NCBI RefSeq assembly: GCF_000092205.1
Contig: NC_014216.1
Coordinates: forward strand, 1,617,742 to 1,681,741
Length of the DNA: 64,000 bases
Reading direction: 5' to 3'
From: Desulfurivibrio alkaliphilus AHT 2
GTDB taxonomy: Bacteria > Desulfobacterota > Desulfobulbia > Desulfobulbales > Desulfurivibrionaceae
Position numbers and translations under genes: made by a program. The notes beneath the pieces are model-generated. The model did not search any database, had not been told where the DNA came from, and saw only the letters and a program-made list of their open reading frames with translations. Positions 1 through 64,000 of this stretch are shown here, in pieces. Each line of letters opens with the position of its first letter. The stretch's first letter is position 1.

Positions 1-656
1 ATCTTGCGCACCAGGTTCAGGTTGGCCAGGTTGAAGAGATAGCGAAAGGAAATGGCGTCGGAGAGGGTGACCCGCTTTTCAAAATTCTGGGTATCAACCT
101 TGATGGCGTAAAACAGGGCGGTGGCCAGTGCCACCGAGGGCCGGGCATTGGCGGCCCGCAGGTACTCCACCATCATCGAAGCGGTGGCCCCGTATTCCTT
201 GCGGATATCGACGAAGGTGGCCAGCCACCCCTTGGTGGCGGGGTGGTGATCGATGACCACATCAAAATCGATATTCTCAAAGCTGGGCAAGTGGCTGGGC
301 TGGGAGTCCAGCATTACCTTCTTGGAGTAATCCGCTAGCTTGACCGTATGCAACCGCTCGGCGGGGATTTTCAACAAATCCAGCATCACCAGATTGTTGA
401 GCCGGCGGATTTCGTTGGGATAGGCGATGGTGACGTTTTTCACCCGGTGCCGCAGCAGCCGTTTAACGGCAAAGGCGCTGGCCAGGGCGTCGGGGTCGGC
501 ATTGATCACCACCAGGACGTTGTCTTCCTTGTCGAACACGCCCCAGAACTCCTGCAGGCGGTCCTTGGCCGTTTTTTTGGAATTACGCTTGCGGTTGGGG
601 TTGGGGCCAAGCCGGGGGTTAGCCTGCTTTCTGGCAACGGAACCATTATTCTTCAT
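1..656 (-). CDS. DHH-family phosphoesterase (NrnA-like), C-terminus outside window
   Basis: The reading frame is open on the minus strand from an ATG at 656 and runs off the left edge, so only about 218 N-terminal residues are visible. It shows the DHH superfamily signatures: VINADPDALASA near residue 45 (metal-binding motif I) and VIDHHPATKGW near residue 135 (the DHH motif). These are followed by YGATASMMVEYL and a segment ending ALFYAIKVDTQNF typical of NrnA/oligoribonuclease-type members. The family cleaves short oligonucleotides, cyclic dinucleotide products or pAp using Mn2+. The N-terminus is basic (KQANPRLGPNPNRKRNSKK) and may be an added tail. No clear Shine-Dalgarno is present; a TTGCCC-18-TATAGG promoter-like match on the minus strand (664-693) would place the transcript start almost at the ATG. 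The exact substrate cannot be told from this fragment. Confidence 0.85.
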   Translation of the reverse strand, partial: MKNNGSVARKQANPRLGPNPNRKRNSKKTAKDRLQEFWGVFDKEDNVLVVINADPDALASAFAVKRLLRHRVKNVTIAYPNEIRRLNNLVMLDLLKIPAERLHTVKLADYSKKVMLDSQPSHLPSFENIDFDVVIDHHPATKGWLATFVDIRKEYGATASMMVEYLRAANARPSVALATALFYAIKVDTQNFEKRVTLSDAISFRYLFNLANLNLVRK

Positions 657-705
657 GGCCCGACCTATACCATATTCCCCCGGCTCCGGGCAAGCGGCAA
701 GACAC

Positions 706-856
706 GTAAGCGAACAGCCGCACCGCATCTTCGGGCGATCAGCCAGGCTTACGTACAGGGGGTACGCTGCGCCTGGCTGCTTGCCCGAACCTGCGGCACT
801 GCTGTTCGCTTACGGCCCGTTATGCCTGTAGGTTAGTACCTCTGGTGAACGGTTAC
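706..856 (+). repeat. PE1 palindromic element, copy A (full length, 151 bp)
   Basis: Starts GTAAGCGAACAG and ends GGTGAACGGTTAC. The first 108 bp form one long imperfect hairpin: outer stem GTAAGCGAACAG / CTGTTCGCTTAC, inner stem CAGCCAGGC / GCCTGGCTG, and tip GTAC-AGGGG-GTAC. A 43-bp tail follows. It lies 11 bp beyond the msbA stop codon and upstream of the DHH gene. No flanking duplication is visible for this copy. Confidence 0.9.
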
Positions 857-867
857 CTCCGCCGGGC

Positions 868-2589
868 TTACTGCATCTGGTGCAGGCTGGCATAAACCCC
901 GTTCTGGGCCAGCAGGCTATGGTGGTCTCCCTGCTCGACAATCTGCCCGTCCTGCATCACGATCACCCGGTCGGCATTTTTAATGGTCGACAGGCGGTGG
1001 GCGATGACAAAGGTGGTGCGCCGGGCCATGAGATTTTCCAGGGCTTTCTGCACTTCCCGTTCGGCTTCGGTGTCCAGGGCCGAGGTGGCTTCATCGAGGA
1101 TCAGGATCGGGGCGTCTTTGAGCAGCGCCCGGGCAATGGCCAGCCGCTGCCGCTGCCCCCCGGACAGCCGGGCTCCTCCCTCCCCGATCAGGGTATCCAA
1201 TCCCTCGGGCAGGGCCATGATGAAATCGTAGGCATGGGCCGCCCGGACGGCATCAAGAATTTCCTCTTCAGAACGATCAAGGTCGCCGTAAACGATATTG
1301 TTCCGCACCGTATCGTTGAACAGGATGGTCTGCTGCTCCACAATGGCGATCTGGTCGCGCAGGGAGTCTATGGTCACCTGGCGCAGATCTTGACCGTCAA
1401 TCAGGATTTGCCCGCCGGTAACATCGAAAAAACGGGGGATCAGGTTGACCAGGGTGGTCTTCCCGCCACCGCTGGGGCCGACGATGGCCAGCACCTGCCC
1501 CGCCGGCACCTGGAGGTTAATCTCCTGCAGCACCGGTTTTTTGCCGTCGTAACTAAAAGAAACATCGCAAAATTCAATGCGCTCCCGAAAGGGGGGCAAA
1601 ACCTTGGCGCCGGGGGCATCGGTGATGGCCGGCTTGATATCCAGCAGATCAAACACCCGCACCGAAGCCGCCAGCCCCTTCATGATGGTGCTGTTTAAGC
1701 CGCTCAATTTTTTTACCGGCTCATAGGCCATGAGCAACGCCGCCAGGAAAGCGAAAAAGGTGCCGGGGGTGGATTGGCCGTCCAGCACCTTGTAGCCGCT
1801 GTACCAGATAATCCCGGCCAGGGCCAGCCCGCCCAGCATCTCCATCACCGGGTGCTGCAGACTGCGCATCTGGATATCCCGCACGATGATCTTGTTGAGC
1901 TTTTCCACCAGTTTGCCAAAGCGCCGCTTCTCATACTCCTCCATGCCAAACGCCTTGACGATCCGCTGCCCGCCGATGGTTTCGTGCAGGGCCCGGGAAA
2001 TCAGGGCCACGGTCTGCTGGTTGACGGTACTGTTGCGCCGGAATTTTTTACCGAAATGATAGATCACCCCCGCCGAAATCGGCAGCAGCACCAGGGTTAC
2101 CAGCGACAACTGCCAGTCCAGGTAAAAAGCAACCCCGACCAGGAATACCACCATCACCATCTCTTTCAACACCCCGACCAGGGCCTTGGATACCGCCCCC
2201 TGGATCAGGTTGACATCGGAAATCACCCGGGAAATCAATTCACCGGTGGGAGTACGGAGAAAAAAGGACATGGGCTGGGCATGAATATGGGCGAAAATTT
2301 GCTTGCGCAGGTCTCGGATCACCCGCTGCCCGGCGGTGTCCAGCAGATAGTGGTAGGCATAGTACATCACGCCCTTGCCCAGAAAGATCAGGACCAGGGC
2401 AAGGGGCAGCACCGCCAGCAAAGCCCGGTCATGCTCGAAAAAGATCCGGTCCAGCACCGGCTTGACCATGTAGGCTTGGGCGGCGCTGAAGGCGGCCACC
2501 AGAACCATGCAGACCATGGCCAGGGCCAGCCGGCCACGATAGGGGTGAATCCAACGATAAATCCGGAGTAACAGTTCTTTGTTATTCAT
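868..2589 (-). CDS. msbA: MsbA-type lipid A export ABC transporter (permease fused to ATPase)
   Basis: 573 residues, the usual MsbA length, with an N-terminal six-helix exporter domain (about 1-320) and a C-terminal nucleotide-binding domain. Visible ATPase motifs are Walker A GPSGGGKTTLVNL (about 375), signature LSGGQRQRLAIARALL, Walker B PILILDEATSALD and the switch histidine in VIAHRLSTI. The family works as an inner-membrane homodimer that flips lipid A-core from the cytoplasmic to the periplasmic leaflet. The LPS transport genes lptF and lptG lie a few kilobases away, which supports the lipid A role over a drug exporter, although half-size exporters of this fold are hard to separate by sequence alone. 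PE1 copy A sits 11 bp past its stop. Confidence 0.9.
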   Translation of the reverse strand: MNNKELLLRIYRWIHPYRGRLALAMVCMVLVAAFSAAQAYMVKPVLDRIFFEHDRALLAVLPLALVLIFLGKGVMYYAYHYLLDTAGQRVIRDLRKQIFAHIHAQPMSFFLRTPTGELISRVISDVNLIQGAVSKALVGVLKEMVMVVFLVGVAFYLDWQLSLVTLVLLPISAGVIYHFGKKFRRNSTVNQQTVALISRALHETIGGQRIVKAFGMEEYEKRRFGKLVEKLNKIIVRDIQMRSLQHPVMEMLGGLALAGIIWYSGYKVLDGQSTPGTFFAFLAALLMAYEPVKKLSGLNSTIMKGLAASVRVFDLLDIKPAITDAPGAKVLPPFRERIEFCDVSFSYDGKKPVLQEINLQVPAGQVLAIVGPSGGGKTTLVNLIPRFFDVTGGQILIDGQDLRQVTIDSLRDQIAIVEQQTILFNDTVRNNIVYGDLDRSEEEILDAVRAAHAYDFIMALPEGLDTLIGEGGARLSGGQRQRLAIARALLKDAPILILDEATSALDTEAEREVQKALENLMARRTTFVIAHRLSTIKNADRVIVMQDGQIVEQGDHHSLLAQNGVYASLHQMQ

Positions 2590-2622
2590 ATTTTATTTTT
2601 TTGTTTTGGGTGATTTGTTAAC

Positions 2623-2666
2623 GTAACTGACCACAGGGGCCACGGGGTAAGCGGTCACAGGGTGCC
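2623..2666 (+). repeat. Two tandem short repeats GTAA(C/G)yGryCACAGGG
   Basis: Two adjacent roughly 20-bp units, GTAACTGACCACAGGGGCC and GTAAGCGGTCACAGGGTGCC, lie upstream of msbA. Related units occur at 15649 (GTAACTGATCACGGGGCC) and 24667 (GTAAGCGGTCACGGGGCACC). They share the GTAAsCG start of PE1 and may be remnants of it or of a relative; this is a pattern call only. Confidence 0.4.
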
Positions 2667-2674
2667 GCGCAATC

Positions 2675-2699
2675 GGGGACAGTTTTCAAAACTGTCCCC
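2675..2699. repeat. Perfect palindrome GGGGACAGTTTT-N-AAAACTGTCCCC
   Basis: A 25-bp perfect palindrome with a single central base. The same palindrome, extended to 37 bp, occurs at 41422-41458. It lies between the divergent msbA promoter region and the 3' end of the RACo-like gene and can form a strong hairpin in RNA from either strand, though no T-run follows here. Confidence 0.75.
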
Positions 2700-2712
2700 T
2701 CCGCAAGCCGGG

Positions 2713-2739
2713 CCGATCGCCGCTTTCGGCGGCGATCGG
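2713..2739 (-). terminator. Hairpin downstream of the RACo-like gene
   Basis: A 10-bp perfect stem CCGATCGCCG / CGGCGATCGG with a 7-nt loop lies about 20 bp beyond the stop of the minus-strand gene at 2761. It has no T-run, so it is a weak or Rho-assisted terminator candidate, or just a 3' stabilising hairpin. Confidence 0.35.
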
Positions 2740-2760
2740 TGATCGCTTACGCTTGGGCGG

Positions 2761-4422
2761 CTATTCCGGCACCACCACCGAGGGAAAGAGACCGCGATCG
2801 GTGTGCGGAATAAAGCGTGAACCTGAGAAGCGGATCATAAATTCGTGATTGACGTTCAGTTCGATATAGGTGATTTTCCGGGCAACAGCGGCAATGCGCC
2901 GCCGCACCCCGGCTTCCAGCAGGTAACGGCAGGCCCCGGCCAAAGAGCTGTTGCCCACCGGCCGGTAGGTGTCAAGGGGCAGGTCGGGGATCATCCCCAG
3001 CACCACCGCCTGGCGCGGGTTGATATGGCGCCCGAAGGCCCCGGCCACATAAATACAGGCAAGGGCCGTGAAGGGCAGCCCCACCTTTTCCATTAAAGTG
3101 CCCAAGATGGCATACATGGCGGCCTTGGAGCGCATCAGGGCATCCAGGTCCACCTGACTCACCGTCACCGCCTCGCCTCCGGCCGCCTCCTCGGGGAAGG
3201 CCACCACGAAGGCAAGACCGTCGGGTCCGGTCAATTGCCGGCCCCCCATCCTTTCCGGCCTGAATTTACCACGGATGTCAATAATTCCCGCCATAAAAAG
3301 TTCGGCCATCAGATCGATCATCCCCGAGCCGCAGATTCCCCGGGGCCGAGGCGGCTCGGAGCCGCGCTCCGGCCCGTTGGCCGGAAATTCCCCCTCCTTG
3401 CCTGGCCTCTCCGCGGCCGGTGGCTCACCAATCACCTGATACGACAACTCGCCGGTGGTCGGCTCAATCTTTACCCGCTCGATCACCCCCGCCCCGGCCC
3501 GCATCCCCATTTTGGCCACTCCTCCCTCCAGGGCCGGGCCGGCGGCCCCGGCACAGGCCACCAGCCAATCCCGGCACCCCACCACCACCTCGGCATTGGT
3601 GCCGACATCGATGAGCATGGCCGGCTCCTCGGCCTGGTCCAGATCACAGGCCACAATCCCGGCCAACAGGTCGCCGCCGAAATAACTGCCCACCCCCGGC
3701 AACAGGTGCACCGGCGCCGCCGGGTGCAGCGCCAGCCCCAGCTCCGCCGCCGCCGCCGGCCCCGGGGCGTTGACCACCGGAATATATGGTTCCCGGCAGA
3801 GGTGATAGGGGTTCAGCTGCAGAAAAAAATGCCCCATGACGGTGTTGCCGGCCAAGCTCAGGGCCCGAATCTGCTCACTTTTCATCCCGATTTGGGCGGC
3901 CAGTTCGGTCGCCAGCACGTTGACGTCGGCAATCACCGCCCGGTGGAGTTCGACCAGGCCACTCAACCGCTCTCCCTGGCCCGCCGCCTGAATGCGACTT
4001 AGAATGTCGGCCCCGTAGGCGATCTGGCTGTTGGCCCGGTTGCCCCTGGCCAACTCGGCGCCACTGAGCAGATCCAGCAGCACCGCCTCCAAATGGGTGG
4101 TGCCAAGGTCCAGGGCCAGGGCCGGCAGGCAGGCGGGCGGGGCGGGCAGGAAATCAACCAGCTCAAAATCGGGCGCCGCCCCTTCATCGACCGGCAAACC
4201 TGCCGGCGGAGGAATTTCGTGGAGCACCGCCGTACCCTTGAAACCACACCCCCGGAAATCCGCCGCCACCGCCGCCAGACAACGGTACGGCACCCGCAGG
4301 CCGCCGCCGCCCCATTCCGGATGCCCCGTCACCGCCCTTTGCAGGCGATCCAGGTCACCGGTATTGTCGTCCAGGCTGGGGGGAGGGGCGGCCAAAGAGA
4401 GTATTCTAACCAGTGCGCTCAT
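2761..4422 (-). CDS. RACo-like ASKHA ATPase (DUF4445), no ferredoxin domain
   Basis: 553 residues. Sugar kinase/actin-fold motifs match the C-terminal part of RACo, the ATP-dependent reductive activator of corrinoid proteins. These are ALDLGTTHLEAVLLD (phosphate 1, about residue 102), LSLAGNTVMGH, MLIDVGTNAEVVVG (phosphate 2, about 270), GAAGPALEGG, GICGSGMIDLMAELF and YVAGAFGRHINPRQAV. RACo proteins usually begin with a [2Fe-2S] ferredoxin domain of the C-x5-C-x2-C kind. The first 95 residues here have no such cysteine cluster, so electron supply would have to come from another protein. No corrinoid protein or methyltransferase gene is in the window. A low-complexity insert lies around residues 340-365. 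Possible roles are activation of a corrinoid methyltransferase or a related reductive activation. Good family call, uncertain substrate. Confidence 0.8.
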   Translation of the reverse strand: MSALVRILSLAAPPPSLDDNTGDLDRLQRAVTGHPEWGGGGLRVPYRCLAAVAADFRGCGFKGTAVLHEIPPPAGLPVDEGAAPDFELVDFLPAPPACLPALALDLGTTHLEAVLLDLLSGAELARGNRANSQIAYGADILSRIQAAGQGERLSGLVELHRAVIADVNVLATELAAQIGMKSEQIRALSLAGNTVMGHFFLQLNPYHLCREPYIPVVNAPGPAAAAELGLALHPAAPVHLLPGVGSYFGGDLLAGIVACDLDQAEEPAMLIDVGTNAEVVVGCRDWLVACAGAAGPALEGGVAKMGMRAGAGVIERVKIEPTTGELSYQVIGEPPAAERPGKEGEFPANGPERGSEPPRPRGICGSGMIDLMAELFMAGIIDIRGKFRPERMGGRQLTGPDGLAFVVAFPEEAAGGEAVTVSQVDLDALMRSKAAMYAILGTLMEKVGLPFTALACIYVAGAFGRHINPRQAVVLGMIPDLPLDTYRPVGNSSLAGACRYLLEAGVRRRIAAVARKITYIELNVNHEFMIRFSGSRFIPHTDRGLFPSVVVPE

Positions 4423-4546
4423 CGGTATATCAGGTTATAATATTTTTTTGTTTATAATCGCCCTAGTGATCTTGGCACGATACAACATGCGGCGGGAAAA
4501 CGCCAATCGCCCCAAAAGCAACCTTGAAGGGACGCAATATAACATC

Positions 4547-4930
4547 ATGACCCAACTTATTGCCATTGCCACCGGCGGCGCCCTGGGTGCCATGCTTCGC
4601 CACCTGGTCTTTATTTTTACCCAGCGCCCGGGAGGCCCCCTGTTCCCTGTCGGCACCTTGACCGCCAACCTGCTGGGCTGCCTGGCCATCGGCCTGCTCT
4701 GGTATTTTCTTGAAGGCAGTCGTCTGACCCACGAATGGCGCCTCTTTTTGTTCACCGGCCTGCTGGGCGGCTTTACCACCTTTTCCACGTTTGCCCGGGA
4801 AACCCTCGACCTGATCCGGGTCGGCGAATGGAAAATCGCCGCGGCCTACGTCATGATCAGCAACACGCTGGGCATCCTCCTGGCCGTGGCCGGGATGATG
4901 CTGGCCCGCCGCCTGCACCATGGATTATGA
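4547..4930 (+). CDS. crcB: CrcB/FluC fluoride channel
   Basis: 127 residues starting at the ATG at 4547; the upstream in-frame extension is the antisense shadow of the neighbouring gene and is excluded. Four hydrophobic segments are visible. The family signatures are GGALGAMLRHL near the N-terminus, GTLTANLLGCLAIGLL around residue 45, and TGLLGGFTTFSTFARE around residue 78 (the Na+/fluoride-pore motif with the Phe box). FluC forms an antiparallel dimer in the inner membrane and expels F-. The gene is divergent from the RACo-like gene. The 120-bp gap holds two TATAAT-like hexamers (4435 and 4451 regions), and I see no fluoride riboswitch consensus in it. An SD-like GAAGGGA lies 12-18 nt upstream. 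Confidence 0.92.
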   Translation: MTQLIAIATGGALGAMLRHLVFIFTQRPGGPLFPVGTLTANLLGCLAIGLLWYFLEGSRLTHEWRLFLFTGLLGGFTTFSTFARETLDLIRVGEWKIAAAYVMISNTLGILLAVAGMMLARRLHHGL

Positions 4931-4940
4931 GGCAGGGCAA

Positions 4941-5159
4941 CGTCAAAGTCGCCTGGCAACTGGACGGGGGCCGCGAAACCCGGTAGCGACGGGTTCGCCC
5001 GCCGCCGGGCACATGGACGTGCAGGAGGCGGCGGGCGCCTCGGAGGCGGGCATGGATGCCCGCCGAGCTTAGTCTGTTTTTGTCGGCAGAACTGCCGACA
5101 ATGAGTCGCTACCGGGTTTCGCGGCCCCCACCCCGGTGCAACAACCAATGACTTTGACG
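4941..5159 (+). repeat. PE2 multi-hairpin element, copy 1
   Basis: Core 4966-5129. The outer stem starts GGGGGCCGCGAAACCC and continues GGTAGCGAC, with its exact complement at 5106-5129. Inside are three side hairpins: a large CGCCCGCCGCC / GGCGGCGGGCG arm tipped by GCACATGGACGTGC, then GGGCATGGATGCCC, then GTCGGCAGAACTGCCGAC. Flanks CGTCAAAGTC (4941) and GACTTTGACG (5150) extend the inverted symmetry. A second copy in the opposite orientation is at 34911-35057. Confidence 0.85.
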
Positions 5160-5176
5160 GGTTCCTGGATCATGAG

Positions 5177-5226
5177 GTAAGCGATCAGTTACCGCTAATA
5201 AGTTGGTACCCATGGTGAACGCTTAC
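5177..5226 (+). repeat. PE1 short derivative, copy H (50 bp)
   Basis: Starts GTAAGCGATCAG and ends GGTGAACGCTTAC, so both PE1 ends are present but the central hairpin is missing. The middle resembles the PE1 tail (GTTGGTACCCATGGTGAACG). It lies 22 bp upstream of lptF. This looks like an internal deletion derivative. Confidence 0.65.
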
Positions 5227-5247
5227 GTTTAGTCAACGGCTTCATTT

Positions 5248-6444
5248 ATGAAAAAAATTCCACTGCTGCTTTATACCTATTTGCTCACCGAAATGCTGGC
5301 CCCTTTTTTTGCCGCACTGTTGGTGATCAACGCCATTCTTTTCCTGGGCCGGCTGATTCCGCTGCTGGACGAGATTTTTGCCCTGGGGCTGGGGCTGGGT
5401 GATTTTGCTCGGATCTGCCTTTACATGTCTCCCCGGCTGCTGCTCTTCTCCCTGCCCATGGCCTGCATGATGGGGGTAATCATCGCCTTTACCCGGATGA
5501 ATGGCGATTATGAGATCATGGCCCTGAAAGCCAGCGGCATCGGGCTTTACCGCATGCTGCCCCCGGTGCTACTGCTGGGGGCTGTCACCGCCCTGCTCAC
5601 CTTGGTTACCGCCACGGTGCTGATCCCCAAAAGCACCATCGCCACCAACCAGCTTTTCTGGCACCTGGCCAAAACCAAGGTGGAACAGGGCGTGCGACCA
5701 AACACCTTCAGCGAGGGACTGCCGCAGGTGGTGCTTTATGTAGAGGAGGTAACCCCCGACAACGCCTGGCGAGGGGTCTACCTGTCCGACTTGCGCGATC
5801 CCGACCACCCGGTGACGGTCATGGCCCCAGACGGTCAGCTTCAGGCCGATACCGCCGGCAGCCGGATCATGCTGACCCTGCACGACGGCACCATGCATCG
5901 AGCCGTCCAGGAGAAAACCCAGACCATCCATTTCGGCCGCTACCACCTGGAAATCCCCCTGACCCCACCCGCCGCCTTTGCCGATCGCACCGGCAGACAC
6001 GGCATGACCCAGGACGAACTACGGCAAACCGCCGCCAAGCTGGGCCCGGAACACTCCCGCTATAAAACCTACCTGATCGAATACCATCAGCGGCTGGTGC
6101 TGCCGGCCGGCGCCTTTATCCTGGCCATGCTGGGGATAACCCTGACCCTGCTCAGCCGCACCCCCCACCAGGCCCTGGGCGTGCCGCTGGGCCTGCTTTC
6201 CTTCATTGCTTATTACGTTCTGCTCACCGCCGCCAAGACCCTGGCGGAAGGAGGCCAGCTGCCCCTGGGCCCGGCCATGTGGCTGCCCAACCTGGTGTTC
6301 GCCATCTTTACCGTTTACCTGACCAGAAAAACCGCTTTGGAGTTGGGCAACCCCTGGCTGGAACGGACCCTGGAAGCAGGTTCCAACCTGCTGCAGCGCC
6401 TGCGCCCGACGAACCGCCCGGCGAACCAAAGGAGACCGGCATGA
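5248..6444 (+). CDS. lptF: LPS export permease LptF (YjgP/YjgQ family)
   Basis: 398 residues with three N-terminal membrane segments (about 10-30, 55-75, 100-120), a periplasmic beta-jellyroll region (about 135-265) and three C-terminal segments (about 275-375). This is the standard LptF/LptG architecture. The N-terminal motif LLLYTYLLTEMLAPFFAALL and the segment GDYEIMALKASGIGLYRML are characteristic. With LptG and the LptB ATPase (not in this window) it extracts lipopolysaccharide from the inner membrane and feeds the Lpt bridge. Its stop overlaps the lptG start as ATGA at 6441-6444, so the two are translationally coupled. The ATG at 5248 follows PE1 derivative H by 22 bp. Assignment as LptF rather than LptG rests on gene order. 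Confidence 0.9.
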   Translation: MKKIPLLLYTYLLTEMLAPFFAALLVINAILFLGRLIPLLDEIFALGLGLGDFARICLYMSPRLLLFSLPMACMMGVIIAFTRMNGDYEIMALKASGIGLYRMLPPVLLLGAVTALLTLVTATVLIPKSTIATNQLFWHLAKTKVEQGVRPNTFSEGLPQVVLYVEEVTPDNAWRGVYLSDLRDPDHPVTVMAPDGQLQADTAGSRIMLTLHDGTMHRAVQEKTQTIHFGRYHLEIPLTPPAAFADRTGRHGMTQDELRQTAAKLGPEHSRYKTYLIEYHQRLVLPAGAFILAMLGITLTLLSRTPHQALGVPLGLLSFIAYYVLLTAAKTLAEGGQLPLGPAMWLPNLVFAIFTVYLTRKTALELGNPWLERTLEAGSNLLQRLRPTNRPANQRRPA

Positions 6445-7526
6445 TCATGCTGCTGGACCGCTATCTCTTTTGGCAGTTTACCCGCAACCTGGCCCTGGTG
6501 CTGGGCGGCCTGGTGGCCATCTATCTGCTGATCGACTTTTTTGAACGGGTGGACAGCTTTCTTGATGCCGGCCTGGGCATCGGCACCGCGATCACCTATT
6601 TGCTGCTCAAGATCCCCCTGATCTTTGAACAGTTGATCCCCGTCTGCCTGCTGCTGGCCGGGATCATCACCCTGGGGGTGCTCAATCGCCACAACGAACT
6701 GATGGCTCTTAAGTCCGGGGGGTTGAGTGTGCGCCGGATTATTCGCCCCCTGCTGCTGGCGGCCCTGTTCTTCAGCGGCCTGGCCTTGGCCGCCGGCCAG
6801 TGGTTGCTGCCCCCGACCCTGGCGGAAACCAACCGGCTCTGGTACGAGGAGGTGCGCCAGCAGACCCCCGAGGGCATTGAGCGCAACGGTCGCATCTACT
6901 ACCGGGGGGCCAAGGGGATTTACTCCTTTGCCCAACCCGATGACCCCGCCTCCGGGTTGCCGGATTTTTCTTTTACCGCCTGGAACGAGGAGTACCAGTT
7001 GGCCAGGCTGCTTACGGCGGCCATAGCTCACTGGGAAGCTGGCCGCTGGACCCTGCTTGACGGTCAGCTTAAGGTTCTGACCGCCGATGACCAGTACCGA
7101 ACCACCATCTTCAACGAAATGACCATTGAACTGCCGGAACGCCCGGAAGATTTTTTCCTGCCCCCCTACGCCCTGGCCGAACGCCCCTTAAGCGAACTGC
7201 TGGCCCGGGCCCTGGCCCCGGAGGACAGCCCCCGGCGGTATGAAGCAAGGCTTGAGTTGCAGCAAAAAATCTCTTATATCTTCCTGGGCCTGCCCCTGCT
7301 GCTGGTGGGCATTCCACTGCTGCTGGCCATGCACCGGGGCCGGGGCCGCGACCTGGCCCTGGCCGTGCCCGCCAGTTGCATCATGGCCTTCGCCGTCTGG
7401 GGCCTGTGGAGCATCTGCCAGGCCCTGGCCAGTGCCGGGCACCTCTCACCGGCTCTGGCGGCCTGGTTGGTGCACCTGCTGGCCGGCTCCCTGGGCTTTT
7501 ACTTTATCCTGCGCCAAGACACTTAA
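6441..7526 (+). CDS. lptG: LPS export permease LptG (YjgP/YjgQ family)
   Basis: 361 residues from the ATG at 6441, preceded by AAAGGAGA; the longer upstream frame is inside lptF and is excluded. It begins MIMLLDRYLFWQFTRNLALVL and carries the family segment HNELMALKSGGLSVRRII, with six membrane helices flanking a periplasmic domain. It is the partner of LptF in the LptBFG complex. Downstream, the next gene was originally only about 3 nt away. PE1 copy B has inserted 7 bp after the stop codon and separated them. The C-terminus (FYFILRQDT) is at a normal place, so the insertion does not alter the protein. Confidence 0.92.
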   Translation: MIMLLDRYLFWQFTRNLALVLGGLVAIYLLIDFFERVDSFLDAGLGIGTAITYLLLKIPLIFEQLIPVCLLLAGIITLGVLNRHNELMALKSGGLSVRRIIRPLLLAALFFSGLALAAGQWLLPPTLAETNRLWYEEVRQQTPEGIERNGRIYYRGAKGIYSFAQPDDPASGLPDFSFTAWNEEYQLARLLTAAIAHWEAGRWTLLDGQLKVLTADDQYRTTIFNEMTIELPERPEDFFLPPYALAERPLSELLARALAPEDSPRRYEARLELQQKISYIFLGLPLLLVGIPLLLAMHRGRGRDLALAVPASCIMAFAVWGLWSICQALASAGHLSPALAAWLVHLLAGSLGFYFILRQDT

Positions 7527-7533
7527 CCTATGT

Positions 7534-7684
7534 GTAAGCGAACAGCCGCACCGCATCTTCGGGCGATCAGCCAGGCTTACGTACAGGGGGTACGTTGCGC
7601 CTGGCTGCTTGCCCGAACCTGCGGCACGGCTGTTCGCTTACGGCCCGTTAGATCGACAGTTTAGCACCCCTGGTGAACGGTTAC
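7534..7684 (+). mobile_element. PE1 palindromic element, copy B (151 bp) with 8-bp target duplication
   Basis: Starts GTAAGCGAACAG and ends GGTGAACGGTTAC. It is flanked by ACCTATGT (7526-7533) and ACTTATGT (7685-7692), an 8-bp direct repeat with one mismatch. The duplicated target contains the ATG of the next gene, so before insertion lptG and that gene were spaced by about 3 nt. The element now supplies the DNA in front of that start codon; GGTGA near its end is the only SD-like sequence. Confidence 0.88.
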
Positions 7685-7688
7685 ACTT

Positions 7689-8501
7689 ATGTCGCTCCAT
7701 CGTTTTCACAACAACTTGCCGAACTCCAAGCCGCCAATCGAGGCAAATCAGGTTGACTGGGCAAAGATCAAAAAGGCCGGTATTGTAGGGGTACCGCCCC
7801 GCAGCCTGATTACCCGGTTAAACCGGCAGCAGGTGACGATTTACGACCTTGACGAACCCCTGGTGGCGGCCAACCCGGAAGCCGCCGAACTGCTGCCCGG
7901 GGTATATTGCGCCATCCTGCGCACCGTTTGTGCCAATGCCCGGCAATTGCCGCTGGATGCCGTCTTCATCGACACCGGCGCCGGCAAGTGCGACGGCGCC
8001 CGCTATACCGCCCGGCTGCTGGCCGCCGAACTGACCATCCCGGTGGTGGCCTGCGACAACCAGGACCGGCAACCGCTGGGTAATCCTCTCTGCCGCAGCG
8101 CCCTGCCCCTGCCGGAAAAGATGCAACGCATCACCGCCGGGGTCAAACTGGCCCAGCCTCCGGCCTCGGCCCCACCCTCTTGCCCGCCCCGGGCCGGCTT
8201 CTGGGGGGTGCCGCCGCGGGATTTTTCCCTGCTGGAGCTGTTTCCCGCCCAGACCCACATTTACGGCTGGACCCGCTGCATGGAAAATAAGACCCCTGCC
8301 GACCACGACCTGGAAAGCCATTTTAACCCGGAAATCCCCACCGTCTTTTACGCCCAGAGCTTCTGCCCCAAAACCGCTCTGGCCCGTTTTCTGGCCGCCC
8401 GCCATCCCATGGCCCTTTACCTGGACGCCGACCAGTTGGGAGGGGGCAGCGCCCGGGCTAAAATCCAGGCCTTTTTTGAACTAACCGGAGCAGCATCATG
8501 A
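7689..8501 (+). CDS. 2-hydroxyacyl-CoA dehydratase subunit-like protein (HgdB-like, uncertain)
   Basis: 270 residues with no signal peptide. The call rests mainly on context: its stop overlaps (ATGA) the start of a BadF/HgdC-type activase gene, the usual partner of HgdB-type iron-sulfur proteins. Several cysteines are spread through the protein (VYCAILRTVC, GAGKCDGARYTA, VACDNQ, NPLCRSALP, WTRCMENK, AQSFCPKTAL) and could hold a cluster. The segment YGWTRCMENKTPADHDLESHF is distinctive but I cannot place it precisely. The protein is shorter than typical HgdB subunits (about 370-430 residues). Its start codon lies in the target duplication of PE1 copy B, leaving a poor ribosome site. The enzymatic substrate is unknown. 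Confidence 0.55.
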   Translation: MSLHRFHNNLPNSKPPIEANQVDWAKIKKAGIVGVPPRSLITRLNRQQVTIYDLDEPLVAANPEAAELLPGVYCAILRTVCANARQLPLDAVFIDTGAGKCDGARYTARLLAAELTIPVVACDNQDRQPLGNPLCRSALPLPEKMQRITAGVKLAQPPASAPPSCPPRAGFWGVPPRDFSLLELFPAQTHIYGWTRCMENKTPADHDLESHFNPEIPTVFYAQSFCPKTALARFLAARHPMALYLDADQLGGGSARAKIQAFFELTGAAS

Positions 8502-9217
8502 TTCTGGGCGATTTCGGCACCTCTTACAGCAAGATTTTGGACCTTGGACAAGCCGCCACCCAGCCCCGCATTATCGCCACCCGGGAGTTGCCCGGAGATT
8601 TCCGGGTGGACCTGGCCACCGGCCATAACGCCCGCCGCTTCGGGCACCTTCAGGTCAACGAACTGACCGCGCTGGCCCGGGGCGGCGAGGCCCTGATTGG
8701 CGAGGCGGACTTCCTGTTGCTGGACTGCGGCAGCCGGGACATCAAGTTCGTCCGCTACCGGCAAGGCAAGCTGGCCGACATGGGCTGGAACGCTGAATGC
8801 GGCGCCTCCATGGGCTTTACCATCGAGCTGCTGGAGCGTTACTACCAACTGGACTGCCGGACCATGCCGCTGCCCGAGCGCAGCTTTCCGGTGACCTGCG
8901 GCGTTCTGGGGCTTAGTGAGATCTTCGACGCGGTGGTCAACGGGGTGCCCGAGGCCGAGGCGGTGGCCCGCCTGATCCGGGGAATCGCCCGCAACTCCTG
9001 GCGCTTTGCCGGGGAGCCGGACAAGATCTATCTTTCCGGCGGCCTGTGCGAAAACCCGGTTTTTGTCGGCAGTTTTCCCTGCCCGGTGGTGCCATTGGGC
9101 CGCTTCGTACTCCTGGAAGGGATGCGGCAAAAACTCGGCCAAGCCCCCGCCGGTCAACCCAGCCGGGCCAGCCAGGCCAGCCGGACACCGGAAAAAATTG
9201 AAGGCGGTGTCCAATGA
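8498..9217 (+). CDS. BadF/BadG/HgdC-type ATPase (reductive activase-like)
   Basis: 239 residues. ASKHA-fold motifs are visible: GDFGTSYSKILDL at the N-terminus (phosphate 1), LLLDCGSRDIKFVRY (phosphate 2, about residue 70) and IYLSGGLCENPVFV (adenosine motif, about 178). Two cysteines in AECGASMGF and VTCGVLGLSEIFD sit where HgdC-type activators hold the [4Fe-4S] cluster shared across the dimer. Such ATPases couple ATP hydrolysis to low-potential electron transfer into a partner dehydratase or reductase. It overlaps the upstream partner gene by 4 nt and the downstream small Cys protein gene by 4 nt, so all three are likely one unit. The C-terminal 30 residues are Ala/Ser/Pro-rich and probably disordered. 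Confidence 0.75.
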   Translation: MILGDFGTSYSKILDLGQAATQPRIIATRELPGDFRVDLATGHNARRFGHLQVNELTALARGGEALIGEADFLLLDCGSRDIKFVRYRQGKLADMGWNAECGASMGFTIELLERYYQLDCRTMPLPERSFPVTCGVLGLSEIFDAVVNGVPEAEAVARLIRGIARNSWRFAGEPDKIYLSGGLCENPVFVGSFPCPVVPLGRFVLLEGMRQKLGQAPAGQPSRASQASRTPEKIEGGVQ

Positions 9218-9396
9218 GCACGACCAACGCCCAGCAGCGGCCATATTGCTTCCACTGCCGCCACTTCTATATTACCCACGAACAGGCCACCCCTTACGGT
9301 TGCCGGGCCATGGGTTTCAAGTCGGCCCAGAACCCGGCCCTGGTGGTGTTCAGCAACTCCGGCATACACTGCCAGCTATTCAGCCCCAAGTCGTAA
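9214..9396 (+). CDS. Small conserved cysteine-containing protein
   Basis: 60 residues beginning at the ATG that overlaps the previous stop (ATGA). It contains YCFHCRHFYITHE near residue 12, GCRAMGFKS near 30 and GIHCQLFSPKS at the end: a CxxC pair plus two more cysteines, fitting a small metal-binding fold. I recall similar short proteins in deltaproteobacteria but cannot name a function. The last codon and stop are TCG TAA, where the TAA is the beginning of PE1 copy C, so the original C-terminus may have been slightly different. Confidence 0.7.
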   Translation: MSTTNAQQRPYCFHCRHFYITHEQATPYGCRAMGFKSAQNPALVVFSNSGIHCQLFSPKS

Positions 9397-9500
9397 TCGT
9401 GCAGCAGCACCGCACCTTGCGGCGATCGGCCCGGCTTGCGTACCTGGGGTACGCGGCGCCGAACCGCTTGCCGCAATCTGCGGCACTGCTGCACGATTAC
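9393..9500 (+). repeat. PE1 hairpin-only copy C (108 bp)
   Basis: Starts GTAATCGTGCAGCAG and ends CTGCTGCACGATTAC, a perfectly complementary outer stem that differs from copy A at several paired positions. The tip is GTAC-CTGGG-GTAC. The 43-bp tail is missing. Its TAA (9394-9396) is the stop codon of the small Cys protein gene. No target duplication is seen. Confidence 0.85.
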
Positions 9501-9541
9501 GGTGTTGTGACTAAATTTAAATTTGAAATTAGAATTGGCTT

Positions 9542-10624
9542 ATGTCCATGCAAACTTCTGCCACCACTACCCCCCAATGGCCCCGCTGGCAGCGGCTGCT
9601 GGCCGCCTCCATTACCTGTCCGCAAGCGCTGGCCGACCGCTTCGGGCTTGACCCGGCGCCGCTGAAAGCGGTAACTGCGCGCTACCCGCTGCGGATCAAC
9701 CCCTATTACCTGAGCCTGATTAACCAGCCGGGGGATCCCATCTGGCGGCAGGCGGTGCCGGATGTTCGGGAGTTGGAGGATACCGTCTGCCCGGCCGACC
9801 CCCTGGGAGAAGAAGATTACAGCCCGGTTCCCGGCCTGGTCCACAAATACCGGGACCGGGCCCTGCTGCTGGTCACCGGCCAGTGCGCCATGTACTGCCG
9901 TTTTTGCACCCGCAAACGCAAGGTGGGCACCAGGGAGATGGCGGCCGCTGGCTCGGCGGCGCAACTGGATGCGGCCCTGGCTTATCTTGAACAAACCCCC
10001 GCCATCCACGACGTCCTGATCTCCGGCGGCGATCCGCTGCTGCTGCCCGATGGCCGGCTGATACCGCTGCTCACCCGGCTGCGGCGCATTCGGCACCTGG
10101 AAATAATCCGCCTGGGCAGCCGGGTGCCCTGTACCCTGCCCCAGCGGGTTACGCTGAAACTGGCGGCGGCGCTGAAAAAGTTTCACCCCCTTTTTATCAA
10201 CACCCACTTCAACCACCCCCGGGAGATCACCCCGGAGGCGGCCCGGGCCTGCCAACGACTGGCCGACGCCGGTATCCCTTTGGGTAACCAGACGGTGTTG
10301 CTCAAGGGCGTCAACGACGATGCCGCCACCATCCGGGAATTGATGCGCGGGTTACTGAAAATCCGGGTTAAGCCCTACTACCTGTTCCAGGGCGATTTAA
10401 GCCGGGGCACCGACCACTTCCGCACCCCGGTGGAACAGGGCCTGGCCATTATGCGGGAGCTGATTGGCCACACCTCGGGCCTGGCCACCCCCACCTTCGC
10501 CCTGGATGCCCCCGAAGGCCGGGGCAAAATTCCACTGACCCCGGACTACCTGCAAAGCCTGGGCGACAAGCTGATCTTCACCAACTACCAGGGCCTGCCC
10601 TGCCAGTATCCCAACCCCCGGTAA
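9542..10624 (+). CDS. kamA: KamA-family radical SAM aminomutase (lysine 2,3-aminomutase-like)
   Basis: 360 residues. The radical SAM cluster motif is C115-AMY-C119-RF-C122, preceded by the family segment YRDRALLLVTGQ. The PLP-binding lysine is present near residue 329 in DAPEGRGKIPL, and SGGDPLL at about 162 and TVLLKGVNDD at about 270 are typical. The family interconverts alpha- and beta-lysine, or acts as EpmB to modify elongation factor P; without epmA nearby the role cannot be fixed. At 360 residues it is shorter than clostridial KAM and close to EpmB length. AT-rich DNA at 9505-9541 includes a TTGTGA-17-ATTAGA promoter-like match. The stop TAA (10622-10624) coincides with the start of PE1 derivative I. 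Confidence 0.85.
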   Translation: MSMQTSATTTPQWPRWQRLLAASITCPQALADRFGLDPAPLKAVTARYPLRINPYYLSLINQPGDPIWRQAVPDVRELEDTVCPADPLGEEDYSPVPGLVHKYRDRALLLVTGQCAMYCRFCTRKRKVGTREMAAAGSAAQLDAALAYLEQTPAIHDVLISGGDPLLLPDGRLIPLLTRLRRIRHLEIIRLGSRVPCTLPQRVTLKLAAALKKFHPLFINTHFNHPREITPEAARACQRLADAGIPLGNQTVLLKGVNDDAATIRELMRGLLKIRVKPYYLFQGDLSRGTDHFRTPVEQGLAIMRELIGHTSGLATPTFALDAPEGRGKIPLTPDYLQSLGDKLIFTNYQGLPCQYPNPR

Positions 10625-10676
10625 TCGTCACTTAACACCCCGTTATTGCAACCAGTTACCACCCTTGGTGAACGGC
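10621..10676 (+). repeat. PE1 short derivative, copy I
   Basis: Starts GTAATCGTCAC at the kamA stop codon and ends near CCTTGGTGAACGGCGG. It has a PE1-like left end and tail (CCCCGTTATTGCAACCAG) but lacks the hairpin. The right terminus is decayed (GCGG in place of GTTAC). Confidence 0.55.
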
Positions 10677-10733
10677 GGTCGACTGTTTTTTTTTGCTTGG
10701 CCGTAGCTTGCGGCAATGCTATGCTGACGGATT

Positions 10734-11690
10734 ATGAATACCGATTCAGTTTCAGGTGCCGGCCACAAACTGCTGGTGGCCATCGACGGCTCCATCCACA
10801 GCCGCAACGCCCTGCACTATCTGGCGGGGCTGTTTGCCGCCCGGCCGGAGGTGCATTTCAAGCTCTTCAGCCTGGTGCCCGGGGTACACCTGCCGCCGGG
10901 CAGCGAGTGGCTCAGCGAGGCGGAGCGAGTCAACATGCTGAGCCCCACCGCCCGGCAAAAGCTGGTGAGCCACAAGGGCTTCCTGCACCAGGCCGCCGGT
11001 TTTCTGGCCGCTAAAGGGGTGGCCCCGGAGAGGATTGAGGAAGAAGTAAAGATCAGTGGCGGCAACCTGGCCGCCGATATCGCCGCCGAGGCCCGGCGGG
11101 GGATGTTCGACGCCCTGGTGGTGGGCCGCCGGGGGATGACCAAGCTGGAAGAGCTGTTGCTGGGTGGGGTGTCGGTCAGTCTGCTGGAAAAATGCCACGA
11201 CATTCCCCAATGGATCATCGATGGTAAAATCGACTCCCACCGCTTCCTGGTGCCGGTGGATGGCAGTCCTTACGCCCTGTTGGCAGTGGACCACCTGGCC
11301 TTCATGCTCCATGAGCACCCCACGGCGGAAATCACCCTTTTTCACTCCACCGCCATTCTGGCCGAACGCCCCCAAAGCTGGCCCGAGGACTGTTACCGGC
11401 GCTGGGGCCGGGAATGGTGCACTATGCACCTGGAACAGGCGGATAATATCTTTCATGCCCCCCGCCGGATCCTCAGCGAGGCCGGCTTCCCCGCCCAGCG
11501 CATCCATGAGCTGGAGACCAGCAAGGGCTTCGAGCCCAGCCGCCAGATCGTCCGCCAGGCCCTGATCGACGGCTACGGCACCATCGTCCTGGGCCGCCGC
11601 GGCGCCGAGGCCAAAAAAGGGTTGTTCCGCGGGGTTTCCGACCGCGTTTTGCTGATGGCCGAACAGGTGGCGGTCTGGGTGGTTGGTTAG
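10734..11690 (+). CDS. Tandem universal stress protein (two UspA domains)
   Basis: 318 residues with two UspA-fold halves. The first starts KLLVAIDGSIHSRNALHYL (about 11-160) and ends in DALVVGRRGMTKLEELLLGG; the second starts RFLVPVDGSPYALLAVDHL (about 170-318) and ends in TIVLGRRGAEAKKGLFRGVSDRVL. Both carry the G-x2-G-x9-G-(S/T)-like nucleotide region in a degenerate form. Tandem Usp proteins are cytoplasmic stress or signalling proteins that may bind ATP. The gene is isolated, with no co-oriented gene close downstream; it converges on the sensor kinase gene, and PE1 copy D lies 6 bp past its stop. Confidence 0.88.
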   Translation: MNTDSVSGAGHKLLVAIDGSIHSRNALHYLAGLFAARPEVHFKLFSLVPGVHLPPGSEWLSEAERVNMLSPTARQKLVSHKGFLHQAAGFLAAKGVAPERIEEEVKISGGNLAADIAAEARRGMFDALVVGRRGMTKLEELLLGGVSVSLLEKCHDIPQWIIDGKIDSHRFLVPVDGSPYALLAVDHLAFMLHEHPTAEITLFHSTAILAERPQSWPEDCYRRWGREWCTMHLEQADNIFHAPRRILSEAGFPAQRIHELETSKGFEPSRQIVRQALIDGYGTIVLGRRGAEAKKGLFRGVSDRVLLMAEQVAVWVVG

Positions 11691-11696
11691 TGACGC

Positions 11697-11847
11697 TTAA
11701 CCGTTCACCAGGGGTGCTAACCTGCCGGTTTAACGGGCTGTAATCGTTCAGCCGTGCCGCAGGTTTGGTCTTGCAGACAGGCGCAGCGTACCCCCTGTAC
11801 GTAAGCCTGGCTGATCGTCCGAAGATGCGGTGCCGCTGAACGATTAC
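11697..11847 (-). repeat. PE1 palindromic element, copy D (151 bp, inverted)
   Basis: The minus-strand reading starts GTAATCGTTCAGCGGCACCGCA and ends GGTGAACGGTTAA; the terminal G of one end is mutated. It fills the gap between two convergent genes. Its TAA at 11844-11846 (minus) is the stop codon of the sensor kinase. Flanks (AGTGACGC and ACCGGCAG) do not form a target duplication. Confidence 0.88.
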
Positions 11848-14285
11848 ACCGGCAGGCGGACCTTGATTGAGGTGCCCCGGCCGGGCTGGCTGTCCACCGT
11901 GATCTCACCGCCCAGGGCCTGGACAATGCCGTAGGAAACCGCCAGCCCAAGGCCGGCACCGCTCTTTTTGGTGGTATAGAAAGGATTGAAAATCTCACCC
12001 CGGGCCGGCGCCGCGATCCCCGGCCCCGTATCGCCCACCACCACCTCCAGCCAGTCGCCCTTACTGCCATCTGCTTCCACCTCGCCGGTCGCCAGCCGGG
12101 TGAGCAACTGCAGCCGCCCCTGCCCTTCCATGGCCTGGACGGCGTTGATCACCAGGTTGGTGAACAACTGGCGCAGTTTTTCCTGGTCGACCAACAGCGG
12201 CGGCAACTGCCGGTCGTAATCGCGCTTCACCTCCAGGCCGGCGCAGTCAACCTGGTGGGCGGCCTGGGCGACGATTTCATCCAGCAACTCATTGACCCGC
12301 ACCTCCTCGGCCGGGGCCGCCGCCTCTTCTTCTTCCCTGGCAAAGAGCAGGAGGCTGCGGGTGATCCGGGAAATACGCTCGGTGTTTTTGAGGATCTCCG
12401 CCACTTCCTCGGCCACTTCCTCGGCGACCTCCCCGGTCCCGTCACCCCCGGCCAGGCGCCGGCGGATAATCTCCATGTTGCCGCGGATGATGGCCGCCGG
12501 GTTGTTGATCTCGTGGGCCACCCCGGCGCCCAGCAGGCCGATGGCCGCCAGCTTTTCCTTGCGTACCAGCTCTTCCTGGGCCTGGAGCAGTTCGCGGTTC
12601 TTCTCTTCCAGGTCGCGGGTCCGAGCCGCCACCTTGGCCTCCAGGCTGCGATTGAGTTCATCCAGTTCCAGGCAGGTACGTTCCAGGGCCCGGGCGGCCT
12701 GCCGGCGCTCGGTGATATCCAGGAAGGTAACCACCGCGCCTTCGATTTCGCCCTGCTCGTTGTAAATGGGATTGGCGGTGAATTCGCCGGGGAAGCGGCT
12801 GCCGTCCAGGCGCTGGATAAGATAATCGTCTTCGTGCACGCTTTGCCCCCGGCCCAGAACCTGCGCCAGCACCGAGGAATGTGGTCCGCAGCCGCTATCT
12901 ACTCCCGGCCGGGAGACGATATGATCGAAACAGCGGCCGCTGATTTCCATCGCCTCACCACCCAGCAGCCGGGAACCGGCCGGGTTGACAAAAGAAACCC
13001 GTCCGGCGGCATCCAGCCCCAGAATCCCTTCGCCGGCGGACTGCAGGATCAGCTCGTTGTCTCGCCGCAGCCGGGTCATGGTCCGCACCTGGTTGTTCAC
13101 CCGTCGGCCGATCAACCAGCCCAGGCCGAGAAAACCGCCCAGCACCAGGATGCTGAGCAGCAACAAGTTGAGCATCACCCGGGCCAGCATGGCCTCGGCG
13201 TGGTCGGTCATGGCGGCGCTGCGCGCCCGGGTCAGATCGGCCAACACCGGGTAAATCCGCTCGGTTCGGGCAAACAGATCCCGGGCCCGCATCTGCAAAG
13301 CCTCCCGTTCCCGCCGCAGTTGCAGCACATCGCCGCTGAGCCGGAACAACCCGCCCTCCCCGGGCTGGATGGTCTGATATTCGGGCAGCACCGCATAACC
13401 ACGGCCGAAAATCAACTCCCGCAGGGCGGCCACCTTTTCCCCCTCCAGGCCCGCCACCGGGCCGTTTTCCTCCGCCAACAACAAAAGCTGGCGCTCCAAG
13501 CGCTCCAGCACCTGCTTGAGTTGATTGTCCCGCAGGTCGGCCAGGTGATCAAGCTGATCCTCGCCGGCCAGAGTTTCCACCAGGCGGGAGAGTTCGGCCA
13601 ACTCGCTGCGAATCTCCTTGATCATTAACGGGCCGCTGCGGGGCCCTCTCCGGGCGTGCTGCTCCAGAAATTCCTGGGCCAGGGCCGGGGCCTGCTCCAC
13701 CCCGGCTTGCCGCCAGCGGCGCAATGCCAAAGCCTCGGCCAGGCGCTGCCGGCCTTCCAGGGTTTCCGCCGCCGCCCGCATCTCCTCCAGCACCAGGCGC
13801 ACCCGGCCCAAGGTTCTTTTTTCCTGCTGGTCGTCGGCCACCGGCCGATAACGGCGGCGCCACTCCATCGCCCGGCTGTGCAACACCGTCAGCTCGGCGG
13901 CGGCCGCCGACAGATCGGCCAGGGCGGGCATGCCGCGATAATCCTCCAGCTCATGGCGCAGGTCGGCCACCGCGGCATTGAAGGCGGCCGACGAGGAGGC
14001 TGAATCGGCGGCGGCCAAACCCTGCAGCAGCAAGGTCAGGTCACTGTCGACCTCCTGGCCCAGCCGCTGCAGCCGGGCGGCCAACTCGCCCAGTTGCCAG
14101 TCCTCTTCCAGCAGTTGCAGCCGTTCACGGTTAAGGTCCAGCAGGGTCCAGACCATCAGGCCGTTGGTGAAGGCCCCGGCCAGCAGCCCGATGGCCACCA
14201 GGGTCCAGACCAGGAAGGTGATGGTCCGACGATGCTCTTGCCCTTTTCCATGCTCGTCCATGGGCTCACTCATGGGCTCGCTCAT
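11844..14285 (-). CDS. Membrane sensor histidine kinase with PAS domain
   Basis: 813 residues. In order: a membrane helix (about 18-42), a large periplasmic helical region (about 45-365), a second helix (LLLLSILVLGGFLGLGWLI, about 370-392), a PAS/PAC domain (about 405-525, ending VVTFLDITERRQAA), a coiled coil, HisKA (H-box GAGVAHEINNPAAIIRG) and HATPase_c (N-box NLVINAVQAMEG, G1 GDTGPGIAAP, FYTTKKSGAGLGLAVSYG). Its start overlaps the stop of the binding-protein gene (14282-14285), and repeated MSEPMSEPM codons offer alternative starts. The binding protein presumably passes a ligand signal to the periplasmic region, and the kinase phosphorylates the NtrC-type regulator at 15657-17009. The stop codon comes from PE1 copy D, but the end KVRLPV is normal for the family. 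Confidence 0.92.
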   Translation of the reverse strand: MSEPMSEPMDEHGKGQEHRRTITFLVWTLVAIGLLAGAFTNGLMVWTLLDLNRERLQLLEEDWQLGELAARLQRLGQEVDSDLTLLLQGLAAADSASSSAAFNAAVADLRHELEDYRGMPALADLSAAAAELTVLHSRAMEWRRRYRPVADDQQEKRTLGRVRLVLEEMRAAAETLEGRQRLAEALALRRWRQAGVEQAPALAQEFLEQHARRGPRSGPLMIKEIRSELAELSRLVETLAGEDQLDHLADLRDNQLKQVLERLERQLLLLAEENGPVAGLEGEKVAALRELIFGRGYAVLPEYQTIQPGEGGLFRLSGDVLQLRREREALQMRARDLFARTERIYPVLADLTRARSAAMTDHAEAMLARVMLNLLLLSILVLGGFLGLGWLIGRRVNNQVRTMTRLRRDNELILQSAGEGILGLDAAGRVSFVNPAGSRLLGGEAMEISGRCFDHIVSRPGVDSGCGPHSSVLAQVLGRGQSVHEDDYLIQRLDGSRFPGEFTANPIYNEQGEIEGAVVTFLDITERRQAARALERTCLELDELNRSLEAKVAARTRDLEEKNRELLQAQEELVRKEKLAAIGLLGAGVAHEINNPAAIIRGNMEIIRRRLAGGDGTGEVAEEVAEEVAEILKNTERISRITRSLLLFAREEEEAAAPAEEVRVNELLDEIVAQAAHQVDCAGLEVKRDYDRQLPPLLVDQEKLRQLFTNLVINAVQAMEGQGRLQLLTRLATGEVEADGSKGDWLEVVVGDTGPGIAAPARGEIFNPFYTTKKSGAGLGLAVSYGIVQALGGEITVDSQPGRGTSIKVRLPV

Positions 14286-15466
14286 GGCGCCACCGGGACC
14301 AGGGCGGCAATGCCGGTTTCATCCAGGGGTTCCAGCCCCCCGGCCCGCAACACCGTGGGCCAGACCTGGTTACTGGCCTGATGGCGCTTTGGCCCCAGGA
14401 ACAGCTTGCGGCCCAGGCCCAGGTCAAACTCCCCCAAGGCCTCCAGGGCTTCGACCAGGCCCTCGCGGCTGGGTTCACCATCGATTTCCGCCAAGGCCAC
14501 GGCCAACAGCCGCATGGCGATATAACCCTCCAAGGCCGGGAAACTGGGAGCCATATCCTGCACATAGGTCTCGATATCGCGCCGGAAATCGGCCACCAGC
14601 GGTAACTCGCGCTGCCGGGGGTGGGGCACCACCTGGGTAACCACCACCCCTTCAATCTCCGGCCCCAGCTCCCGGGCCAGAAAATCACCGCCGACAAAGG
14701 AAACGTTGAGCATCAGGCTGTTCAGGCCGGCCTGGCGGGCCAGCCGGATGAACTTGGCACAGGGGGCGTAGGCGCCCACCATGATGATGGCCCGGGGCGT
14801 CCGCTCCGCCAGCAGGATATCGGCCAGAGCGTTTTCCACCGCCAGGGTGTTGCGGGGATAGCGGACATGGAGAACCTGGCGTTCATCGGTCAACCCGTGG
14901 CGGCGCAAGGCCGCCAGTCCGCCGGCAAAGCCGGCGTCGCCGTAGCCGTCGCGCTGGGTGAAAAAGGCGATCTCCTCCGGGGCCAGACCGGCGTCTTCCA
15001 CCAGCGCCCGGATCATGGTGGCGATCTCCTGGCCGTAGCTGGCTCGGAAATTGATGACATAGCGCTCGGGCGGCTCATGCCGCAATACCCCGGCACCGGT
15101 AAAGGGGGCAAAGTAGAGCACCCGGTGCTCACGGACCAGCGGCAGGGCGGCGATGGCGGTGGGAGTGCCGACGTTGCCGATGATCGCCAGCACCTTTTCC
15201 TCTTCGATCAGCCGCCGCATGTTGGGGGCGGTGCGGGCCGGTTCATAGCCGTCATCCAGGGCGATCAGGCGCAGACGCTGTCCGTTGATCCCGCCCTGCT
15301 GATTGACCCGCTCCAGGCCCAGTTCCACCCCGTCCCGCATGGCCTGTCCCAGCTCGGCGGTGGGGCCGGAAAGGGCGGTGGACATGCCCAGCACGATCTC
15401 CCCGGCCCGGCCGGTACCGGGCAGCAAGATCAACAACAGGCAGAGGAAGAAAAACAAACGAGGCAT
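14282..15466 (-). CDS. Periplasmic type-1 solute-binding protein (branched-chain amino-acid type)
   Basis: 394 residues with a clear signal peptide (MPRLFFFLCLLLILLPGTGRAG). The mature protein opens EIVLGMSTALSGPTAELGQ, the hallmark of Leu/Ile/Val-type binding proteins, followed by LGLERVNQQGGINGQRL and VLAIIGNVGTPTAIAALPL. No ABC permease or ATPase gene accompanies it. Instead its stop overlaps the start of a membrane histidine kinase gene, so it is most likely a sensory co-receptor in the manner of TorT or LuxP rather than a transport component. The ligand is unknown. Since the module is divergent from the formate dehydrogenase operon, formate-related or other small organic acid sensing is possible, but this is inference. 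Confidence 0.88.
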   Translation of the reverse strand: MPRLFFFLCLLLILLPGTGRAGEIVLGMSTALSGPTAELGQAMRDGVELGLERVNQQGGINGQRLRLIALDDGYEPARTAPNMRRLIEEEKVLAIIGNVGTPTAIAALPLVREHRVLYFAPFTGAGVLRHEPPERYVINFRASYGQEIATMIRALVEDAGLAPEEIAFFTQRDGYGDAGFAGGLAALRRHGLTDERQVLHVRYPRNTLAVENALADILLAERTPRAIIMVGAYAPCAKFIRLARQAGLNSLMLNVSFVGGDFLARELGPEIEGVVVTQVVPHPRQRELPLVADFRRDIETYVQDMAPSFPALEGYIAMRLLAVALAEIDGEPSREGLVEALEALGEFDLGLGRKLFLGPKRHQASNQVWPTVLRAGGLEPLDETGIAALVPVAP

Positions 15467-15494
15467 GATACTCCTTACGACTGTTCAAAGTAAC

Positions 15495-15645
15495 GTAATC
15501 GTTCAGCAGCACCGCACCTTCGGGCGATCAGCCAGGCTTGAGTACCCGGTGTACGCGGCGCCTGGCTGCTTACCCGAATCTGCGCCACTGCTGAACGATT
15601 ACGGCCCGTTAGACCGATAAGTTATTACCCCTGGTGAACGGTTAC
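15495..15645 (+). mobile_element. PE1 palindromic element, copy E (151 bp) with perfect 8-bp target duplication
   Basis: Starts GTAATCGTTCAGCAG, ends GGTGAACGGTTAC, and is flanked by AAAGTAAC at 15487-15494 and 15646-15653, a perfect 8-bp direct repeat. The outer stem GTAATCGTTCAG / CTGAACGATTAC pairs fully, and the tip is GTAC-CCGGT-GTAC. It lies between the regulator gene and the binding-protein gene on the minus strand, 11 bp beyond the regulator stop codon. Confidence 0.92.
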
Positions 15646-15656
15646 AAAGTAACTGA

Positions 15657-17009
15657 TCACGGGGCCGGGGTGAGGCCGTAGTCGAGGATCTTGCGATCCA
15701 GGGTGCGGCGGGTGATGCCCAGCATGCGGGCGGCTTGGCTTTTGTTCCAGCCGGCCCGTTCCAGGATACTGGCCACCTGGCGGCGCTCGGCCTCGGCCAG
15801 GGTGACGGGAGCGGTGCCGGCCACCCCCGGCTGCGGCCGCTTGACGTGCTCCGGCAGGTCGTCCGGAGTCAGGCTGCGGCCCCGGGCGATAATGGCGCCG
15901 CGTTCGATGACGTTGCGCAACTCCCGGACGTTGCCCGGCCAGGAATAGCGGGTCAGCACCTTCAGAGCCGCATCGCTGATCCGGTCGACCTCGCGCCCCA
16001 GACGGGCGGAGGCCCGGTCGAGAAAGTGGCGGGCCAGCAAGGGCACATCCTCGGGGCGTTCCCGCAGGGGGGGCAAATACAGGGAAAAAACGTTGAGGCG
16101 GTAATAGAGATCCTCGCGAAACTCGCCCTTGGCCACCAGTTGCTCAAGATCTTTATTGGTGGCGGCGACAAAACGGACATCCACCCGCCTCGCCCGGGTG
16201 GCCCCCACCGGGATGAATTCGCCGTCCTGGAGTACCCGCAGCAACTTGGCCTGCAAGTGGGTGCTCAGTTCCGCCACCTCATCGAGGAACAGGGTGCCGC
16301 TGTCGGCCTCTTCCAGCAGGCCCCGGCGGCTGCTGTCGGCCCCGGTAAAGGCCCCTTTGCGGTGCCCGAAAAGCTGGCTTTCCAGCAGATTGTCGTTCAA
16401 GGCCGCGCAGTTGAGGGCCAGGAAACAGCGCCGGGCGCGGGGCCCGGCCCGGTGGATCTCCGCGGCGATCAACTCCTTGCCGGTGCCGCTCTCGCCCTGG
16501 AGCAGCACGTTGACGTCACCGGCGGCGGCCCGCTGGGCCAGTTCAAAGGTTTCGCGAAAACGGGGGCTGGCAAACACCAGTTCCTCGGCCGGGGCCGACG
16601 GGCAGGGGCCGGTGGTATCGCCACCTTCCTCCCGCAAGCGACTATTTTCCAGGCAATGCCCGATCACCGCCGCCAGCCGCTCTTCGGAAAAGGGCTTGGT
16701 CAGGTAATCAAAGGCGCCCAGCTTGATGGCCTCCACCGCCGAGTCGATGGTGCCGTAGCCGGTCATCATGACCACCCCCAGCTCCGGGCGCAGTGCTTTA
16801 ACCCGGCTCAACACCTCCAGGCCGTCCATCTCCGGCATGCGGATATCCAGCAGCAGCACCCCGCCCCGCGGCCCATCTTCCGCCAGGGAGCGCAGCAGCG
16901 CCAAGGCCGAGGAGTGGGTTTTTACTTCATAACCCCATTCAGAAACGCTTTTGCGCAGGTAGCGCAGCATTCCCTCTTCGTCGTCACAGATATAAACCGT
17001 GCCCTTCAT
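15657..17009 (-). CDS. NtrC-family sigma-54-dependent response regulator
   Basis: 450 residues. Receiver domain: VYICDDEEGMLRYL, with phospho-acceptor Asp55 in LLLDIRMPEMDG. The central AAA+ sigma-54 activator domain (about 145-375) has Walker A GESGTGKELIAAEIH, the sigma-54 contact loop GAFTGA and Walker B DEVAEL. The C-terminal Fis-type HTH is AGWNKSQAARMLGITRRTLDRKI. All signatures for an active enhancer-binding protein are present. It is upstream of the binding protein and kinase genes on the same strand and divergent from the formate dehydrogenase operon, whose upstream region has a -24/-12 promoter and two direct repeats at enhancer distance. It is therefore the best candidate activator of that operon. 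Confidence 0.93.
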   Translation of the reverse strand: MKGTVYICDDEEGMLRYLRKSVSEWGYEVKTHSSALALLRSLAEDGPRGGVLLLDIRMPEMDGLEVLSRVKALRPELGVVMMTGYGTIDSAVEAIKLGAFDYLTKPFSEERLAAVIGHCLENSRLREEGGDTTGPCPSAPAEELVFASPRFRETFELAQRAAAGDVNVLLQGESGTGKELIAAEIHRAGPRARRCFLALNCAALNDNLLESQLFGHRKGAFTGADSSRRGLLEEADSGTLFLDEVAELSTHLQAKLLRVLQDGEFIPVGATRARRVDVRFVAATNKDLEQLVAKGEFREDLYYRLNVFSLYLPPLRERPEDVPLLARHFLDRASARLGREVDRISDAALKVLTRYSWPGNVRELRNVIERGAIIARGRSLTPDDLPEHVKRPQPGVAGTAPVTLAEAERRQVASILERAGWNKSQAARMLGITRRTLDRKILDYGLTPAP

Positions 17010-17108
17010 TTATAAATGCTTCTCCACAGTGCCGGTATTTTTGCCCCAACCGCGTTGCCAAAACCAAAGACCTTGACGTTCCCCTCCTGCTGAACGGCCA
17101 CACTGCAT

Positions 17109-17140
17109 CAAAAGTATACACCCAACGCCAAAAGTATACA
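17109..17140. promoter_or_regulatory. Direct repeats CAAAAGTATACA, candidate enhancer sites
   Basis: Two identical 12-bp sites (17109-17120 and 17129-17140), each with a GTATAC palindrome, start exactly 20 bp apart, about two helical turns. They lie roughly 90-120 bp upstream of the -24 element of the formate dehydrogenase promoter, the usual position for sigma-54 activator binding. Confidence 0.6.
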
Positions 17141-17228
17141 AAGTTTCAATTCCCGCAGCGCCTTGTCCAACCGCCCGCCCCCGCCTTAACTTATTGTTTA
17201 CACACGCCATCACTTACCCCCACGGTAA

Positions 17229-17246
17229 TTGGTACATGGTTTGCAG
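17229..17246 (+). promoter_or_regulatory. Sigma-54 (-24/-12) promoter for the formate dehydrogenase operon
   Basis: TTGGTACATGGTTTGCAG contains the invariant GG (17231-17232) and GC (17243-17244) separated by exactly 10 bp, close to the consensus TGGCAC-N5-TTGC. Transcription would start near 17256, leaving a leader of about 55 nt before the ATG at 17311 with AAGGAGG at 17295-17301. Confidence 0.75.
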
Positions 17247-17310
17247 AAGGCATGGGTGAAGCATTGCGAACACCATGCCATTTTAACCACAGTCAAGGAG
17301 GCCTGAAGCG

Positions 17311-20310
17311 ATGAAACTGTCTAGAAGAAACCTGCTGAAACTGGCGGGGGCCGGGGCCGGGGCGGTGGCCGCCGGCGGGGTTGGTCTGGCCGGGACCAAG
17401 GCTTACGCCGCCGGCAGCAAGCTGCGGATTGCCCAGGCCCGGGAGTACCCTTCGATCTGCTGTTTTTGTTCGGGCGGCTGCGGGGTAATCGCCCAGGTGG
17501 TGGACGGCAAGCTGATCCACACCGAAGGTGATCCGGACAACCCCAGCAACCGGGGCTCCAACTGCTCCAAAGGAGCGGCGGTTCAGCAGACCCATGACAA
17601 TCCCGAACGGGTCACCAACGTCCTGCATCGCGCCCCGGGTTCCGACCGCTGGGAGATCCGCTCCTGGGACTGGGCCATCGAGCGCATCGCCAGCCTGGTC
17701 AAGGACACCCGGGACCGCACCTTCCAGCGCACCACCGGCGGGGTGACGGTCAACCGCACCGAGGCCATCGGCAGCCTGGGCAGTTCCATCCTCAACAACG
17801 AGGATCTTTACCTTATTTCCAAACTGATGCGGGGCCTGGGGGTGAATTATATCGAACACCAGGCACGAATATGACACAGTTCGACGGTCGCCGGTCTGGG
17901 GGCCACGTTCGGTAGAGGTGCAATGACCAACCACTGGGTGGACTTCAAGAACACCGATGTCGCCCTGATCTGCGGCAGCAACGCCGCCGAAAACCATCCC
18001 GTATCATTTTCCTGGCTGCAAGAGGCCCGCGACAATCGTGGGGCCAAAATCATCAGCGTCGATCCCCGCTTTACCCGGACTTCGGCTCGGGCCGATCTCT
18101 ACTGCCCGATCCGCAGCGGCACCAACCTGGCCTTCTACTGCGGGATGATCAACTATATTCTGGAAAACGAGCAGTATCATAAGGACTTTATCGCCCACTA
18201 CTCCAACGCCGCCTCCATCATCAAGGAGGGTTTCAGCTTCGACCCGGAAACCGGGCTCTTCACCGGCTACGACGAGGGCCGCCGCGCCTACACCGACCGC
18301 ACCAGCTGGGATTACGAGCGAGACGAGCAGGGCAATGTCCGCAAGGACATGACCCTGCAGCACCCCCGTTCGGTCTTCCAGCTCATGAAACGCCATTACT
18401 CCCGCTACACGGTGGAAGCGGTGGCCAGCACCTGCGGCGCCCCGGTGGACAAACTGCGCCAGGTTTACGAGCTGTTCAGCTCCACCGGCCAGGTGGGCAA
18501 GGCCGGCTCCATCCTGTACGCCATGGGCCAGACCCAGTTCACCTCGGGCTCCCAGAACGTGCGCTGCATGGCCATTATCCAGACCCTGCTGGGCAACATG
18601 GGCCTGCCCGGTGGCGGGGTCAACGCCCTGCGGGGGCATTCCAACGTCCAGGGCTCCACCGACATGGCCTGCCTCTTCCACCTGCTGCCGGGCTACATGC
18701 CCTGCCCCACCACCGGCCAACCGACCCTGGAGGCCTACAACGCCACCACACCGGCCGCACCCGCTTTCTGGAGCAACCGGCCCAAGTGGATCGCCAGCCT
18801 GCTCAAGGCCTGGTACGGTGAGGCTGCCAATCCGGACAACGATTTCGCCTACGATTTTCTGCCCAAGGCCCAGGCGGGCAAGAACTATTCCCACATGGCC
18901 CTGTTTGAAAATCTGTACAACCATAAAGAGCTGGAAGGGCTTTTTGTCTGGGGGCAGAACCCGGTGGTTTCCGGACCCCATTCCACCATGGAATCAAAGG
19001 CGGTGGAAAACCTCAAATGGCTGGTATGCCTCGATCCTTTCGAAAACGAGACCAGCGCCTTCTGGAAACGCCCCGGCGCCAACCCCGCCGCCATAGACAC
19101 CGAGGTTTTCCTGCTGCCGGTGACCACCTTCCTGGAAAAGGAAGGGTCGCTCACCCACAGCGGAAGGCTGATCCAGTACCGCTGGAAGGCGGTGGACGGC
19201 CCGGGCAACGTCCGCCAGGAATCATTCATCCTCGACCGACTGGTCAAGCGCCTGAAGGCGCTCTATGCTGCCAGTGACCTGGCCCAGGACGCGCCGATTA
19301 AGCAGCTGACCTGGGACTACCCCGATCCGCAGCGCAGCCAGACCGATTTCATCGATGCGGTGATGCGGGAGATCAACGGCAAAAACCTGACCACCGACAA
19401 GCTGGTGCCCGGCTTCGGCGCCCTGCAGGACGACGGCTCCACCGCCTGCGGCAACTGGATCTATTCCGGGATGTACACCGAAGAGCTGGGCAACCGCACC
19501 CAGAACCGGGTGCTGGACGACCCCGGCGGCTGGGGTGCGCATCCGGGCTGGGGCTTTGCCTGGCCAGCCAACCGGCGGATCATCTACAACCGCTGTTCCG
19601 CCGACCCCGACGGCAACCCCTGGTCGGAGGAGCGCCGGTACCTGTGGTGGGACGGCGCCAAATGGACCGGTTACGACGTGCCGGACTTCGCCCCCACCAT
19701 GCCGCCGGACGCCCCGTTGGGCAAAAAACCCTTTATCATGCTCACCGAGCGCGAATCCCGGCTGTTCGCCATCGGCGCCTTGAACGACGGGCCGCTGCCC
19801 GAGCATTACGAGCCGGTGGAGAGCCCCACCCACAACGTCTTCAACCGCCGCCAGAACAACCCGGCCTATTTTACCGGCACCGACGGCGACAAATCGCTGG
19901 GCGACTTTGAACAATTTCCGCTGATCTGCTCCACCTGGCGGGTCTGCGAGCACTGGCACACCGGTGCTCTAAGCCGCAACATGCCCTGGCTGGCCGAGCT
20001 GATGCCCTCTTCGTTTGTGGAAATCGGCGAAGATCTGGCCCGGGAACGGAACATCAGTAACGGCGAGATGGTGGAACTGGTCTCCGCCCGCGGCAAGGCC
20101 CGGGCCATGGCCATGGTCACCCCCCGGTCGCACATGTTCGAGATCAACGGTCGCAATGTCCACCAGGTGGGCCTGACCTGGCACTTCGGCTTTCAGGGCC
20201 TGGTGACCGGCGATATTGCCAACAACCTCACCCCCCACGTGGGCGACGCCAATACCTCGATCCCTGAATACAAGGCGTTCCTTGTGGACATCAGAAAGGT
20301 GACATCATGA
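17311..20310 (+). CDS. fdnG: Formate dehydrogenase catalytic subunit, selenocysteine-containing, Tat-exported
   Basis: 999 residues if the in-frame TGA at 17872-17874 is read as selenocysteine 188. The context RI-U-HSSTVAGLGATFGRGAMTNHW is the conserved formate dehydrogenase active site. After the TGA, a hairpin carries GGTCT in its loop starting 18 nt downstream, the same distance as in E. coli fdhF, as expected for a bacterial SECIS. The N-terminus has a twin-arginine signal (SRRNLLKLAGAG), so the enzyme acts in the periplasm. A [4Fe-4S] site C50-x2-C53-x3-C57 with a later Cys in SNCSKGAA follows, then the molybdopterin (or tungstopterin) domains. It oxidises formate to CO2. The beta subunit gene overlaps its stop by 4 nt. 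Automatic gene calling would split it at 17874. Confidence 0.95.
17872..17910 (+). promoter_or_regulatory. UGA selenocysteine codon with SECIS-like hairpin
   Basis: TGA at 17872-17874 is followed by a stem (CGACGGTCGCC paired imperfectly with GGCCACGTTCG) closing a loop that contains GGTCT at 17893-17897. The outer CGA/TCG and inner GCC/GGC pairs are intact. Loop sequence and 18-nt spacing match the E. coli fdhF SECIS rule for SelB binding. Confidence 0.85.
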
Positions 20311-21134
20311 GCAGAATGGCAAGACTGATCGACATAACCCGTTGTACCGCCTGTCGGGGCTGCCAGGTTTCCTGCAAGCGCTGGAACCAGCTGCCGGGGG
20401 AAATCGGTGCCTTCACCGGCAGCTACCAGTCCCACGACGACCTTTCCCCGGGCCGTTGGACGATGATCAGGTTTTACGAGGAGAAAAAGGGCCGCGGTGA
20501 ACTGGCCTGGCATTTCCGCAAGGCGACCTGCATGCACTGCGGCGATGCCGGCTGCCTCAAGGCCTGCCCCAACGAGGCCCTGGTCCAGGAAGAGAACGGT
20601 ACCATTCGGCGGATCGAGGAAAACTGCATCGGCTGCGGCCACTGCGTGCAGTTCTGCCCCTTCGATATCCCGAAAGTTGATGAGGTGGCCCAGAAGATGA
20701 AGAAATGCACCTTCTGCTACGACCGCATCAGCAACGGCCGGGAGCCGGCCTGCGCCAAGACCTGCGTGCCCCGGGCCATCGTGTACGGCACCTGGGAAGA
20801 CATGGCCGCTCTGGCCGATGAACGGCTGGCCCAGGCGCGAAAACTCTACCCCAACTCCCGCATTTACGGCAAGGATGAGCTGGGCGGGCTGGGGGTGATT
20901 TACATTTTGCCCGATGCCCCGGAAAAATACGGGTTGCCGGAAGATCCCCGCCTGCCCTTCACCCTGGGCCTGTGGAAAGATGTGGTGCAACCCTTCGGCA
21001 GCGCCCTGATCGGCGCCAGCCTGGCGGCCACCGGTCTGGCCTTCATTATTTCCCGGCGGAATGCCATGAAACTGAAGGAAAGCGCGAAACTGGAGGAAGG
21101 AGGCTACGACGATGAGCAGCAAAAGAATGGTTAA
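20307..21134 (+). CDS. fdnH: Formate dehydrogenase iron-sulfur (beta) subunit
   Basis: 275 residues with four ferredoxin-type cysteine groups: CTACRGCQVSCKRW (about 12), CMHCGDAGCLKACP (about 75), CIGCGHCVQFCPFD (about 108) and CTFCYDRISNG...CAKTCVP (about 135-155). These make four [4Fe-4S] clusters that form an electron wire from the catalytic subunit. A C-terminal membrane helix (SALIGASLAATGLAFII, about 230-250) anchors it, as in FdnH. It has no signal of its own and probably rides with the Tat-exported catalytic subunit. It overlaps fdnG by 4 nt (ATGA) and the gamma subunit gene by 23 nt. Confidence 0.93.
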   Translation: MSRMARLIDITRCTACRGCQVSCKRWNQLPGEIGAFTGSYQSHDDLSPGRWTMIRFYEEKKGRGELAWHFRKATCMHCGDAGCLKACPNEALVQEENGTIRRIEENCIGCGHCVQFCPFDIPKVDEVAQKMKKCTFCYDRISNGREPACAKTCVPRAIVYGTWEDMAALADERLAQARKLYPNSRIYGKDELGGLGVIYILPDAPEKYGLPEDPRLPFTLGLWKDVVQPFGSALIGASLAATGLAFIISRRNAMKLKESAKLEEGGYDDEQQKNG

Positions 21135-21753
21135 ACGTTTCAGCGCCACGATCCGGGTCAGCCACTGGCTGTATGCCATCAGCTTCATCACCCTGGCGAC
21201 CACCGGCTACCTCCAGTTCGGCAGCGCCCTGGACTGGATGATTCCGCTTTTCGGCAGCATGGAAGGGGCCATGGTGGTGCACCGGGTGGCGGCGGTATTT
21301 TTAATGATCGCGGTGGTGCTGCCGTTGTTGATGCGGCCCCGGGAGGTCGGCGCCTGGCTGAGCGAGGTGTTCAACTTCACCAGCGCCGATGCCGCCTTTT
21401 TAAAGGCCTTCCCGGCCAAGTTTTTCGGCATCAAAAAGGAAATCCCGCCCCAGGGGTTCTATAACGGCGGCGAGAAGATCAACTCCATGATCCAGATCGT
21501 CTGCGGCCTGGGGCTGATCATCAGCGGTCTGTTTCTGTGGCTCAGCGCCGCGCCGCCCACCATCATGTACCCGCTGCACGCCCTGTTCATGGCCATCGGG
21601 GTGGCGGCAGCCATCGGCCATATTTACCTGGCCCTGCTCAACCCGGTTTCCAACGAGGCCATCGGCGGCATGATCAGTGGCGAGATTTCCGAAGAGTACA
21701 TGAAGGAAAACCACGGCCGCTGGTACGAGCAGGTATATAAAAAGCGGGCCTAA
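21112..21753 (+). CDS. fdnI: Formate dehydrogenase cytochrome b556 (gamma) subunit
   Basis: 213 residues, four predicted membrane helices. Candidate haem b ligands include His in IRVSHWLYAISFITL (about 16), VVHRVAAVFLMIA (about 53) and the C-terminal PLHALFMAIGVAAAIGHIYLAL (about 150-165), the FdnI/HydC-type arrangement. It takes electrons from the beta subunit to the quinone pool in the inner membrane. The start ATG is preceded by GGAGG 6-10 nt upstream and lies inside the end of fdnH, indicating coupling. Confidence 0.92.
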   Translation: MSSKRMVKRFSATIRVSHWLYAISFITLATTGYLQFGSALDWMIPLFGSMEGAMVVHRVAAVFLMIAVVLPLLMRPREVGAWLSEVFNFTSADAAFLKAFPAKFFGIKKEIPPQGFYNGGEKINSMIQIVCGLGLIISGLFLWLSAAPPTIMYPLHALFMAIGVAAAIGHIYLALLNPVSNEAIGGMISGEISEEYMKENHGRWYEQVYKKRA

Positions 21754-21808
21754 CGGCCCTCCTCAAACGGCCTGGGATGGCTTTTGCAACGGAATTACAA
21801 GGAGCATT

Positions 21809-22768
21809 ATGAACGCAACCACGACCACCCCAAGGCAGGACCAGCCGGTGGATCTGCGGCGGACCGAGTTGCCCGCCGCCCCACCGGAACTGGTTGCCTA
21901 CTGCCGCCAGTTGGATGATTGGGTCAACACCTGCACCGGGGAGTTGAAATCGCAAGTAACGCCGGCGGCGCCGGCGGTGAGCGAGGCCATCCGGCAACTG
22001 GGCAACAACGGTTCGCTGGAGGAGATGGGGCTGGTGGAGTTTGATCTCCTGGCCCTGGCCACCAACCTGCGCCAGGTTTGCGAGTTGTTCCGGCAGCATT
22101 TCCCCGACGACCCCCTGACCCCGCACCTGGCAACCGCCCCGGCGTTGGCCGACCAGCCGGCCCTGGATCCCGTCCAGGAATGGTTTGCCGGCGCCGCTCC
22201 GGACAAAGGCAAGCCGGGCGAGGCCCGCACCGCCGTACAGGCGCTGACCTCCACCATGCAGCAGTGGGCTTACGAGCGGGAGCTGGACGAACACACCCTG
22301 CTGCAACTGCTGCACTGGGCCGCCGCCCCCTTCCGGCGCCGGGCCGGACACCGCTACCAGGCAGAGCTGGCCGAGCTGATTACCAATGAACGGGGCCACT
22401 GCCCGATCTGTCGCCGGGAGCCGGACCTGGCGGAGTTGAGTTCCGCCGAGCACGGCCGACGCTATCTGCTCTGCCTGCCCTGCGATCTGCGCTGGCATTT
22501 CAAGCGAATGGGCTGCCCCCATTGCGGCAACATGGATTTTGAACGCCTGGGCTACCTGCTGGTGGGCAACGACCAGGCCTACAAAATCTATCACTGCGAA
22601 GCTTGCAAAGGTTACCTGAAAACCATCGACCGGCGCGACGACAACGCGCCGCTACACAGCCCCAGCCCGCTGCTGGAAAATGCCAGAACCTGTTTTCTTG
22701 ATATACTGGCAGTGGAAAAGGGTTACCACCCCACCCCGGAAAAGCCCGCCGAGCAACCGGCTCCATAA
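21809..22768 (+). CDS. fdhE: Formate dehydrogenase accessory protein FdhE
   Basis: 319 residues. The C-terminal half holds four CxxC motifs: HCPICRREPDL (about 195), LCLPCDLRWHF (about 222), GCPHCGNMDFERLG (about 235) and HCEACKGYLKTID (about 263), the rubredoxin-like metal sites of FdhE. FdhE is a cytoplasmic factor needed to mature respiratory formate dehydrogenases before Tat export. The sequence ELAELITNERGHCPICRR aligns with the family core. A good SD (AAGGAGC) precedes the ATG. The gene follows the three structural genes in the same operon. Confidence 0.92.
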   Translation: MNATTTTPRQDQPVDLRRTELPAAPPELVAYCRQLDDWVNTCTGELKSQVTPAAPAVSEAIRQLGNNGSLEEMGLVEFDLLALATNLRQVCELFRQHFPDDPLTPHLATAPALADQPALDPVQEWFAGAAPDKGKPGEARTAVQALTSTMQQWAYERELDEHTLLQLLHWAAAPFRRRAGHRYQAELAELITNERGHCPICRREPDLAELSSAEHGRRYLLCLPCDLRWHFKRMGCPHCGNMDFERLGYLLVGNDQAYKIYHCEACKGYLKTIDRRDDNAPLHSPSPLLENARTCFLDILAVEKGYHPTPEKPAEQPAP

Positions 22769-22788
22769 AGTCACGTGCGAGGTGCACC

Positions 22789-23019
22789 ATGAAAAACAGT
22801 TGCTCTAAACGCTGCTCAGAGCGTAAGATAGCCGGACTGCCCGAAGAGGTGCGCCGGCAGATTGAAACCCGCCTGCGGCTGCAGAGCCGCGACAACCGGG
22901 TTTCCTGTGCCGCCGCCCGAGGCATTGCCGCCGAGTTGGGGGTGGCGGCCCGGGAGGTGGGAAGTTTGGCCGATTTTCTCGATATCCGCATCAACCAGTG
23001 CCAGTTGGGTTGTTTTTAG
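22789..23019 (+). CDS. Small conserved protein in the formate dehydrogenase operon
   Basis: 76 residues starting 20 nt after fdhE with a GAGGTG SD. Cysteines occur at NSCSKRCSERK near the N-terminus, VSCAAARGIAAELG in the middle and NQCQLGCF at the very end. The central part (RVSCAAARGIAAELGVAAREVGSLADFLDIRINQC) looks like a short helical, HTH-like fold. I recall similar short proteins next to molybdoenzyme genes in deltaproteobacteria but know no function. The C-terminal CxxxC could bind metal. Confidence 0.65.
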   Translation: MKNSCSKRCSERKIAGLPEEVRRQIETRLRLQSRDNRVSCAAARGIAAELGVAAREVGSLADFLDIRINQCQLGCF

Positions 23020-23167
23020 CGGTTGGTCGGCGGCACCTTGTTTGCTTTTTACGCCAAGGAACCATCCTTTATGACGCCCAGGTGCAGGTGCAACTTACCG
23101 CCGAACCCGCCCGTTTACCCCCTGATTACTGCGAGTTTTTCAACGCAACTGTGGTCATGGGGTTTTC

Positions 23168-24508
23168 ATGAATAAATCCGATCATCATACCGCTCCCGCT
23201 CCGAACCTCGATATGCTGGGGCGGAGCGGAGCCGCACCGCTGGCTGAGGTGTTCGAGGTGTTGAAACGGCTGATGGCCGCCCACCCCGGCCCGGCGGTGG
23301 AGGAAATAGAAGCTGACGAGGCCTTGGGGCGGATCAGCGCCCAACCGCTTTACGCGCCGGAAGAATTGCCGGTCCACCCCCGTTCGGTGATGGACGGTTA
23401 TGCCGTGCGGGCCGCCGACACCTACGGGGCCTCGGCCAACCTGCCGGCCTATCTCACCATCAGCGGCGAGGTGAAGATGGGCGAGATGCCCACCGCCGGC
23501 CCGGCCCCCACCGAATGTTACCGTATCGCCACCGGCGGCCTGCTGCCGCCGGGCTGTGACGCGGTGGTGATGCTGGAACACACGGTACCGGCCGGTGACA
23601 ACCTGCTGGAGGTGGTCAAACCGGTGGCCCCGGGTGGCAACATCATCGCCCGGGGCGACGATGTGCAGACCGGGGAGGAACTGCTGCCCGCCGGCCACCG
23701 CTTCCGGCCCTGCGACCTGGGGCTTTTGGCCGGGCTTGGCCTGGGGCGACTACAGGTGTTCGCCCGGCCCCGGGTGGGAATCATCTCCACCGGCGATGAA
23801 ATCGTCCCCCCCGAACAAACCCCGCCGCCGGGCAAGATCCGGGACATGAACATGGCCGGTCTGCTGGCCATGGTGCAAAGCCAAGGGGCCGTCGGGATCA
23901 ACTACGGCATCGTGGGCGACCGGGAAGACGATTTCGTGGCGCAAATGCAACAAGCCCTGGCGGAGTGCGACCTGATCATGTTTTCCGGCGGCACCTCGGT
24001 GGGGGTGGGCGACCTGGGTGAGCGGGTACTGGGGAAATTGACCTCTCCCGGCATTTTAATCCACGGGGTGGCGGTCAAACCCGGCAAACCGGTGATCATC
24101 GCCGCCCATGGGCCTAAGCCGGTCTTCGGCCTGCCGGGCCACCCGGTGTCGGCAGCGGCCTCTTTTGCCCTGCTGGTCAGACCCCTGCTGGCCGGCCTCG
24201 GCGGCCGGCGCCATTCTATCACCCCTACCGAAACCGCCGCTGACCCCATAAGGATTCCCAGTCCGGTGGCCACCGCCACCCTCCAACGCAACCTCAACTC
24301 CGCCGCCGGCCGCACCGACCTGGTGCCAGTAAAACTACAAACTTCCCCCACAGGCGACCTGGTCGCCACGCCGGTGCTGGGCAAATCCAGTGCCCTCTCC
24401 ACCCTGGTCCGGGCCCACGGCTGGATCATCATCGACGCGCACCGCCAGGGACTGGACAGCGGCAGCCAGGTTGCGGTATATAACTTCGACACCCCGGATC
24501 TTTGGTAA
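23168..24508 (+). CDS. moeA: Molybdopterin molybdenumtransferase MoeA
   Basis: 446 residues with all MoeA landmarks: HPRSVMDGYAVRAADT (about 72), GEVKMGEMPTAGPAPTEC, ATGGLLPPGCDAVVMLEHT (about 120), GIISTGDEIV (about 200), MFSGGTSVGVGDLG (about 272) and VFGLPGHPVSAAASF (about 318), the last being the catalytic loop. It inserts molybdate (or tungstate) into adenylylated molybdopterin, supporting the formate dehydrogenase just upstream. The protein now ends LW at a TAA donated by PE1 copy F. Removing the element and one 8-bp duplicate keeps the frame open to about 24729, some 20 residues longer and overlapping the next gene, so the insertion appears to have clipped the C-terminus. N-terminal extension of about 40 residues. 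Confidence 0.93.
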   Translation: MNKSDHHTAPAPNLDMLGRSGAAPLAEVFEVLKRLMAAHPGPAVEEIEADEALGRISAQPLYAPEELPVHPRSVMDGYAVRAADTYGASANLPAYLTISGEVKMGEMPTAGPAPTECYRIATGGLLPPGCDAVVMLEHTVPAGDNLLEVVKPVAPGGNIIARGDDVQTGEELLPAGHRFRPCDLGLLAGLGLGRLQVFARPRVGIISTGDEIVPPEQTPPPGKIRDMNMAGLLAMVQSQGAVGINYGIVGDREDDFVAQMQQALAECDLIMFSGGTSVGVGDLGERVLGKLTSPGILIHGVAVKPGKPVIIAAHGPKPVFGLPGHPVSAAASFALLVRPLLAGLGGRRHSITPTETAADPIRIPSPVATATLQRNLNSAAGRTDLVPVKLQTSPTGDLVATPVLGKSSALSTLVRAHGWIIIDAHRQGLDSGSQVAVYNFDTPDLW

Positions 24509-24654
24509 ACGTCCAGCAGCACCGCATCTTCGGGCGATCAGCCAGGCTTACGTACCTGGGGTACGCTGCGCCTGGCTGCTTGCCCGAACCTGCGGCACTG
24601 CTGAACGTTTACGGCCCGTTATATCAGCAGTTATTGGCCTTGGTGAACGCTTGC
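24505..24654 (+). mobile_element. PE1 palindromic element, copy F (150 bp) with perfect 8-bp target duplication
   Basis: Starts GTAAACGTCCAGCAG and ends GGTGAACGCTTGC. It is flanked by GATCTTTG at 24497-24504 and 24655-24662. Its TAA (24506-24508) is the stop codon of the upstream moeA. The outer stem GTAAACG / CGTTTAC covaries with the other copies. The following DNA carries a short related unit, GTAAGCGGTCACGGGGC, at 24667. Confidence 0.92.
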
Positions 24655-24706
24655 GATCTTTGGATAGTAAGCGGTCACGGGGCACCAAATCTTGTAAGGG
24701 ACCCCC

Positions 24707-26635
24707 ATGCGACGCAATATCTACGTTGACAATCTCCCCCTGGAAGAAGCGCGGCAGCGCTGGCAAATTGCTCTGGAGGAAAATGGCTGCATCCGGGCCC
24801 GGGAGGAGCTGATCCCGGTGGACCAGGCCCTGGGGCGGATCACCGCTCGGGCGGTCTATGCCCCCAACTCGGCACCTTTTTACAATTCCGCCGCCATGGA
24901 CGGGATCGCCGTTGATTTCCGCGACACCATCGGGGCCAGCGAGGCCCGGCCTCGGCTGCTGGAGGCCGGCCGCTTCACTCCGGTCAACACCGGCAACGCC
25001 CTGCCCGAAGGCTGCAACGCGGTGATCATGATCGAGGACGTGCACGCTTTGTCCGACGGCGCGGTGGAGATCATCGCCCCGGCCCCGCCCTGGCAGCATG
25101 TGCGAACCATCGGCGAGGATATCGTGATCAGCGAGCTGCTACTGCCGGAAAACCACGTGGTGCGCCCCATCGACCTGGGCGCCCTGCTGGCCACCGGAGT
25201 GGCGGAGATCATGATCAAGATTCCCCCGGCGGTGGCGGTGATTCCCACCGGCAGCGAAATCGTCCAACCCGGTGAGCAGCTTAAGCCCGGCAACATCATT
25301 GAATTTAACAGCCGCATTTTGGCTGGCTACCTGAGTCAGTGGGGGGCGCAGGCCCACCGCCAGGAGATTGTCCGCGACGACCCCGAACTGCTGCGCCGCA
25401 AGCTGGAAGCGGTCACCACCAACCCCGCCTTTGACCTGGTGGTGATCAACGCCGGCGCCTCGGCCGGCAGCCGCGACTTCACCGCCCAGGTGCTGGCACA
25501 GTTGGGTACGGTGGTGGTGCACGGGGTCAACATCAAGCCGGGCAAGCCGGTGATCCTGGCCATTGTCAACAACAAGCCGGTGATCGGCCTGCCGGGCTAC
25601 CCGGTATCGGCGGTGCTGACCCTGCGCCTGTTCGGCAAGGCCCTGGTGGACCAGTGGCTGGGCCGCGACGGGGACGAGGAGCCGGCGGTGACCGCCCTGA
25701 TGTCCAGACCCCTGCCCTCCAAGCTGGGCACCATCGATTTTGTTCGGGTCAAGCTGGGCCAAGTGGGTGAAAAGCTGATCGCCACCCCCACCGGACACGG
25801 GGCCGGGGCGGTGATGACCCTGGTCCAGGCCGACGGCATCCTTACCGTACCGGCAGCCAGCGAAGGGATCGCCGCCGGGGCCGAGGTGCAGATCGACCTG
25901 TTGCGCACGCTCAAGGAAATCGCCAACACCCTGGTCTTCATCGGCAGCCACGACAATATCCTCGATGTCATCGCCAACCTGCTGCACCGCCGCCGGCCGC
26001 TGACCCGCCTATCCTCCTCCCACGTGGGCAGCATGGGCGGGATCATGGCCATCAAGCGGGGCGAGGCGCACCTGGCCGGCAGTCACCTGCTGGACGAGGC
26101 CAGCGGCGAATACAACGTGCCCTTTATCAAAAAAATCCTCGCCGACGTGCCGCTTAAGCTGGTCAACCTGGCCTGGCGGGAGCAGGGCTTGCTGGTGCCC
26201 AAGGGCAACCCCAAGGGAATCAGCGGCTTTGCCGACCTCAAGCGGGATGATATCAGCTTCATCAATCGCCAGCGGGGCGCCGGCACCCGTATTCTCACCG
26301 ACCTGCATCTGAACAAACTGGGCATTGCCCCGGAAGAGGTCACCGGCTACCACCGCGAGGAGTACACCCACATGACCGTGGCCTCGGCGGTGGCCGGCGG
26401 CAACGCCGACACCGGCCTGGCGATCATGGCCGCCGCCCGGGCCCTGGATCTGGACTTCATCCCGGTGGCCCGGGAGCGCTACGACCTGATCATCCCCACC
26501 GCCCACGCCGCCGACCCCAAGGTGGAGGCAGTGCTGGAACTGATCGCCGACAACCGGGAATTCCGCGACACGGTCACCGGCCTGGGCGGCTACGACCTGA
26601 CCGACTGCGGCAAATTGATATACGAACAGTGGTAA
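24707..26635 (+). CDS. moeA: MoeA fused to a C-terminal periplasmic-binding-protein-like domain
   Basis: 642 residues. The N-terminal 405 residues are a second MoeA: SAAMDGIAVDFRDT, NTGNALPEGCNAVIMIED, VIPTGSEIVQPGEQLKPGN, VINAGASAGSRDF and VIGLPGYPVSAVLTL. The C-terminal part (about 410-642; FIGSHDNILDVIANLL, SSHVGSMGGIMAIKRGEAHLAG, FINRQRGAGTRILTDLHL, ADTGLAIMAAARAL) is the PBP_like domain also found with molybdate-responsive regulators. It has no signal peptide, so it is cytoplasmic and probably binds molybdate, tungstate or the cofactor. Having two MoeA versions side by side fits use of both Mo and W. The original end was QTGA-type (CAG TGA, overlapping GTG of the next gene); PE1 copy G changes it to CAG TGG TAA, adding one Trp. 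Confidence 0.92.
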   Translation: MRRNIYVDNLPLEEARQRWQIALEENGCIRAREELIPVDQALGRITARAVYAPNSAPFYNSAAMDGIAVDFRDTIGASEARPRLLEAGRFTPVNTGNALPEGCNAVIMIEDVHALSDGAVEIIAPAPPWQHVRTIGEDIVISELLLPENHVVRPIDLGALLATGVAEIMIKIPPAVAVIPTGSEIVQPGEQLKPGNIIEFNSRILAGYLSQWGAQAHRQEIVRDDPELLRRKLEAVTTNPAFDLVVINAGASAGSRDFTAQVLAQLGTVVVHGVNIKPGKPVILAIVNNKPVIGLPGYPVSAVLTLRLFGKALVDQWLGRDGDEEPAVTALMSRPLPSKLGTIDFVRVKLGQVGEKLIATPTGHGAGAVMTLVQADGILTVPAASEGIAAGAEVQIDLLRTLKEIANTLVFIGSHDNILDVIANLLHRRRPLTRLSSSHVGSMGGIMAIKRGEAHLAGSHLLDEASGEYNVPFIKKILADVPLKLVNLAWREQGLLVPKGNPKGISGFADLKRDDISFINRQRGAGTRILTDLHLNKLGIAPEEVTGYHREEYTHMTVASAVAGGNADTGLAIMAAARALDLDFIPVARERYDLIIPTAHAADPKVEAVLELIADNREFRDTVTGLGGYDLTDCGKLIYEQW

Positions 26636-26783
26636 GCGAACAGCAGCACCGCATTTTCGGGCGATCAGCCAGGGTTACGTACAGGGGGTACGCTACGCCT
26701 GGCTGCAAGACCAAACCTGCGGCACTGCTGTTCGCTTACGGCCCGTTATACCTGTAAGGTTAGCACCCCTGATGAACGGTTAC
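26632..26783 (+). mobile_element. PE1 palindromic element, copy G (152 bp) with perfect 8-bp target duplication
   Basis: Starts GTAAGCGAACAGCAG, ends TGATGAACGGTTAC, and is flanked by GAACAGTG at 26624-26631 and 26784-26791 (11 bp identical if TAC is counted). Precise removal restores CAGTGAAA, where the moeA stop TGA overlaps the next gene's GTG start. The element therefore landed inside a 4-nt stop/start overlap. Confidence 0.93.
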
Positions 26784-26788
26784 GAACA

Positions 26789-28336
26789 GTGAAACTGGCG
26801 TTGAACATACCGATCATATGGCGCCTGGGAATACTGCTGCTCTGGCTGGTCTTGCTGGGCCTGCTGCTGGGCCGGGACTACCTGGTGGAAGAGCTGCAAC
26901 TGCGGGAAACCGCCGCCCTGGAACGTGACCGGGAAACCAGCTTCGCCGGAGTCTATTTCCAGGGGGAGCGCATCGGCTTTGTCCGCAGCCGCTTAACCCC
27001 CGGCGCCGAAGAAGAGATGCTGCTGGAGCAGGAAGCCTACCTGCTGCTCAATATCCTCGATGAACAGCACCCGGTGCGCCTGCGGCTAACCGCCCGGCTG
27101 GACAACGCTCACCTGCTGCAGGATTTCGACTTCACCCTGCTCTCCCCCTTTGCCGAAACCAGGGCCCGGGGCCGGATGGAGGGGCCGGACGGGCTGACTT
27201 TGCTGCTGGAACTGGACACCCCCAGGAGCGGGGTCCGCCGGGAGCGGATCGCCCTGCGGGAAGCGCCGCGGATCGCCACCAACCAGCGAGCCTACCTGCT
27301 GCCCCCGGACCTGAGCCCCGGCGATCGGCTGCGGGTCAGCTATTTCGACCCCGTTTCCCTGGCCGGCCACGAACGGATTTTGGAATACCGGGGCCGGGAA
27401 CGTGAGGTAATCGAGGGGCGGATTCATAACCTGCACCGCTTCAGTGAAACCTTTGCCGGCATGCGGATCAACGTCTGGCTCAACGACCAGGGCCGGATGG
27501 TCAAGGAGCAGTCGCCGGCAGGCTTTGTGTTCCTGGCTGAGCCGGAATTCCGGGCCACCGACATCCCCGCCGCCGGCCCGGAAATTTTAACCTCGGTGGC
27601 GGTCCCCCTGGAAGGACGCCTGCCCGCCGACCTGGCGCAACGCCGGCAAATGCAATACCGCCTGCTGCTGGCTGAAGAGGTGGAACTGGACCTGGGCCAG
27701 GATCTGGACCTGATCGGCGGCCGCCAGCAACTGACCGACAATCTCCTGACCATCCAGCGTGAACAATGGCCTCCGCCACCTGAAACCTATCCCTGCGCCC
27801 CGGCGGCTCCCTGGGAAGGTTCCGGCGGCGAAGCGCAACCTCACCAACGAAACGCTCAGCAAATAAAAGCCGCCCTGGCCGCCACCCCCCACGTGCAGAG
27901 CGACGACCCGGAACTGGCCGCCCTGGCTCACCGCATCGTGGCCCAAGCCCAAACCCCGGCCGACCAGGTGGCAAAACTGGCCGCCTGGGTCCACCGGGAA
28001 ATGGAACAACGCCCGGTAATGGGCATCCCCGACGCCTTGAGCGTGCTGGAAAGCCGGGTGGGCGACTGCAACGAGCACGCCACCCTGTTTGCCGCCCTGG
28101 CCCGGGCTGTGGGGCTGCCCACCAGGATCGCCGCCGGCCTGGTCTACCTGGATGACCGCTTTTACTACCACGCCTGGAACGAGGTCTGCCTGGGCGAAAA
28201 ATGGTACAGCGTGGACACCACCTTAAACGAACTACCCGCCGGCCTGACCCACATCCGCCTGGTCACCGGCGAAACCGCCGAAATGGTACGGTTGGGCGCA
28301 CTGTTAGGGAAACTGCGCCTGCAAACCTCACCCTAA
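26789..28336 (+). CDS. Membrane-anchored transglutaminase-like protein
   Basis: 515 residues from a GTG at 26789 that lies in the target duplication of PE1 copy G. An N-terminal helix (PIIWRLGILLLWLVLLGLLL, about 9-30) anchors the protein. The rest should be periplasmic, ending in a transglutaminase-like domain with the Cys-His-Asp triad: ESRVGDCNEHATLFAALAR (Cys), FYYHAWNEV (His) and KWYSVDTTLNE (Asp). The long middle region (about 40-370) is a beta-rich domain I cannot name. Family members cut or crosslink peptides, but the substrate is unknown. It is followed at 28345 by an ABC transporter, probably in one operon. Confidence 0.82.
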   Translation: MKLALNIPIIWRLGILLLWLVLLGLLLGRDYLVEELQLRETAALERDRETSFAGVYFQGERIGFVRSRLTPGAEEEMLLEQEAYLLLNILDEQHPVRLRLTARLDNAHLLQDFDFTLLSPFAETRARGRMEGPDGLTLLLELDTPRSGVRRERIALREAPRIATNQRAYLLPPDLSPGDRLRVSYFDPVSLAGHERILEYRGREREVIEGRIHNLHRFSETFAGMRINVWLNDQGRMVKEQSPAGFVFLAEPEFRATDIPAAGPEILTSVAVPLEGRLPADLAQRRQMQYRLLLAEEVELDLGQDLDLIGGRQQLTDNLLTIQREQWPPPPETYPCAPAAPWEGSGGEAQPHQRNAQQIKAALAATPHVQSDDPELAALAHRIVAQAQTPADQVAKLAAWVHREMEQRPVMGIPDALSVLESRVGDCNEHATLFAALARAVGLPTRIAAGLVYLDDRFYYHAWNEVCLGEKWYSVDTTLNELPAGLTHIRLVTGETAEMVRLGALLGKLRLQTSP

Positions 28337-28344
28337 GAGAAACC

Positions 28345-29136
28345 ATGACCGTTAATGAAAAACCAAATACCCCGATCCTGGAAGTAAGCGGGCTAAGTAA
28401 ACGCTTCGGCGCCCACCAGGCGGTCAAGGACTTGGACCTAACGGTGGGCGCCGGCGAGATTTTCGGCTTTCTGGGCCCCAACGGGGCCGGCAAGACCACC
28501 ACCATCCGCATGCTGGTGGGCCTGCTCAAACCCGATGACGGCAGCGTCAGGATCATGGGTCGTGATCTGGCCGCCGACCCGGCCTGGGGCAAATCCCACA
28601 CCGGCTACATCCCCGACCGCCCCTTTTTATATGAAAAACTCACCGGCCAGGAGTTTCTCCAGTTCATGGCCGGTCTGTACCGGCTGCCGCCGGAGACCTT
28701 CCAGCGCAACGCCCCCCGCCTGCTGCGCCTTTTCGATCTTGAACAATGGCAGGATCACCTGGTGGAAAGCTATTCACATGGCATGAAGCAGAAACTGATC
28801 ATCACCGCCGCCTTCATGCTGGAACCGCCTTTGATTGTGGTGGACGAACCCATGGTGGGGCTGGACCCCAAAAGTGCCCGGCTGGTAAAAGAAATTTTCA
28901 AGCAGCATGCCGCCGCCGGCAACACCGTTTTTCTCTCCACCCACTCTTTGGAGGTGGCCCAGGAACTCTGCCATCGCATCGGGATTATCGTTAACGGCCG
29001 CCTCAAGGCCCTGGGCGACATGGAGCAGCTTCGGGCCCAGGCCCGGGGACAGAAGGGCGACCTGGAGGATATTTTCCTGGAACTCACCGGCTCCCACGAG
29101 TTGCAGGCGGTAATCGGCGCCCTGCAGGACCAGTAA
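28345..29136 (+). CDS. ABC transporter ATP-binding protein (ABC-2 type exporter)
   Basis: 263 residues from the ATG at 28345, 8 nt after the preceding stop; longer in-frame starts lie inside the transglutaminase gene. Walker A GPNGAGKTTTIRM (about 48), signature ESYSHGMKQKLIITAAFML (about 142), Walker B LIVVDEPMVGLD and H-loop STHSLEVAQEL are visible. This is the ABC-2/CcmA-type ATPase of a polytopic exporter, with the permease encoded at 29236-30894. The signature SYSHGMKQK is a variant of LSGGQ common in this subfamily. The stop is CAG TAA, the TAA belonging to a degenerate PE1-like sequence. Confidence 0.92.
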   Translation: MTVNEKPNTPILEVSGLSKRFGAHQAVKDLDLTVGAGEIFGFLGPNGAGKTTTIRMLVGLLKPDDGSVRIMGRDLAADPAWGKSHTGYIPDRPFLYEKLTGQEFLQFMAGLYRLPPETFQRNAPRLLRLFDLEQWQDHLVESYSHGMKQKLIITAAFMLEPPLIVVDEPMVGLDPKSARLVKEIFKQHAAAGNTVFLSTHSLEVAQELCHRIGIIVNGRLKALGDMEQLRAQARGQKGDLEDIFLELTGSHELQAVIGALQDQ

Positions 29137-29231
29137 GCGTTCAGCAACGACGCATTGACAAGTTGCCCCAATTACTCCATAATGCCCCGTCAGCGCTAAC
29201 AAACATTAATACCCATTTCACCCCGATCACC
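29133..29231 (+). repeat. Degenerate PE1-like sequence, copy J
   Basis: Starts GTAAGCGTTCAGCAACG at the stop codon of the ABC ATPase gene, and its right part (CCCCGTCAGCGCTAAC then TTAATACCCATTTCACC) resembles the PE1 tail. The hairpin is no longer recognisable. The call depends on the left 14 bp and on position at a stop codon. Confidence 0.45.
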
Positions 29232-29235
29232 GGCC

Positions 29236-30894
29236 ATGTTTAATCTGCTGCGTCCATTCCTGCTCAGCGCCCGCCATTATTTGCTTCCCGGCGGCCGGCC
29301 CGGCGGCAAGGGGCTGGGCATCCTGCTCTTCAGCCTTGCCGTGGCCGTGGCCCTGTATCTGCTGGCCATAAGGGTAATTACCTACTTCCAGGCCCAAAGC
29401 GAACTGGGGATTATCCTCAGTTTGAAAATTTTTGAAATGGCCTGGATTCTGCTCTTTGCCATGGTCATGTTTTCCGCCATGGTTACCTCGGTTTCCACCA
29501 TCTTTCTTTCCAAAGACAACGAGATCGTCTTTGCCGCCCCGCTGCCGCCGGCCCGTATTTTCACCATGCGCTACCTGACCACCAGCTTTTATACCGGCTG
29601 GATGCTCTTTTTGTTTATGCTCCCTCTTCTGCTGGCCTACGGGCAAGTGTTCGGGGCCGGCCACCTCTACTGGCCGCTGCTGGTTCCCACCCTGCTGGCC
29701 ACAATTTTGTCCGCCACCGGGGCCGGGCTGCTGTTTACCATTATTTTGGTCAACCTCTTCCCCGCCCGGCGTACCAAGGATATCGTGCTTTATCTGTCCA
29801 TTTGCTTCGGCATTCTGATCTACCTGATGTTCCGGCTGTTGCGCCCCGAAGAGCTGGTCAACCCCGACAATTACGGCCATTTCATCGAATATCTCTCGGC
29901 CCTGTCGGCGCCTGCCGCCGGGTATTTGCCCCCGGCCTGGAGCGCCAACCTGCTCTCCCTTTATCTGCTGGACCGAGAGTTGGACCTGCTGCTGCTGGCG
30001 GTACTGCTGCTGACACCGGTGGCCCTGTTCTTTTTGGGGGAGGCGGCCATGAACCGCTGGTTTTTCCGGGGTTACAGCAAATCGTGCGAGTCCTTCGGCG
30101 GCGGTCGGCGTTTTGCAGGCCGCTTAACCAGCTACCGGCCCCAGCCCTGGCGGCGGATCTTTCACAAGGAGGCCAAAACCCTGCTCCGGGATTCCACCGA
30201 GTGGGCCCAGTTTTTCATGGTGGGCGCCCTGATTATTGTTTACCTGTACAATTTTAAAATTCTGCCTTTAGACCGGGCCTTTATTCAGGAAGAATACCTG
30301 GCCAACCTGATCGCCTTTCTCAATATCGGCCTCAGCACCTTTGTTTGCGCCTCTCTCGCGGCCCGGTTCGTCTTCCCGGCCGTCAGTGCCGAAGGCGGGG
30401 CCATGGTGCTGCTGCAAAGCTCGCCCTTAAGCATGCGTTCTTACCTGCTGCGCAAATACCTTTTTTACCTGCCACCCTTTACTTTTCTGGCCCTGCTGCT
30501 GATCCTGCTCTCCAACCACTTGCTGGGGGTAACCGGCCCCATGTGGTGGATCGCCTTGGCCCTGGTGTTACCTTTGGCCTGGGCCCTGCCGGCTCTGGCC
30601 CTGGGTTTCGGCTCCATCTACGCCGACTTCAAGGCGGAAAACCGGGCCGCCACCCTGGGCGGCTGGGGGGCCTGGCTTTATCTGCTCAGCGCCATGAGCC
30701 TGATCATTGCCACCATTGCCGCCAGCACCTACCCGGCCTGGCGCCTGCTGCGCAACTGGCTGCGCCACGGAGCCCCGGCGCCAGGAGACCTGCCGCTGCT
30801 GCTGGCCGCCTTGCTGCTGGCGGCCCTGTTCTCGGCGGCGGTGGCGGGCTTTTTCTTCCTGAAAGGGGCCAAGGCGCTGGACCATTTGGCCTAA
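29236..30894 (+). CDS. ABC-2-type membrane permease, 552 residues
   Basis: About 12 hydrophobic segments, for example LGILLFSLAVAVALYLLAI (about 30), a cluster at 70-110, TGWMLFLFMLPLLLAYG (about 125), and a C-terminal series ending LPLLLAALLLAALFSAAVAGFFF. The motif DNEIVFAAPLPPARIFTMRYL is typical of large ABC-2 permeases paired with a single ATPase. The cargo is unknown. With the neighbouring transglutaminase-like protein it may form an envelope export or maturation unit. It starts 100 nt after the ATPase gene, across the PE1-like remnant. Confidence 0.85.
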   Translation: MFNLLRPFLLSARHYLLPGGRPGGKGLGILLFSLAVAVALYLLAIRVITYFQAQSELGIILSLKIFEMAWILLFAMVMFSAMVTSVSTIFLSKDNEIVFAAPLPPARIFTMRYLTTSFYTGWMLFLFMLPLLLAYGQVFGAGHLYWPLLVPTLLATILSATGAGLLFTIILVNLFPARRTKDIVLYLSICFGILIYLMFRLLRPEELVNPDNYGHFIEYLSALSAPAAGYLPPAWSANLLSLYLLDRELDLLLLAVLLLTPVALFFLGEAAMNRWFFRGYSKSCESFGGGRRFAGRLTSYRPQPWRRIFHKEAKTLLRDSTEWAQFFMVGALIIVYLYNFKILPLDRAFIQEEYLANLIAFLNIGLSTFVCASLAARFVFPAVSAEGGAMVLLQSSPLSMRSYLLRKYLFYLPPFTFLALLLILLSNHLLGVTGPMWWIALALVLPLAWALPALALGFGSIYADFKAENRAATLGGWGAWLYLLSAMSLIIATIAASTYPAWRLLRNWLRHGAPAPGDLPLLLAALLLAALFSAAVAGFFFLKGAKALDHLA

Positions 30895-30918
30895 TAAAAA
30901 AGAGGAGCAATTCAAAAA

Positions 30919-32445
30919 ATGCTGGCCAAGGTGAAAAGCGGGGCAGTGGTAGGGGTGGACGGACTGCTGGTGGATGTGGAGGTGGACATTGCCCGGGGGC
31001 TGCCGGTCTTCACCACCGTGGGGTTGGCCGAAGGGGCGGTGCGGGAGAGCAAGGAGCGGGTCAAGGCGGCGGTGAAAAACAGCGGCTACGAGTTTCCCGC
31101 CCGGCGGATTACCATCAACCTGGCCCCGGCGGATTTGAAAAAGGGCGGCACCGGCTACGACCTGCCCATTGCCATGGGAATTCTGGCCGCCGGCGAGCTG
31201 ATCAAGCCGGAGCAGGTGGCCGGCTGCTGTTTCATTGGTGAGCTTTCCCTGGATGGGGGGTTGCGGCCAACCCCCGGCATCCTGCCCATGGTGCTGGCGG
31301 CTCGCCAGGCCGGGCTGGAGGCGGTGATGGTACCTCGGGCCAACGCGGCGGAAGCGGCCATGGTGCAGGGGATCAAGCTGCTGACGGCGGATTCTTTGGG
31401 CGAGGCGGTGGATATGATCAGCGGCAATCGCCCCAGCCCACCGGTGGAATTTACCGACCAGTATAACCAGACCCCGGATTACGGGGTGGATTTCGCCGAG
31501 GTGCGGGGACAGGAATACACCAAAAGGGCGTTGGAGATTGCCGCCGCCGGCCACCACAATATCCTGCTGCAAGGCCCGCCGGGCAGCGGCAAGACCATGC
31601 TGGCCCGGCGGCTGCCCACCATTTTGCCCGAGCTCTCCTTTGAAGAGGCCCTGGAAACCACCAAGATCTACAGCGTGGCCGGCGAGCTGCTCCCCGGTTG
31701 CGGCCTGTTACAAACCCGCCCCTTTCGCGCCCCCCACCACACGGTTTCCGACGCCGGCCTCATCGGTGGCGGCAAAATGCCCCGCCCCGGCCAGGTTTCA
31801 CTGGCCCACCACGGCATTCTCTTTTTGGATGAGCTGCCGGAGTTTCGCAAAAACGTGCTGGAAGGCCTACGCCAGCCGCTGGAAGACGGTCGGGTTACCA
31901 TCGCCCGGGCCCAGCAGAGTCTGAGCTTTCCCGCTTCCTTTATGCTGGTGGCGGCCCTCAACCCCTGCCCCTGCGGCCATTACCCGGGTACCGAAAGCCA
32001 TGAGTGTTCCTGCACTCCGGCCCAGGTTCAGCGCTACCGCCATCGGCTTTCCGGCCCTTTGCTGGACCGGATCGACCTCTATATCGAGGTGACGGCGGTG
32101 AAATTTGCCGAGATGAGCGACCACCGGCCGGCGGAATCGTCCGCCGACATCCGGCGGCGGGTGGACCGGGTCCACGAAATTCAGCGAAAACGCTTTCCCC
32201 GCCGCAAAACCGCCTTTTACAACAGCCGCATGAAGCCCGCCGACCTGGAGCAGCACTGCCGGGTGGATGCCACCTCCCGGCGCCTGCTGGAAGAGGCGGT
32301 GCGCCGCTTCGGGCTCTCCGCCCGGGCCTATCACCGGATCTTAAAAATAGCCCGCACCATTGCCGACCTGGCCGAAAGCCGGGAGTTGGCCCCCGCCCAT
32401 ATCGCCGAAGCGGTCCAATATCGCCGTTTAGAAATCAAAAAATAA
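30919..32445 (+). CDS. comM: YifB/ComM-family Mg-chelatase-like AAA+ ATPase
   Basis: 508 residues. The N-terminal ChlI-like domain starts MLAKVKSGAVVGVDGLLVDVEVDI and includes VRESKERVKAAVKNSGYEFP. The AAA+ core has Walker A QGPPGSGKTMLARRLP (about 215) and Walker B HHGILFLDELPEF (about 300), followed by the C-terminal cysteine region LNPCPCGHYPG and a Mg-chelatase C domain with SARAYHRILKIARTIADL. ComM is a DnaB-like branch-migration helicase used in homologous recombination during natural transformation. SD AGAGGAGC precedes the start. Despite the family's historical label it is not a chelatase. Confidence 0.92.
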   Translation: MLAKVKSGAVVGVDGLLVDVEVDIARGLPVFTTVGLAEGAVRESKERVKAAVKNSGYEFPARRITINLAPADLKKGGTGYDLPIAMGILAAGELIKPEQVAGCCFIGELSLDGGLRPTPGILPMVLAARQAGLEAVMVPRANAAEAAMVQGIKLLTADSLGEAVDMISGNRPSPPVEFTDQYNQTPDYGVDFAEVRGQEYTKRALEIAAAGHHNILLQGPPGSGKTMLARRLPTILPELSFEEALETTKIYSVAGELLPGCGLLQTRPFRAPHHTVSDAGLIGGGKMPRPGQVSLAHHGILFLDELPEFRKNVLEGLRQPLEDGRVTIARAQQSLSFPASFMLVAALNPCPCGHYPGTESHECSCTPAQVQRYRHRLSGPLLDRIDLYIEVTAVKFAEMSDHRPAESSADIRRRVDRVHEIQRKRFPRRKTAFYNSRMKPADLEQHCRVDATSRRLLEEAVRRFGLSARAYHRILKIARTIADLAESRELAPAHIAEAVQYRRLEIKK

Positions 32446-32678
32446 GCAACAGCCGCGCCACCTTCTTCACTTTTTTTAGAATGAACTTTCTTTCCCGTCG
32501 ACGACGTGGTATAACTGCCTACAATAAGGGATATTCGTCATCATGGAAAAAGAAAGCAGAAAAGAGTGGTTGAATGGTGGCTTTGGCTAAAATAATGGAT
32601 TATACTTCGTTCCATTAAGTTCAGTTTGGCAGTCGCCGGCAGCCCTTACCCATCAAGCTCAGCAGACGAGGTAAGCAC
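32446..32678. other. Intergenic region upstream of the two-CW regulator and metXW
   Basis: 233 bp, more AT-rich than its surroundings. It holds -10-like hexamers (TATAAC at about 32509, TAATGG at about 32592 behind TTGAAT with 17 bp spacing) and a 15-codon frame with an AAGGG SD (32543-32590) that I do not regard as proven. No SAM or SAH riboswitch pattern was recognised. Confidence 0.4.
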
Positions 32679-33059
32679 ATGGAGAGCGCGGAATTTCACA
32701 GGGCCCGAAAAAAACTCAGTAAGACCCAGAAGGAGATCGCCGAACTGCTGGGAACTTCCATCAAGGCCATCCACAGCTACGAGCAGGGCTGGCGTTCGAT
32801 TCCGCCCCATGTGGAGCGCCAGATGTACTTTCTGCTCTCACGCCAGCGCGAGTTGCACGAAAAGGCCCCCAAACCCTGCTGGACGGTAAAAAAATGCCCG
32901 CCTTCCCGCAAGAAAAAATGCCCCGCCTGGGAGTTCCGGGCCGGCAAGATGTGCTGGTTCATCAACGGCACCATCTGCGAATGCCAGGCCCGCAAGAACT
33001 GGAAGGAAAAGATGGTGGTGTGCAAGAAATGCGAAGTGATGTCTCAGCTTCTGGTTTAA
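32679..33059 (+). CDS. HTH regulator with C-terminal two-CW cysteine domain
   Basis: 126 residues. Residues about 8-45 form an XRE-like helix-turn-helix (KLSKTQKEIAELLGTSIKAIHSYEQGW). Residues about 66-122 are cysteine-rich: PCWTVKKCP, KKKCPAWEF, KMCWFINGTICECQ and VCKKCEVM, matching the two-CW domain, likely to bind metal or a cluster. The gene lies 11 nt ahead of metX with the same orientation, so a regulatory link to methionine synthesis, or metal or redox sensing, is plausible. A CW pair linked to an XRE domain is seen in anaerobes; the ligand is unknown. Confidence 0.8.
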   Translation: MESAEFHRARKKLSKTQKEIAELLGTSIKAIHSYEQGWRSIPPHVERQMYFLLSRQRELHEKAPKPCWTVKKCPPSRKKKCPAWEFRAGKMCWFINGTICECQARKNWKEKMVVCKKCEVMSQLLV

Positions 33060-33070
33060 CGTAACAACCC

Positions 33071-34246
33071 ATGAGCGAATATACCGTCCGCGATGCCGCC
33101 GGCCCCTCCGTCGGCATCGTGACCAAAAAACATTACACCTTCGCCGAAAAACCCGACGATGCCCTGGTGCTTGAAAGCGGCACCCGGCTGGGGCCGGTGA
33201 CCGTGGCCTACGAAACCTACGGCGAGCTCTCCCCCGGCAAGGACAACGCGGTGCTGGTGCTGCACGCCCTCTCCGGCGACTGCCACGCCGCCGGCTATTA
33301 CAGCAAGAACGACACCAAGCCCGGCTGGTGGGAGACCATGATCGGCCCCGGCAAAGGGATCGACACCGACCGTTATTTTGTGATCAGCTCAAGCATCTTG
33401 GGCAGTTGCGGCGGCACCACCGGCCCCTGCTCCACCAACCCGACTACCGGCAAGCCCTACGGGCTGGACTTTCCGGTGGTCACCGTAGGCGACATGGTGG
33501 AGGTGCAAAAAAGATTGCTTGATCACCTGGGGGTTGAACGCCTGCTGGCGGTGGTGGGCGGCTCGCTGGGCGGCATGCAGGCCCTGGAGTGGAGCCTGCG
33601 CTTCCCCGACCGGGTCAACGGGGTGATCGCTCTCGCCACCACCATGCGCCACTCGGCCCTGGCTATTGCCTTCAACGAGATCGCCCGCCAGGCCATCATG
33701 GCCGATCCCAACTGGAACAAGGGCCATTACTACGACGGCGACAAGCCCGCCACCGGCCTGGCGGTGGCCCGGATGATCGGGCATGTCACCTACCTTTCCG
33801 ACGAGGCCCTGCGCCGCAAGTTCGGCCGGCGGCTGCAGGAAAAAGAGGATTTTTCCTTCCAGTTCGACGATATCGACTTCCAGGTGGAAAGCTACCTGCG
33901 CCACCAGGGCAGCAAGTTCGTGCAGCGTTTCGACGCCAACTCCTTTCTCTACGTCACCAAGGCGGCGGACTATTTCGACCTCGAGCGGCGGGCCGAAGGC
34001 GACTCGGCGGTGAAAATTTTTGCCAGGGCCCAAGCCAGCTTCCTGGTTGTCTCTTTCACCTCCGACTGGCTCTACCCCACCTACCAGTCGCGTGAGTTGG
34101 TGCGGGCACTGAAGAAAAACAACCGGGACGTCAGTTTCTGCGAAATCAAGGCGGACTGCGGCCACGACGCCTTTCTGATCCCCAACCAGCGCTTAAGCCG
34201 GCTGATCACCAACTTCCTGGAAAAAGTACGCTATGTCAAGCCCTGA
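33071..34246 (+). CDS. metX: Homoserine O-acetyltransferase MetX
   Basis: 391 residues, alpha/beta-hydrolase fold. The nucleophile elbow is VVGGSLGGMQALEW (about residue 160); LHALSGDCHAAGYY, GSCGGTTGPCSTNP and the C-terminal SDWLYPTYQSRELV and KADCGHDAFLIP supply the Asp and His of the triad. It acetylates (or succinylates) homoserine in the first committed step of methionine synthesis. metW follows with a 14-nt overlap, the standard metXW arrangement. Start ATG at 33071 with a weak upstream site; translational coupling with the regulator gene 11 nt upstream is likely. Confidence 0.95.
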   Translation: MSEYTVRDAAGPSVGIVTKKHYTFAEKPDDALVLESGTRLGPVTVAYETYGELSPGKDNAVLVLHALSGDCHAAGYYSKNDTKPGWWETMIGPGKGIDTDRYFVISSSILGSCGGTTGPCSTNPTTGKPYGLDFPVVTVGDMVEVQKRLLDHLGVERLLAVVGGSLGGMQALEWSLRFPDRVNGVIALATTMRHSALAIAFNEIARQAIMADPNWNKGHYYDGDKPATGLAVARMIGHVTYLSDEALRRKFGRRLQEKEDFSFQFDDIDFQVESYLRHQGSKFVQRFDANSFLYVTKAADYFDLERRAEGDSAVKIFARAQASFLVVSFTSDWLYPTYQSRELVRALKKNNRDVSFCEIKADCGHDAFLIPNQRLSRLITNFLEKVRYVKP

Positions 34247-34883
34247 GCAACCAACCGGGGGGAGCGAAAACAGCGCCCAACCGATGCGTTTTGATTTATC
34301 GGTGATCGCTTCCTGGATCGAGCCGGGCAGCAAGGTGCTGGATTTGGGCTGCGGCGAGGGTGATCTGCTATATCACCTCAAGCAGACCAAGAACGTGGAA
34401 GGCACCGGCATTGAAATGGTGGAGGCCAAAGTGTTGCGCGGCATCGAAAAGGGTTTGACCGTGCTGCAGGGCAACATCACCGAGGAGGTGCAGGATTACG
34501 CCGCCGGCACCTTCGATTACGTGGTCCTGAGCCAGACCCTGCAGCAGGTCTACGCCCCGGCCCAGTTACTGCACACTTTGCTCGATATCGGCCACCAGGT
34601 GGTGGTGAGTTTCCCCAACTTCAGCCACTGGAAAAACCGCTGGCAGATCTGCTGGCACGGCCGGGTGCCGATTTCCAAGCAACTTCCCTTTGAATGGTAC
34701 AACACCCCCAATATCCGCATCATCAGTATCGCTGATTTTCAACGTTTTCTCAAAAAGATGGGCTGGCTGATCAAGCGGGAAACGGCCATCAACACCGACC
34801 ACCACGACCGCTACGGCAACGTGGTCACCTTTCTCCCCAACCTGCGGGCGACCTACGGCATCTACTTATTGGCCAAGCGGTAG
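34233..34883 (+). CDS. metW: Methionine biosynthesis protein MetW
   Basis: 216 residues of the SAM-methyltransferase fold. Motif I is KVLDLGCGEGDLLYHL (about 30), followed by GIEMVEAKVLRGIEKGL and LSQTLQQVYAPAQLL; FPNFSHWKNRWQICWHGRVP and LPFEWYNTPNIRIIS are MetW-specific. MetW associates with MetX and supports its activity. It overlaps metX by 14 nt. PE2 copy 2 begins 28 bp past its stop. Confidence 0.94.
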   Translation: MSSPEQPTGGSENSAQPMRFDLSVIASWIEPGSKVLDLGCGEGDLLYHLKQTKNVEGTGIEMVEAKVLRGIEKGLTVLQGNITEEVQDYAAGTFDYVVLSQTLQQVYAPAQLLHTLLDIGHQVVVSFPNFSHWKNRWQICWHGRVPISKQLPFEWYNTPNIRIISIADFQRFLKKMGWLIKRETAINTDHHDRYGNVVTFLPNLRATYGIYLLAKR

Positions 34884-34910
34884 CCTAAAGAACATTATAT
34901 CGGGGTTATG

Positions 34911-35057
34911 GCACCGGGGTGGGGGCCGTGAAACCCGGTAGCGACTCATTCTCGGCCGACATCCTGTCGGCCTCCGAGGCGCCCGCCGCCTCCTGCGCAT
35001 CCATGCGCCCGGCGGCGGGCGAACCCGTCGCTACCGGGTTTCACGGCCCCCGTCCAG
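34911..35057 (-). repeat. PE2 multi-hairpin element, copy 2 (inverted)
   Basis: Core 34921-35051. Outer stem GGGGGCCGTGAAACCC / GGGTTTCACGGCCCCC extends through GGTAGCGAC. Internal hairpins are GGCCGACATCCTGTCGGCC and the large arm tipped by GCGCATCCATGCGC. Relative to copy 1 one outer-stem pair is changed from C-G to T-A on both sides, and both side-hairpin stems have new but still complementary bases. One side hairpin of copy 1 is missing. Sequence just outside the stem (CACCGGGGT on one side, TGGAC on the other) is also shared with copy 1. Confidence 0.85.
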
Positions 35058-35188
35058 GGTTCACGCGGCTTTCTTGTTGCCTGCGTTTTGGATAATCCCG
35101 CATTTACCTTTGGTGGCTTTTGGGGTATTTTGTGCACTTTCCTGCAAACGAACCAACACCCGGAAATAATCCCGAAAGGAATTGTGTG

Positions 35189-36118
35189 ATGAGCGACGAA
35201 ATCAATGAATTCAGCGCCCTGGTGGGCGATACTCCTTTGGTGCGGCTGCACAGGCTGGGGGCGGACAGCGGGGCCGAGATTCTGGTTAAGCTGGAGTCGC
35301 GCAACCCGGCCTTCAGCGTTAAGGACCGGATTGGCCGGGCCATGCTGGCGGCGGCGGAGCGGGATGGCCGGGTGGGGCCGGATACCGTGATCATCGAACC
35401 CACCAGCGGCAACACCGGCATCGCCCTGGCCTTTCTCTGCGCCGCCAAGGGGTTGCGCCTGATTTTGACCATGCCCGAGACCATGAGCCTGGAGCGACGG
35501 GCCTTGCTCAAGCATTTCGGCGCCGAGCTGGTGCTGACCCCCGGCGCCGAGGGCATGAAAGGCGCCATCGCCAAGGCCCGGGAACTGGCCGAGGCCACCG
35601 CCGACAGCTTTATGCCCGACCAGTTCAGCAACCCCGCCAACCCGGAGATCCATCGCCAAACCACCGCCGAGGAGATCTGGCGGGCCACCGGCGGCCAGCT
35701 GGACATCTTCGTGGCCGGGGTGGGCACCGGCGGCACCATCACCGGGGTGGGCGAGGTCTGCAAGGCCAGGCTGCCGAATTTCAAGGCGGTGGCGGTGGAA
35801 CCCGCCGACTCGCCGGTGATCTCCGGCGGCCAGCCCGGCCCCCACAAGATCCAGGGCATCGGCGCCGGTTTTATCCCCGCCACCTTGAACACCACGGTCA
35901 TCGACGAGGTAATCACCATCACCAACGACGAGGCCTTTGCCGCCGCCCGCCAAGTGGCGGTGGAGGAAGGAATCCTGTGCGGCATCTCCTCGGGCGCCAA
36001 CGTGTTGGCCGCCATACGGCTGGCCCAGCGCCCGGAAAACCGGGGCAAAAGAATCGTCACCGTGATCTGCGACACCGGCGAACGCTACCTGAGCACCCCC
36101 CTCTTCGAGCAACAATAA
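35189..36118 (+). CDS. cysK: Cysteine synthase A
   Basis: 309 residues from the ATG at 35189 (SD GAAAGGA; an in-frame GTG directly precedes it). PLP lysine in [12 protein letters not shown] (about 43), phosphate and substrate loops [13 protein letters not shown] (about 71) and [14 protein letters not shown] (about 178), and [11 protein letters not shown] (about 218) all match the OASS-A family. It makes L-cysteine from O-acetylserine and sulfide, or a related beta-replacement. Downstream, a Trm112-like gene starts 10 nt later and dnaE follows. Confidence 0.95.
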
Positions 36119-36128
36119 AGGCCCCCAA

Positions 36129-36293
36129 ATGCTGAACCCGCAACTGCTGGAAATCCTGGCCTGCCCCAAGTGCAAGGGGCCGGTCAAGCTCAACGAACAG
36201 GAAAGCGGCCTGGTTTGCGACAAGTGCAAACTGCTGTATGAAATCCGCGACGAAATCCCCATTATGCTCATCGACGAGGCCAAAGAGCTCTAG
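36129..36293 (+). CDS. Trm112/YcaR-family small zinc-ribbon protein
   Basis: 54 residues: it opens MLNPQLLEILACPKCKGP, continues with GLVCDKCKLLYEI and DEIPIML. The two CxxC pairs form a zinc ribbon typical of the Trm112 family, in which eukaryotic and archaeal members activate methyltransferases; bacterial ones are poorly defined. The gene is only 10 nt after cysK and 2 nt before dnaE, so it is clearly within the operon. Confidence 0.88.
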   Translation: MLNPQLLEILACPKCKGPVKLNEQESGLVCDKCKLLYEIRDEIPIMLIDEAKEL

Positions 36294-36295
36294 CC

Positions 36296-39200
36296 ATGCC
36301 GGAAGCTGATACCACCACGGCCGTGCCCGACGCCGGGTTTGTGCATCTGCATGTGCATACCCAGTACAGCATGCTGGACGGGGCCATCCGTTTGGACCGC
36401 CTGCTGGCCCAGTGCAAGGAATACGGCATGGAGGCGGTGGCCATCACCGACCACGGGGCGATGTTCGGGGCCCTGGAATTTTACGTTAAGGCCAAAAAGG
36501 CCGGCATCAAGCCCATCATCGGCTGCGAGTTTTACGTGGCCCCTGCCGACCGGCGGGATAAAAGCGCCAAAAGCGCCGGGGCCGCCGCCCACCACCTGGT
36601 GTTGCTGGCGATGAACAACGAGGGCTACCAGAACTTGATGAAACTGGCCTCCTGCGCCCAGTTTGAAGGCTTCCACTACAAGCCCCGCATCGATTACGAA
36701 CTGCTCAGCCGCCACAACCAAGGGCTGATCGCCCTCACCGCCTGCCTCCACGGCCAGCTGCCGATGCTACTCACCCGGGGCGATTACGACGGCGCCAAGG
36801 CCGCCGCCGGCAAGCTGCAAAAACTTTTTCCCGACCGGCTCTACCTGGAGCTGCAGGAAAACAAGATCGCCGAGCAGCAGACGGTCAACGACGGGCTCAA
36901 AAAGCTGGCCGCCGAACTCAAGCTGCCGCTGGTGGCCACCAACGACTGCCACTACCTCAACCGGGAAGAGGCCCAGGCCCACGAGGTGCTGCTCTGCATC
37001 CAGACCGGCAAGACCATGGCCGACCAGGGCCGGTTCCGCTTTTCCACCGACGAGCTTTTTTTTAAGTCTCCCGCCGAGATGAAAAAAAGCTTCAGCCACT
37101 GCCCCGAGGCCATCGCCGAAACGGTGAAGGTGGCGGCACGCTGCAACGTGGAGCTGGATCTCAGCAGCCACCACTTTCCCCACTTCCCGATCCCCGAGGG
37201 GGAAACTTTAGAAAGCGTGTTCAGCAAGGACGCCCGGGAGGGCCTGGAAAAACGTTTCACCGAGATCCGCCGCTTAACCGAGCTGACCCCGGAGCAGGAA
37301 GAAGAATACCGGGCACGGCTGGAACATGAGATCGACGTGATCATCAAGATGGGCTTTCCCGGCTATTTTCTGATCGTCGCCGATTTCATCAACTGGGCCA
37401 AGGACCACGAGATTCCGGTGGGGCCGGGCCGGGGCTCGGGGGCCGGCAGCCTGGTAGCCTGGGCGATGCGGATCACCGACATCGACCCCATGCCCTATGG
37501 CCTGATCTTTGAGCGATTTTTGAATATCGAGCGCAAGTCCATGCCCGACTTCGATGTCGATTTCTGCCAGGAGCGGCGCGGCGAGGTCATCGAGTACGTG
37601 CAGCAGAAATATGGCGGCGCCGAGCACGTGGCCCAGATCGTTACCTACGGCTCCATGAAGGCCCGGGCGGTGGTGCGCGACGTGGGCCGGGCGCTGGGTA
37701 TGCCTTACGGCGAGGTGGACCGGATCGCCAAGCTGATCCCCGAAGAGCTGGGGATCACCCTGGACAAGGCCATCGACAAGGAGCCCCGGCTGGGCGACCT
37801 GATGAAGCGCGAACCGCCGGTGGCCGAACTGCTCAACGCCGCCCGGGTACTGGAAGGGCTGCAGCGGCACACCTCCACCCACGCCGCCGGGGTGGTGATC
37901 TCGCCCAAACCCATGGTGGAGTACCTACCGCTGTGCAAGGGCCCCAAGGGCGAGGTGCTGACCCAGTACGACATGAAGCACACCGAGATGACCGGGCTGA
38001 TCAAGTTCGACTTTCTCGGGCTTAAGACCCTCACCGTCATCGACCGGGCCTGCAAGCTGATCAAGGGCGACCTGGGCCGGGAGATCGACATCGGCGCCAT
38101 TGCCACCGACGATCCCAAAACCTACGACCTGCTCTGCAAGGGCGACGCCCTGGGGGTCTTCCAGTTGGAAAGCTCCGGCATGCGCTCCTTGCTGATGAAG
38201 ATGAAACCCGAGCAGTTTTCCGACCTCATCGCCCTGGTGGCCCTGTACCGCCCCGGCCCGCTGGAGTCGGGGATGGTGGATGATTTCGTCAACACCAAGC
38301 ACGGCCGCATGGTGGCCAAGTACCCCCTGCCCCAGTTGGAGCCGATCCTGCAGGAAACCTACGGGGTGATCGTCTACCAGGAACAGGTGATGAAGATTGC
38401 CAACGTGCTGGCCGGCTACTCGCTGGGCGATGCCGACAACCTGCGGCGGGCCATGGGCAAAAAGATCGCCGCGGTGATGGATGCCGAGAAAGACAAGTTC
38501 ATGGCCGGCTGCGCCAAAAACAATATCGACCCCAAGAAGGCCGAATACATCTTTGATTTGATGGCCAAGTTCGCCGGCTACGGCTTCAACAAGAGCCACA
38601 GTGCGGCCTACGCCTTGGTGGCCTACCAGACCGCCTGGCTCAAGGCCCACTACCCGGCCCAGTTCATGGCCGCCCTGCTCTCCTGCGACATGGGCAACAC
38701 CGACAAGGTGGTGCGCTACATCAACGAGTGCAAGGAACACGAGATCGAGGTGCTGCCGCCGGACATCAACGAGTCCTTCCGGGACTTCACGGTCATCGAC
38801 GACCGCATCCGCTTCGGCCTGGCGGCGGTGAAAAACGTCGGCGGGGCAGCACTGGAATCGATCATCGAGATCCGCGAGGCCGACGGCCCCTACAAGTCGC
38901 TGGTGGACTTCTGCCAACGGGTGGATGGTCGCAAGGTTAACCGCCGGGTGATTGAAAGCCTGATCCGGGCCGGGGCCTTTGATTCCCTGGGCGCCAAGCG
39001 TTCGCAACTGGAGGCCATTTTAGACCGGGCCCTGGACCAGGCCCAGGCCGCCCAGCGGGATAAATTGAGCGGCCAAATCTCCCTTTTTGCCGCCATGCCC
39101 ACCGATCAGGCCGAACGGGCCACCGAGATCGAGCTGCCGGAGATGCCGGAGTGGGAGGAGAAACAGAAGCTGCTCTTTGAAAAGGAAACAGTGGGTTTTT

Positions 39201-39874
39201 ATCTCACCGGCCACCCGCTGGACAAGCACCGCCGGGAGCTGGCGGCGCTCACCGACACCGACCTGCACGGCCTGGCGGAATGGCCGGACAACCAGCCGGC
39301 CAGAATCGGCGGCCTGATCCGCCAGTTCAAGAACCACCGCAGCAAAAAGGGCGATGCCATGGCCTTCGTCACCCTGGAAGACACGGTGGATTCGGTGGAG
39401 GTGGTGGTCTTCCCCAACACCTACGCCGAATGCGCCCACCTGCTGGCCGGCGATGAACCCATCGTGATCCAGGGCAAGGTGCAGAAGGAGGAAAACGGGG
39501 TGAAGATGATCGCCGACACGGTGGACGGCTTGAGCGAGGCCCAGGTGAAGTACACCGACCGGGTGATGATCCGGCTCAAGGCCGACAAGGTGGACCGCCC
39601 CAAGATCGAGGCGGTGAAAAAAAGCATCCAGCGCCACCACGGCCCCTGCCCGGTCTCCCTCAACCTGCTCTTCCCCGACCGGGGCGAGGTGGAAGTGGCC
39701 GCCTCCAATGATCTTACCATCCGCCCGGGCCGCGACTTCACCACCGAAGTGGAACAACTGCTGGGCTATGCCGCCTTAAGCTACCGCAAAAAGGCCACCG
39801 AGGAGCGGGAGCAGGGCCGGGGCAACGGCTGGGGTGGCCGGGGCAATGGCCGGAGTAACGGCCGCCGCCCCTGA
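36296..39874 (+). CDS. dnaE: DNA polymerase III alpha subunit
   Basis: 1192 residues, usual DnaE size. The N-terminal PHP domain opens FVHLHVHTQYSMLDGAIRL with ITDHGAMFGALEF. The catalytic palm has SMPDFDVDFCQERRGEV (about 415) and VGPGRGSGAGSLVAW. The C-terminal part has tandem HhH (KFAGYGFNKSHSAAYALVAYQTAW), the OB fold (about 1005-1080) and a Gly/Arg/Asn-rich tail (GNGWGGRGNGRSNGRRP). It is the replicative polymerase of the chromosome. It starts 2 nt after the Trm112-like gene, and an inverted repeat at 39920-39954 lies beyond its end. Confidence 0.97.
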   Translation: MPEADTTTAVPDAGFVHLHVHTQYSMLDGAIRLDRLLAQCKEYGMEAVAITDHGAMFGALEFYVKAKKAGIKPIIGCEFYVAPADRRDKSAKSAGAAAHHLVLLAMNNEGYQNLMKLASCAQFEGFHYKPRIDYELLSRHNQGLIALTACLHGQLPMLLTRGDYDGAKAAAGKLQKLFPDRLYLELQENKIAEQQTVNDGLKKLAAELKLPLVATNDCHYLNREEAQAHEVLLCIQTGKTMADQGRFRFSTDELFFKSPAEMKKSFSHCPEAIAETVKVAARCNVELDLSSHHFPHFPIPEGETLESVFSKDAREGLEKRFTEIRRLTELTPEQEEEYRARLEHEIDVIIKMGFPGYFLIVADFINWAKDHEIPVGPGRGSGAGSLVAWAMRITDIDPMPYGLIFERFLNIERKSMPDFDVDFCQERRGEVIEYVQQKYGGAEHVAQIVTYGSMKARAVVRDVGRALGMPYGEVDRIAKLIPEELGITLDKAIDKEPRLGDLMKREPPVAELLNAARVLEGLQRHTSTHAAGVVISPKPMVEYLPLCKGPKGEVLTQYDMKHTEMTGLIKFDFLGLKTLTVIDRACKLIKGDLGREIDIGAIATDDPKTYDLLCKGDALGVFQLESSGMRSLLMKMKPEQFSDLIALVALYRPGPLESGMVDDFVNTKHGRMVAKYPLPQLEPILQETYGVIVYQEQVMKIANVLAGYSLGDADNLRRAMGKKIAAVMDAEKDKFMAGCAKNNIDPKKAEYIFDLMAKFAGYGFNKSHSAAYALVAYQTAWLKAHYPAQFMAALLSCDMGNTDKVVRYINECKEHEIEVLPPDINESFRDFTVIDDRIRFGLAAVKNVGGAALESIIEIREADGPYKSLVDFCQRVDGRKVNRRVIESLIRAGAFDSLGAKRSQLEAILDRALDQAQAAQRDKLSGQISLFAAMPTDQAERATEIELPEMPEWEEKQKLLFEKETVGFYLTGHPLDKHRRELAALTDTDLHGLAEWPDNQPARIGGLIRQFKNHRSKKGDAMAFVTLEDTVDSVEVVVFPNTYAECAHLLAGDEPIVIQGKVQKEENGVKMIADTVDGLSEAQVKYTDRVMIRLKADKVDRPKIEAVKKSIQRHHGPCPVSLNLLFPDRGEVEVAASNDLTIRPGRDFTTEVEQLLGYAALSYRKKATEEREQGRGNGWGGRGNGRSNGRRP

Positions 39875-39919
39875 GGCTGCCCCATGGGCCTTGGCCTTTA
39901 ATTCACACAAACACTTGTT

Positions 39920-39954
39920 GGGGAAATCTGAAAGTTCGGGTTGCAGATTTCCCC
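39920..39954 (+). promoter_or_regulatory. Inverted repeat leader upstream of the DUF4143 ATPase gene
   Basis: GGGGAAATCTG and CAGATTTCCCC form an 11-bp perfect stem with a 13-nt loop. The core TTCGGGTTGCAGAT (39935-39948) ends 28 nt before the ATG at 39977. A matching core lies at nearly the same distance from the second DUF4143 gene. It could also serve as the dnaE terminator. Confidence 0.5.
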
Positions 39955-39976
39955 GACTTCGTTTACTAAGTGATTT

Positions 39977-41149
39977 ATGATCCCTCGAATACTTCAGCCC
40001 ATCCTGAAAAAACTGGCCGGGCAATATCCGGTTGTCACCGTTACCGGCCCGCGGCAAAGCGGCAAGACCACCCTGTGCCGGGCGGTGTTTCCAGATTACG
40101 CTTATGTTAACCTGGAGATGCCGGATTTACGCGAATTTGCCCGTACCGACCCCCGGGGTTTTTTGGCCTCACACCCCAAGGGGCTTATTCTGGATGAAGT
40201 GCAGCGGGTGCCCGAACTGTCCTCTTACCTGCAGGCATTGGTCGATCAAAGCCGGGAGCCGGGCCGTTTCATCTTAACCGGGAGCCAGCAGTTTGAGGTG
40301 ATGAGCACCATTACCCAGTCTCTGGCGGGACGGACCACCCTGCTGAAACTGCTGCCGCTAAGCATGGAAGAGCTTGCGCAGGCGAAGATCGAGACCGGAA
40401 TCGACCAGACCCTGCTCACCGGCTTCTACCCCCGCATTTACGATGCCGGCCTTGATCCGACCCGGACCTTGGGCGACTACATGGAAACCTATGTCGAACG
40501 CGATATTCGGCAACTGATGGCCATCAAGGACTTGGCTCTGTTTGAAAAATTTGTCCGCCTTTGTGCCGGTCGGGTCGGCCAGTTGCTCAACCTGCAGAGC
40601 CTGGGCAACGACACCGGCGTTTCTCATACCACGGCCCGTAGCTGGCTGACCCTGCTGGAAGCCAGTTATGTGGTGTTTCTGCTGCAACCCTGGCATGTCA
40701 ATATCTCCAAGCGCCAGGTGAAAACCCCCAAGCTCTATTTCTATGATGTGGGTCTGGCCTCTTACCTGCTGGGGGCGGAAAACGAGTTGCACATCAACCG
40801 GCACCCCCTTAAGGGCAACCTGTTTGAAAACATGGTGGTGGTCGAAGCTCTGAAATACCGCTTCAATAGGGGAAAAAGGAGCAATCTTTACTTCTGGAGA
40901 GACGTCCGGGGCAACGAGGTGGACCTCCTGCTGGCCGCCGGCCCGGATTTGTTTCCCGTGGAGATCAAGGCGGGAGCGACCATCAGCGGCGATTACTTCA
41001 AGGGCCTGCAAACCTTCGCCGCCAAAGCCCCCACCCCCCCAACTGCCTCCGCCCTGGTATATGCCGGCGAAGAAAACCAGCGCCGCAGCAAGGTCTCGGT
41101 CTGGCCGGCGCAGGAAGTGGCGGCCATGATGCGAAGTTTCAAGCTTTGA
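39977..41149 (+). CDS. AAA ATPase with DUF4143 domain (first of three)
   Basis: 390 residues. Walker A VTGPRQSGKTTLCRA (about 20) and Walker B LILDEVQRVPEL (about 70), followed by FILTGSQQFEVM; the second half is DUF4143 (YVERDIRQLMAIKDLALFEKFV, LLNLQSLGNDTGVSHTTARSWL, ENMVVVEALKYRF, DVRGNEVDLLL). The C-terminal NEVDLLL / VEIKAG segment resembles a PD-(D/E)XK-like fold. These proteins are common accessory genes in anaerobes. Their function is not established, although defence or toxin roles are often suggested. Start ATG has no SD. Confidence 0.88.
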   Translation: MIPRILQPILKKLAGQYPVVTVTGPRQSGKTTLCRAVFPDYAYVNLEMPDLREFARTDPRGFLASHPKGLILDEVQRVPELSSYLQALVDQSREPGRFILTGSQQFEVMSTITQSLAGRTTLLKLLPLSMEELAQAKIETGIDQTLLTGFYPRIYDAGLDPTRTLGDYMETYVERDIRQLMAIKDLALFEKFVRLCAGRVGQLLNLQSLGNDTGVSHTTARSWLTLLEASYVVFLLQPWHVNISKRQVKTPKLYFYDVGLASYLLGAENELHINRHPLKGNLFENMVVVEALKYRFNRGKRSNLYFWRDVRGNEVDLLLAAGPDLFPVEIKAGATISGDYFKGLQTFAAKAPTPPTASALVYAGEENQRRSKVSVWPAQEVAAMMRSFKL

Positions 41150-41220
41150 ACCTCTTTTTCAGTGTTTATGTCCCGAAATAAACGATGCCGCTGGGCGATG
41201 GGTTAGCGCTTTAAATCGCG

Positions 41221-41406
41221 CTAGAAGTTTTCGTGAGGGCCGACGGCCTCGATGAACGAGGCGGGTAAATCCGGGTTGTCCAATGCAGCCCGCCCCACTT
41301 TGGCCCAGAACTCCACCTGGCCTTGCACGGTACGGAACTCCGCCTTGGCGGCCTTACGTGCGGCCGCAACCAGATCCTCATCAATACGCACGGACAAAGT
41401 ACTCAT
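41221..41406 (-). CDS. ParD-like antitoxin, no toxin partner seen
   Basis: 61 residues from the ATG at 41406 (an in-frame start 12 nt upstream would add MEVV). It begins MSTLSVRIDEDLVAAARKAAKAEFRT and continues VQGQVEFWAKVGRAALDNP, the ribbon-helix-helix pattern of ParD-like (PF11903-type) antitoxins. No toxin-like frame is seen next to it: the region down to the DUF4143 gene is only 70 bp. It is either a lone antitoxin or a regulator left after toxin loss. Confidence 0.75.
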   Translation of the reverse strand: MSTLSVRIDEDLVAAARKAAKAEFRTVQGQVEFWAKVGRAALDNPDLPASFIEAVGPHENF

Positions 41407-41421
41407 CACAACCTCCATCAG

Positions 41422-41458
41422 AAAAAGGGGGACAGTTTTGAAAACTGTCCCCCTTTTT
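41422..41458 (-). terminator. 37-bp perfect palindrome, intrinsic terminator of the flagellin gene
   Basis: AAAAAGGGGGACAGTTTT, one base, then its exact complement ending CCCCCTTTTT. In minus-strand RNA it makes a long hairpin followed by U residues, 64 bp after the flagellin stop codon. The same palindrome core occurs at 2675-2699. Confidence 0.7.
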
Positions 41459-41521
41459 CCTTCGGGAAGCGGGGGCGGGCGGATGCCCGGCCCCCGGTTT
41501 AGGTTTTTTGGGTTATGCCGC

Positions 41522-44323
41522 TTAGCCCTGGAGCAGGCTGAGTACGTTCTGGGCCGTGGCGTTGGCCTGGGCCATGGCGAAGGAGCCGGCCTGGTTCAGC
41601 ACCTGGAACTTGCTGAAGTTGGCCGCTTCCTCGGCGAAGTCCACGTCGCGGATGCCACTTTCAGCCGCAGTGATGTTGACCCGGGTCACCGAGATGTTGG
41701 AGATGGTGGAGGTCAACTGGTTCTGGACCGAACCCAGGTCGGCGCGGACCTTGTTCAGCGACTTCAGGGCCGCGTCGGCGATGGCAATGGCCTGCTGGGC
41801 GCCTTCCTGGCTGGTTACATCAACGTCGGAGAGGCGGGCCAGGACGGTGTCGCCCATCTCGCCGGCGGCCACGTCGGCAAGTACACCGGAGGGCGCCAGG
41901 GTGGAGTGGGCGGTGATCACCGAATCGGCAGCGAGGCTGATATTGCGCTCGATGGTCAGCTTGTCGGCGCCGACCACGAAGTCGTTGTCCAGCACGGTAC
42001 CGGCGGCGGCTACCAGTTCGCCACCGTCATAGAGATCGAAGGTCATGGTGGTGCCGGCCTTGATCACCGAACCGGTGTTGAGTTCCGAGCCCTTGGCCAC
42101 GATCATGCCGTCGCCCCGTACCTGGGCATCGGAGAGCAGGGTGGCAGTGCCGCCCAGGGTGGAGCCGTCGGCAATCTCCGAGTCGGTGTTGAGCCGCGAA
42201 CCCTGCGCCAGGGTCATCTGCTCGCCCTGGGCCGCCAGGGTGTACGCCCCGTCTTCCAGGGTGAAGGAGTTGGCCAGAGTCAGGGTGGAGCCGGCCGCAA
42301 CATCAGAGTTGGTGGTATCAGACGCCAAGGTGAAGTTGGGGCCCACCACCGCGTCGGAAGCGAGGACAAACTGGTCGTCGTCGTCGTCAAATTCCGAGCC
42401 GGCGCCCATGATGGTGCCGGTCGCAAGTTCCGAGCCAGCAACGATATCCATGGACGCACCGTCAACCTCCAGCCTGGAAAGCTCCAATGCGCTGCTTTCA
42501 ATTACGCTGTCGGTATGGAGGACGCTGCCAACTGCCAACTTCAGTGTTACATCATCAAGGGTGGTCATATTGCTGCCGACTACCACCTCGTTGGCGAAGT
42601 CGTGTTCGACAGCAACAGCACCAGCGCCAGCTGCTGCAGTTATCTCCAAGTTCTCGGTCAACTGATAGCTGCCATCGCTCAGCACGGTGTAGGCACCCCC
42701 GGTATAGCTGGCATTAGCATCACCACCAGTTGCAGCGTCAACCGCAGCCAACAAACCTTCATAATCCTGCTGGCTGAAAATGGTGCCCGAGGTAAAGGTG
42801 ATACCACTTCCATCAGCGTCAACGGTCAAATCACTACCAACCTCCAACACCGAACCGGCGCCGATCACATCATCATCCCCGGTCGCATCGACCGTTGCCG
42901 AGAGGGTGGCCTTGCCGAAAATATCCGTATTGGCGGCCAAATCGATCTTACCGATCAACACGGAGCCGCTGCCGGCGGTGATAACGCCTGTCGTGCCGTC
43001 GATCTCTTCAATGGTAATGGCGCTGGTCAGATCGGAACCATCCCCGATCACCGTGCCCGCTTTCAAGACCGAACCGGCGGCCAGCACCAGGTCTGTCGCG
43101 GCGACATCCGTATCCAGCATATATCCATTGGCGAACTCCACCGAAATCTGGGAATTGGCGGCAATCCGCGAACCGGCCGCCAACTCCGAGTTGGTGTTCA
43201 GCAACATCCCGTCTTCTTCGTTGACATTGAGGGTATCCACCCGCAGGTTACCCACCACCGAAACCAGATCGCCGTCCAGATCGTTGCGGTCATAGACCAT
43301 GATCTCGGCCGCGCCCATCTGGGTAAGCTGAATATGACCCAGGGTGGACATATCTTCGGTACCGCCCAATACACCACGGGTAGCATCATCGGCGGTCACC
43401 GAAATGGCCCGGCCGTCCATGGAGGTCAGGGTCATCTTACCTTCAAAGTCAACGGAGGCGAAAACGCCGTGCTGGTTGCTTTTCTGGTTAATGGCCGCCA
43501 CCAAGGCGCCGTCGGCGTCATTTTCCTGCACGGAGATGGAACCGATATTGACCCCGTTGATGGAAAACACGCCGGTCTGACCTTTTTCGATATTCTCGTC
43601 GGTAGTGGTGCGCACCACGGCGTTGGCGGTGATACCCAACTGGTCGCTGAGCTTGTTGATCTCATCGGCCACCGCGCCCAGGGAGTTCTCCCGGCTGTTG
43701 TCGTAACGCACATCCACGGTGTTGAGGTTGTAGGTGCGGTTCTCGATGCTGGAATAAAGCGACAGCGAAGAGGTACCAGCTTCGGAAAAGTTCAACTGGG
43801 ACGAGGTAACATGGCCGATCTTGGTGGATTCGCTGGAGGCGATGGAAAAGTTTACCGTCTCCTGGGCGTAGGCACCGATCTGGAAGGCCTTGTTGGTGAA
43901 GGCGCCGCTAAGCAGCTTCTGGTTGTTGAAGGCGGTGGTCCGGGCGATGTTGTCGAGCTGTTCCATCAGCCGGTTGACATCGGCCTGGATGGCGGCCCGG
44001 GATTCCTGGGTCTGGCCGTCCTGGGCGGCCTGGATGGCTTTGGTCTTAATGGTGTTGACGATGTTGATGGATTCCTCCAGGGCACCATCGGCGGTCTGCA
44101 CCATGGCGATACCGTCGTTGGCGTTCCGGATGGCCTGGCCCAAACCCAGAGACTGGGAACGCAGAGAGTCGGCAATGGCCATGCCGGAGGCGTCGTCGGC
44201 GGCGCGGTTGATGCGCAGACCCGAGGAGAGACGCTCCAGCGAGGTGTTGAGGTTGCCGCTGGTCTTCTGCATGTTGTTGTGGGCGTTCATTGCCGCGATG
44301 TTGGTGTTGATTTTCAAGCTCAT
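41522..44323 (-). CDS. fliC: Large flagellin with repeat-rich central domain
   Basis: 933 residues, about twice or more the usual size. The N-terminal D0/D1 part (1-175; SLKINTNIAAMNAHNNMQ, SLERLSSGLRINRAADDASG) and the C-terminal part (about 840-933; VRADLGSVQNQLTSTISNI, AAESGIRDVDFAEEAANFSK, ATAQNVLSLLQG) are canonical. The 650-residue middle is acidic, cysteine-free, and built from imperfect repeats of the form AxGSxLxxGSxIxxGSxL. Examples are LAAGSVLKAGTVIGDGSDL, LAVGSVLHTDSVI, VAGSELATGTIMGAGSEF and LAQGSRLNTDSEIADGSTL, which would suit a beta-solenoid exposed on the filament surface. SD GGAGG is 8 nt upstream. No other flagellar gene is near; the gene sits among accessory genes. Confidence 0.93.
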   Translation of the reverse strand: MSLKINTNIAAMNAHNNMQKTSGNLNTSLERLSSGLRINRAADDASGMAIADSLRSQSLGLGQAIRNANDGIAMVQTADGALEESINIVNTIKTKAIQAAQDGQTQESRAAIQADVNRLMEQLDNIARTTAFNNQKLLSGAFTNKAFQIGAYAQETVNFSIASSESTKIGHVTSSQLNFSEAGTSSLSLYSSIENRTYNLNTVDVRYDNSRENSLGAVADEINKLSDQLGITANAVVRTTTDENIEKGQTGVFSINGVNIGSISVQENDADGALVAAINQKSNQHGVFASVDFEGKMTLTSMDGRAISVTADDATRGVLGGTEDMSTLGHIQLTQMGAAEIMVYDRNDLDGDLVSVVGNLRVDTLNVNEEDGMLLNTNSELAAGSRIAANSQISVEFANGYMLDTDVAATDLVLAAGSVLKAGTVIGDGSDLTSAITIEEIDGTTGVITAGSGSVLIGKIDLAANTDIFGKATLSATVDATGDDDVIGAGSVLEVGSDLTVDADGSGITFTSGTIFSQQDYEGLLAAVDAATGGDANASYTGGAYTVLSDGSYQLTENLEITAAAGAGAVAVEHDFANEVVVGSNMTTLDDVTLKLAVGSVLHTDSVIESSALELSRLEVDGASMDIVAGSELATGTIMGAGSEFDDDDDQFVLASDAVVGPNFTLASDTTNSDVAAGSTLTLANSFTLEDGAYTLAAQGEQMTLAQGSRLNTDSEIADGSTLGGTATLLSDAQVRGDGMIVAKGSELNTGSVIKAGTTMTFDLYDGGELVAAAGTVLDNDFVVGADKLTIERNISLAADSVITAHSTLAPSGVLADVAAGEMGDTVLARLSDVDVTSQEGAQQAIAIADAALKSLNKVRADLGSVQNQLTSTISNISVTRVNITAAESGIRDVDFAEEAANFSKFQVLNQAGSFAMAQANATAQNVLSLLQG

Positions 44324-44415
44324 GGTTTAATCCTCCGTCCATGTGTGGTTGATTGTGAGGGAATCCTTTCCCCCGCTTTGATCTGATTGTTTGGTTTTCG
44401 TTTTTTTCTCACTTG

Positions 44416-44433
44416 CGTAGCGCGCCCCATCAC
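44416..44433 (-). promoter_or_regulatory. Possible -24/-12 promoter of the flagellin gene
   Basis: The minus strand reads TGGGGCGCGCTACGCAAG about 95 bp before the flagellin ATG, with GG and GC separated by 10 bp. The flanking bases match the consensus TGGCAC-N5-TTGC only partly. No sigma-28 consensus was found. A TATAAA lies further upstream. Weak call. Confidence 0.3.
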
Positions 44434-44595
44434 CTCCTTTTACCGCGCTTTATAGTGGATATTCCTACCGTTCAGGCCCGGCGCAGGCGTCTTGGCCCGA
44501 CGGGGCCGACTCTTGGGTTTCAAAGGACGTATCGGCGGCCGGGGAGGATTCTTGAATGTTTTTTGCGATGTTGAACCGGTTTCGACTTGGCGCCT

Positions 44596-44646
44596 GGTCC
44601 TTAATATGGCATAGTGCAAAAAAACCAACAAACCATATTAAGAACC
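44596..44646. promoter_or_regulatory. 14-bp inverted repeat just upstream of the Fic gene
   Basis: GGTCCTTAATATGG (44596-44609) and CCATATTAAGAACC (44633-44646) match at 13 of 14 positions with a 23-bp spacer, ending 10 bp before the ATG at 44657. It fits an autoregulatory operator or a hairpin over the ribosome site. Confidence 0.5.
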
Positions 44647-44647
44647 G

Positions 44648-45613
44648 GTGGCAGTTATGGTGTATTTGGACCCAAAAACAACAAACCGTCTTGACGAGAA
44701 ATTATTACGGTTGAATTCATATCGACCGCTCCCCAAGGCTGCTGTTCGAAAGCTCAAGGAGAAGTTCGGCTTGGAAATGACCTACAATTCCAATGCCATC
44801 GAGGGGAACAGCCTGACCCTCAAAGAAACCTTCTGGGTAATAAGCGAAGGCCTGACGATCAAAGGCAAGCCACTCAAGGACCATCTTGAGGCGAAAAGTC
44901 ACGCTGAGGCCCTGGAGTATTTATACGAAGCGGTGGACAAGAACAGGCGCGCCACGTTTTCCGAGCGACTGATCAGGGAATTCAACCAGATTGTGATGCG
45001 CGACCTCGATAGAGAATGGGCCGGCCGGTACCGAAACAGCAATGTAATCATAGGCGGGGCCGATCATCTGCCGCCCGAAGCAGTGGAGGTTCCCCGGTTG
45101 ATGCGGGAGCTTGTAGATTGGGTGCGGCAAGACAGGAAAAGCCTGCACCCGGTTGAGCTGGCGGCCTTGTTGCACCACCGGCTTGCCCACATTCATCCTT
45201 TTTTTGACGGCAACGGCCGGACCTCCAGGCTCGCCATGAATGTTGTCTTGATCCAGGCCGGCTTTCCATTGGCGGTTGTCCTGAAAACCGATCGAAAAAA
45301 GTACTACCGGACCCTGGGCGAGGCCGACCGGGGTAACCATGGCCCCTTCGTACGCTTCATTGCCCAGGCGGTGCTTCGATCACTCGATATCTATCTTAAA
45401 GTGCTCACACCGGACCAGAGGGCCAGAGAACATTTCATCCCCTTAGCCGAGCTTGCCAAGCGCTCATCGTTTTCTTCCAAGTATCTCAATCTTTTGGCCC
45501 GCGCCGGCAAGCTTGAAGCCCACAAGGAGGGGCGCAACTGGCTGTCGTCGGAAGAGGCGCTCAAGAGGTATCTGGACGGCAGAGAGAGAAAGCGGAGAAA
45601 AATTGGAGTCTGA
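44648..45613 (+). CDS. Fic-domain protein (AMPylase-type) with inhibitory motif
   Basis: 321 residues from GTG 44648, or 318 from ATG 44657 (the latter looks better). The active motif is HIHPFFDGNGRTSR (about 180), an exact HxFx(D/E)GNGRxxR, so it should transfer AMP or another nucleotide to a hydroxyl side chain. The upstream SNAIEGNSL (about 45) fits the (S/T)xxxE(G/N) inhibitory motif of class II Fic proteins, which self-inhibit. The C-terminal 70 residues (LAKRSSFSSKYLNLLARAGKLEAHKEGRNW) look like a winged-helix DNA-binding domain. The upstream inverted repeat could be its target. Confidence 0.92.
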   Translation: MAVMVYLDPKTTNRLDEKLLRLNSYRPLPKAAVRKLKEKFGLEMTYNSNAIEGNSLTLKETFWVISEGLTIKGKPLKDHLEAKSHAEALEYLYEAVDKNRRATFSERLIREFNQIVMRDLDREWAGRYRNSNVIIGGADHLPPEAVEVPRLMRELVDWVRQDRKSLHPVELAALLHHRLAHIHPFFDGNGRTSRLAMNVVLIQAGFPLAVVLKTDRKKYYRTLGEADRGNHGPFVRFIAQAVLRSLDIYLKVLTPDQRAREHFIPLAELAKRSSFSSKYLNLLARAGKLEAHKEGRNWLSSEEALKRYLDGRERKRRKIGV

Positions 45614-45680
45614 CCCCAAAAATCGATGGGCGGAGCCTCGCGGATTTTCCGCAACGTGGATTAAATTGTCCTGTCCGCCT

Positions 45681-46826
45681 CTAAAAAGTTTTTATTTCGC
45701 CTTCCACCATGCCCAAAGGGACCACCGAAATCCTGTCGTGAACCGGATAACTGTGCGCTCCCGGATACACCACCCAGAGGTGGGCCAAGTTCAGGTCAAC
45801 CAAGGCACTGTGCATGGACTTGGTGATTTTGGGTGCCTCGCTGAACTTAAATTCCACCCCGTAGCGTTTGCCCCCGGCGAAGATAAGCAGGTCCAGCTCC
45901 GCGCCGGCATGGGTGGCCCAGAACCAGGCCTGATCCGGGCCAACCAGAGTCAGCACCTGCTCCAGAGCAAATCCTTCCCAGGAGGCGCCAAGGCGGGGGT
46001 GCCCCAACAGCGCGGAAAGATCGTCGATACTGAGCAGGCTGTGCAACAGGCCGGAGTCACGAAGAAAAATTTTGGGGGCTTTTACTTGGCGCTTGCCGAT
46101 GTTTTCGTGCCAGGGCTGCAGTTGCCTGACCATGTAGGTGCCGGTAAGGATATCCAGATAGGCGCGCACGGTTTTGTCGCTAAGCCCCATGGAGCGCCCC
46201 AACTCGGAGGCGTTCCAGGTCTGGCCGTGCAGGTGGGCCAGCATGGTCCAGAAACGGCGCATGGCCGCTGCCGGAATAGAGATGCCCAACTGGGGAATAT
46301 CGCGCTCAAGAAAGGTGCGGATAAAGCCTTCCCGCCAGGCCAGGCTATCCGCTTCCGAGGCGGCCAGAAAAGAGCGGGGAAAGCCGCCGCGCAACCAAAG
46401 GCGCTCCTCCTGCCCATGGGGGATCTCGGCCAAATCGAAGCCGGCCAGATCAACGAATTCGATCCGACCGGCCAGGGTTTCGGAAACCCCTTTAATAATC
46501 TGCGGGGAGGCGCTGCCCAGGATGAGGTAGCGAGCCCCATTGTCCGGCCGATCAACCAGCACCCGCAAGGAGTTGAAAAGTTCCGGCACAATTTGAATTT
46601 CGTCCAAGATGACCAGCCCGGACAGCGGCCCCAGCATCAACTCCGGGTTTTGCAGCCGCCGCCGATCCGCTTCCGATTCCAAGTCGAAGTAGTGGGCGGA
46701 ATAGCTTTGGGCCATCATCCGGGCCAAAGTGGTCTTGCCGCACTGCCTGGGGCCAAGCAGGGCGCAGACCGGAGATCGTTCAATGGCGACGCTGATGGCC
46801 TTCCTATAGCGATGGCGGGGGATCAT
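45681..46826 (-). CDS. AAA ATPase with DUF4143 domain (second of three)
   Basis: 381 residues. Walker A LLGPRQCGKTTLARM (about 32), Walker B LVILDEIQIVPEL (about 82), then YLILGSASPQIIKGVSETLAGRI, a typical DUF4143 neighbour motif. DUF4143 features include FLERDIPQLGISIPAAAMRRFWTML, SMGLSDKTVRAYLDIL and EGFALEQVL, and the C-terminus has GAELDLLIFAGGKRYGVEFK. It is divergent from the third copy at 46939, sharing a 112-bp control region with two inverted repeats. SD GAAGG lies 6-10 nt before the ATG. Confidence 0.88.
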   Translation of the reverse strand: MIPRHRYRKAISVAIERSPVCALLGPRQCGKTTLARMMAQSYSAHYFDLESEADRRRLQNPELMLGPLSGLVILDEIQIVPELFNSLRVLVDRPDNGARYLILGSASPQIIKGVSETLAGRIEFVDLAGFDLAEIPHGQEERLWLRGGFPRSFLAASEADSLAWREGFIRTFLERDIPQLGISIPAAAMRRFWTMLAHLHGQTWNASELGRSMGLSDKTVRAYLDILTGTYMVRQLQPWHENIGKRQVKAPKIFLRDSGLLHSLLSIDDLSALLGHPRLGASWEGFALEQVLTLVGPDQAWFWATHAGAELDLLIFAGGKRYGVEFKFSEAPKITKSMHSALVDLNLAHLWVVYPGAHSYPVHDRISVVPLGMVEGEIKTF

Positions 46827-46837
46827 CAGGACCTTCT

Positions 46838-46878
46838 AACATTGAAAACTCGGATTTGCAACCCGAATTTTCAATGTT
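46838..46878 (-). promoter_or_regulatory. Inverted repeat leader upstream of the second DUF4143 gene
   Basis: AACATTGAAAACTCGG and CCGAATTTTCAATGTT pair at 15 of 16 positions. Read in the gene direction it contains TTCGGGTTGCAAAT (46854-46867), ending 27 nt before the start codon. The same core, TTCGGGTTGCAGAT, is 28 nt before the first DUF4143 gene. Confidence 0.55.
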
Positions 46879-46900
46879 CTACCGTTAGAGAGTTTTCACG

Positions 46901-46939
46901 TTGACACCCGTAGTATTTAAAGGTAGTGTTTAAATACTA
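46901..46939 (+). promoter_or_regulatory. Promoter and operator-like inverted repeat before the third DUF4143 gene
   Basis: TTGACA at 46901-46906 is followed by 17 bp and TAGTGT. TAGTATTTAAA (46911-46921) and TTTAAATACTA (46929-46939) form a perfect 11-bp inverted repeat that covers the -10 region and touches the ATG at 46939. Transcripts would have almost no leader. Confidence 0.5.
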
Positions 46940-48177
46940 TGGCAAAAAAGCGCGCTTTGAGTGAAAAGATCGACCGGTTGCTGGCCATGTTTCCGGTTGT
47001 TGCCGTTATCGGGCCCCGCCAGTGCGGCAAGTCCACCCTGGTGCAGGATATTCGCCCCGACTGGAAATATTACGATCTTGAACGGCCGGACGATTATCAA
47101 CTTATCACTTCCGACCCGCTGGGTTTTTTCAGCCGCCAGACGGAAAAAACCATTATTGACGAAGCCCAGCAGTTTCCCGACCTGTTCAAAGTCCTGCGGG
47201 GCGTGATCGACCAAGACCGGGAAGAGGCAGGCAGGTTCATCCTCACCGGCTCAAGTTCTCCGGAGATTGTCAAAGGGCTTGCAGAGAGCCTGGCCGGGCG
47301 GATTGCCACCGTTGAACTATGGCCCTTTAAAGGCAGCGAACTGCATGAAAGGCCGCTGGCGCCGATTTACCACCTTCTGACGCAAAAGGGGCCGGACCTC
47401 CAGGCGTTGGCGAACCTGCAGCCGGTGCTGAGTCGGCAGGAAGTCGATGATCAATGGCTGTTGGGGGGATACCCGGAGCCGAGAATCAAAGGCGCCAATA
47501 TCCCGGACTTCCACGGCCTCTGGATGGATGAGTATTTTTCCGACTACATCAGAAGGGACATCGGCCAACTTTTTCCCAGAATCAACCGTCACACTTTTCG
47601 TCTGTTTATCCAAAGCCTCTCTTTTCAGTCCGGCAATATCCTGAACCGGTCGGAAATTGCCAGGGCCCTGGAGATAAGCTCCGTCACCGTTAAAGAATAC
47701 CTGGATATTCTACACAACACCTTTATCTGGCGTAATTTACCCAGTTACGAGAAAAACCGGCTGAAAAAAGTCCAGAAGATGCCCAAGGGGTTTTTTCGGG
47801 ACCAGGGCATCCTTCATCATTTGTTGAAAATCCACGACCTGGACTCCCTGCTTGTCCACCCCGCCGCCGGCAACTCCTTCGAGGCTTTCGTGATCGAAGA
47901 GATCGTCCGGGGATTTCAGTGCACCTTAACCCCGGGGCTGGAGTTTCATTTCTACCGGACAAGGGATAAAGCGGAGATCGACCTGATCATCGACGGCCCC
48001 TTCGGCATAATCCCCATCGAAGTAAAACTCGGCCACCAGATTAACCGGAGAAGCCTGACCGCCTTGAGAAACTTTTTGGCGGATACCGGCGCCGATATCG
48101 GTATTGTGGTTAACAATTCAGAGAAAATAGAGTTTTTGGCGGACAATATTCTGCAGATCCCCGCCCGCTATTTTTAA
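46939..48177 (+). CDS. AAA ATPase with DUF4143 domain (third of three)
   Basis: 412 residues. Walker A VIGPRQCGKSTLVQD (about 20), Walker B TIIDEAQQFPDL (about 70), and FILTGSSSPEIVKGLAESLAGRI. The DUF4143 half has YIRRDIGQLFPRINRHTFRLF, EIARALEISSVTVKEYLDIL and SFEAFVIEEIVRGF. The C-terminus FHFYRTRDKAEIDLII and IIPIEVKLG resembles a nuclease-like fold (D...E-x-K). The three DUF4143 genes in this zone are clearly paralogous but diverged in length and detail. Divergent from the second copy; higBA begins 46 nt downstream. Confidence 0.88.
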   Translation: MAKKRALSEKIDRLLAMFPVVAVIGPRQCGKSTLVQDIRPDWKYYDLERPDDYQLITSDPLGFFSRQTEKTIIDEAQQFPDLFKVLRGVIDQDREEAGRFILTGSSSPEIVKGLAESLAGRIATVELWPFKGSELHERPLAPIYHLLTQKGPDLQALANLQPVLSRQEVDDQWLLGGYPEPRIKGANIPDFHGLWMDEYFSDYIRRDIGQLFPRINRHTFRLFIQSLSFQSGNILNRSEIARALEISSVTVKEYLDILHNTFIWRNLPSYEKNRLKKVQKMPKGFFRDQGILHHLLKIHDLDSLLVHPAAGNSFEAFVIEEIVRGFQCTLTPGLEFHFYRTRDKAEIDLIIDGPFGIIPIEVKLGHQINRRSLTALRNFLADTGADIGIVVNNSEKIEFLADNILQIPARYF

Positions 48178-48189
48178 ATATAAAGACGC

Positions 48190-48218
48190 TTGACAATACT
48201 ATCTCGTGTCGTTAGCAT
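48190..48218 (+). promoter_or_regulatory. Promoter of the higBA pair
   Basis: TTGACA (48190-48195), 17 bp, TAGCAT (48213-48218). The predicted start of transcription falls at or next to the higB ATG (48224), and no Shine-Dalgarno is seen, suggesting a leaderless transcript. Confidence 0.55.
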
Positions 48219-48223
48219 GAATC

Positions 48224-48505
48224 ATGCCGATAAAATCGTTCAAATGTCCTGATACGCAATGTCTTTTCGCTGGTCAACGGGTCAAGCGGTTCGTGAATAT
48301 CGAGTCTGTTGCGATGCGTAAACTGGCAATGCTGAACCGGGCGGTTACACTTGACGATCTGCGGGTGCCGCCAGGCAATCGCTTAGAAGCACTGAAAGGC
48401 AACCGGACCGGGCAGCACAGTGTTCGCGTTAATGGGCAGATTAGGATTTGTTTCGTGTGGACGCCGGAAGGCCCCGCAAGTGTTGAGATTGTCGATTATC
48501 ATTAA
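48224..48505 (+). CDS. higB: HigB-type toxin (RelE/ParE superfamily)
   Basis: 93 residues. PIKSFKCPDTQCLFAGQRVKRF at the start, RLEALKGNRTGQHSVRVNGQIRICFVW in the middle and VEIVDYH at the end are diagnostic of HigB plasmid-type toxins, ribosome-dependent mRNA endonucleases. The conserved Arg/Tyr/His region is complete, so it looks active. Toxin-first order with higA 15 nt downstream is normal for this subfamily. Confidence 0.92.
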   Translation: MPIKSFKCPDTQCLFAGQRVKRFVNIESVAMRKLAMLNRAVTLDDLRVPPGNRLEALKGNRTGQHSVRVNGQIRICFVWTPEGPASVEIVDYH

Positions 48506-48520
48506 GACGGAGTGTAGATC

Positions 48521-48832
48521 ATGCGCAAAGTTCCCTATCCCCATCCCGGAGAAATATTGCTGGAAGAGTTTTTGAAACCCATGGGGATTACACAATACCG
48601 ATTGGCTAAGGAAATCGGGGTGCCACAACGGCGCATCGGTGAGATTGTGGCCGGGACTCGTGCGGTTACCATGGATACCGGCCTTCGCCTGTCACGGTTC
48701 TTCGGTATGTCCGAGGAGTTCTGGATTGGTTTGCAGATGGATTATGATGCTGCCAAGGCAAAAGAAGCCCTGTCTCAGACACTGGCAAAAATTCGGCCTT
48801 GGCGCCAACAGGAGAACCATCCAGCCTGCTGA
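48521..48832 (+). CDS. higA: HigA antitoxin (XRE HTH)
   Basis: 103 residues. HPGEILLEEFLKPMGITQYRLA, EIGVPQRRIGEIVAGTRAV and LSRFFGMSEEFWIGLQMDYD are the HigA/VapI signature, with a Cro-like HTH in the middle. It neutralises HigB and represses the operon. SD is weak (GGAGTG); translation probably coupled to higB. Confidence 0.92.
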   Translation: MRKVPYPHPGEILLEEFLKPMGITQYRLAKEIGVPQRRIGEIVAGTRAVTMDTGLRLSRFFGMSEEFWIGLQMDYDAAKAKEALSQTLAKIRPWRQQENHPAC

Positions 48833-48872
48833 TGCTACCCCAAAGGCGAAAGAGCTTCGGGCTTTCCAAATT

Positions 48873-49103
48873 ATGGGGACCTGGTGGCCCGGGAACAATG
48901 GCCTCCGTGCCACGTTTCATCGGCCCCATCCGAACAAGGCCGCACTGCGTTACCGGGTGAAAGATGCCCGTCACTTTTTTGCTGAATTAATGGGCATCCT
49001 CCTCCATGAGCAAGAACCGGCGGCCAGGGAGAAATTTGAGCTTAACACCCTGCACCAGGCCATCGATTTCAAAAGCCAACGGCTGGCAATAATCGGCGCC
49101 TGA
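48873..49103 (+). pseudogene. Unidentified fragment, possibly a gene remnant
   Basis: The 345 bp between higA and the Uma2 gene contains a 76-codon frame ending VKDARHFFAELMGILLHEQEPAAREKFELNTLHQAIDFKS.. in outline (only the end looks protein-like). No SD or promoter precedes it. I do not recognise it; it may be the tail of a decayed gene. Confidence 0.3.
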
Positions 49104-49114
49104 AGCAAACGGCG

Positions 49115-49143
49115 TTGACACCCACCCGCCCTTTCGCTAAGAT
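49115..49143 (+). promoter_or_regulatory. Promoter of the Uma2-family gene
   Basis: TTGACA (49115-49120), 17 bp, TAAGAT (49138-49143), 35 bp ahead of the start codon. The spacer CCCACCCGCCCTTTCGC resembles that of the hox promoter. Confidence 0.6.
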
Positions 49144-49177
49144 CATGTTCTAGCACCCAAAACAGGGAGGTAGCAAG

Positions 49178-49750
49178 GTGGGCCAAGCACAACCGCTACA
49201 ATTGATGACGGCGGCCGAGTACCTGCAATGGGAACCGCCCCAGCAGGAAAAACACGAGTTTATCGGTGGTGAACTGTACGCCATGGGCGGGGCCTCGCGG
49301 CGGCATGTGACCGTGACCGGTAACCTATTTGCCGAACTTGACCGCGCCCTGGAAGGCACCCCCTGCCGGGTCTACATGGCGGACATGTGGCTGCAGGTGG
49401 TTGCCGACGAGGTTTATTTTTACCCCGATGTAATGGTCACCTGCGACTCCGCCGACCACCGGGCCGAACAGTACATGTGCTCGCCGATTTTCCTGGCCGA
49501 GGTTCTTTCACCCTCCAACGAAATCTTCGACCGCAAGGAGAAGGCATCCTATTACCGCCGCCTGCCCTCCCTGCAGGAATTCCTGTTCATCGACCCCGAC
49601 CGCCGCAGCATGGAGCTTTACCGCCGCAACCAGGCCGGCCTCTGGGAACTGCGAGACTTCATCGCCGACCAGCCCCTGCCCCACTCCCTGCCACTGGCCA
49701 GCCTGGAGCTGGAAATCGCCCGGGAGCGGATTTTCCGCAACGTGGATTAA
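49178..49750 (+). CDS. Uma2-family (DUF820) putative restriction-type endonuclease
   Basis: 190 residues from a GTG at 49178 with SD GGGAGG. PD-(D/E)XK elements are visible: YFYPDVMVTCDSAD (Asp, about 90), PIFLAEVLSPSNEIFDRKEKASYYRR (E-x-L...K, about 110-130), and LQEFLFIDPDRRSMELYRR. The family is abundant in cyanobacteria and some anaerobes and is presumed to be nuclease-like; the real role is unknown. It is the last gene of the accessory zone and has its own promoter. Confidence 0.88.
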   Translation: MGQAQPLQLMTAAEYLQWEPPQQEKHEFIGGELYAMGGASRRHVTVTGNLFAELDRALEGTPCRVYMADMWLQVVADEVYFYPDVMVTCDSADHRAEQYMCSPIFLAEVLSPSNEIFDRKEKASYYRRLPSLQEFLFIDPDRRSMELYRRNQAGLWELRDFIADQPLPHSLPLASLELEIARERIFRNVD

Positions 49751-49787
49751 AAGGCAAACCGCACCGCTTATTAATTTCACCGACCGG

Positions 49788-50807
49788 TTAACTGGCGGGC
49801 AACTGGCTGAGGTAGGCGCTTAGGCGGGCGGCCAGTTCACGGCTGTCGATGAGCAGGGAGCATTCGTGGTTGCGGCTCAGTGCGGCATGGGTGAGGTTGT
49901 GGCTGCCCAGCAGGGTGAAACGTTCGTCGATCAGGATGATCTTGTTGTGGGTGGTGGTGTCGCGGGGGCCGAAGCGTACCTCTACCCCGCCCTGGCGCAG
50001 GTTGCGGGCCAGGCGGCGGTGCTCTTGGGTAAGCTCTTCGTCGTAGGCCGAATGTTCCAGGATGACCTTTACCTCCACCCCGCGCCGGCCGGCGTTGATC
50101 AGTTCCTCGGCGATGCGGGCCGGGCGGTTGCCCGCCGCCTCGGTGGCCCGGAAGACGAACATGGCCAGTTCCACCCGCCGGGCCGCGCCTTGCAGCAGGT
50201 GCAGCAGGGCGGGGTAGTATTCCTGGTCGCAAAGCACCTGGATCTCGCCGGGGCGGGTGATTATCACCCGCCGGAGGCTGAAGGTTTCCGCCAAAGCCGG
50301 GGCTTCCGGCGTGGCCGTTTCATCGGTCGCGGCCGGTGTTCCCGGCCGGCCATCGGCGCCGGCAGGCGGCGGCTCGAGCAACGCGCCGGATTCATCCGCC
50401 ACAGCCTCATCCGCCGAGGCACGATCAAGGGTGGACAAGCCGGAGAGGGCCAGGTAGGGGCGAATCGCCTCCAGGGTGCGGGGGCCGATGGCCGGGCTGG
50501 CCAGCAACTCCTCGATCTCGCTAAACGGCCCTTGCTCCCGGCGCAGATCGACGATGGCCCGAGCCCGAACCTCGCCGATAAAGGGCAGCTCCTGCAACTC
50601 GGCCATCCCGGCGGTGTTGATATTGACTTGGCCGGCCAGGGAAGCCAAGGCCGGCCCCGCCGCCGGTCCCCAACCGGCGAAGGCCAGCAGCAGCAAACAA
50701 AGCCACAGGCTCCGGCGCCACCGCCCCGGTCGACCACCAGGCCGCCGCCACCCGTTCCCCCCTTCACTCCCGCCGATTTTCCTGCCACCATCATTAACTT
50801 TCTGCAT
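49788..50807 (-). CDS. Secreted PLD-like protein with helix-hairpin-helix domain
   Basis: 339 residues from the ATG at 50807, chosen because AAGGGGG lies 9 nt upstream; a GTG at 50909 overlapping the manC stop is in frame and would add 34 residues. A membrane or signal helix (SLWLCLLLLAFAGWGPAAGPALASL, about 31-56) precedes a ComEA-like HhH domain (GQVNINTAGMAELQELP, about 58-115) and a single phospholipase D domain with THNKIILIDERFTLLGSHNL (H-x-K-x4-D, about 290). One HKD motif implies a dimeric enzyme, like the Nuc/EDTA-resistant endonucleases. An envelope-located DNase or DNA uptake role is plausible, as comM is also present. Confidence 0.82.
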   Translation of the reverse strand: MQKVNDGGRKIGGSEGGNGWRRPGGRPGRWRRSLWLCLLLLAFAGWGPAAGPALASLAGQVNINTAGMAELQELPFIGEVRARAIVDLRREQGPFSEIEELLASPAIGPRTLEAIRPYLALSGLSTLDRASADEAVADESGALLEPPPAGADGRPGTPAATDETATPEAPALAETFSLRRVIITRPGEIQVLCDQEYYPALLHLLQGAARRVELAMFVFRATEAAGNRPARIAEELINAGRRGVEVKVILEHSAYDEELTQEHRRLARNLRQGGVEVRFGPRDTTTHNKIILIDERFTLLGSHNLTHAALSRNHECSLLIDSRELAARLSAYLSQLPAS

Positions 50808-50905
50808 GATCATCAGCCCCCTTATCTGCCTTGCCCCGCTTTGCCCTGCCTTTCTCGGCCTTTCCCAACCTTTTGCCCCCATTGCCAAACCCGCCCCAAA
50901 AAACC

Positions 50906-52324
50906 TCACAATCGCCCGTAGTTATCTTCAAAGCGCACGATATCATCCTCGCCCAGGTAGCTGCCCGACTGCACTTCGATCATCTCCACCGGGATATTGC
51001 CGGGGTTTTCCAGCCGGTGCGGGGTGCCCAGAGGGATGTAGGTGGATTGGTTTTCGCCCACCAGCATCACCTCCTCGCCCCTGGTGATCCGGGCCGTGCC
51101 GCGCACCACCACCCAGTGTTCGGCGCGATGGTGGTGCATCTGCAGCGACAGGGAGGCGCCGGGGTTGACGGTGATCCGTTTCACCTGGTAACGCTCGCCC
51201 CGGTCGATCCCTTCGTAACTGCCCCAGGGGCGGTAAACCCGGCGGTGGGTAAGGTGTTCGCAACGGTTGCGGGCCTTGAGTTCGCCGACGATCTGCTTGA
51301 CCTCCTGCACCCGGTCTTTGTGGGCCACCAGGACGGTGTCGGCGGTTTCCACCACCACCAGGTTTTCCACCCCGATCCCCACCAGCAGGCGCTCCTGGGC
51401 GTAAAAGTAGGAGTTGGCGCTCTGGTAGAGCATGACATCGCCCTGGCAGGCGTTGCCCTGTTCATCGTGGGGCTGCACCTCCCACAAGGCCGACCAGGAA
51501 CCCACGTCGGACCAGCCCGCCGCCAGCGGAATCACCACCGCCTGCTCGCCGGCCTTTTCCATAACCGCGTAGTCGATGGAATCCGCCGGGCAGGCGGCAA
51601 AATCCTCTTTGCCCACCCGGAAAAAATCATGGTCCCGACTACCGGCGGCCCAGGCCCGGCGGCAAGCCGCCAGCATTTCCGGCGCCTGCTCTTCCAGCCG
51701 GGCCAGCCAGGTTCGGGCGCTGAAGAGAAACATGCCGCTGTTCCACAGGTATTCGCCGCTGGCCAGGTAACGGCGGGCCGTGGCGGCATCGGGTTTTTCC
51801 ACGAACTGTTCGATGGCGAAAGCATCGCCGGCGGCCTCGCCTTTCTTGATGTAGCCGTAGCCGGTTTCCGCCGCCGCCGGCACGATACCGAAGGTGACCA
51901 GCCGGCCGGCCTTGGCCGGCGCCAGCCCTTGCCGGATCGCCGCCTGCAACGCAAGCTGATCCTTGATCACGTGGTCCGCCGGCATCACCAACAGAATATC
52001 CTCCGCCTCGGCGCTCAAGGCCGCCAAGGTGACGGCGGGGGCGGTATTGCGCCCCACCGGCTCCAGCAGGATGGTGGCCTGCTCGACCCCGATCCGGCGC
52101 AGTTGTTCGGCCACCAGAAAGCGGTGTTCCTCGTTGCAGATCACCAGCGGGGGAGCCAGCGGCAGGGGCTCGCCGGGGCCATCAATACCATCGAGGCGGC
52201 GCACCGTTTCCTGGAGCATGGTCAGCTCACCGGCCAGGGGCAGCAGTTGCTTGGGATAAAGCTCGCGGGACAGAGGCCAGAGCCGGGTGCCGGAGCCGCC
52301 GGAGAGAATTACGGGAATCAGCAT
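50906..52324 (-). CDS. manC: Mannose-1-phosphate guanylyltransferase / mannose-6-phosphate isomerase
   Basis: 472 residues. The pyrophosphorylase motif GGSGTRLWPLSRELYPKQLL is at the N-terminus, FVEKPDAATARRYL about 165, and the C-terminal type-II cupin isomerase region starts RPWGSYEGIDRGERYQVKRI and includes LQMHHHRAEHWVVVRGTARI. It makes GDP-mannose from mannose-1-P (and can interconvert fructose-6-P and mannose-6-P). The gene overlaps the phosphomannomutase gene by 7 nt upstream and a GTGA junction with the PLD gene downstream, one operon for polysaccharide precursors. Confidence 0.95.
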   Translation of the reverse strand: MLIPVILSGGSGTRLWPLSRELYPKQLLPLAGELTMLQETVRRLDGIDGPGEPLPLAPPLVICNEEHRFLVAEQLRRIGVEQATILLEPVGRNTAPAVTLAALSAEAEDILLVMPADHVIKDQLALQAAIRQGLAPAKAGRLVTFGIVPAAAETGYGYIKKGEAAGDAFAIEQFVEKPDAATARRYLASGEYLWNSGMFLFSARTWLARLEEQAPEMLAACRRAWAAGSRDHDFFRVGKEDFAACPADSIDYAVMEKAGEQAVVIPLAAGWSDVGSWSALWEVQPHDEQGNACQGDVMLYQSANSYFYAQERLLVGIGVENLVVVETADTVLVAHKDRVQEVKQIVGELKARNRCEHLTHRRVYRPWGSYEGIDRGERYQVKRITVNPGASLSLQMHHHRAEHWVVVRGTARITRGEEVMLVGENQSTYIPLGTPHRLENPGNIPVEMIEVQSGSYLGEDDIVRFEDNYGRL

Positions 52325-53709
52325 TGTTTTTCTCCTGCCGAAAGAATCAAGGCTTGCAGGCGCGCCACCTGCTCCTGCAACAGGGCGGCATCGCCCCGGG
52401 TTTCCACGTTGAGGCGCAACAGGGGTTCGGTGTTGGAGGAGCGCAGGTTAAAGCGCCAGGCACCGAAATCCATGCTCAGGCCGTCGGTGTAATCTTCCGC
52501 CGGCCCGAATTCGCGGTAATATTGGGTCACTGCGGCCCTTGCGGCGGCCGGGTCGGCAAGGCGGAAGTTAAGCTCGCCGCTGCAGGGGTAGCGGTTGATC
52601 CGCTCCGCCACCAGGGCGGACAAGGGCCGGTCGGTCGAGGAGAGTTGTTCGACCACCAGCAGCCAGGGAAGCATGCCGGAGTCGCAATAGGCGAAATCCC
52701 GGAAATAATGGTGGGCGGACATCTCGCCGCCATAGACCGCGTTTTCCGCCCGCATCCGCTCCTTGATGAAAGCGTGGCCGGTCTTGCTCGCCACCGGCAC
52801 GCCGCCGGCCTGCTCCACCAGCTCCACGGTGTTCCAGTAGAGCCGGGGGTCGTGGATGATTTTGGCGCCTGGGCTGTGCCGCAGTATCTGCGCCGCCAGC
52901 AGGCCCACCAGGTAATAGCCTTCAATAAAGTTACCCTGCTCGTCGAAGAAAAAGCAGCGATCGCCGTCGCCGTCCCAGGCCACCCCCAGATCGGCACCGT
53001 GGCGGCGGACGGCCTCGGCGGTGGCCTCCCGGTTGGTCGGCAACAGCGGGTTGGGCACCCCGTTGGGGAAAGTGCCGTCGGGCTGGTGGTTGATCCGGCT
53101 GACTTGCAGGGGCAGCCGGGCGGCAATGGCGTCGAAAATCGGCCCGGCGGCGCCGTTGCCGGCATTGACCAACAGGTGCAGGGGCTTGAGGCGATCCACC
53201 CTGACCAGTTCCAACAGCCGGGCAACGTAGTCGGCGGTGACCTCCCAAGGGCGGTTGCGCCCCGGTTGCGATACCGGTGCTGCTTCCCCCGGCATCGCCG
53301 ATGCCGCTTCTCCTTGCTCCACCAACGCCGCAATCTCGTTAAGCCCGCTGTCGCCGCTGACCGGAACGCCCCCCCGGCGCACCAGCTTCATGCCGTTGTA
53401 ATCCGCCGGGTTATGGCTGGCGGTGACCATGATGCCGCCCCCTACCCCTTCCCGGCCGGCGGCATGGTAAACCACCTCGGTGATCACTTGGCCCAGCTCC
53501 AGGGTATCCACGCCCCCCCGATTAAGACCGTCAATCAACGCCCGGGCCAGGGAAGGGCCGCTTAGCCGGATATCCCACCCCACCGCCACCGGCCCCGGCG
53601 GCGCCACCACCGCCGCGTAGGCCAGGCCGATGCGGCGGGCCAGTTCCTCGTCCAACTCCGAGGGTACCCGCCCCCGGATATCGTAAGCCTTAAAACATGC
53701 CAAGCTCAT
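52318..53709 (-). CDS. algC: Phosphomannomutase / phosphoglucomutase
   Basis: 463 residues of the alpha-D-phosphohexomutase family. The phosphoserine loop is TASHNPADYNGMK (about 100), the metal-binding loop GVAWDGDGDRCFF (about 240), the sugar-binding GGEMSAHHYFRDFAY (about 325) and the phosphate-binding NLRSSNTEPLLRLNVE (about 425). It converts mannose-6-P to mannose-1-P for the downstream ManC. First gene of a minus-strand operon; its start is 210 bp from the divergent helicase gene. Confidence 0.95.
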   Translation of the reverse strand: MSLACFKAYDIRGRVPSELDEELARRIGLAYAAVVAPPGPVAVGWDIRLSGPSLARALIDGLNRGGVDTLELGQVITEVVYHAAGREGVGGGIMVTASHNPADYNGMKLVRRGGVPVSGDSGLNEIAALVEQGEAASAMPGEAAPVSQPGRNRPWEVTADYVARLLELVRVDRLKPLHLLVNAGNGAAGPIFDAIAARLPLQVSRINHQPDGTFPNGVPNPLLPTNREATAEAVRRHGADLGVAWDGDGDRCFFFDEQGNFIEGYYLVGLLAAQILRHSPGAKIIHDPRLYWNTVELVEQAGGVPVASKTGHAFIKERMRAENAVYGGEMSAHHYFRDFAYCDSGMLPWLLVVEQLSSTDRPLSALVAERINRYPCSGELNFRLADPAAARAAVTQYYREFGPAEDYTDGLSMDFGAWRFNLRSSNTEPLLRLNVETRGDAALLQEQVARLQALILSAGEKQC

Positions 53710-53919
53710 TGCTCTGCCACCGCCAGGGAAAATGTTAACGAAAAAGGATCAACTTAGCCTTTTTTCAAAACCACGGCAAGCACTGCCGGCAGGCAGGCCC
53801 CCTTACCCATGGCCACCATGATCGGTTGCTTTTCCGCTTCTCTATTGCCGGCAAATAAAGTAGTATGTGGTGTTACGGTTATCCCCCTCCACCCCTCCAC
53901 TTCTTTTTTTAAGGTTACC

Positions 53920-55758
53920 ATGACTGATTCGGACATTCTCACGGATATTCTTAGTTTCTCCCAGTTGCCCCTGGCGCCGGCCATTCACCGGGCGGTGGAT
54001 GAGCTTGGCTTTGAAACCCCCACTCCCATTCAGGCCGAAAGCATTCCGCCGCTGCTGGCCGGGCGCGATCTGCTGGGGCAGGCCCAGACCGGCACCGGCA
54101 AGACCGCCGCCTTCTCCCTGCCCCTGCTCAGCCAACTGGAGGTCGACAAAAAATATCCCCAACTGCTGGTGTTGGCCCCCACCCGGGAGCTGGCCCTGCA
54201 GGTGGCCGAGGCCATGCAGAGCTTCGCCCGCCACCTGCCCGGCTTCCAGGTGCTGCCGCTGTACGGCGGCCAGAACATGACCCTGCAGTTGCGCCGCCTG
54301 CAACGCGGCGCCCAGGTGGTGGTGGGCACCCCGGGTCGTATCCAGGACCACCTGCGCCGGGGCACCCTGAGGCTGGAGCGGCTCAGCGCGGTGGTGGTGG
54401 ACGAGGCCGACGAGATGCTCAAGATGGGCTTCATCGACGCCGTGGAACAGATCTTGGAGCACGCCCCCAAGGAGCGCCAGGTGGCGCTCTTCTCCGCCAC
54501 CATGCCGACGGCGGTGCGCAAGATCGCCCACCGGCATTTGAAAAACCCGGTGGAGATCAAAATCAAGCGCACCACCACCAGTATGGCCGCCATCACCCAG
54601 CAGTTCTGGGCGGTCAAGGGTTTGCACAAGCTGGACGCCTTGACCCGCCTGCTGGAAGCCGAGGAGTTCGAGGCGGTGCTGGTCTTTGTCCGCACTAAGG
54701 TGGCCACCGTGGAACTGGCCGAGAAGCTGGAGGCCCGGGGCTTTGCCGCCGCCGCCTTAAACGGCGACATGACCCAGCAGATGCGGGAAAAGACCATCGA
54801 ACAGGTTAAAAGCGGCGCCCTGGATATCGTGGTGGCCACCGACGTGGCCGCCCGGGGCCTGGATGTGGCGCGGATCACCCACGTGATCAACTACGATGTG
54901 CCCTACGACACCGAATCGTACATCCACCGCATCGGCCGCACCGGCCGGGCCGGGCGGCAGGGCAAGGCGATCATCTTCGTTACCCCGCGGGAGCGGCGGC
55001 TGCTGGCGGCCATCGAGCAGGCCAGCGGCCAGAAGATCGCCCCCATCAGCCTGCCCAGCCGCCAGGATATCAGCGACCGGCGGGTCAGCCTCTTCAAGGA
55101 AAAGATCAGCGAGGTAATGGCCCAGCAGGAACTGGATTTTTTTGAAGAGTTGATCGACGACTACCAGCAGGAGCAAGACGTCGACCCCCGGCGGATCGCC
55201 GCCGCCTTAAGCTGGCTGCTCCAGCAGGAGCGCCCCCTGCAGGCCCCGGCCGAACCGGAGGGCCGAGCGTCATCCCGGGAAGACGATTCCGCCTTGGCCG
55301 GCGGCGGCAAAAAATGGGAACGGGAGCCGCAGCGCCGTGAGCATTCCCGGGAACGGGACCAAGAGCGCCAGCACGACCGGAGTCATGATCAGTGGCGGCG
55401 CTACCGCATTGAAGTTGGCCGCCAGCACGGAGTGGAGCCGGGCAACATCGTCGGGGCCATCACCAACGAGGCCAACCTCAGCAGTCGCGAGATCGGCGCC
55501 ATCAAGATTTACGATTTTTTCAGCCTGGTCGATTTGCCCCACGATCTGCCCCAGCCTCTGGTGCGGCACCTGGAAAAGGTCTGGATTCGCAGCCGCCAGC
55601 TCTACCTGCGCCCCGACGGCGAGCCTCTGCCCGAGGGCGCCAAGGCAAAGGCCGGCCCCAGTGGCCGGGCGGGCAAACCGCCACGGCCCCGCACCGGAGT
55701 CCGCCGCTACCCCCGCACCAATCGCAGCGAACCGCGCAAAGGCGGCAAACGCCGCTGA
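53920..55758 (+). CDS. deaD: DEAD-box RNA helicase with DbpA-type RNA-binding domain (DeaD/CsdA-like)
   Basis: 612 residues from the ATG at 53920 (SD TTAAGG); a longer upstream frame has no SD. Motifs: Q motif GFETPTPIQ, AQTGTGKTAA (I), PTRELALQ (Ia), VVDEADEMLKM (II), SATMPT (III), HRIGRTGRAGR (VI). A DbpA-like RNA-binding domain is at about 520-590 (RYRIEVGRQHGVEPGNIVGA), with a charged linker before it and a basic Arg/Pro/Gly tail. Such helicases act in ribosome assembly and mRNA decay, often at low temperature. CsdA rather than DbpA fits the length. Confidence 0.93.
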   Translation: MTDSDILTDILSFSQLPLAPAIHRAVDELGFETPTPIQAESIPPLLAGRDLLGQAQTGTGKTAAFSLPLLSQLEVDKKYPQLLVLAPTRELALQVAEAMQSFARHLPGFQVLPLYGGQNMTLQLRRLQRGAQVVVGTPGRIQDHLRRGTLRLERLSAVVVDEADEMLKMGFIDAVEQILEHAPKERQVALFSATMPTAVRKIAHRHLKNPVEIKIKRTTTSMAAITQQFWAVKGLHKLDALTRLLEAEEFEAVLVFVRTKVATVELAEKLEARGFAAAALNGDMTQQMREKTIEQVKSGALDIVVATDVAARGLDVARITHVINYDVPYDTESYIHRIGRTGRAGRQGKAIIFVTPRERRLLAAIEQASGQKIAPISLPSRQDISDRRVSLFKEKISEVMAQQELDFFEELIDDYQQEQDVDPRRIAAALSWLLQQERPLQAPAEPEGRASSREDDSALAGGGKKWEREPQRREHSRERDQERQHDRSHDQWRRYRIEVGRQHGVEPGNIVGAITNEANLSSREIGAIKIYDFFSLVDLPHDLPQPLVRHLEKVWIRSRQLYLRPDGEPLPEGAKAKAGPSGRAGKPPRPRTGVRRYPRTNRSEPRKGGKRR

Positions 55759-55772
55759 ACGCTGGCGGGCCA

Positions 55773-55801
55773 TTGACACCCATACCCTCCTCCGCTAGAA
55801 T
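55773..55801 (+). promoter_or_regulatory. Promoter of the hox operon
   Basis: TTGACA (55773-55778), 17 bp, TAGAAT (55796-55801). A strong sigma-70-type match placed 34 bp before the start codon, with AAGGGAGG in the leader. Confidence 0.75.
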
Positions 55802-55835
55802 TATTTCCTAACAGGTATGCCAAGGGAGGCAAGAC

Positions 55836-56456
55836 ATGGTCATTGCCTCCCCGCCCACCTACTTAAAGATGGAAATCCCAGGGCAAGTTTTTTCAGCCAT
55901 GGGGAAGCATGCGTTAGCGGAGAAAAATATGCCATCCGCCCCCCGGCCAGTTACCAACACCGCCGCCGATAAACGCTGGCGGCCGGTGGAGGCCGCCATG
56001 CGCCGCAACGGCTACCGCGCCGGCGGTTTAATCGAGGCCCTGCATGCCGTGCAGCGCGCCTACGGCTACATCGATGAAGCCGCCATGCGGGCCATCGGCG
56101 CCGCCCTGCAACTGCCGTTGAGCAAGATCTACGGGGTGGTCACCTTTTATCATTTTTTTCACCTCAAACCCAAAGGGCGCCACACCTGCGTGGTCTGCCT
56201 GGGCACCGCCTGTTACATCAAGGGCGCCGACCGGTTGCTGCAAACCATCAGCCGCGAACAACAGGTAAGCCCCGGCGAAACCACCGCCGACGGCCGCCTT
56301 TCCCTGCTCACCGCCCGCTGCGTGGGTGCCTGCGGCCAGGCCCCGGCGGTGGTGATCGACGATCAGGTGGTGGGCCAGGCCGAGGAGAGCGCTATTCACC
56401 GGCAACTGGCAGGGCTAAACAGCGCGGGGCCGGGTAGCGATGAGGAACAGCCATGA
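55836..56456 (+). CDS. hoxE: Bidirectional hydrogenase diaphorase subunit HoxE (NuoE-like)
   Basis: 206 residues with SD GGGAGG 8 nt upstream. The thioredoxin-like [2Fe-2S] domain has CLGTACYIKG (about 125) and RCVGACGQAP (about 165), the four Cys ligands of NuoE. The N-terminal 40 residues are an extension, and internal ATGs at 55899 and 55929 are alternative starts. HoxE passes electrons between the NAD site and the hydrogenase. It overlaps hoxF by 4 nt. Confidence 0.92.
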   Translation: MVIASPPTYLKMEIPGQVFSAMGKHALAEKNMPSAPRPVTNTAADKRWRPVEAAMRRNGYRAGGLIEALHAVQRAYGYIDEAAMRAIGAALQLPLSKIYGVVTFYHFFHLKPKGRHTCVVCLGTACYIKGADRLLQTISREQQVSPGETTADGRLSLLTARCVGACGQAPAVVIDDQVVGQAEESAIHRQLAGLNSAGPGSDEEQP

Positions 56457-58258
56457 ACCCGGAAGAACTGCAACGCATTGCCGCCGAGGAACTGCAAGCC
56501 AAAAGCGCTGCCAAGCACCGAATCGGGGTCTGCACCGCCAGCGGCTGTCTATCCTGCGGCAGCCGGGAGGTGCTGAAGGCCATCGAGCAAGAGGCGGCGG
56601 CCAGGCCCGAGGCAAATTTGCGGATTGAGGGGGTGGGCTGCATGGGGCTTTGCTCACGGGGGCCACTGGTGATGGTGCAATCAGGACCGGTTCCGGCCGA
56701 AAATTCCGGAGCCGGCGCGGAAACAGCGTTTCTGTTTAAAGAGCTGACCCCGGCCGATGCCCCGGCCCTGGTCGCTTACCTGGAACAACAAAAAAGTGAT
56801 CCGCCCACTGTTGCCGCCGGTTCCACCGCTTCTTCTCTGGCGGCCAAAAGATGCGACCTCAGCGCACCGTTTTTCCGCCGCCAGGTCAAGGTGGTGCTGG
56901 AGCAGTTTGAAAACATCGACCCGGAACGAATCGAGTCCTACCTGGCCGCCGGCGGCTACCGGGCCCTGCTCGATTGCCTGCACCATCGCCGCCCGGTGGA
57001 GATCATCGATGAGATCACCCGCAGTGGCTTGCGGGGCCGCGGCGGCGGCGGCTACCCCGTCGGCCTGAAGTGGTCCACTGTGGCCAAGGCTGGCGCCTTT
57101 GTTCCCCAGGCCGGGCGCAGCAGCCGGCAAAGCGCCGGCGCCACCGCGGCGGACCGACCCGACGGCCCGCGCAAGTACGTAATCTGCAACGCCGACGAGG
57201 GCGACCCCGGCGCCTTCATGGACCGCAGCGTGCTGGAATGCGCCCCCCACCGGGTGCTGGAAGGGATGGCCATTGCCGCCTACGCGGTGGGAGCCGATTT
57301 CGGCTACCTTTATGTAAGGGCCGAATACCCCCTGGCGGTGGAACGGCTGCGCAAGGCCATCGTTCAGGCGGAAAAACGGGGGCTGCTGGGCCGCAACATC
57401 GGCGGCAGCGCCTTCAACTTCCAGGTGGAAATCCGCCTGGGGGCCGGGGCCTTTGTCTGCGGCGAGGAAACCGCTCTTCTGGCCTCCATCGAAGGGCGCC
57501 GCGGCCAGCCCCGGCCCCGGCCGCCCTACCCCGCCGAGCACGGTCTCTGGGGCTGCCCCACCCTGATCAACAACGTGGAAACCCTGGCCAATGTGGCCGC
57601 CATCATCAATCGCGGCGCCGACTGGTTTGCCGCCCTGGGCACCGAAAAAAGCAAGGGCACCAAGGTCTTTGCCCTGGCCGGCAAAATTAAAAACACCGGC
57701 CTGATCGAAGTGCCCATGGGCATCAGCATCCATGAGATCGTCCATGAAATGGGCAGCGGGGAGGTGGGCGGCATTAAAGCGGTGCAGACCGGTGGCCCCT
57801 CCGGCGGCTGCATTCCGGCGGAACATTTTCACCTGCCGGTGGATTACGAGTCGCTGCAGGCGGAAGGCTCCATCATGGGCTCCGGCGGCATGATCATCAT
57901 GGATGAGGGGGCCGCCATGGTGGATGTGGCCCGTTTTTTCATGGAGTTTTGCGTCGAAGAATCGTGCGGCAAGTGCGCCCCCTGCCGGGTGGGCACCACC
58001 CAGGTGCTGCTGCTGCTGGAAAAGATCGGCCGTGGCGAGGGAACCGCCGCCGACCTGGGGCAACTGGAGGAACTCTGCCACCTGCTGCAACAGACCAGCC
58101 TCTGCGGCCTGGGTCAGAGCGCGGCCAACCCGGTGCTCAGCACCCTGCGCTTTTTCCGGCGGGAATATGAGCAGTTGCTGGTCGACAATACCGGAAAGAG
58201 CAATGAGACCGATGGCAGCCAAAGCCCACAACAAGGGCCACAAGAGGTAAAAAAATGA
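56453..58258 (+). CDS. hoxF: Bidirectional hydrogenase diaphorase subunit HoxF (NuoF-like)
   Basis: 601 residues. An N-terminal thioredoxin-like [2Fe-2S] segment ([13 protein letters not shown] about 24-36, [10 protein letters not shown] about 63) is followed by the NADH/FMN domain ([70 protein letters not shown]) and the C-terminal [4Fe-4S] motif [16 protein letters not shown] (about 506). It carries the NAD(H) active site. A short Ala/Ser/Arg insert at about 215-235 is unusual. Overlaps hoxE and hoxU by 4 nt each. Confidence 0.95.
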
Positions 58259-58977
58259 GCGGCGGGCGGGTAATCACCCTGCAGATCGACGGACGGGACT
58301 GCGGCGCCGATGAAAACCAGACCATCCTGGAAGTGGCGCAGGAAAACGGGATTTTTATTCCCACCCTCTGCCACCTCAACGGCTTGCACCCGGTGGGCGG
58401 TTGCCGTATCTGCATGGTTGAGGTGGAGGGCGCCCCCCGGCCGCTGCCGGCCTGCGTCACCCATCCGGCAGAGGGGATGCGGGTGACCACCGACACCCCC
58501 GAGCTTCGTCGCCGGCGGCGATTGATCCTGGAACTGATGCTGGCCGAGGGCAATCACGTCTGCGCCGTCTGCGTGGTCAACGGCCACTGCGAGCTGCAGG
58601 AACTGGCCCTGCAACTGGGGGTGGATCATCTGGAAATTCCCGCCCTTTACCCCCGGCGGGAAGTGGATGCCTCCCACCCCCGTTTCGGACTGGACCGCAA
58701 CCGCTGCGTGCTCTGCACCCGCTGCGTGCGGGTCTGCGGCGAGATCGAGGGGGCCCACACCTGGGATGTGATGGGCCGGGGGCTTAAGGCGGCGATCATC
58801 AGCGACCTTAACCAGCCCTGGGGCGAGGCGGAAAGTTGCACCGCCTGCGGCAAGTGCGTCCAGGTCTGCCCCACCGGGGCGTTATTTGAAAAGGGCAAGG
58901 CGACCGGCGAGATGGTTAAGCGCCATCTGCACCTGCCGCTATTAACCGCCATGCGCAAAGAAGAGGAAGAGAGATGA
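58255..58977 (+). CDS. hoxU: Hydrogenase diaphorase subunit HoxU (NuoG N-terminal-like)
   Basis: 240 residues. [2Fe-2S] motif [21 protein letters not shown] (split: CHLNG and GGCRICMVE) with CVTHP, a His-Cys3 cluster [17 protein letters not shown] (about 101-115), then two [4Fe-4S] motifs [13 protein letters not shown] (about 152) and [14 protein letters not shown] (about 197). It links HoxF to the hydrogenase dimer. ATGA overlaps on both sides. Confidence 0.95.
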
Positions 58978-59510
58978 GCGGCAGGTTGCGAGTAGCCACG
59001 GTTTGGTTGGATGGGTGCTCCGGCTGCCACATGTCCTTTCTGGACATGGATGAGCTGCTGCTGGAACTGGCGCCCCGGCTGGAGTTGGCCTACAGCCCCC
59101 TGGTGGATCGCAAGGAGTTTCCCGACCGGGTGGATCTGGCCCTGCTGGAAGGAGCAGTGAGCACCCCCGAGGATGAGGCCAAGGCCCGGCTGGTGCGGGC
59201 GCACAGCCGGCTGGTGGTGGCCCTGGGCGACTGCGCCTGCCAAGGCAATGTACCGGCGCTGCGCAACCGGCTGGATAATGAGCAACTGCTGGATCTGGTC
59301 TACCGGCAACAAGCCGACGGCCCGGCGGCGGCCCCGCCCGACCGCAATGTGCCGCCACTGCTGACACACAGCCTGCCGCTGCACCGGGTGATTGCGGTGG
59401 ACCTGTTTCTGCCCGGCTGCCCACCGCCGCCGGCGGCCATTGTCCGGGCCTTGACGGCGGTGCTGGATGGGGAAACGCTGTCCGAGCTACCAACCCTCAA
59501 ATTCGGCTGA
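58974..59510 (+). CDS. hoxY: [NiFe]-hydrogenase small subunit HoxY
   Basis: 178 residues without a signal peptide, as expected for cytoplasmic group 3d. The proximal cluster motif is [17 protein letters not shown] (about 12-28), with further ligands in [14 protein letters not shown] (about 85) and [12 protein letters not shown] (about 147). It holds the single [4Fe-4S] cluster next to the NiFe site in HoxH. Starts within the end of hoxU (ATGA). Confidence 0.94.
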
Positions 59511-59543
59511 CGATTACCCTTATATCTATATCGAGGAAGGAAA

Positions 59544-61034
59544 TTGCCCAAAACCATCACCATCGACCCGGTCACCCGTATCGAGGGCCACGCCCGGATC
59601 ACCATCACCCTGGACGACCGGGGCCTGGTGGAGGATTGCCGCCTGCATGTCACCCAGTTGCGGGGTTTTGAAGCCTTTTGCGTGGGGCGGCCACTGGCGG
59701 AAATGCCATCGCTTACCGCCCGCACCTGCGGGATTTGCCCGGTTAGTCATCTGCTGGCCTCGGCCAAGGCCTGCGACGAGTTGCTGGCGGTGCGGATTCC
59801 TCCGGCGGCGGTGCGGCTGCGCCAACTGCTCAACTACGGCCAACTGGTGCAGTCCCACGCCTTGAGTTTCTTTCACCTGGCCTCGCCGGATCTGCTGCTG
59901 GGGATGGATGCCGCGCCGGAACAGCGCAACATTTTCGGCCTGGCCGCCGCCCGGCCCGAGGTGGCCAAAGAGGGTATCGCCCTGCGCCGCTTCGGCCAGC
60001 AGCTCATCGAACGGCTGGCCGGTAAAAGGATTCACCCCGACTGGGTGGTGCCCGGCGGGGTCAGCCGCCCTTTAAGCCGGGAAAACGGCGCGGCCATCGC
60101 CGCCGAACTGCCGGGCATGCTGCAGGCGGCCCAAAACAACCTGGTTCTCCTGCAAGGGGTGCTGGAGAATTTCACCGCCGAAATCGCCCATTTCGCCAAC
60201 TTTCCCAGCGGCTGGCTGGCCCTGGCCGGGGAGGCGGGACAACTGGAATACTACGACGGCCCCCTGCGCCTGCTCGACCAGCAAGGAGAGGAACTGTTCA
60301 GCGAAGCGGACCCGCTGCGCTACCAGCAGCAGCTGGCGGAACAGAGCGAAGCTGACAGCTATCTCAAATCCCCCTACCACCGCCCCCAGGGGCCGGAAGC
60401 CGGCCTGTACCGGGTGGGGCCCCTGGCCCGGCTCAATGCCGCCCGGCGCTGCGGCACCCCCCTGGCCGACGAGGCCTTGGCGGCCTTCCGGGAACTATCC
60501 CCCCAAGGGCCGGTGACCAGTTCCTTTCACTACCACTACGCCCGCTTGATCGAGATTATCCACGGGCTGGAGAAAATCCAACAATTGCTGGCCGACGACA
60601 CCATTTACGACCCCCGGGTCCGAGCCACCGCCGGGGCCAACGCCCCGGAAGGGGTGGGAATCTGTGAAGCACCGCGGGGCACCCTGATCCACCACTACCG
60701 GATTGATGAGCAGGGGCGAATCAGCGCGGTTAACATGATGATCGCCACCGGCCACAACAGCCTGGCCATCCAGCGAGGGTTAAAGCAGGCGGCCCGGGCC
60801 TTCATCAACGGTAACGGGGAAAATGACGGGGAAAGCGGAAAGCGGGCGGAAAGCAGGGAAATCGCCGAGAATAAGGAGATCAGGGAGGGACTGCTCAACC
60901 GCATCGAAGCGGTGTTGCGCTGCTACGACCCCTGCCTGAGCTGCTCCACTCACGCCTTGGGGCAAATGCCCCTGGCGGTGGAACTTCGTACAAGAAGAGG
61001 GGCGTTGATCCACCAACTAAACCGAGGTAACTGA
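59544..61034 (+). CDS. hoxH: [NiFe]-hydrogenase large subunit HoxH
   Basis: 496 residues from a TTG start (SD GAGGAAGGA, 59533-59541). L1 motif RTCGICPVSH (about 58-67) and L2 motif DPCLSCSTH (about 466-474) supply the four nickel cysteines. About 22 residues after the final His would be removed by a maturation protease, though no hoxW or hyp genes are in the window. The subunit carries the NiFe(CN)2CO site for reversible H2 oxidation, coupled through HoxEFU to NAD(H). A charged, repetitive stretch (about 415-450; NGENDGESGKRAESREIAENKEI) is an oddity. An inverted-repeat terminator follows at 61052. Confidence 0.95.
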   Translation: MPKTITIDPVTRIEGHARITITLDDRGLVEDCRLHVTQLRGFEAFCVGRPLAEMPSLTARTCGICPVSHLLASAKACDELLAVRIPPAAVRLRQLLNYGQLVQSHALSFFHLASPDLLLGMDAAPEQRNIFGLAAARPEVAKEGIALRRFGQQLIERLAGKRIHPDWVVPGGVSRPLSRENGAAIAAELPGMLQAAQNNLVLLQGVLENFTAEIAHFANFPSGWLALAGEAGQLEYYDGPLRLLDQQGEELFSEADPLRYQQQLAEQSEADSYLKSPYHRPQGPEAGLYRVGPLARLNAARRCGTPLADEALAAFRELSPQGPVTSSFHYHYARLIEIIHGLEKIQQLLADDTIYDPRVRATAGANAPEGVGICEAPRGTLIHHYRIDEQGRISAVNMMIATGHNSLAIQRGLKQAARAFINGNGENDGESGKRAESREIAENKEIREGLLNRIEAVLRCYDPCLSCSTHALGQMPLAVELRTRRGALIHQLNRGN

Positions 61035-61051
61035 GCAAGGGGGGCACGGGC

Positions 61052-61096
61052 AAGTGGTCATGGGGCGCATCCGGTTGCGGCACCCCATGACCACTT
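61052..61096. terminator. Bidirectional hairpin between hoxH and the AICAR transformylase gene
   Basis: AAGTGGTCATGGGG (61052-61065) and CCCCATGACCACTT (61083-61096) form a perfect 14-bp stem with a 17-nt loop between two convergent genes. No long T-run, but its position in the convergent gap supports termination for both. Confidence 0.65.
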
Positions 61097-61105
61097 ACCT
61101 TACTG

Positions 61106-62395
61106 TTAGTGCTTGAAAGAGCGCTGGCCGGTGAACTTCATGGCCACCTTGGGGTCGGCCTCGTTGCAGGCGACGATGGTTTCGAAATCCCGGGCCGAAC
61201 CGCCGGCCTGGAGGATGGCGGAAACCCCCTGGTTGATGCCGACATCGGCCCCGTCGCGGAAGGGGAAGAAGGCGTCGGAGATCATCACCGAGCCGGGCAG
61301 GCCGGCCCGGTCGGCCTTGGTCCTGGCGTCGATCTCTTCCTGCTGGGCCTTGTCCCGTTTGCCCTGCTGAATCTCCAAGGCCAGTTGAGCGTACGGAATG
61401 CCGTGGGTGTCGAAGCAGAGCAGGTCGGCATATTTTACATACGCCTTGTGCACGGCGATCTCCGCCACCCCGACCCGATCCTGCTCACCGGTGCCGATTC
61501 CCACCGTGCAGCCGTCTTTAACGTAGATCACCGAGTTGGAAGTCACCCCGTGTTCCACCGCCCAGCCGAAGATCATGTCGTCGATCTCCCGGGCGTCGGG
61601 CTCCCGCTCCACCTTGTACTCCTCACCCTTCCAAGTGGCCGCCGCCGGCTTGAGATCCGCCGCGCTGCGGATGGAATTAACCGCCGACTGCTGAACGATC
61701 AGGCCGCCGTCGATCAGGCTTTTGAAGTCGACAAAACGGAATTTTTCAAATTCCGCCAGCCGGTCGAGGCGGTCGATCCGCACCACCCGCAGGTTTTTAC
61801 GCTGACCTAAAATCTCCAGGGTACCCTGGTCAAATTCCGGGGCGCAGACCACCTCCAGGTAGTTCTGGCTCAGCAGTTCGGCGGTGGCCTTGTCGCAGGG
61901 ACGGTTGAGGACCACCGCCCCGCCGAAGGCGGCGATGCGGTCGGCCCGGTTGGCCCGGTTGAAGGCGTCGGCCAGGTCTTTACCGTAGGCCGCGCCACAG
62001 GGATTGTTGTGCTTGAGAATCACCGCCGCCGGCCGGTCCATCAGGTACTTGATGATATTGAGGCCGTTGTCGATGTCGGTGAGGTTGATCTTACCCGGAT
62101 GCTTGCCCACCTGCAGCATGTCGGCGGCCTTGATACCGCTGACCAGGCCATGGCCCGGCTCGATAAAGCGGCAATCGCCCAGGGTCAGGTTACCACCCAC
62201 CAACTCATAGAGGGCCGCCTCCTGATCGGGGTTTTCGCCGTAGCGAATGCCGCGCTCTTCCACCGTACCGTCATCCTGGGTCAGCTTCCAGGTGCGTTTG
62301 CGGTAAACCATGGTCTGGTCACCGAAGGTGATGGTCATGTCCATGGGGAAGTGATCGCCCAGGATGGTGGTGTACATCTTTTTCAGATCAGCCAT
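61106..62395 (-). CDS. purH: Stand-alone AICAR transformylase (C-terminal half of PurH)
   Basis: 429 residues. KHNNPCGAAYGKDLADAFNRA (split: KHNNPCG, the catalytic Lys-His) and SVMISDAFFPFRDG, INQGVSAILQAGGSARD and MKFTGQRSFKH at the C-terminus match the AICAR transformylase part of PurH. The IMP cyclohydrolase domain (about 200 residues) is absent, so IMP cyclisation must come from another gene. It transfers the formyl group from 10-formyl-THF to AICAR in purine synthesis. SD GGAGTC is 7-12 nt before the ATG at 62395. Confidence 0.93.
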   Translation of the reverse strand: MADLKKMYTTILGDHFPMDMTITFGDQTMVYRKRTWKLTQDDGTVEERGIRYGENPDQEAALYELVGGNLTLGDCRFIEPGHGLVSGIKAADMLQVGKHPGKINLTDIDNGLNIIKYLMDRPAAVILKHNNPCGAAYGKDLADAFNRANRADRIAAFGGAVVLNRPCDKATAELLSQNYLEVVCAPEFDQGTLEILGQRKNLRVVRIDRLDRLAEFEKFRFVDFKSLIDGGLIVQQSAVNSIRSAADLKPAAATWKGEEYKVEREPDAREIDDMIFGWAVEHGVTSNSVIYVKDGCTVGIGTGEQDRVGVAEIAVHKAYVKYADLLCFDTHGIPYAQLALEIQQGKRDKAQQEEIDARTKADRAGLPGSVMISDAFFPFRDGADVGINQGVSAILQAGGSARDFETIVACNEADPKVAMKFTGQRSFKH

Positions 62396-62538
62396 TGCTC
62401 GACTCCTTTTTATTTATATGATGAAAGGGGCATAAGCGACAAAGCGAAGTTAAGTTGGAGGCCGCTGTTTTTTGTGCAGCGCCGACAAGTTTTAGCAAAG
62501 AATCAAGCGCATGGCAAGCTTATCCGGCCCTGGCCCGG

Positions 62539-63681
62539 TTACTGCTGAGAGCCGGCTTGCTGGAACACCGCATCCCAGTCTTTGCGGACCGGATCGAAGC
62601 CCTTGGCCCGAATGGCGGCGGCCACCTCTTCGATGCTGCGCGAATCGCCAATGGAAAATTGCTCGCCGGTGGCGCCGGTATCGCCGTAGCCGCCGGGAAT
62701 GGTGCAGGAGCCAGCGGAATAACGTGTTGGGGCAAGGCCGATCATGCCGTCCCGGAAACGGACCTCCTCGCGGGTGGAGAGCACCAGCCCCACATCCTCG
62801 TCAAAAAGGCGCAGGGCAAACAGCAGTTGGCTGAGATTTTTTTCACTGACCGGTACCAACGGGGCGAAGCCGCCGGCGGCCGGGCGCAGGCGAGGAAAGG
62901 AAATGGTTACCGCCGTGCGCCAGGCCAGCTTGCGCAGATAAGCCAGGTGTAACCCCAGCGCCAGCCCCTCGGCTCGCCAGTCGGCCAGGCCCAGCAGAGC
63001 CCCCAGGCCGACTTCGCGCATACCGGCCAGGGCCACCCGGGCGGGAATCTCCAGCCGGCGATCGTAGTCGGCTTTAAGGCCGGCGATATGAACCTGGTCG
63101 TAGGTGCGCCGATCGTAGGTTTCCTGGTAAACCGCCACCCCGGTGATCCCGGCGGCAAAGAGCCGGGCGTACTCATCCCTGGTCAGGGGTTGCACTTCAA
63201 TGGCGATGGAGGCAAAGCGGTGGCGTAGGCGAGTGGCCAGTTCGGCCAGATAGTCGACCCCCAGCCGGGCCGGCGCCTCACCGGCTACCAGCAGGATATG
63301 GCTGAACCCTCGGCGGGCCAGGATAAGGGCCTCTTTTTCCGCCTCTTCCAGGGCCAACACCCGTCGCTCAATACGGTTTTCCACCGAAAACCCGCAGTAA
63401 AGGCAGCGGTTGGCACAGAAGCTGGAAAGATAAAGCGGGGCGTAAAGCTGGATCACCCGGCCGAAACGCTGCCGGGTCAAACGTCCGGCCAGGTCTGCCA
63501 TTTCCGCCAGGCGGGGTTCGGCCGCCGCTGAGAGCAGGGCCGCCAGATCTGTGTCACTGCGGCGGGGCCGGCGCAAGGCCCGTTCCACGTCGGCCGGCGT
63601 ACTGGCGGCAATGCGGGCTTGCAGTTGGCTGAACTCGGGAAGGCGGAAAGGCGGCACAGCTTGGCCGGTAACGTTATTCAT
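62539..63681 (-). CDS. thiH: 2-iminoacetate synthase ThiH
   Basis: 380 residues from the ATG at 63681 (a longer upstream frame is inside thiG). Radical SAM motif [10 protein letters not shown] (CxxxCxxC, about 87-96) follows APLYLSSF, and [38 protein letters not shown] and [11 protein letters not shown] are ThiH-typical. It splits tyrosine to give dehydroglycine for thiazole synthesis. It overlaps the thiG stop by 8 nt. Confidence 0.94.
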
Positions 63682-64000
63682 CACGTAAGAAATCAAGCCC
63701 CTGCACAGGGGAAGAGGCCTCGGCCTGTGACCGACGCTCGCCCGGGCCGGCCTCATAGGCCAGGCGTCCGGCATCAACGGCGGCGGCAAAGGCCCGGGCC
63801 ATCATTACCGGGTCGGAGGCCACCGCAATAGCCGTGTTGACCAACACCGCGTCGGCCCCCAGCTCCATGGCCTCGGCGGCGTGGGAAGGCAGCCCCAAGC
63901 CGGCATCCACCACCACCGGTACCCTGGCCTGCTCGATGATAATCTCCACCTGCAACCGGGTTTGCAGTCCCTGGTTGGTGCCGATGGGTGATCCCAGAGG
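63674..64000 (-). CDS. thiG: Thiazole synthase ThiG, N-terminus outside window
   Basis: Partial, only the C-terminal 108 residues. [57 protein letters not shown] is the phosphate-binding end of the TIM-barrel (quoted in pieces: [20 protein letters not shown] and [12 protein letters not shown]). It makes the thiazole phosphate with ThiH product, DXP and ThiS-thiocarboxylate. Its TAA overlaps the thiH start, so the two are coupled. The remainder lies to the right of the window. Confidence 0.94.

Follow-up and report, generated by a model that had tools for sequence, protein, structure and literature searches.

A large flagellin of Desulfurivibrio alkaliphilus AHT 2 with a hexad-repeat outer domain

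The window analysed here, a 64,000-nucleotide stretch of the D. alkaliphilus AHT 2 genome (contig NC_014216.1, positions 1,617,742 to 1,681,741), encodes a large flagellin whose insert follows a six-residue code. We put the probability at about 0.7 that this protein is the main full-size filament subunit, with an acidic, hexad-built outer domain that points outward and varies in repeat length, and with expression driven by FliA (sigma28). Its D0/D1 ends would polymerise as in any flagellin and its IN-type D2 would sit on them, and residues 346-835 would form an elongated β structure of six-residue repeats that projects from the filament and gives it a thick, strongly acidic surface. The outer domain would lengthen or shorten by gain or loss of repeats, mainly in its first three fifths, with the last ~140 residues kept. 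In relatives with an adjoining Maf gene the Ser/Thr-rich hexads may also serve as a glycan scaffold, the AHT2 genome being without that machinery.

Flagellin ends, D2 and the hexad insert

By its Pfam families the product is a true flagellin: a scan of the whole protein places Flagellin_N at residues 5-143 (E 1.1e-47), Flagellin_C at 847-931 (E 6e-27) and the best stretch of Flagellin_IN (PF07196) at 253-301 (Table 1). An earlier note on this DNA had described a giant flagellin in which canonical D0/D1 ends surround about 650 residues of solenoid-like repeats. Coordinates, strand, length (933 aa) and ends are as it described, and the insert is repetitive, but the ~650 residues between the ends divide into ~165 of ordinary D2/Flagellin_IN sequence and a repeat part of only ~490 (residues 346-835). 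In the usage of the available text of PMC6248924, moreover, 933 aa makes a 'large' (>800) and not a 'giant' (>1000) flagellin.

The D2-like part is well modelled by AlphaFold2 (block pLDDT 81-97 across residues 171-340), and residues 130-345 are 57-72% identical to 11 proteins of relatives. The top phmmer matches among solved structures are H. pylori FlaB and FlaA, followed by C. jejuni FlaA, and the model of the window protein aligns with filament flagellins of these two species at VIA Z 23-29. The solved proteins (H. pylori FlaA/FlaB and C. jejuni FlaA; 9ygu, 9yh1, 6x80) are alike in the D0/D1 and D2/IN parts but differ in being 508-576 aa long, and their best matched stretches, which extend to residues 347-385 with a second stretch in each, stop before most of the hexad domain. 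The adhesive or enzymatic role suggested earlier gains nothing from the Pfam scan, which found no catalytic or adhesive domain in the whole 933-aa protein. The same scan lists no peptidase family at E <= 0.1, which sets the protein apart from the flagellinolysins, whose extra domain occupies the same hypervariable place but is a metalloprotease (PMC7643111, available text).

Table 1. Features of the flagellin gene and its surroundings (positions within the window; residues are those of the flagellin)
Feature	Positions	Strand	Basis
Large flagellin gene	41522..44323	-	933 aa, stop codon included
N-terminal D0/D1, residues 1-178	43790..44323	-	Pfam Flagellin_N; long helices in model; limits approximate
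D2-like part with Flagellin_IN, residues 179-345	43289..43789	-	PF07196, pLDDT, identity to relatives
Hexad-repeat outer domain (predicted), residues 346-835	41819..43288	-	Hexad statistics, model, Pfam; limits approximate
Best Hexapep (PF00132) stretch, residues 414-430	43034..43084	-	28.5 bits, residues 340-836 scanned alone
Best-modelled, most conserved part of insert, residues 701-810	41894..42223	-	Block pLDDT 88-97
C-terminal D1/D0, residues 836-933	41525..41818	-	Pfam Flagellin_C
Sigma28-type promoter match TCAA-15-GCCGATA	44530..44556	-	7/7 fixed and 4/4 partly degenerate positions
Shine-Dalgarno-like GGAGGA	44331..44336	-	7 bases before ATG
ParD-like antitoxin gene	41221..41418	-	Pfam PF11903, E 2.5e-18
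Fic/DOC gene	44648..45613	+	Pfam PF02661, E 1.6e-23
dnaE, conserved left flank	36296..39874	+	Pfam; collinear with sister genome, 93-94% identity
DEAD-box helicase, first gene of conserved right flank	53809..55755	+	Pfam; 85% identity in sister genome

The repetitiveness of the insert is well above chance. In residues 371-818 (448 residues) the motif G[ST]x[LIVMF] occurs 21 times, compared with a mean of 3.0 (sd 1.6) in shuffled sequences, and none of 2000 shuffles reached 21. The period is six: the 12-residue unit AxGSxLxxGSxI, of which at least nine copies had been claimed, occurs exactly once (residue 743) and in a loose form seven times, and hydrophobic autocorrelation gives z 4.06 at lag 6, 2.75 at lag 12 and 0.71 at lag 18. 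Around the 21 motifs, aliphatic or aromatic residues fill offsets -9, -3, +9 and +15 at frequencies of 0.43, 0.86, 0.76 and 0.43, compared with 0.67, 0.91, 0.71 and 0.58 for 1547 motifs of 62 relatives. Charges at the same offsets amount to 0.29, 0.05, 0.10 and 0.19 in the window and to 0.01-0.04 in the relatives (0.03, 0.01 and 0.04 at the first three), so that with more charges at inward offsets the window's code is less clean than the family's. The hexapeptide theme is [LIV]xxx[ST]x, and judged by its sequence the hexad code of the insert is this theme.

Scanned alone, the insert (residues 340-836) matches Pfam Hexapep at 28.5 bits, a narrow margin over the cut-off of 27, and Hexapep is not listed at E <= 0.1 when the whole protein is scanned. 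The family signal is stronger: at E <= 0.01 Hexapep matches 42 of 44 inserts (the window's, that of relative L072 and 42 others), with a best E of 2.8e-12, and the 2011-aa flagellin L083 of a Desulfobacula sp. reaches E 2e-46 over nine stretches. Four control inserts of relatives, two of them shuffled and two reversed, gave no Hexapep match; what they did give, all below cut-off, was ALN_composite (E 0.003, reversed), LbH_EIF2B (E 4.1, reversed) and CARDB (E 2.1). In L056, another large flagellin, Flagellin_IN recurs in five stretches of the 1157 residues scanned and Hexapep is not listed. Recent tandem expansion at the DNA level was not seen in the window gene, which has five short arrays of scores 30-35, unlike L083, and internal blastp of the window insert returned only the self-match. 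The window insert contains 15.4% D+E, 3.0% K+R and 19.5% S+T, and those of relatives 7.8%, 3.3% and 28.9%; its acidity fits a soda-lake organism and may be an adaptation to that habitat.

Family, genomic site and expression

A search with the D1/D2 profile returned 156 relatives, of which the best 80 (77 loci) were taken, and 80 ORFs were found by pattern in 70 of these loci. The 65 ORFs counted as complete are 690-2011 aa long (median 826), after removal of open-ended or X-bearing ORFs, L075 (in-frame stop) and L134; L097, its start cut by a contig end, was kept here and skipped in the promoter scan. Alignment and tree comprise 62 relatives, taken from these 65 or equivalent to them, and the window protein, leaving out ORFs of <680 or >1320 aa, L075, L097 and L112. 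The source genomes are titled Desulfurivibrio, Desulfobacula, Desulfobacter, Desulfobotulus, Desulfospira and others, with further relatives in the Campylobacterota (Sulfurimonas, Sulfuricurvum, Sulfurospirillum), and the comparison across relatives proposed earlier thus finds the same large-insert design in Desulfobacterota-type and Campylobacterota genomes. In the core-part tree of 63 proteins, 16 labelled Campylobacterota lie on one side of a branch (100/100), phylum labels of MAGs following submitters' titles and being partly unreliable. Desulfurivibrio sp. AMeS2 (D. dismutans) has two homologues in tandem, of 1195 and 1209 aa and so both above 1000, and the first of the pair groups as sister to the window protein (100/90).

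Insert length ranges from 281 to 855 residues among the 63 aligned members and is 492 in the window against 753 in the sister protein. Growth is uneven: 98 of a mean of 105 extra residues in the 62 relatives fall before window residue 625, and residues 695-834 are filled in 0.96-0.98 of them, with residues 695-799 present in 0.97-0.98 and 25-37% identical by bin. Some match to the whole protein, for which any flagellin counts, occurs in 36 of 38 genomes (the source genome included). In an even sample of the phylum the D1/D2 profile is matched in 24 of 197 genomes, and 8 of the 197, as read by eye from the table, have a match over the full length within a frame of at least 800 aa; by these sequence matches the large type is frequent near Desulfurivibrio and, on the last count, not general in the phylum. 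The window insert has no match in the plasmid collection, and matches of the whole protein in the phage collection cover at most 27% of its length.

The neighbours are those the earlier note listed, ParD-like, Fic and three DUF4143 genes by Pfam, but an origin in the accessory island it placed around them is not supported. The window at 30.9-39.9 kb and 53.8-63.8 kb is collinear, in inverted orientation, with a D. dismutans contig at 190-201 kb and 157-169 kb. Enclosed by these shared flanks are, in D. dismutans, two giant flagellins together with Maf and a NeuB cluster and, in the window, a single flagellin together with ParD-like, Fic, DUF4143, ManC and phosphomannomutase genes. Because the sister species carries giant flagellins at the same dnaE-side site, gene order identifies a flagellin locus that is conserved amid rapidly changing neighbours, and not an island that delivered the flagellin; a recent mobile insertion is rejected on the collinear flanks with flagellins between them in both genomes.

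In four of six relatives' loci, inspected by eye, the flagellin adjoins FliD-like and FliS-like ORFs. All three neighbouring large ORFs of relatives that were tested match the MptE-like and Maf N-terminal families, Maf falling below the cut-off in one, and Maf glycosylation of the flagellin is likely in such relatives. For the window flagellin it is unsupported: D. dismutans carries Maf and NeuB within the shared flanks, and the D. alkaliphilus genome has no match to either.

The promoter match agrees with a sigma28 consensus at 11 of 11 scored positions, four of them partly degenerate, and was equalled in 1 of 500 shuffles; it is a sequence match, not a mapped start. A score of at least 10 of 11 was found for 53 of 79 relatives' ORFs scanned, and FliA control of this gene is plausible. 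In the genome, searched as one contig of 3,097,763 bases, both flagellin ends are matched at three places: the window gene, a 279-aa flagellin with little besides D0/D1, and, adjoining FlgK, a 983-aa gene that we take as FlgL-like. The genome therefore has two flagellins, of which the window gene is the only full-size one found. As had been noted, this gene stands apart from other genes of the flagellum: it lies at 1659.3 kb, FliD/FliS at 334.7-336.5 kb, and FlgK with the FlgL-like gene at ~2.73 Mb. Motility of AHT2 is disputed: in the available texts PMC5016858 records the strain as non-motile, and PMC12142623 calls AMeS2 cells motile vibrios 'similar to D. alkaliphilus'. PMC5516251 contains no word starting with flagell- or motil-.

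Predicted structure and competing readings

The AlphaFold2 model of the window protein (63 alignment rows; mean pLDDT 77, pTM 0.53) is confident in D1, D2 and residues 701-810 (blocks mostly >85) and lower in the D0 ends (54-78). The structure prediction proposed as a check of the solenoid comes out well for residues 701-810 and poorly for the middle of the insert (401-680, pLDDT 28-76), where residues 405-416, 565-579 and 618-674 fall below 50. The insert of relative L072 (381 aa, 44 rows) is modelled far better, with mean pLDDT 89.9, pTM 0.82 and 293 of 381 residues at 90 or above; of the 53 steps from one strand to the next in it, 32 measure six residues, and twelve consecutive strands follow one another about six residues apart at 285-353. 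Periodicity, Pfam Hexapep and AlphaFold2 together support a regular β repeat on a polymerising flagellin.

Of the solenoid claimed for the insert, the regular β repeat stands and the solenoid itself is plausible, the fold searches, which used the L072 insert model and not the window's own insert, being weak. Foldseek found nothing at E <= 0.001 among PDB or BFVD phage structures, and VIA on 469 chains gave a best Z of 4.1, below the 7-8 reportedly usual for the top row of a model that has no match. Hexapeptide proteins are absent among the best 50 of 101 Foldseek matches (E <= 10) and the 23 VIA matches, an absence that disproves nothing since VIA re-aligns solely Foldseek's own list. Six of the 23 are named cupin or cupin-like and six more we take to be cupins (double-stranded β-helices); several have widely split model ranges, such as 85..201 for ~60 aligned residues. 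A profile search against PDB sequences favours the left-handed β-helix: hexapeptide-type proteins (LpxD at 2.5e-7, GlmU, LpxA and others) are the first 24 of the 60 matches listed for the insert profile, with eIF2B-epsilon lower among them and three antigen I/II-type adhesin chains at E 0.001-0.024. With three acyltransferase-type (LpxA-type) proteins of the same genome hhalign aligns 22 columns (probability 74%, E 2.9e-5), and phmmer of the window insert against PDB sequences returned three antibody chains only (E 0.45-0.97), taken as chance. The sequence leads one to expect a left-handed β-helix, which the weak fold matches of the model leave unproven.

Were the insert a true left-handed β-helix of the hexapeptide acyltransferase type, each subunit would set one or two stiff triangular rods on the filament. 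The Hexapep matches across the inserts and in the 2011-aa protein, the names heading the PDB matches listed and the strands about every six residues in the L072 insert model all speak for such rods, but the confident L072 model finds weak matches (which does not exclude the fold), lag 18 gives no autocorrelation peak in the window insert, unlike lags 6 and 12, the alignment with the genome's own acyltransferase-type proteins is confined to 22 columns, and a single rod would probably end far from D1; we consider this fold possible but somewhat unlikely. Outer domains show extreme variability among flagellins, and their chain must leave the filament core and return. Because of this return to D1, and of the cupin-type VIA matches, we tentatively entertain a new fold, in which hexapeptide-type repeats would form an out-and-back double-stranded β-roll, the outward and returning stretches making a single protrusion anchored by both ends at D1/D2; the VIA Z is too low to show it, and we would not bet on it. 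A largely disordered insert with an artefactual β model is improbable. AlphaFold2 over-predicts β-solenoids for perfect repeats, and the authors, in the available text, also doubt its model of mucin 22, a less perfect natural repeat (PMC11795689); pLDDT is low in the middle of the window insert. The repeats here are, however, natural and diverged, as in four Pfam families for which all methods agreed in that text, so that the worry is lessened and not removed, and both the avoidance of charges at inward hexad positions in the family and the pLDDT of the L072 insert argue against an artefact.

Two further readings concern function. An outer domain whose main task is adhesion, or the binding of minerals, sulfur particles or cells, could exploit β surfaces exposed thousands of times to bind multivalently, and the antigen I/II-type chains among the PDB matches listed would suit it, but these are far weaker than the hexapeptide matches, the Pfam scans show no adhesion or carbohydrate-binding family, and insert length varies widely in close kin (the 492 and 753 residues of the sister proteins), which makes such a role unlikely. 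It is also doubtful that the gene is decaying in a strain that stopped swimming, as the 'non-motile' record and the missing Maf and NeuB matches might suggest: the 933-codon frame is intact, the sigma28 promoter match, FliD, FliS and FlgK are present, and PMC12142623 in its available text implies motile D. alkaliphilus cells.

Relation to known flagellins

Large flagellins with thick filaments are already known from the available text of PMC6248924. Those of Bermanella and Oleibacter are likewise enlarged by repeated material and form thick filaments, but there whole DE regions are duplicated and a DX insert is added, whereas the window protein carries a hexad stretch hundreds of residues long. 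For another large-insert type the same source gives a filament width of at least 30 nm as against 24 nm. By analogy, the hexad outer domain probably also yields a thicker filament. With the left-handed β-helix proteins of PF00132 the insert shares the hexad code and the Pfam match, and it differs in forming the outer domain of a filament protein. The literature searched, incomplete in coverage, yielded no title or abstract opening that describes a flagellin with a hexapeptide or solenoid outer domain, and there is a real chance that the hexad domain is a new fold. If the out-and-back roll is true, an outer domain could be extended in steps of one hexad, to subunits of as much as 2011 aa, with the filament core unbroken, and a tunable filament coat would have spread through sulfur-cycling Desulfobacterota and Campylobacterota.

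The hexad family, with inserts of 281-855 residues in 63 members and the 2011-aa extreme, offers a natural series for relating outer-domain length to filament width, stiffness and swimming. The question of length and width is testable in the sister species, which combines two tandem giant homologues with thick flagella: D. dismutans AMeS2 is described in the available text of PMC12142623 as having '1-2 thick subpolar flagella'.

Long and short flagellins

The hexapeptides of the Desulfobacula sp. flagellin are near-perfect, and the DNA of its gene contains tandem arrays with periods of, for example, 18, 36, 72 and 108. The large flagellin of L056, another locus of a relative, is of another type, with five Flagellin_IN stretches in place of hexads over the residues scanned. 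Frames of 278–328 aa with both flagellin ends occur in 22 of 38 genomes, AHT2 included (counted from the search table), and the short AHT2 flagellin is perhaps a partner or segment-specific flagellin. The AHT2 FlgL-like and FlgK proteins likewise look larger than the usual sizes.

Features in the AHT2 genome (window; G000; its loci L002 and L005) and in relatives (L083, L056)
Feature	Location	Remark
Flagellin, 2011 aa	L083:9614-15649	Desulfobacula sp. LigF6_bin14
Large flagellin	L056:187-3660	1157 residues scanned
Flagellin, 279 aa	G000:C1:1474086-1474916 = L002:1078-1914	minus strand; D0/D1 with little else
FlgL-like, 983 aa	L005:6691-9639	
FlgK, 870 aa	L005:9654-12263	
AAA_14/DUF4143 ATPase	window 39977-41149	Pfam
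AAA_14/DUF4143 ATPase	window 45681-46826	Pfam
AAA_14/DUF4143 ATPase	window 46939-48177	Pfam

Maf, NeuB and motility

Maf and NeuB adjoin the flagellins of D. dismutans; neither was matched in a search of the AHT2 genome. Published records of AHT2 motility conflict (PMC5016858 versus PMC12142623).

Surroundings of the window flagellin

The single window flagellin is surrounded by three distinct AAA_14/DUF4143 ATPase genes, none with a tblastn match in the compared 80 kb of the D. dismutans genome. A REP-like palindrome around GGGGACAGTTTT occurs at window positions 41427-41453 and 2675-2699; one copy separates the flagellin stop from the ParD-like gene, and a longer exact form is found at two sites in the AHT2 genome.
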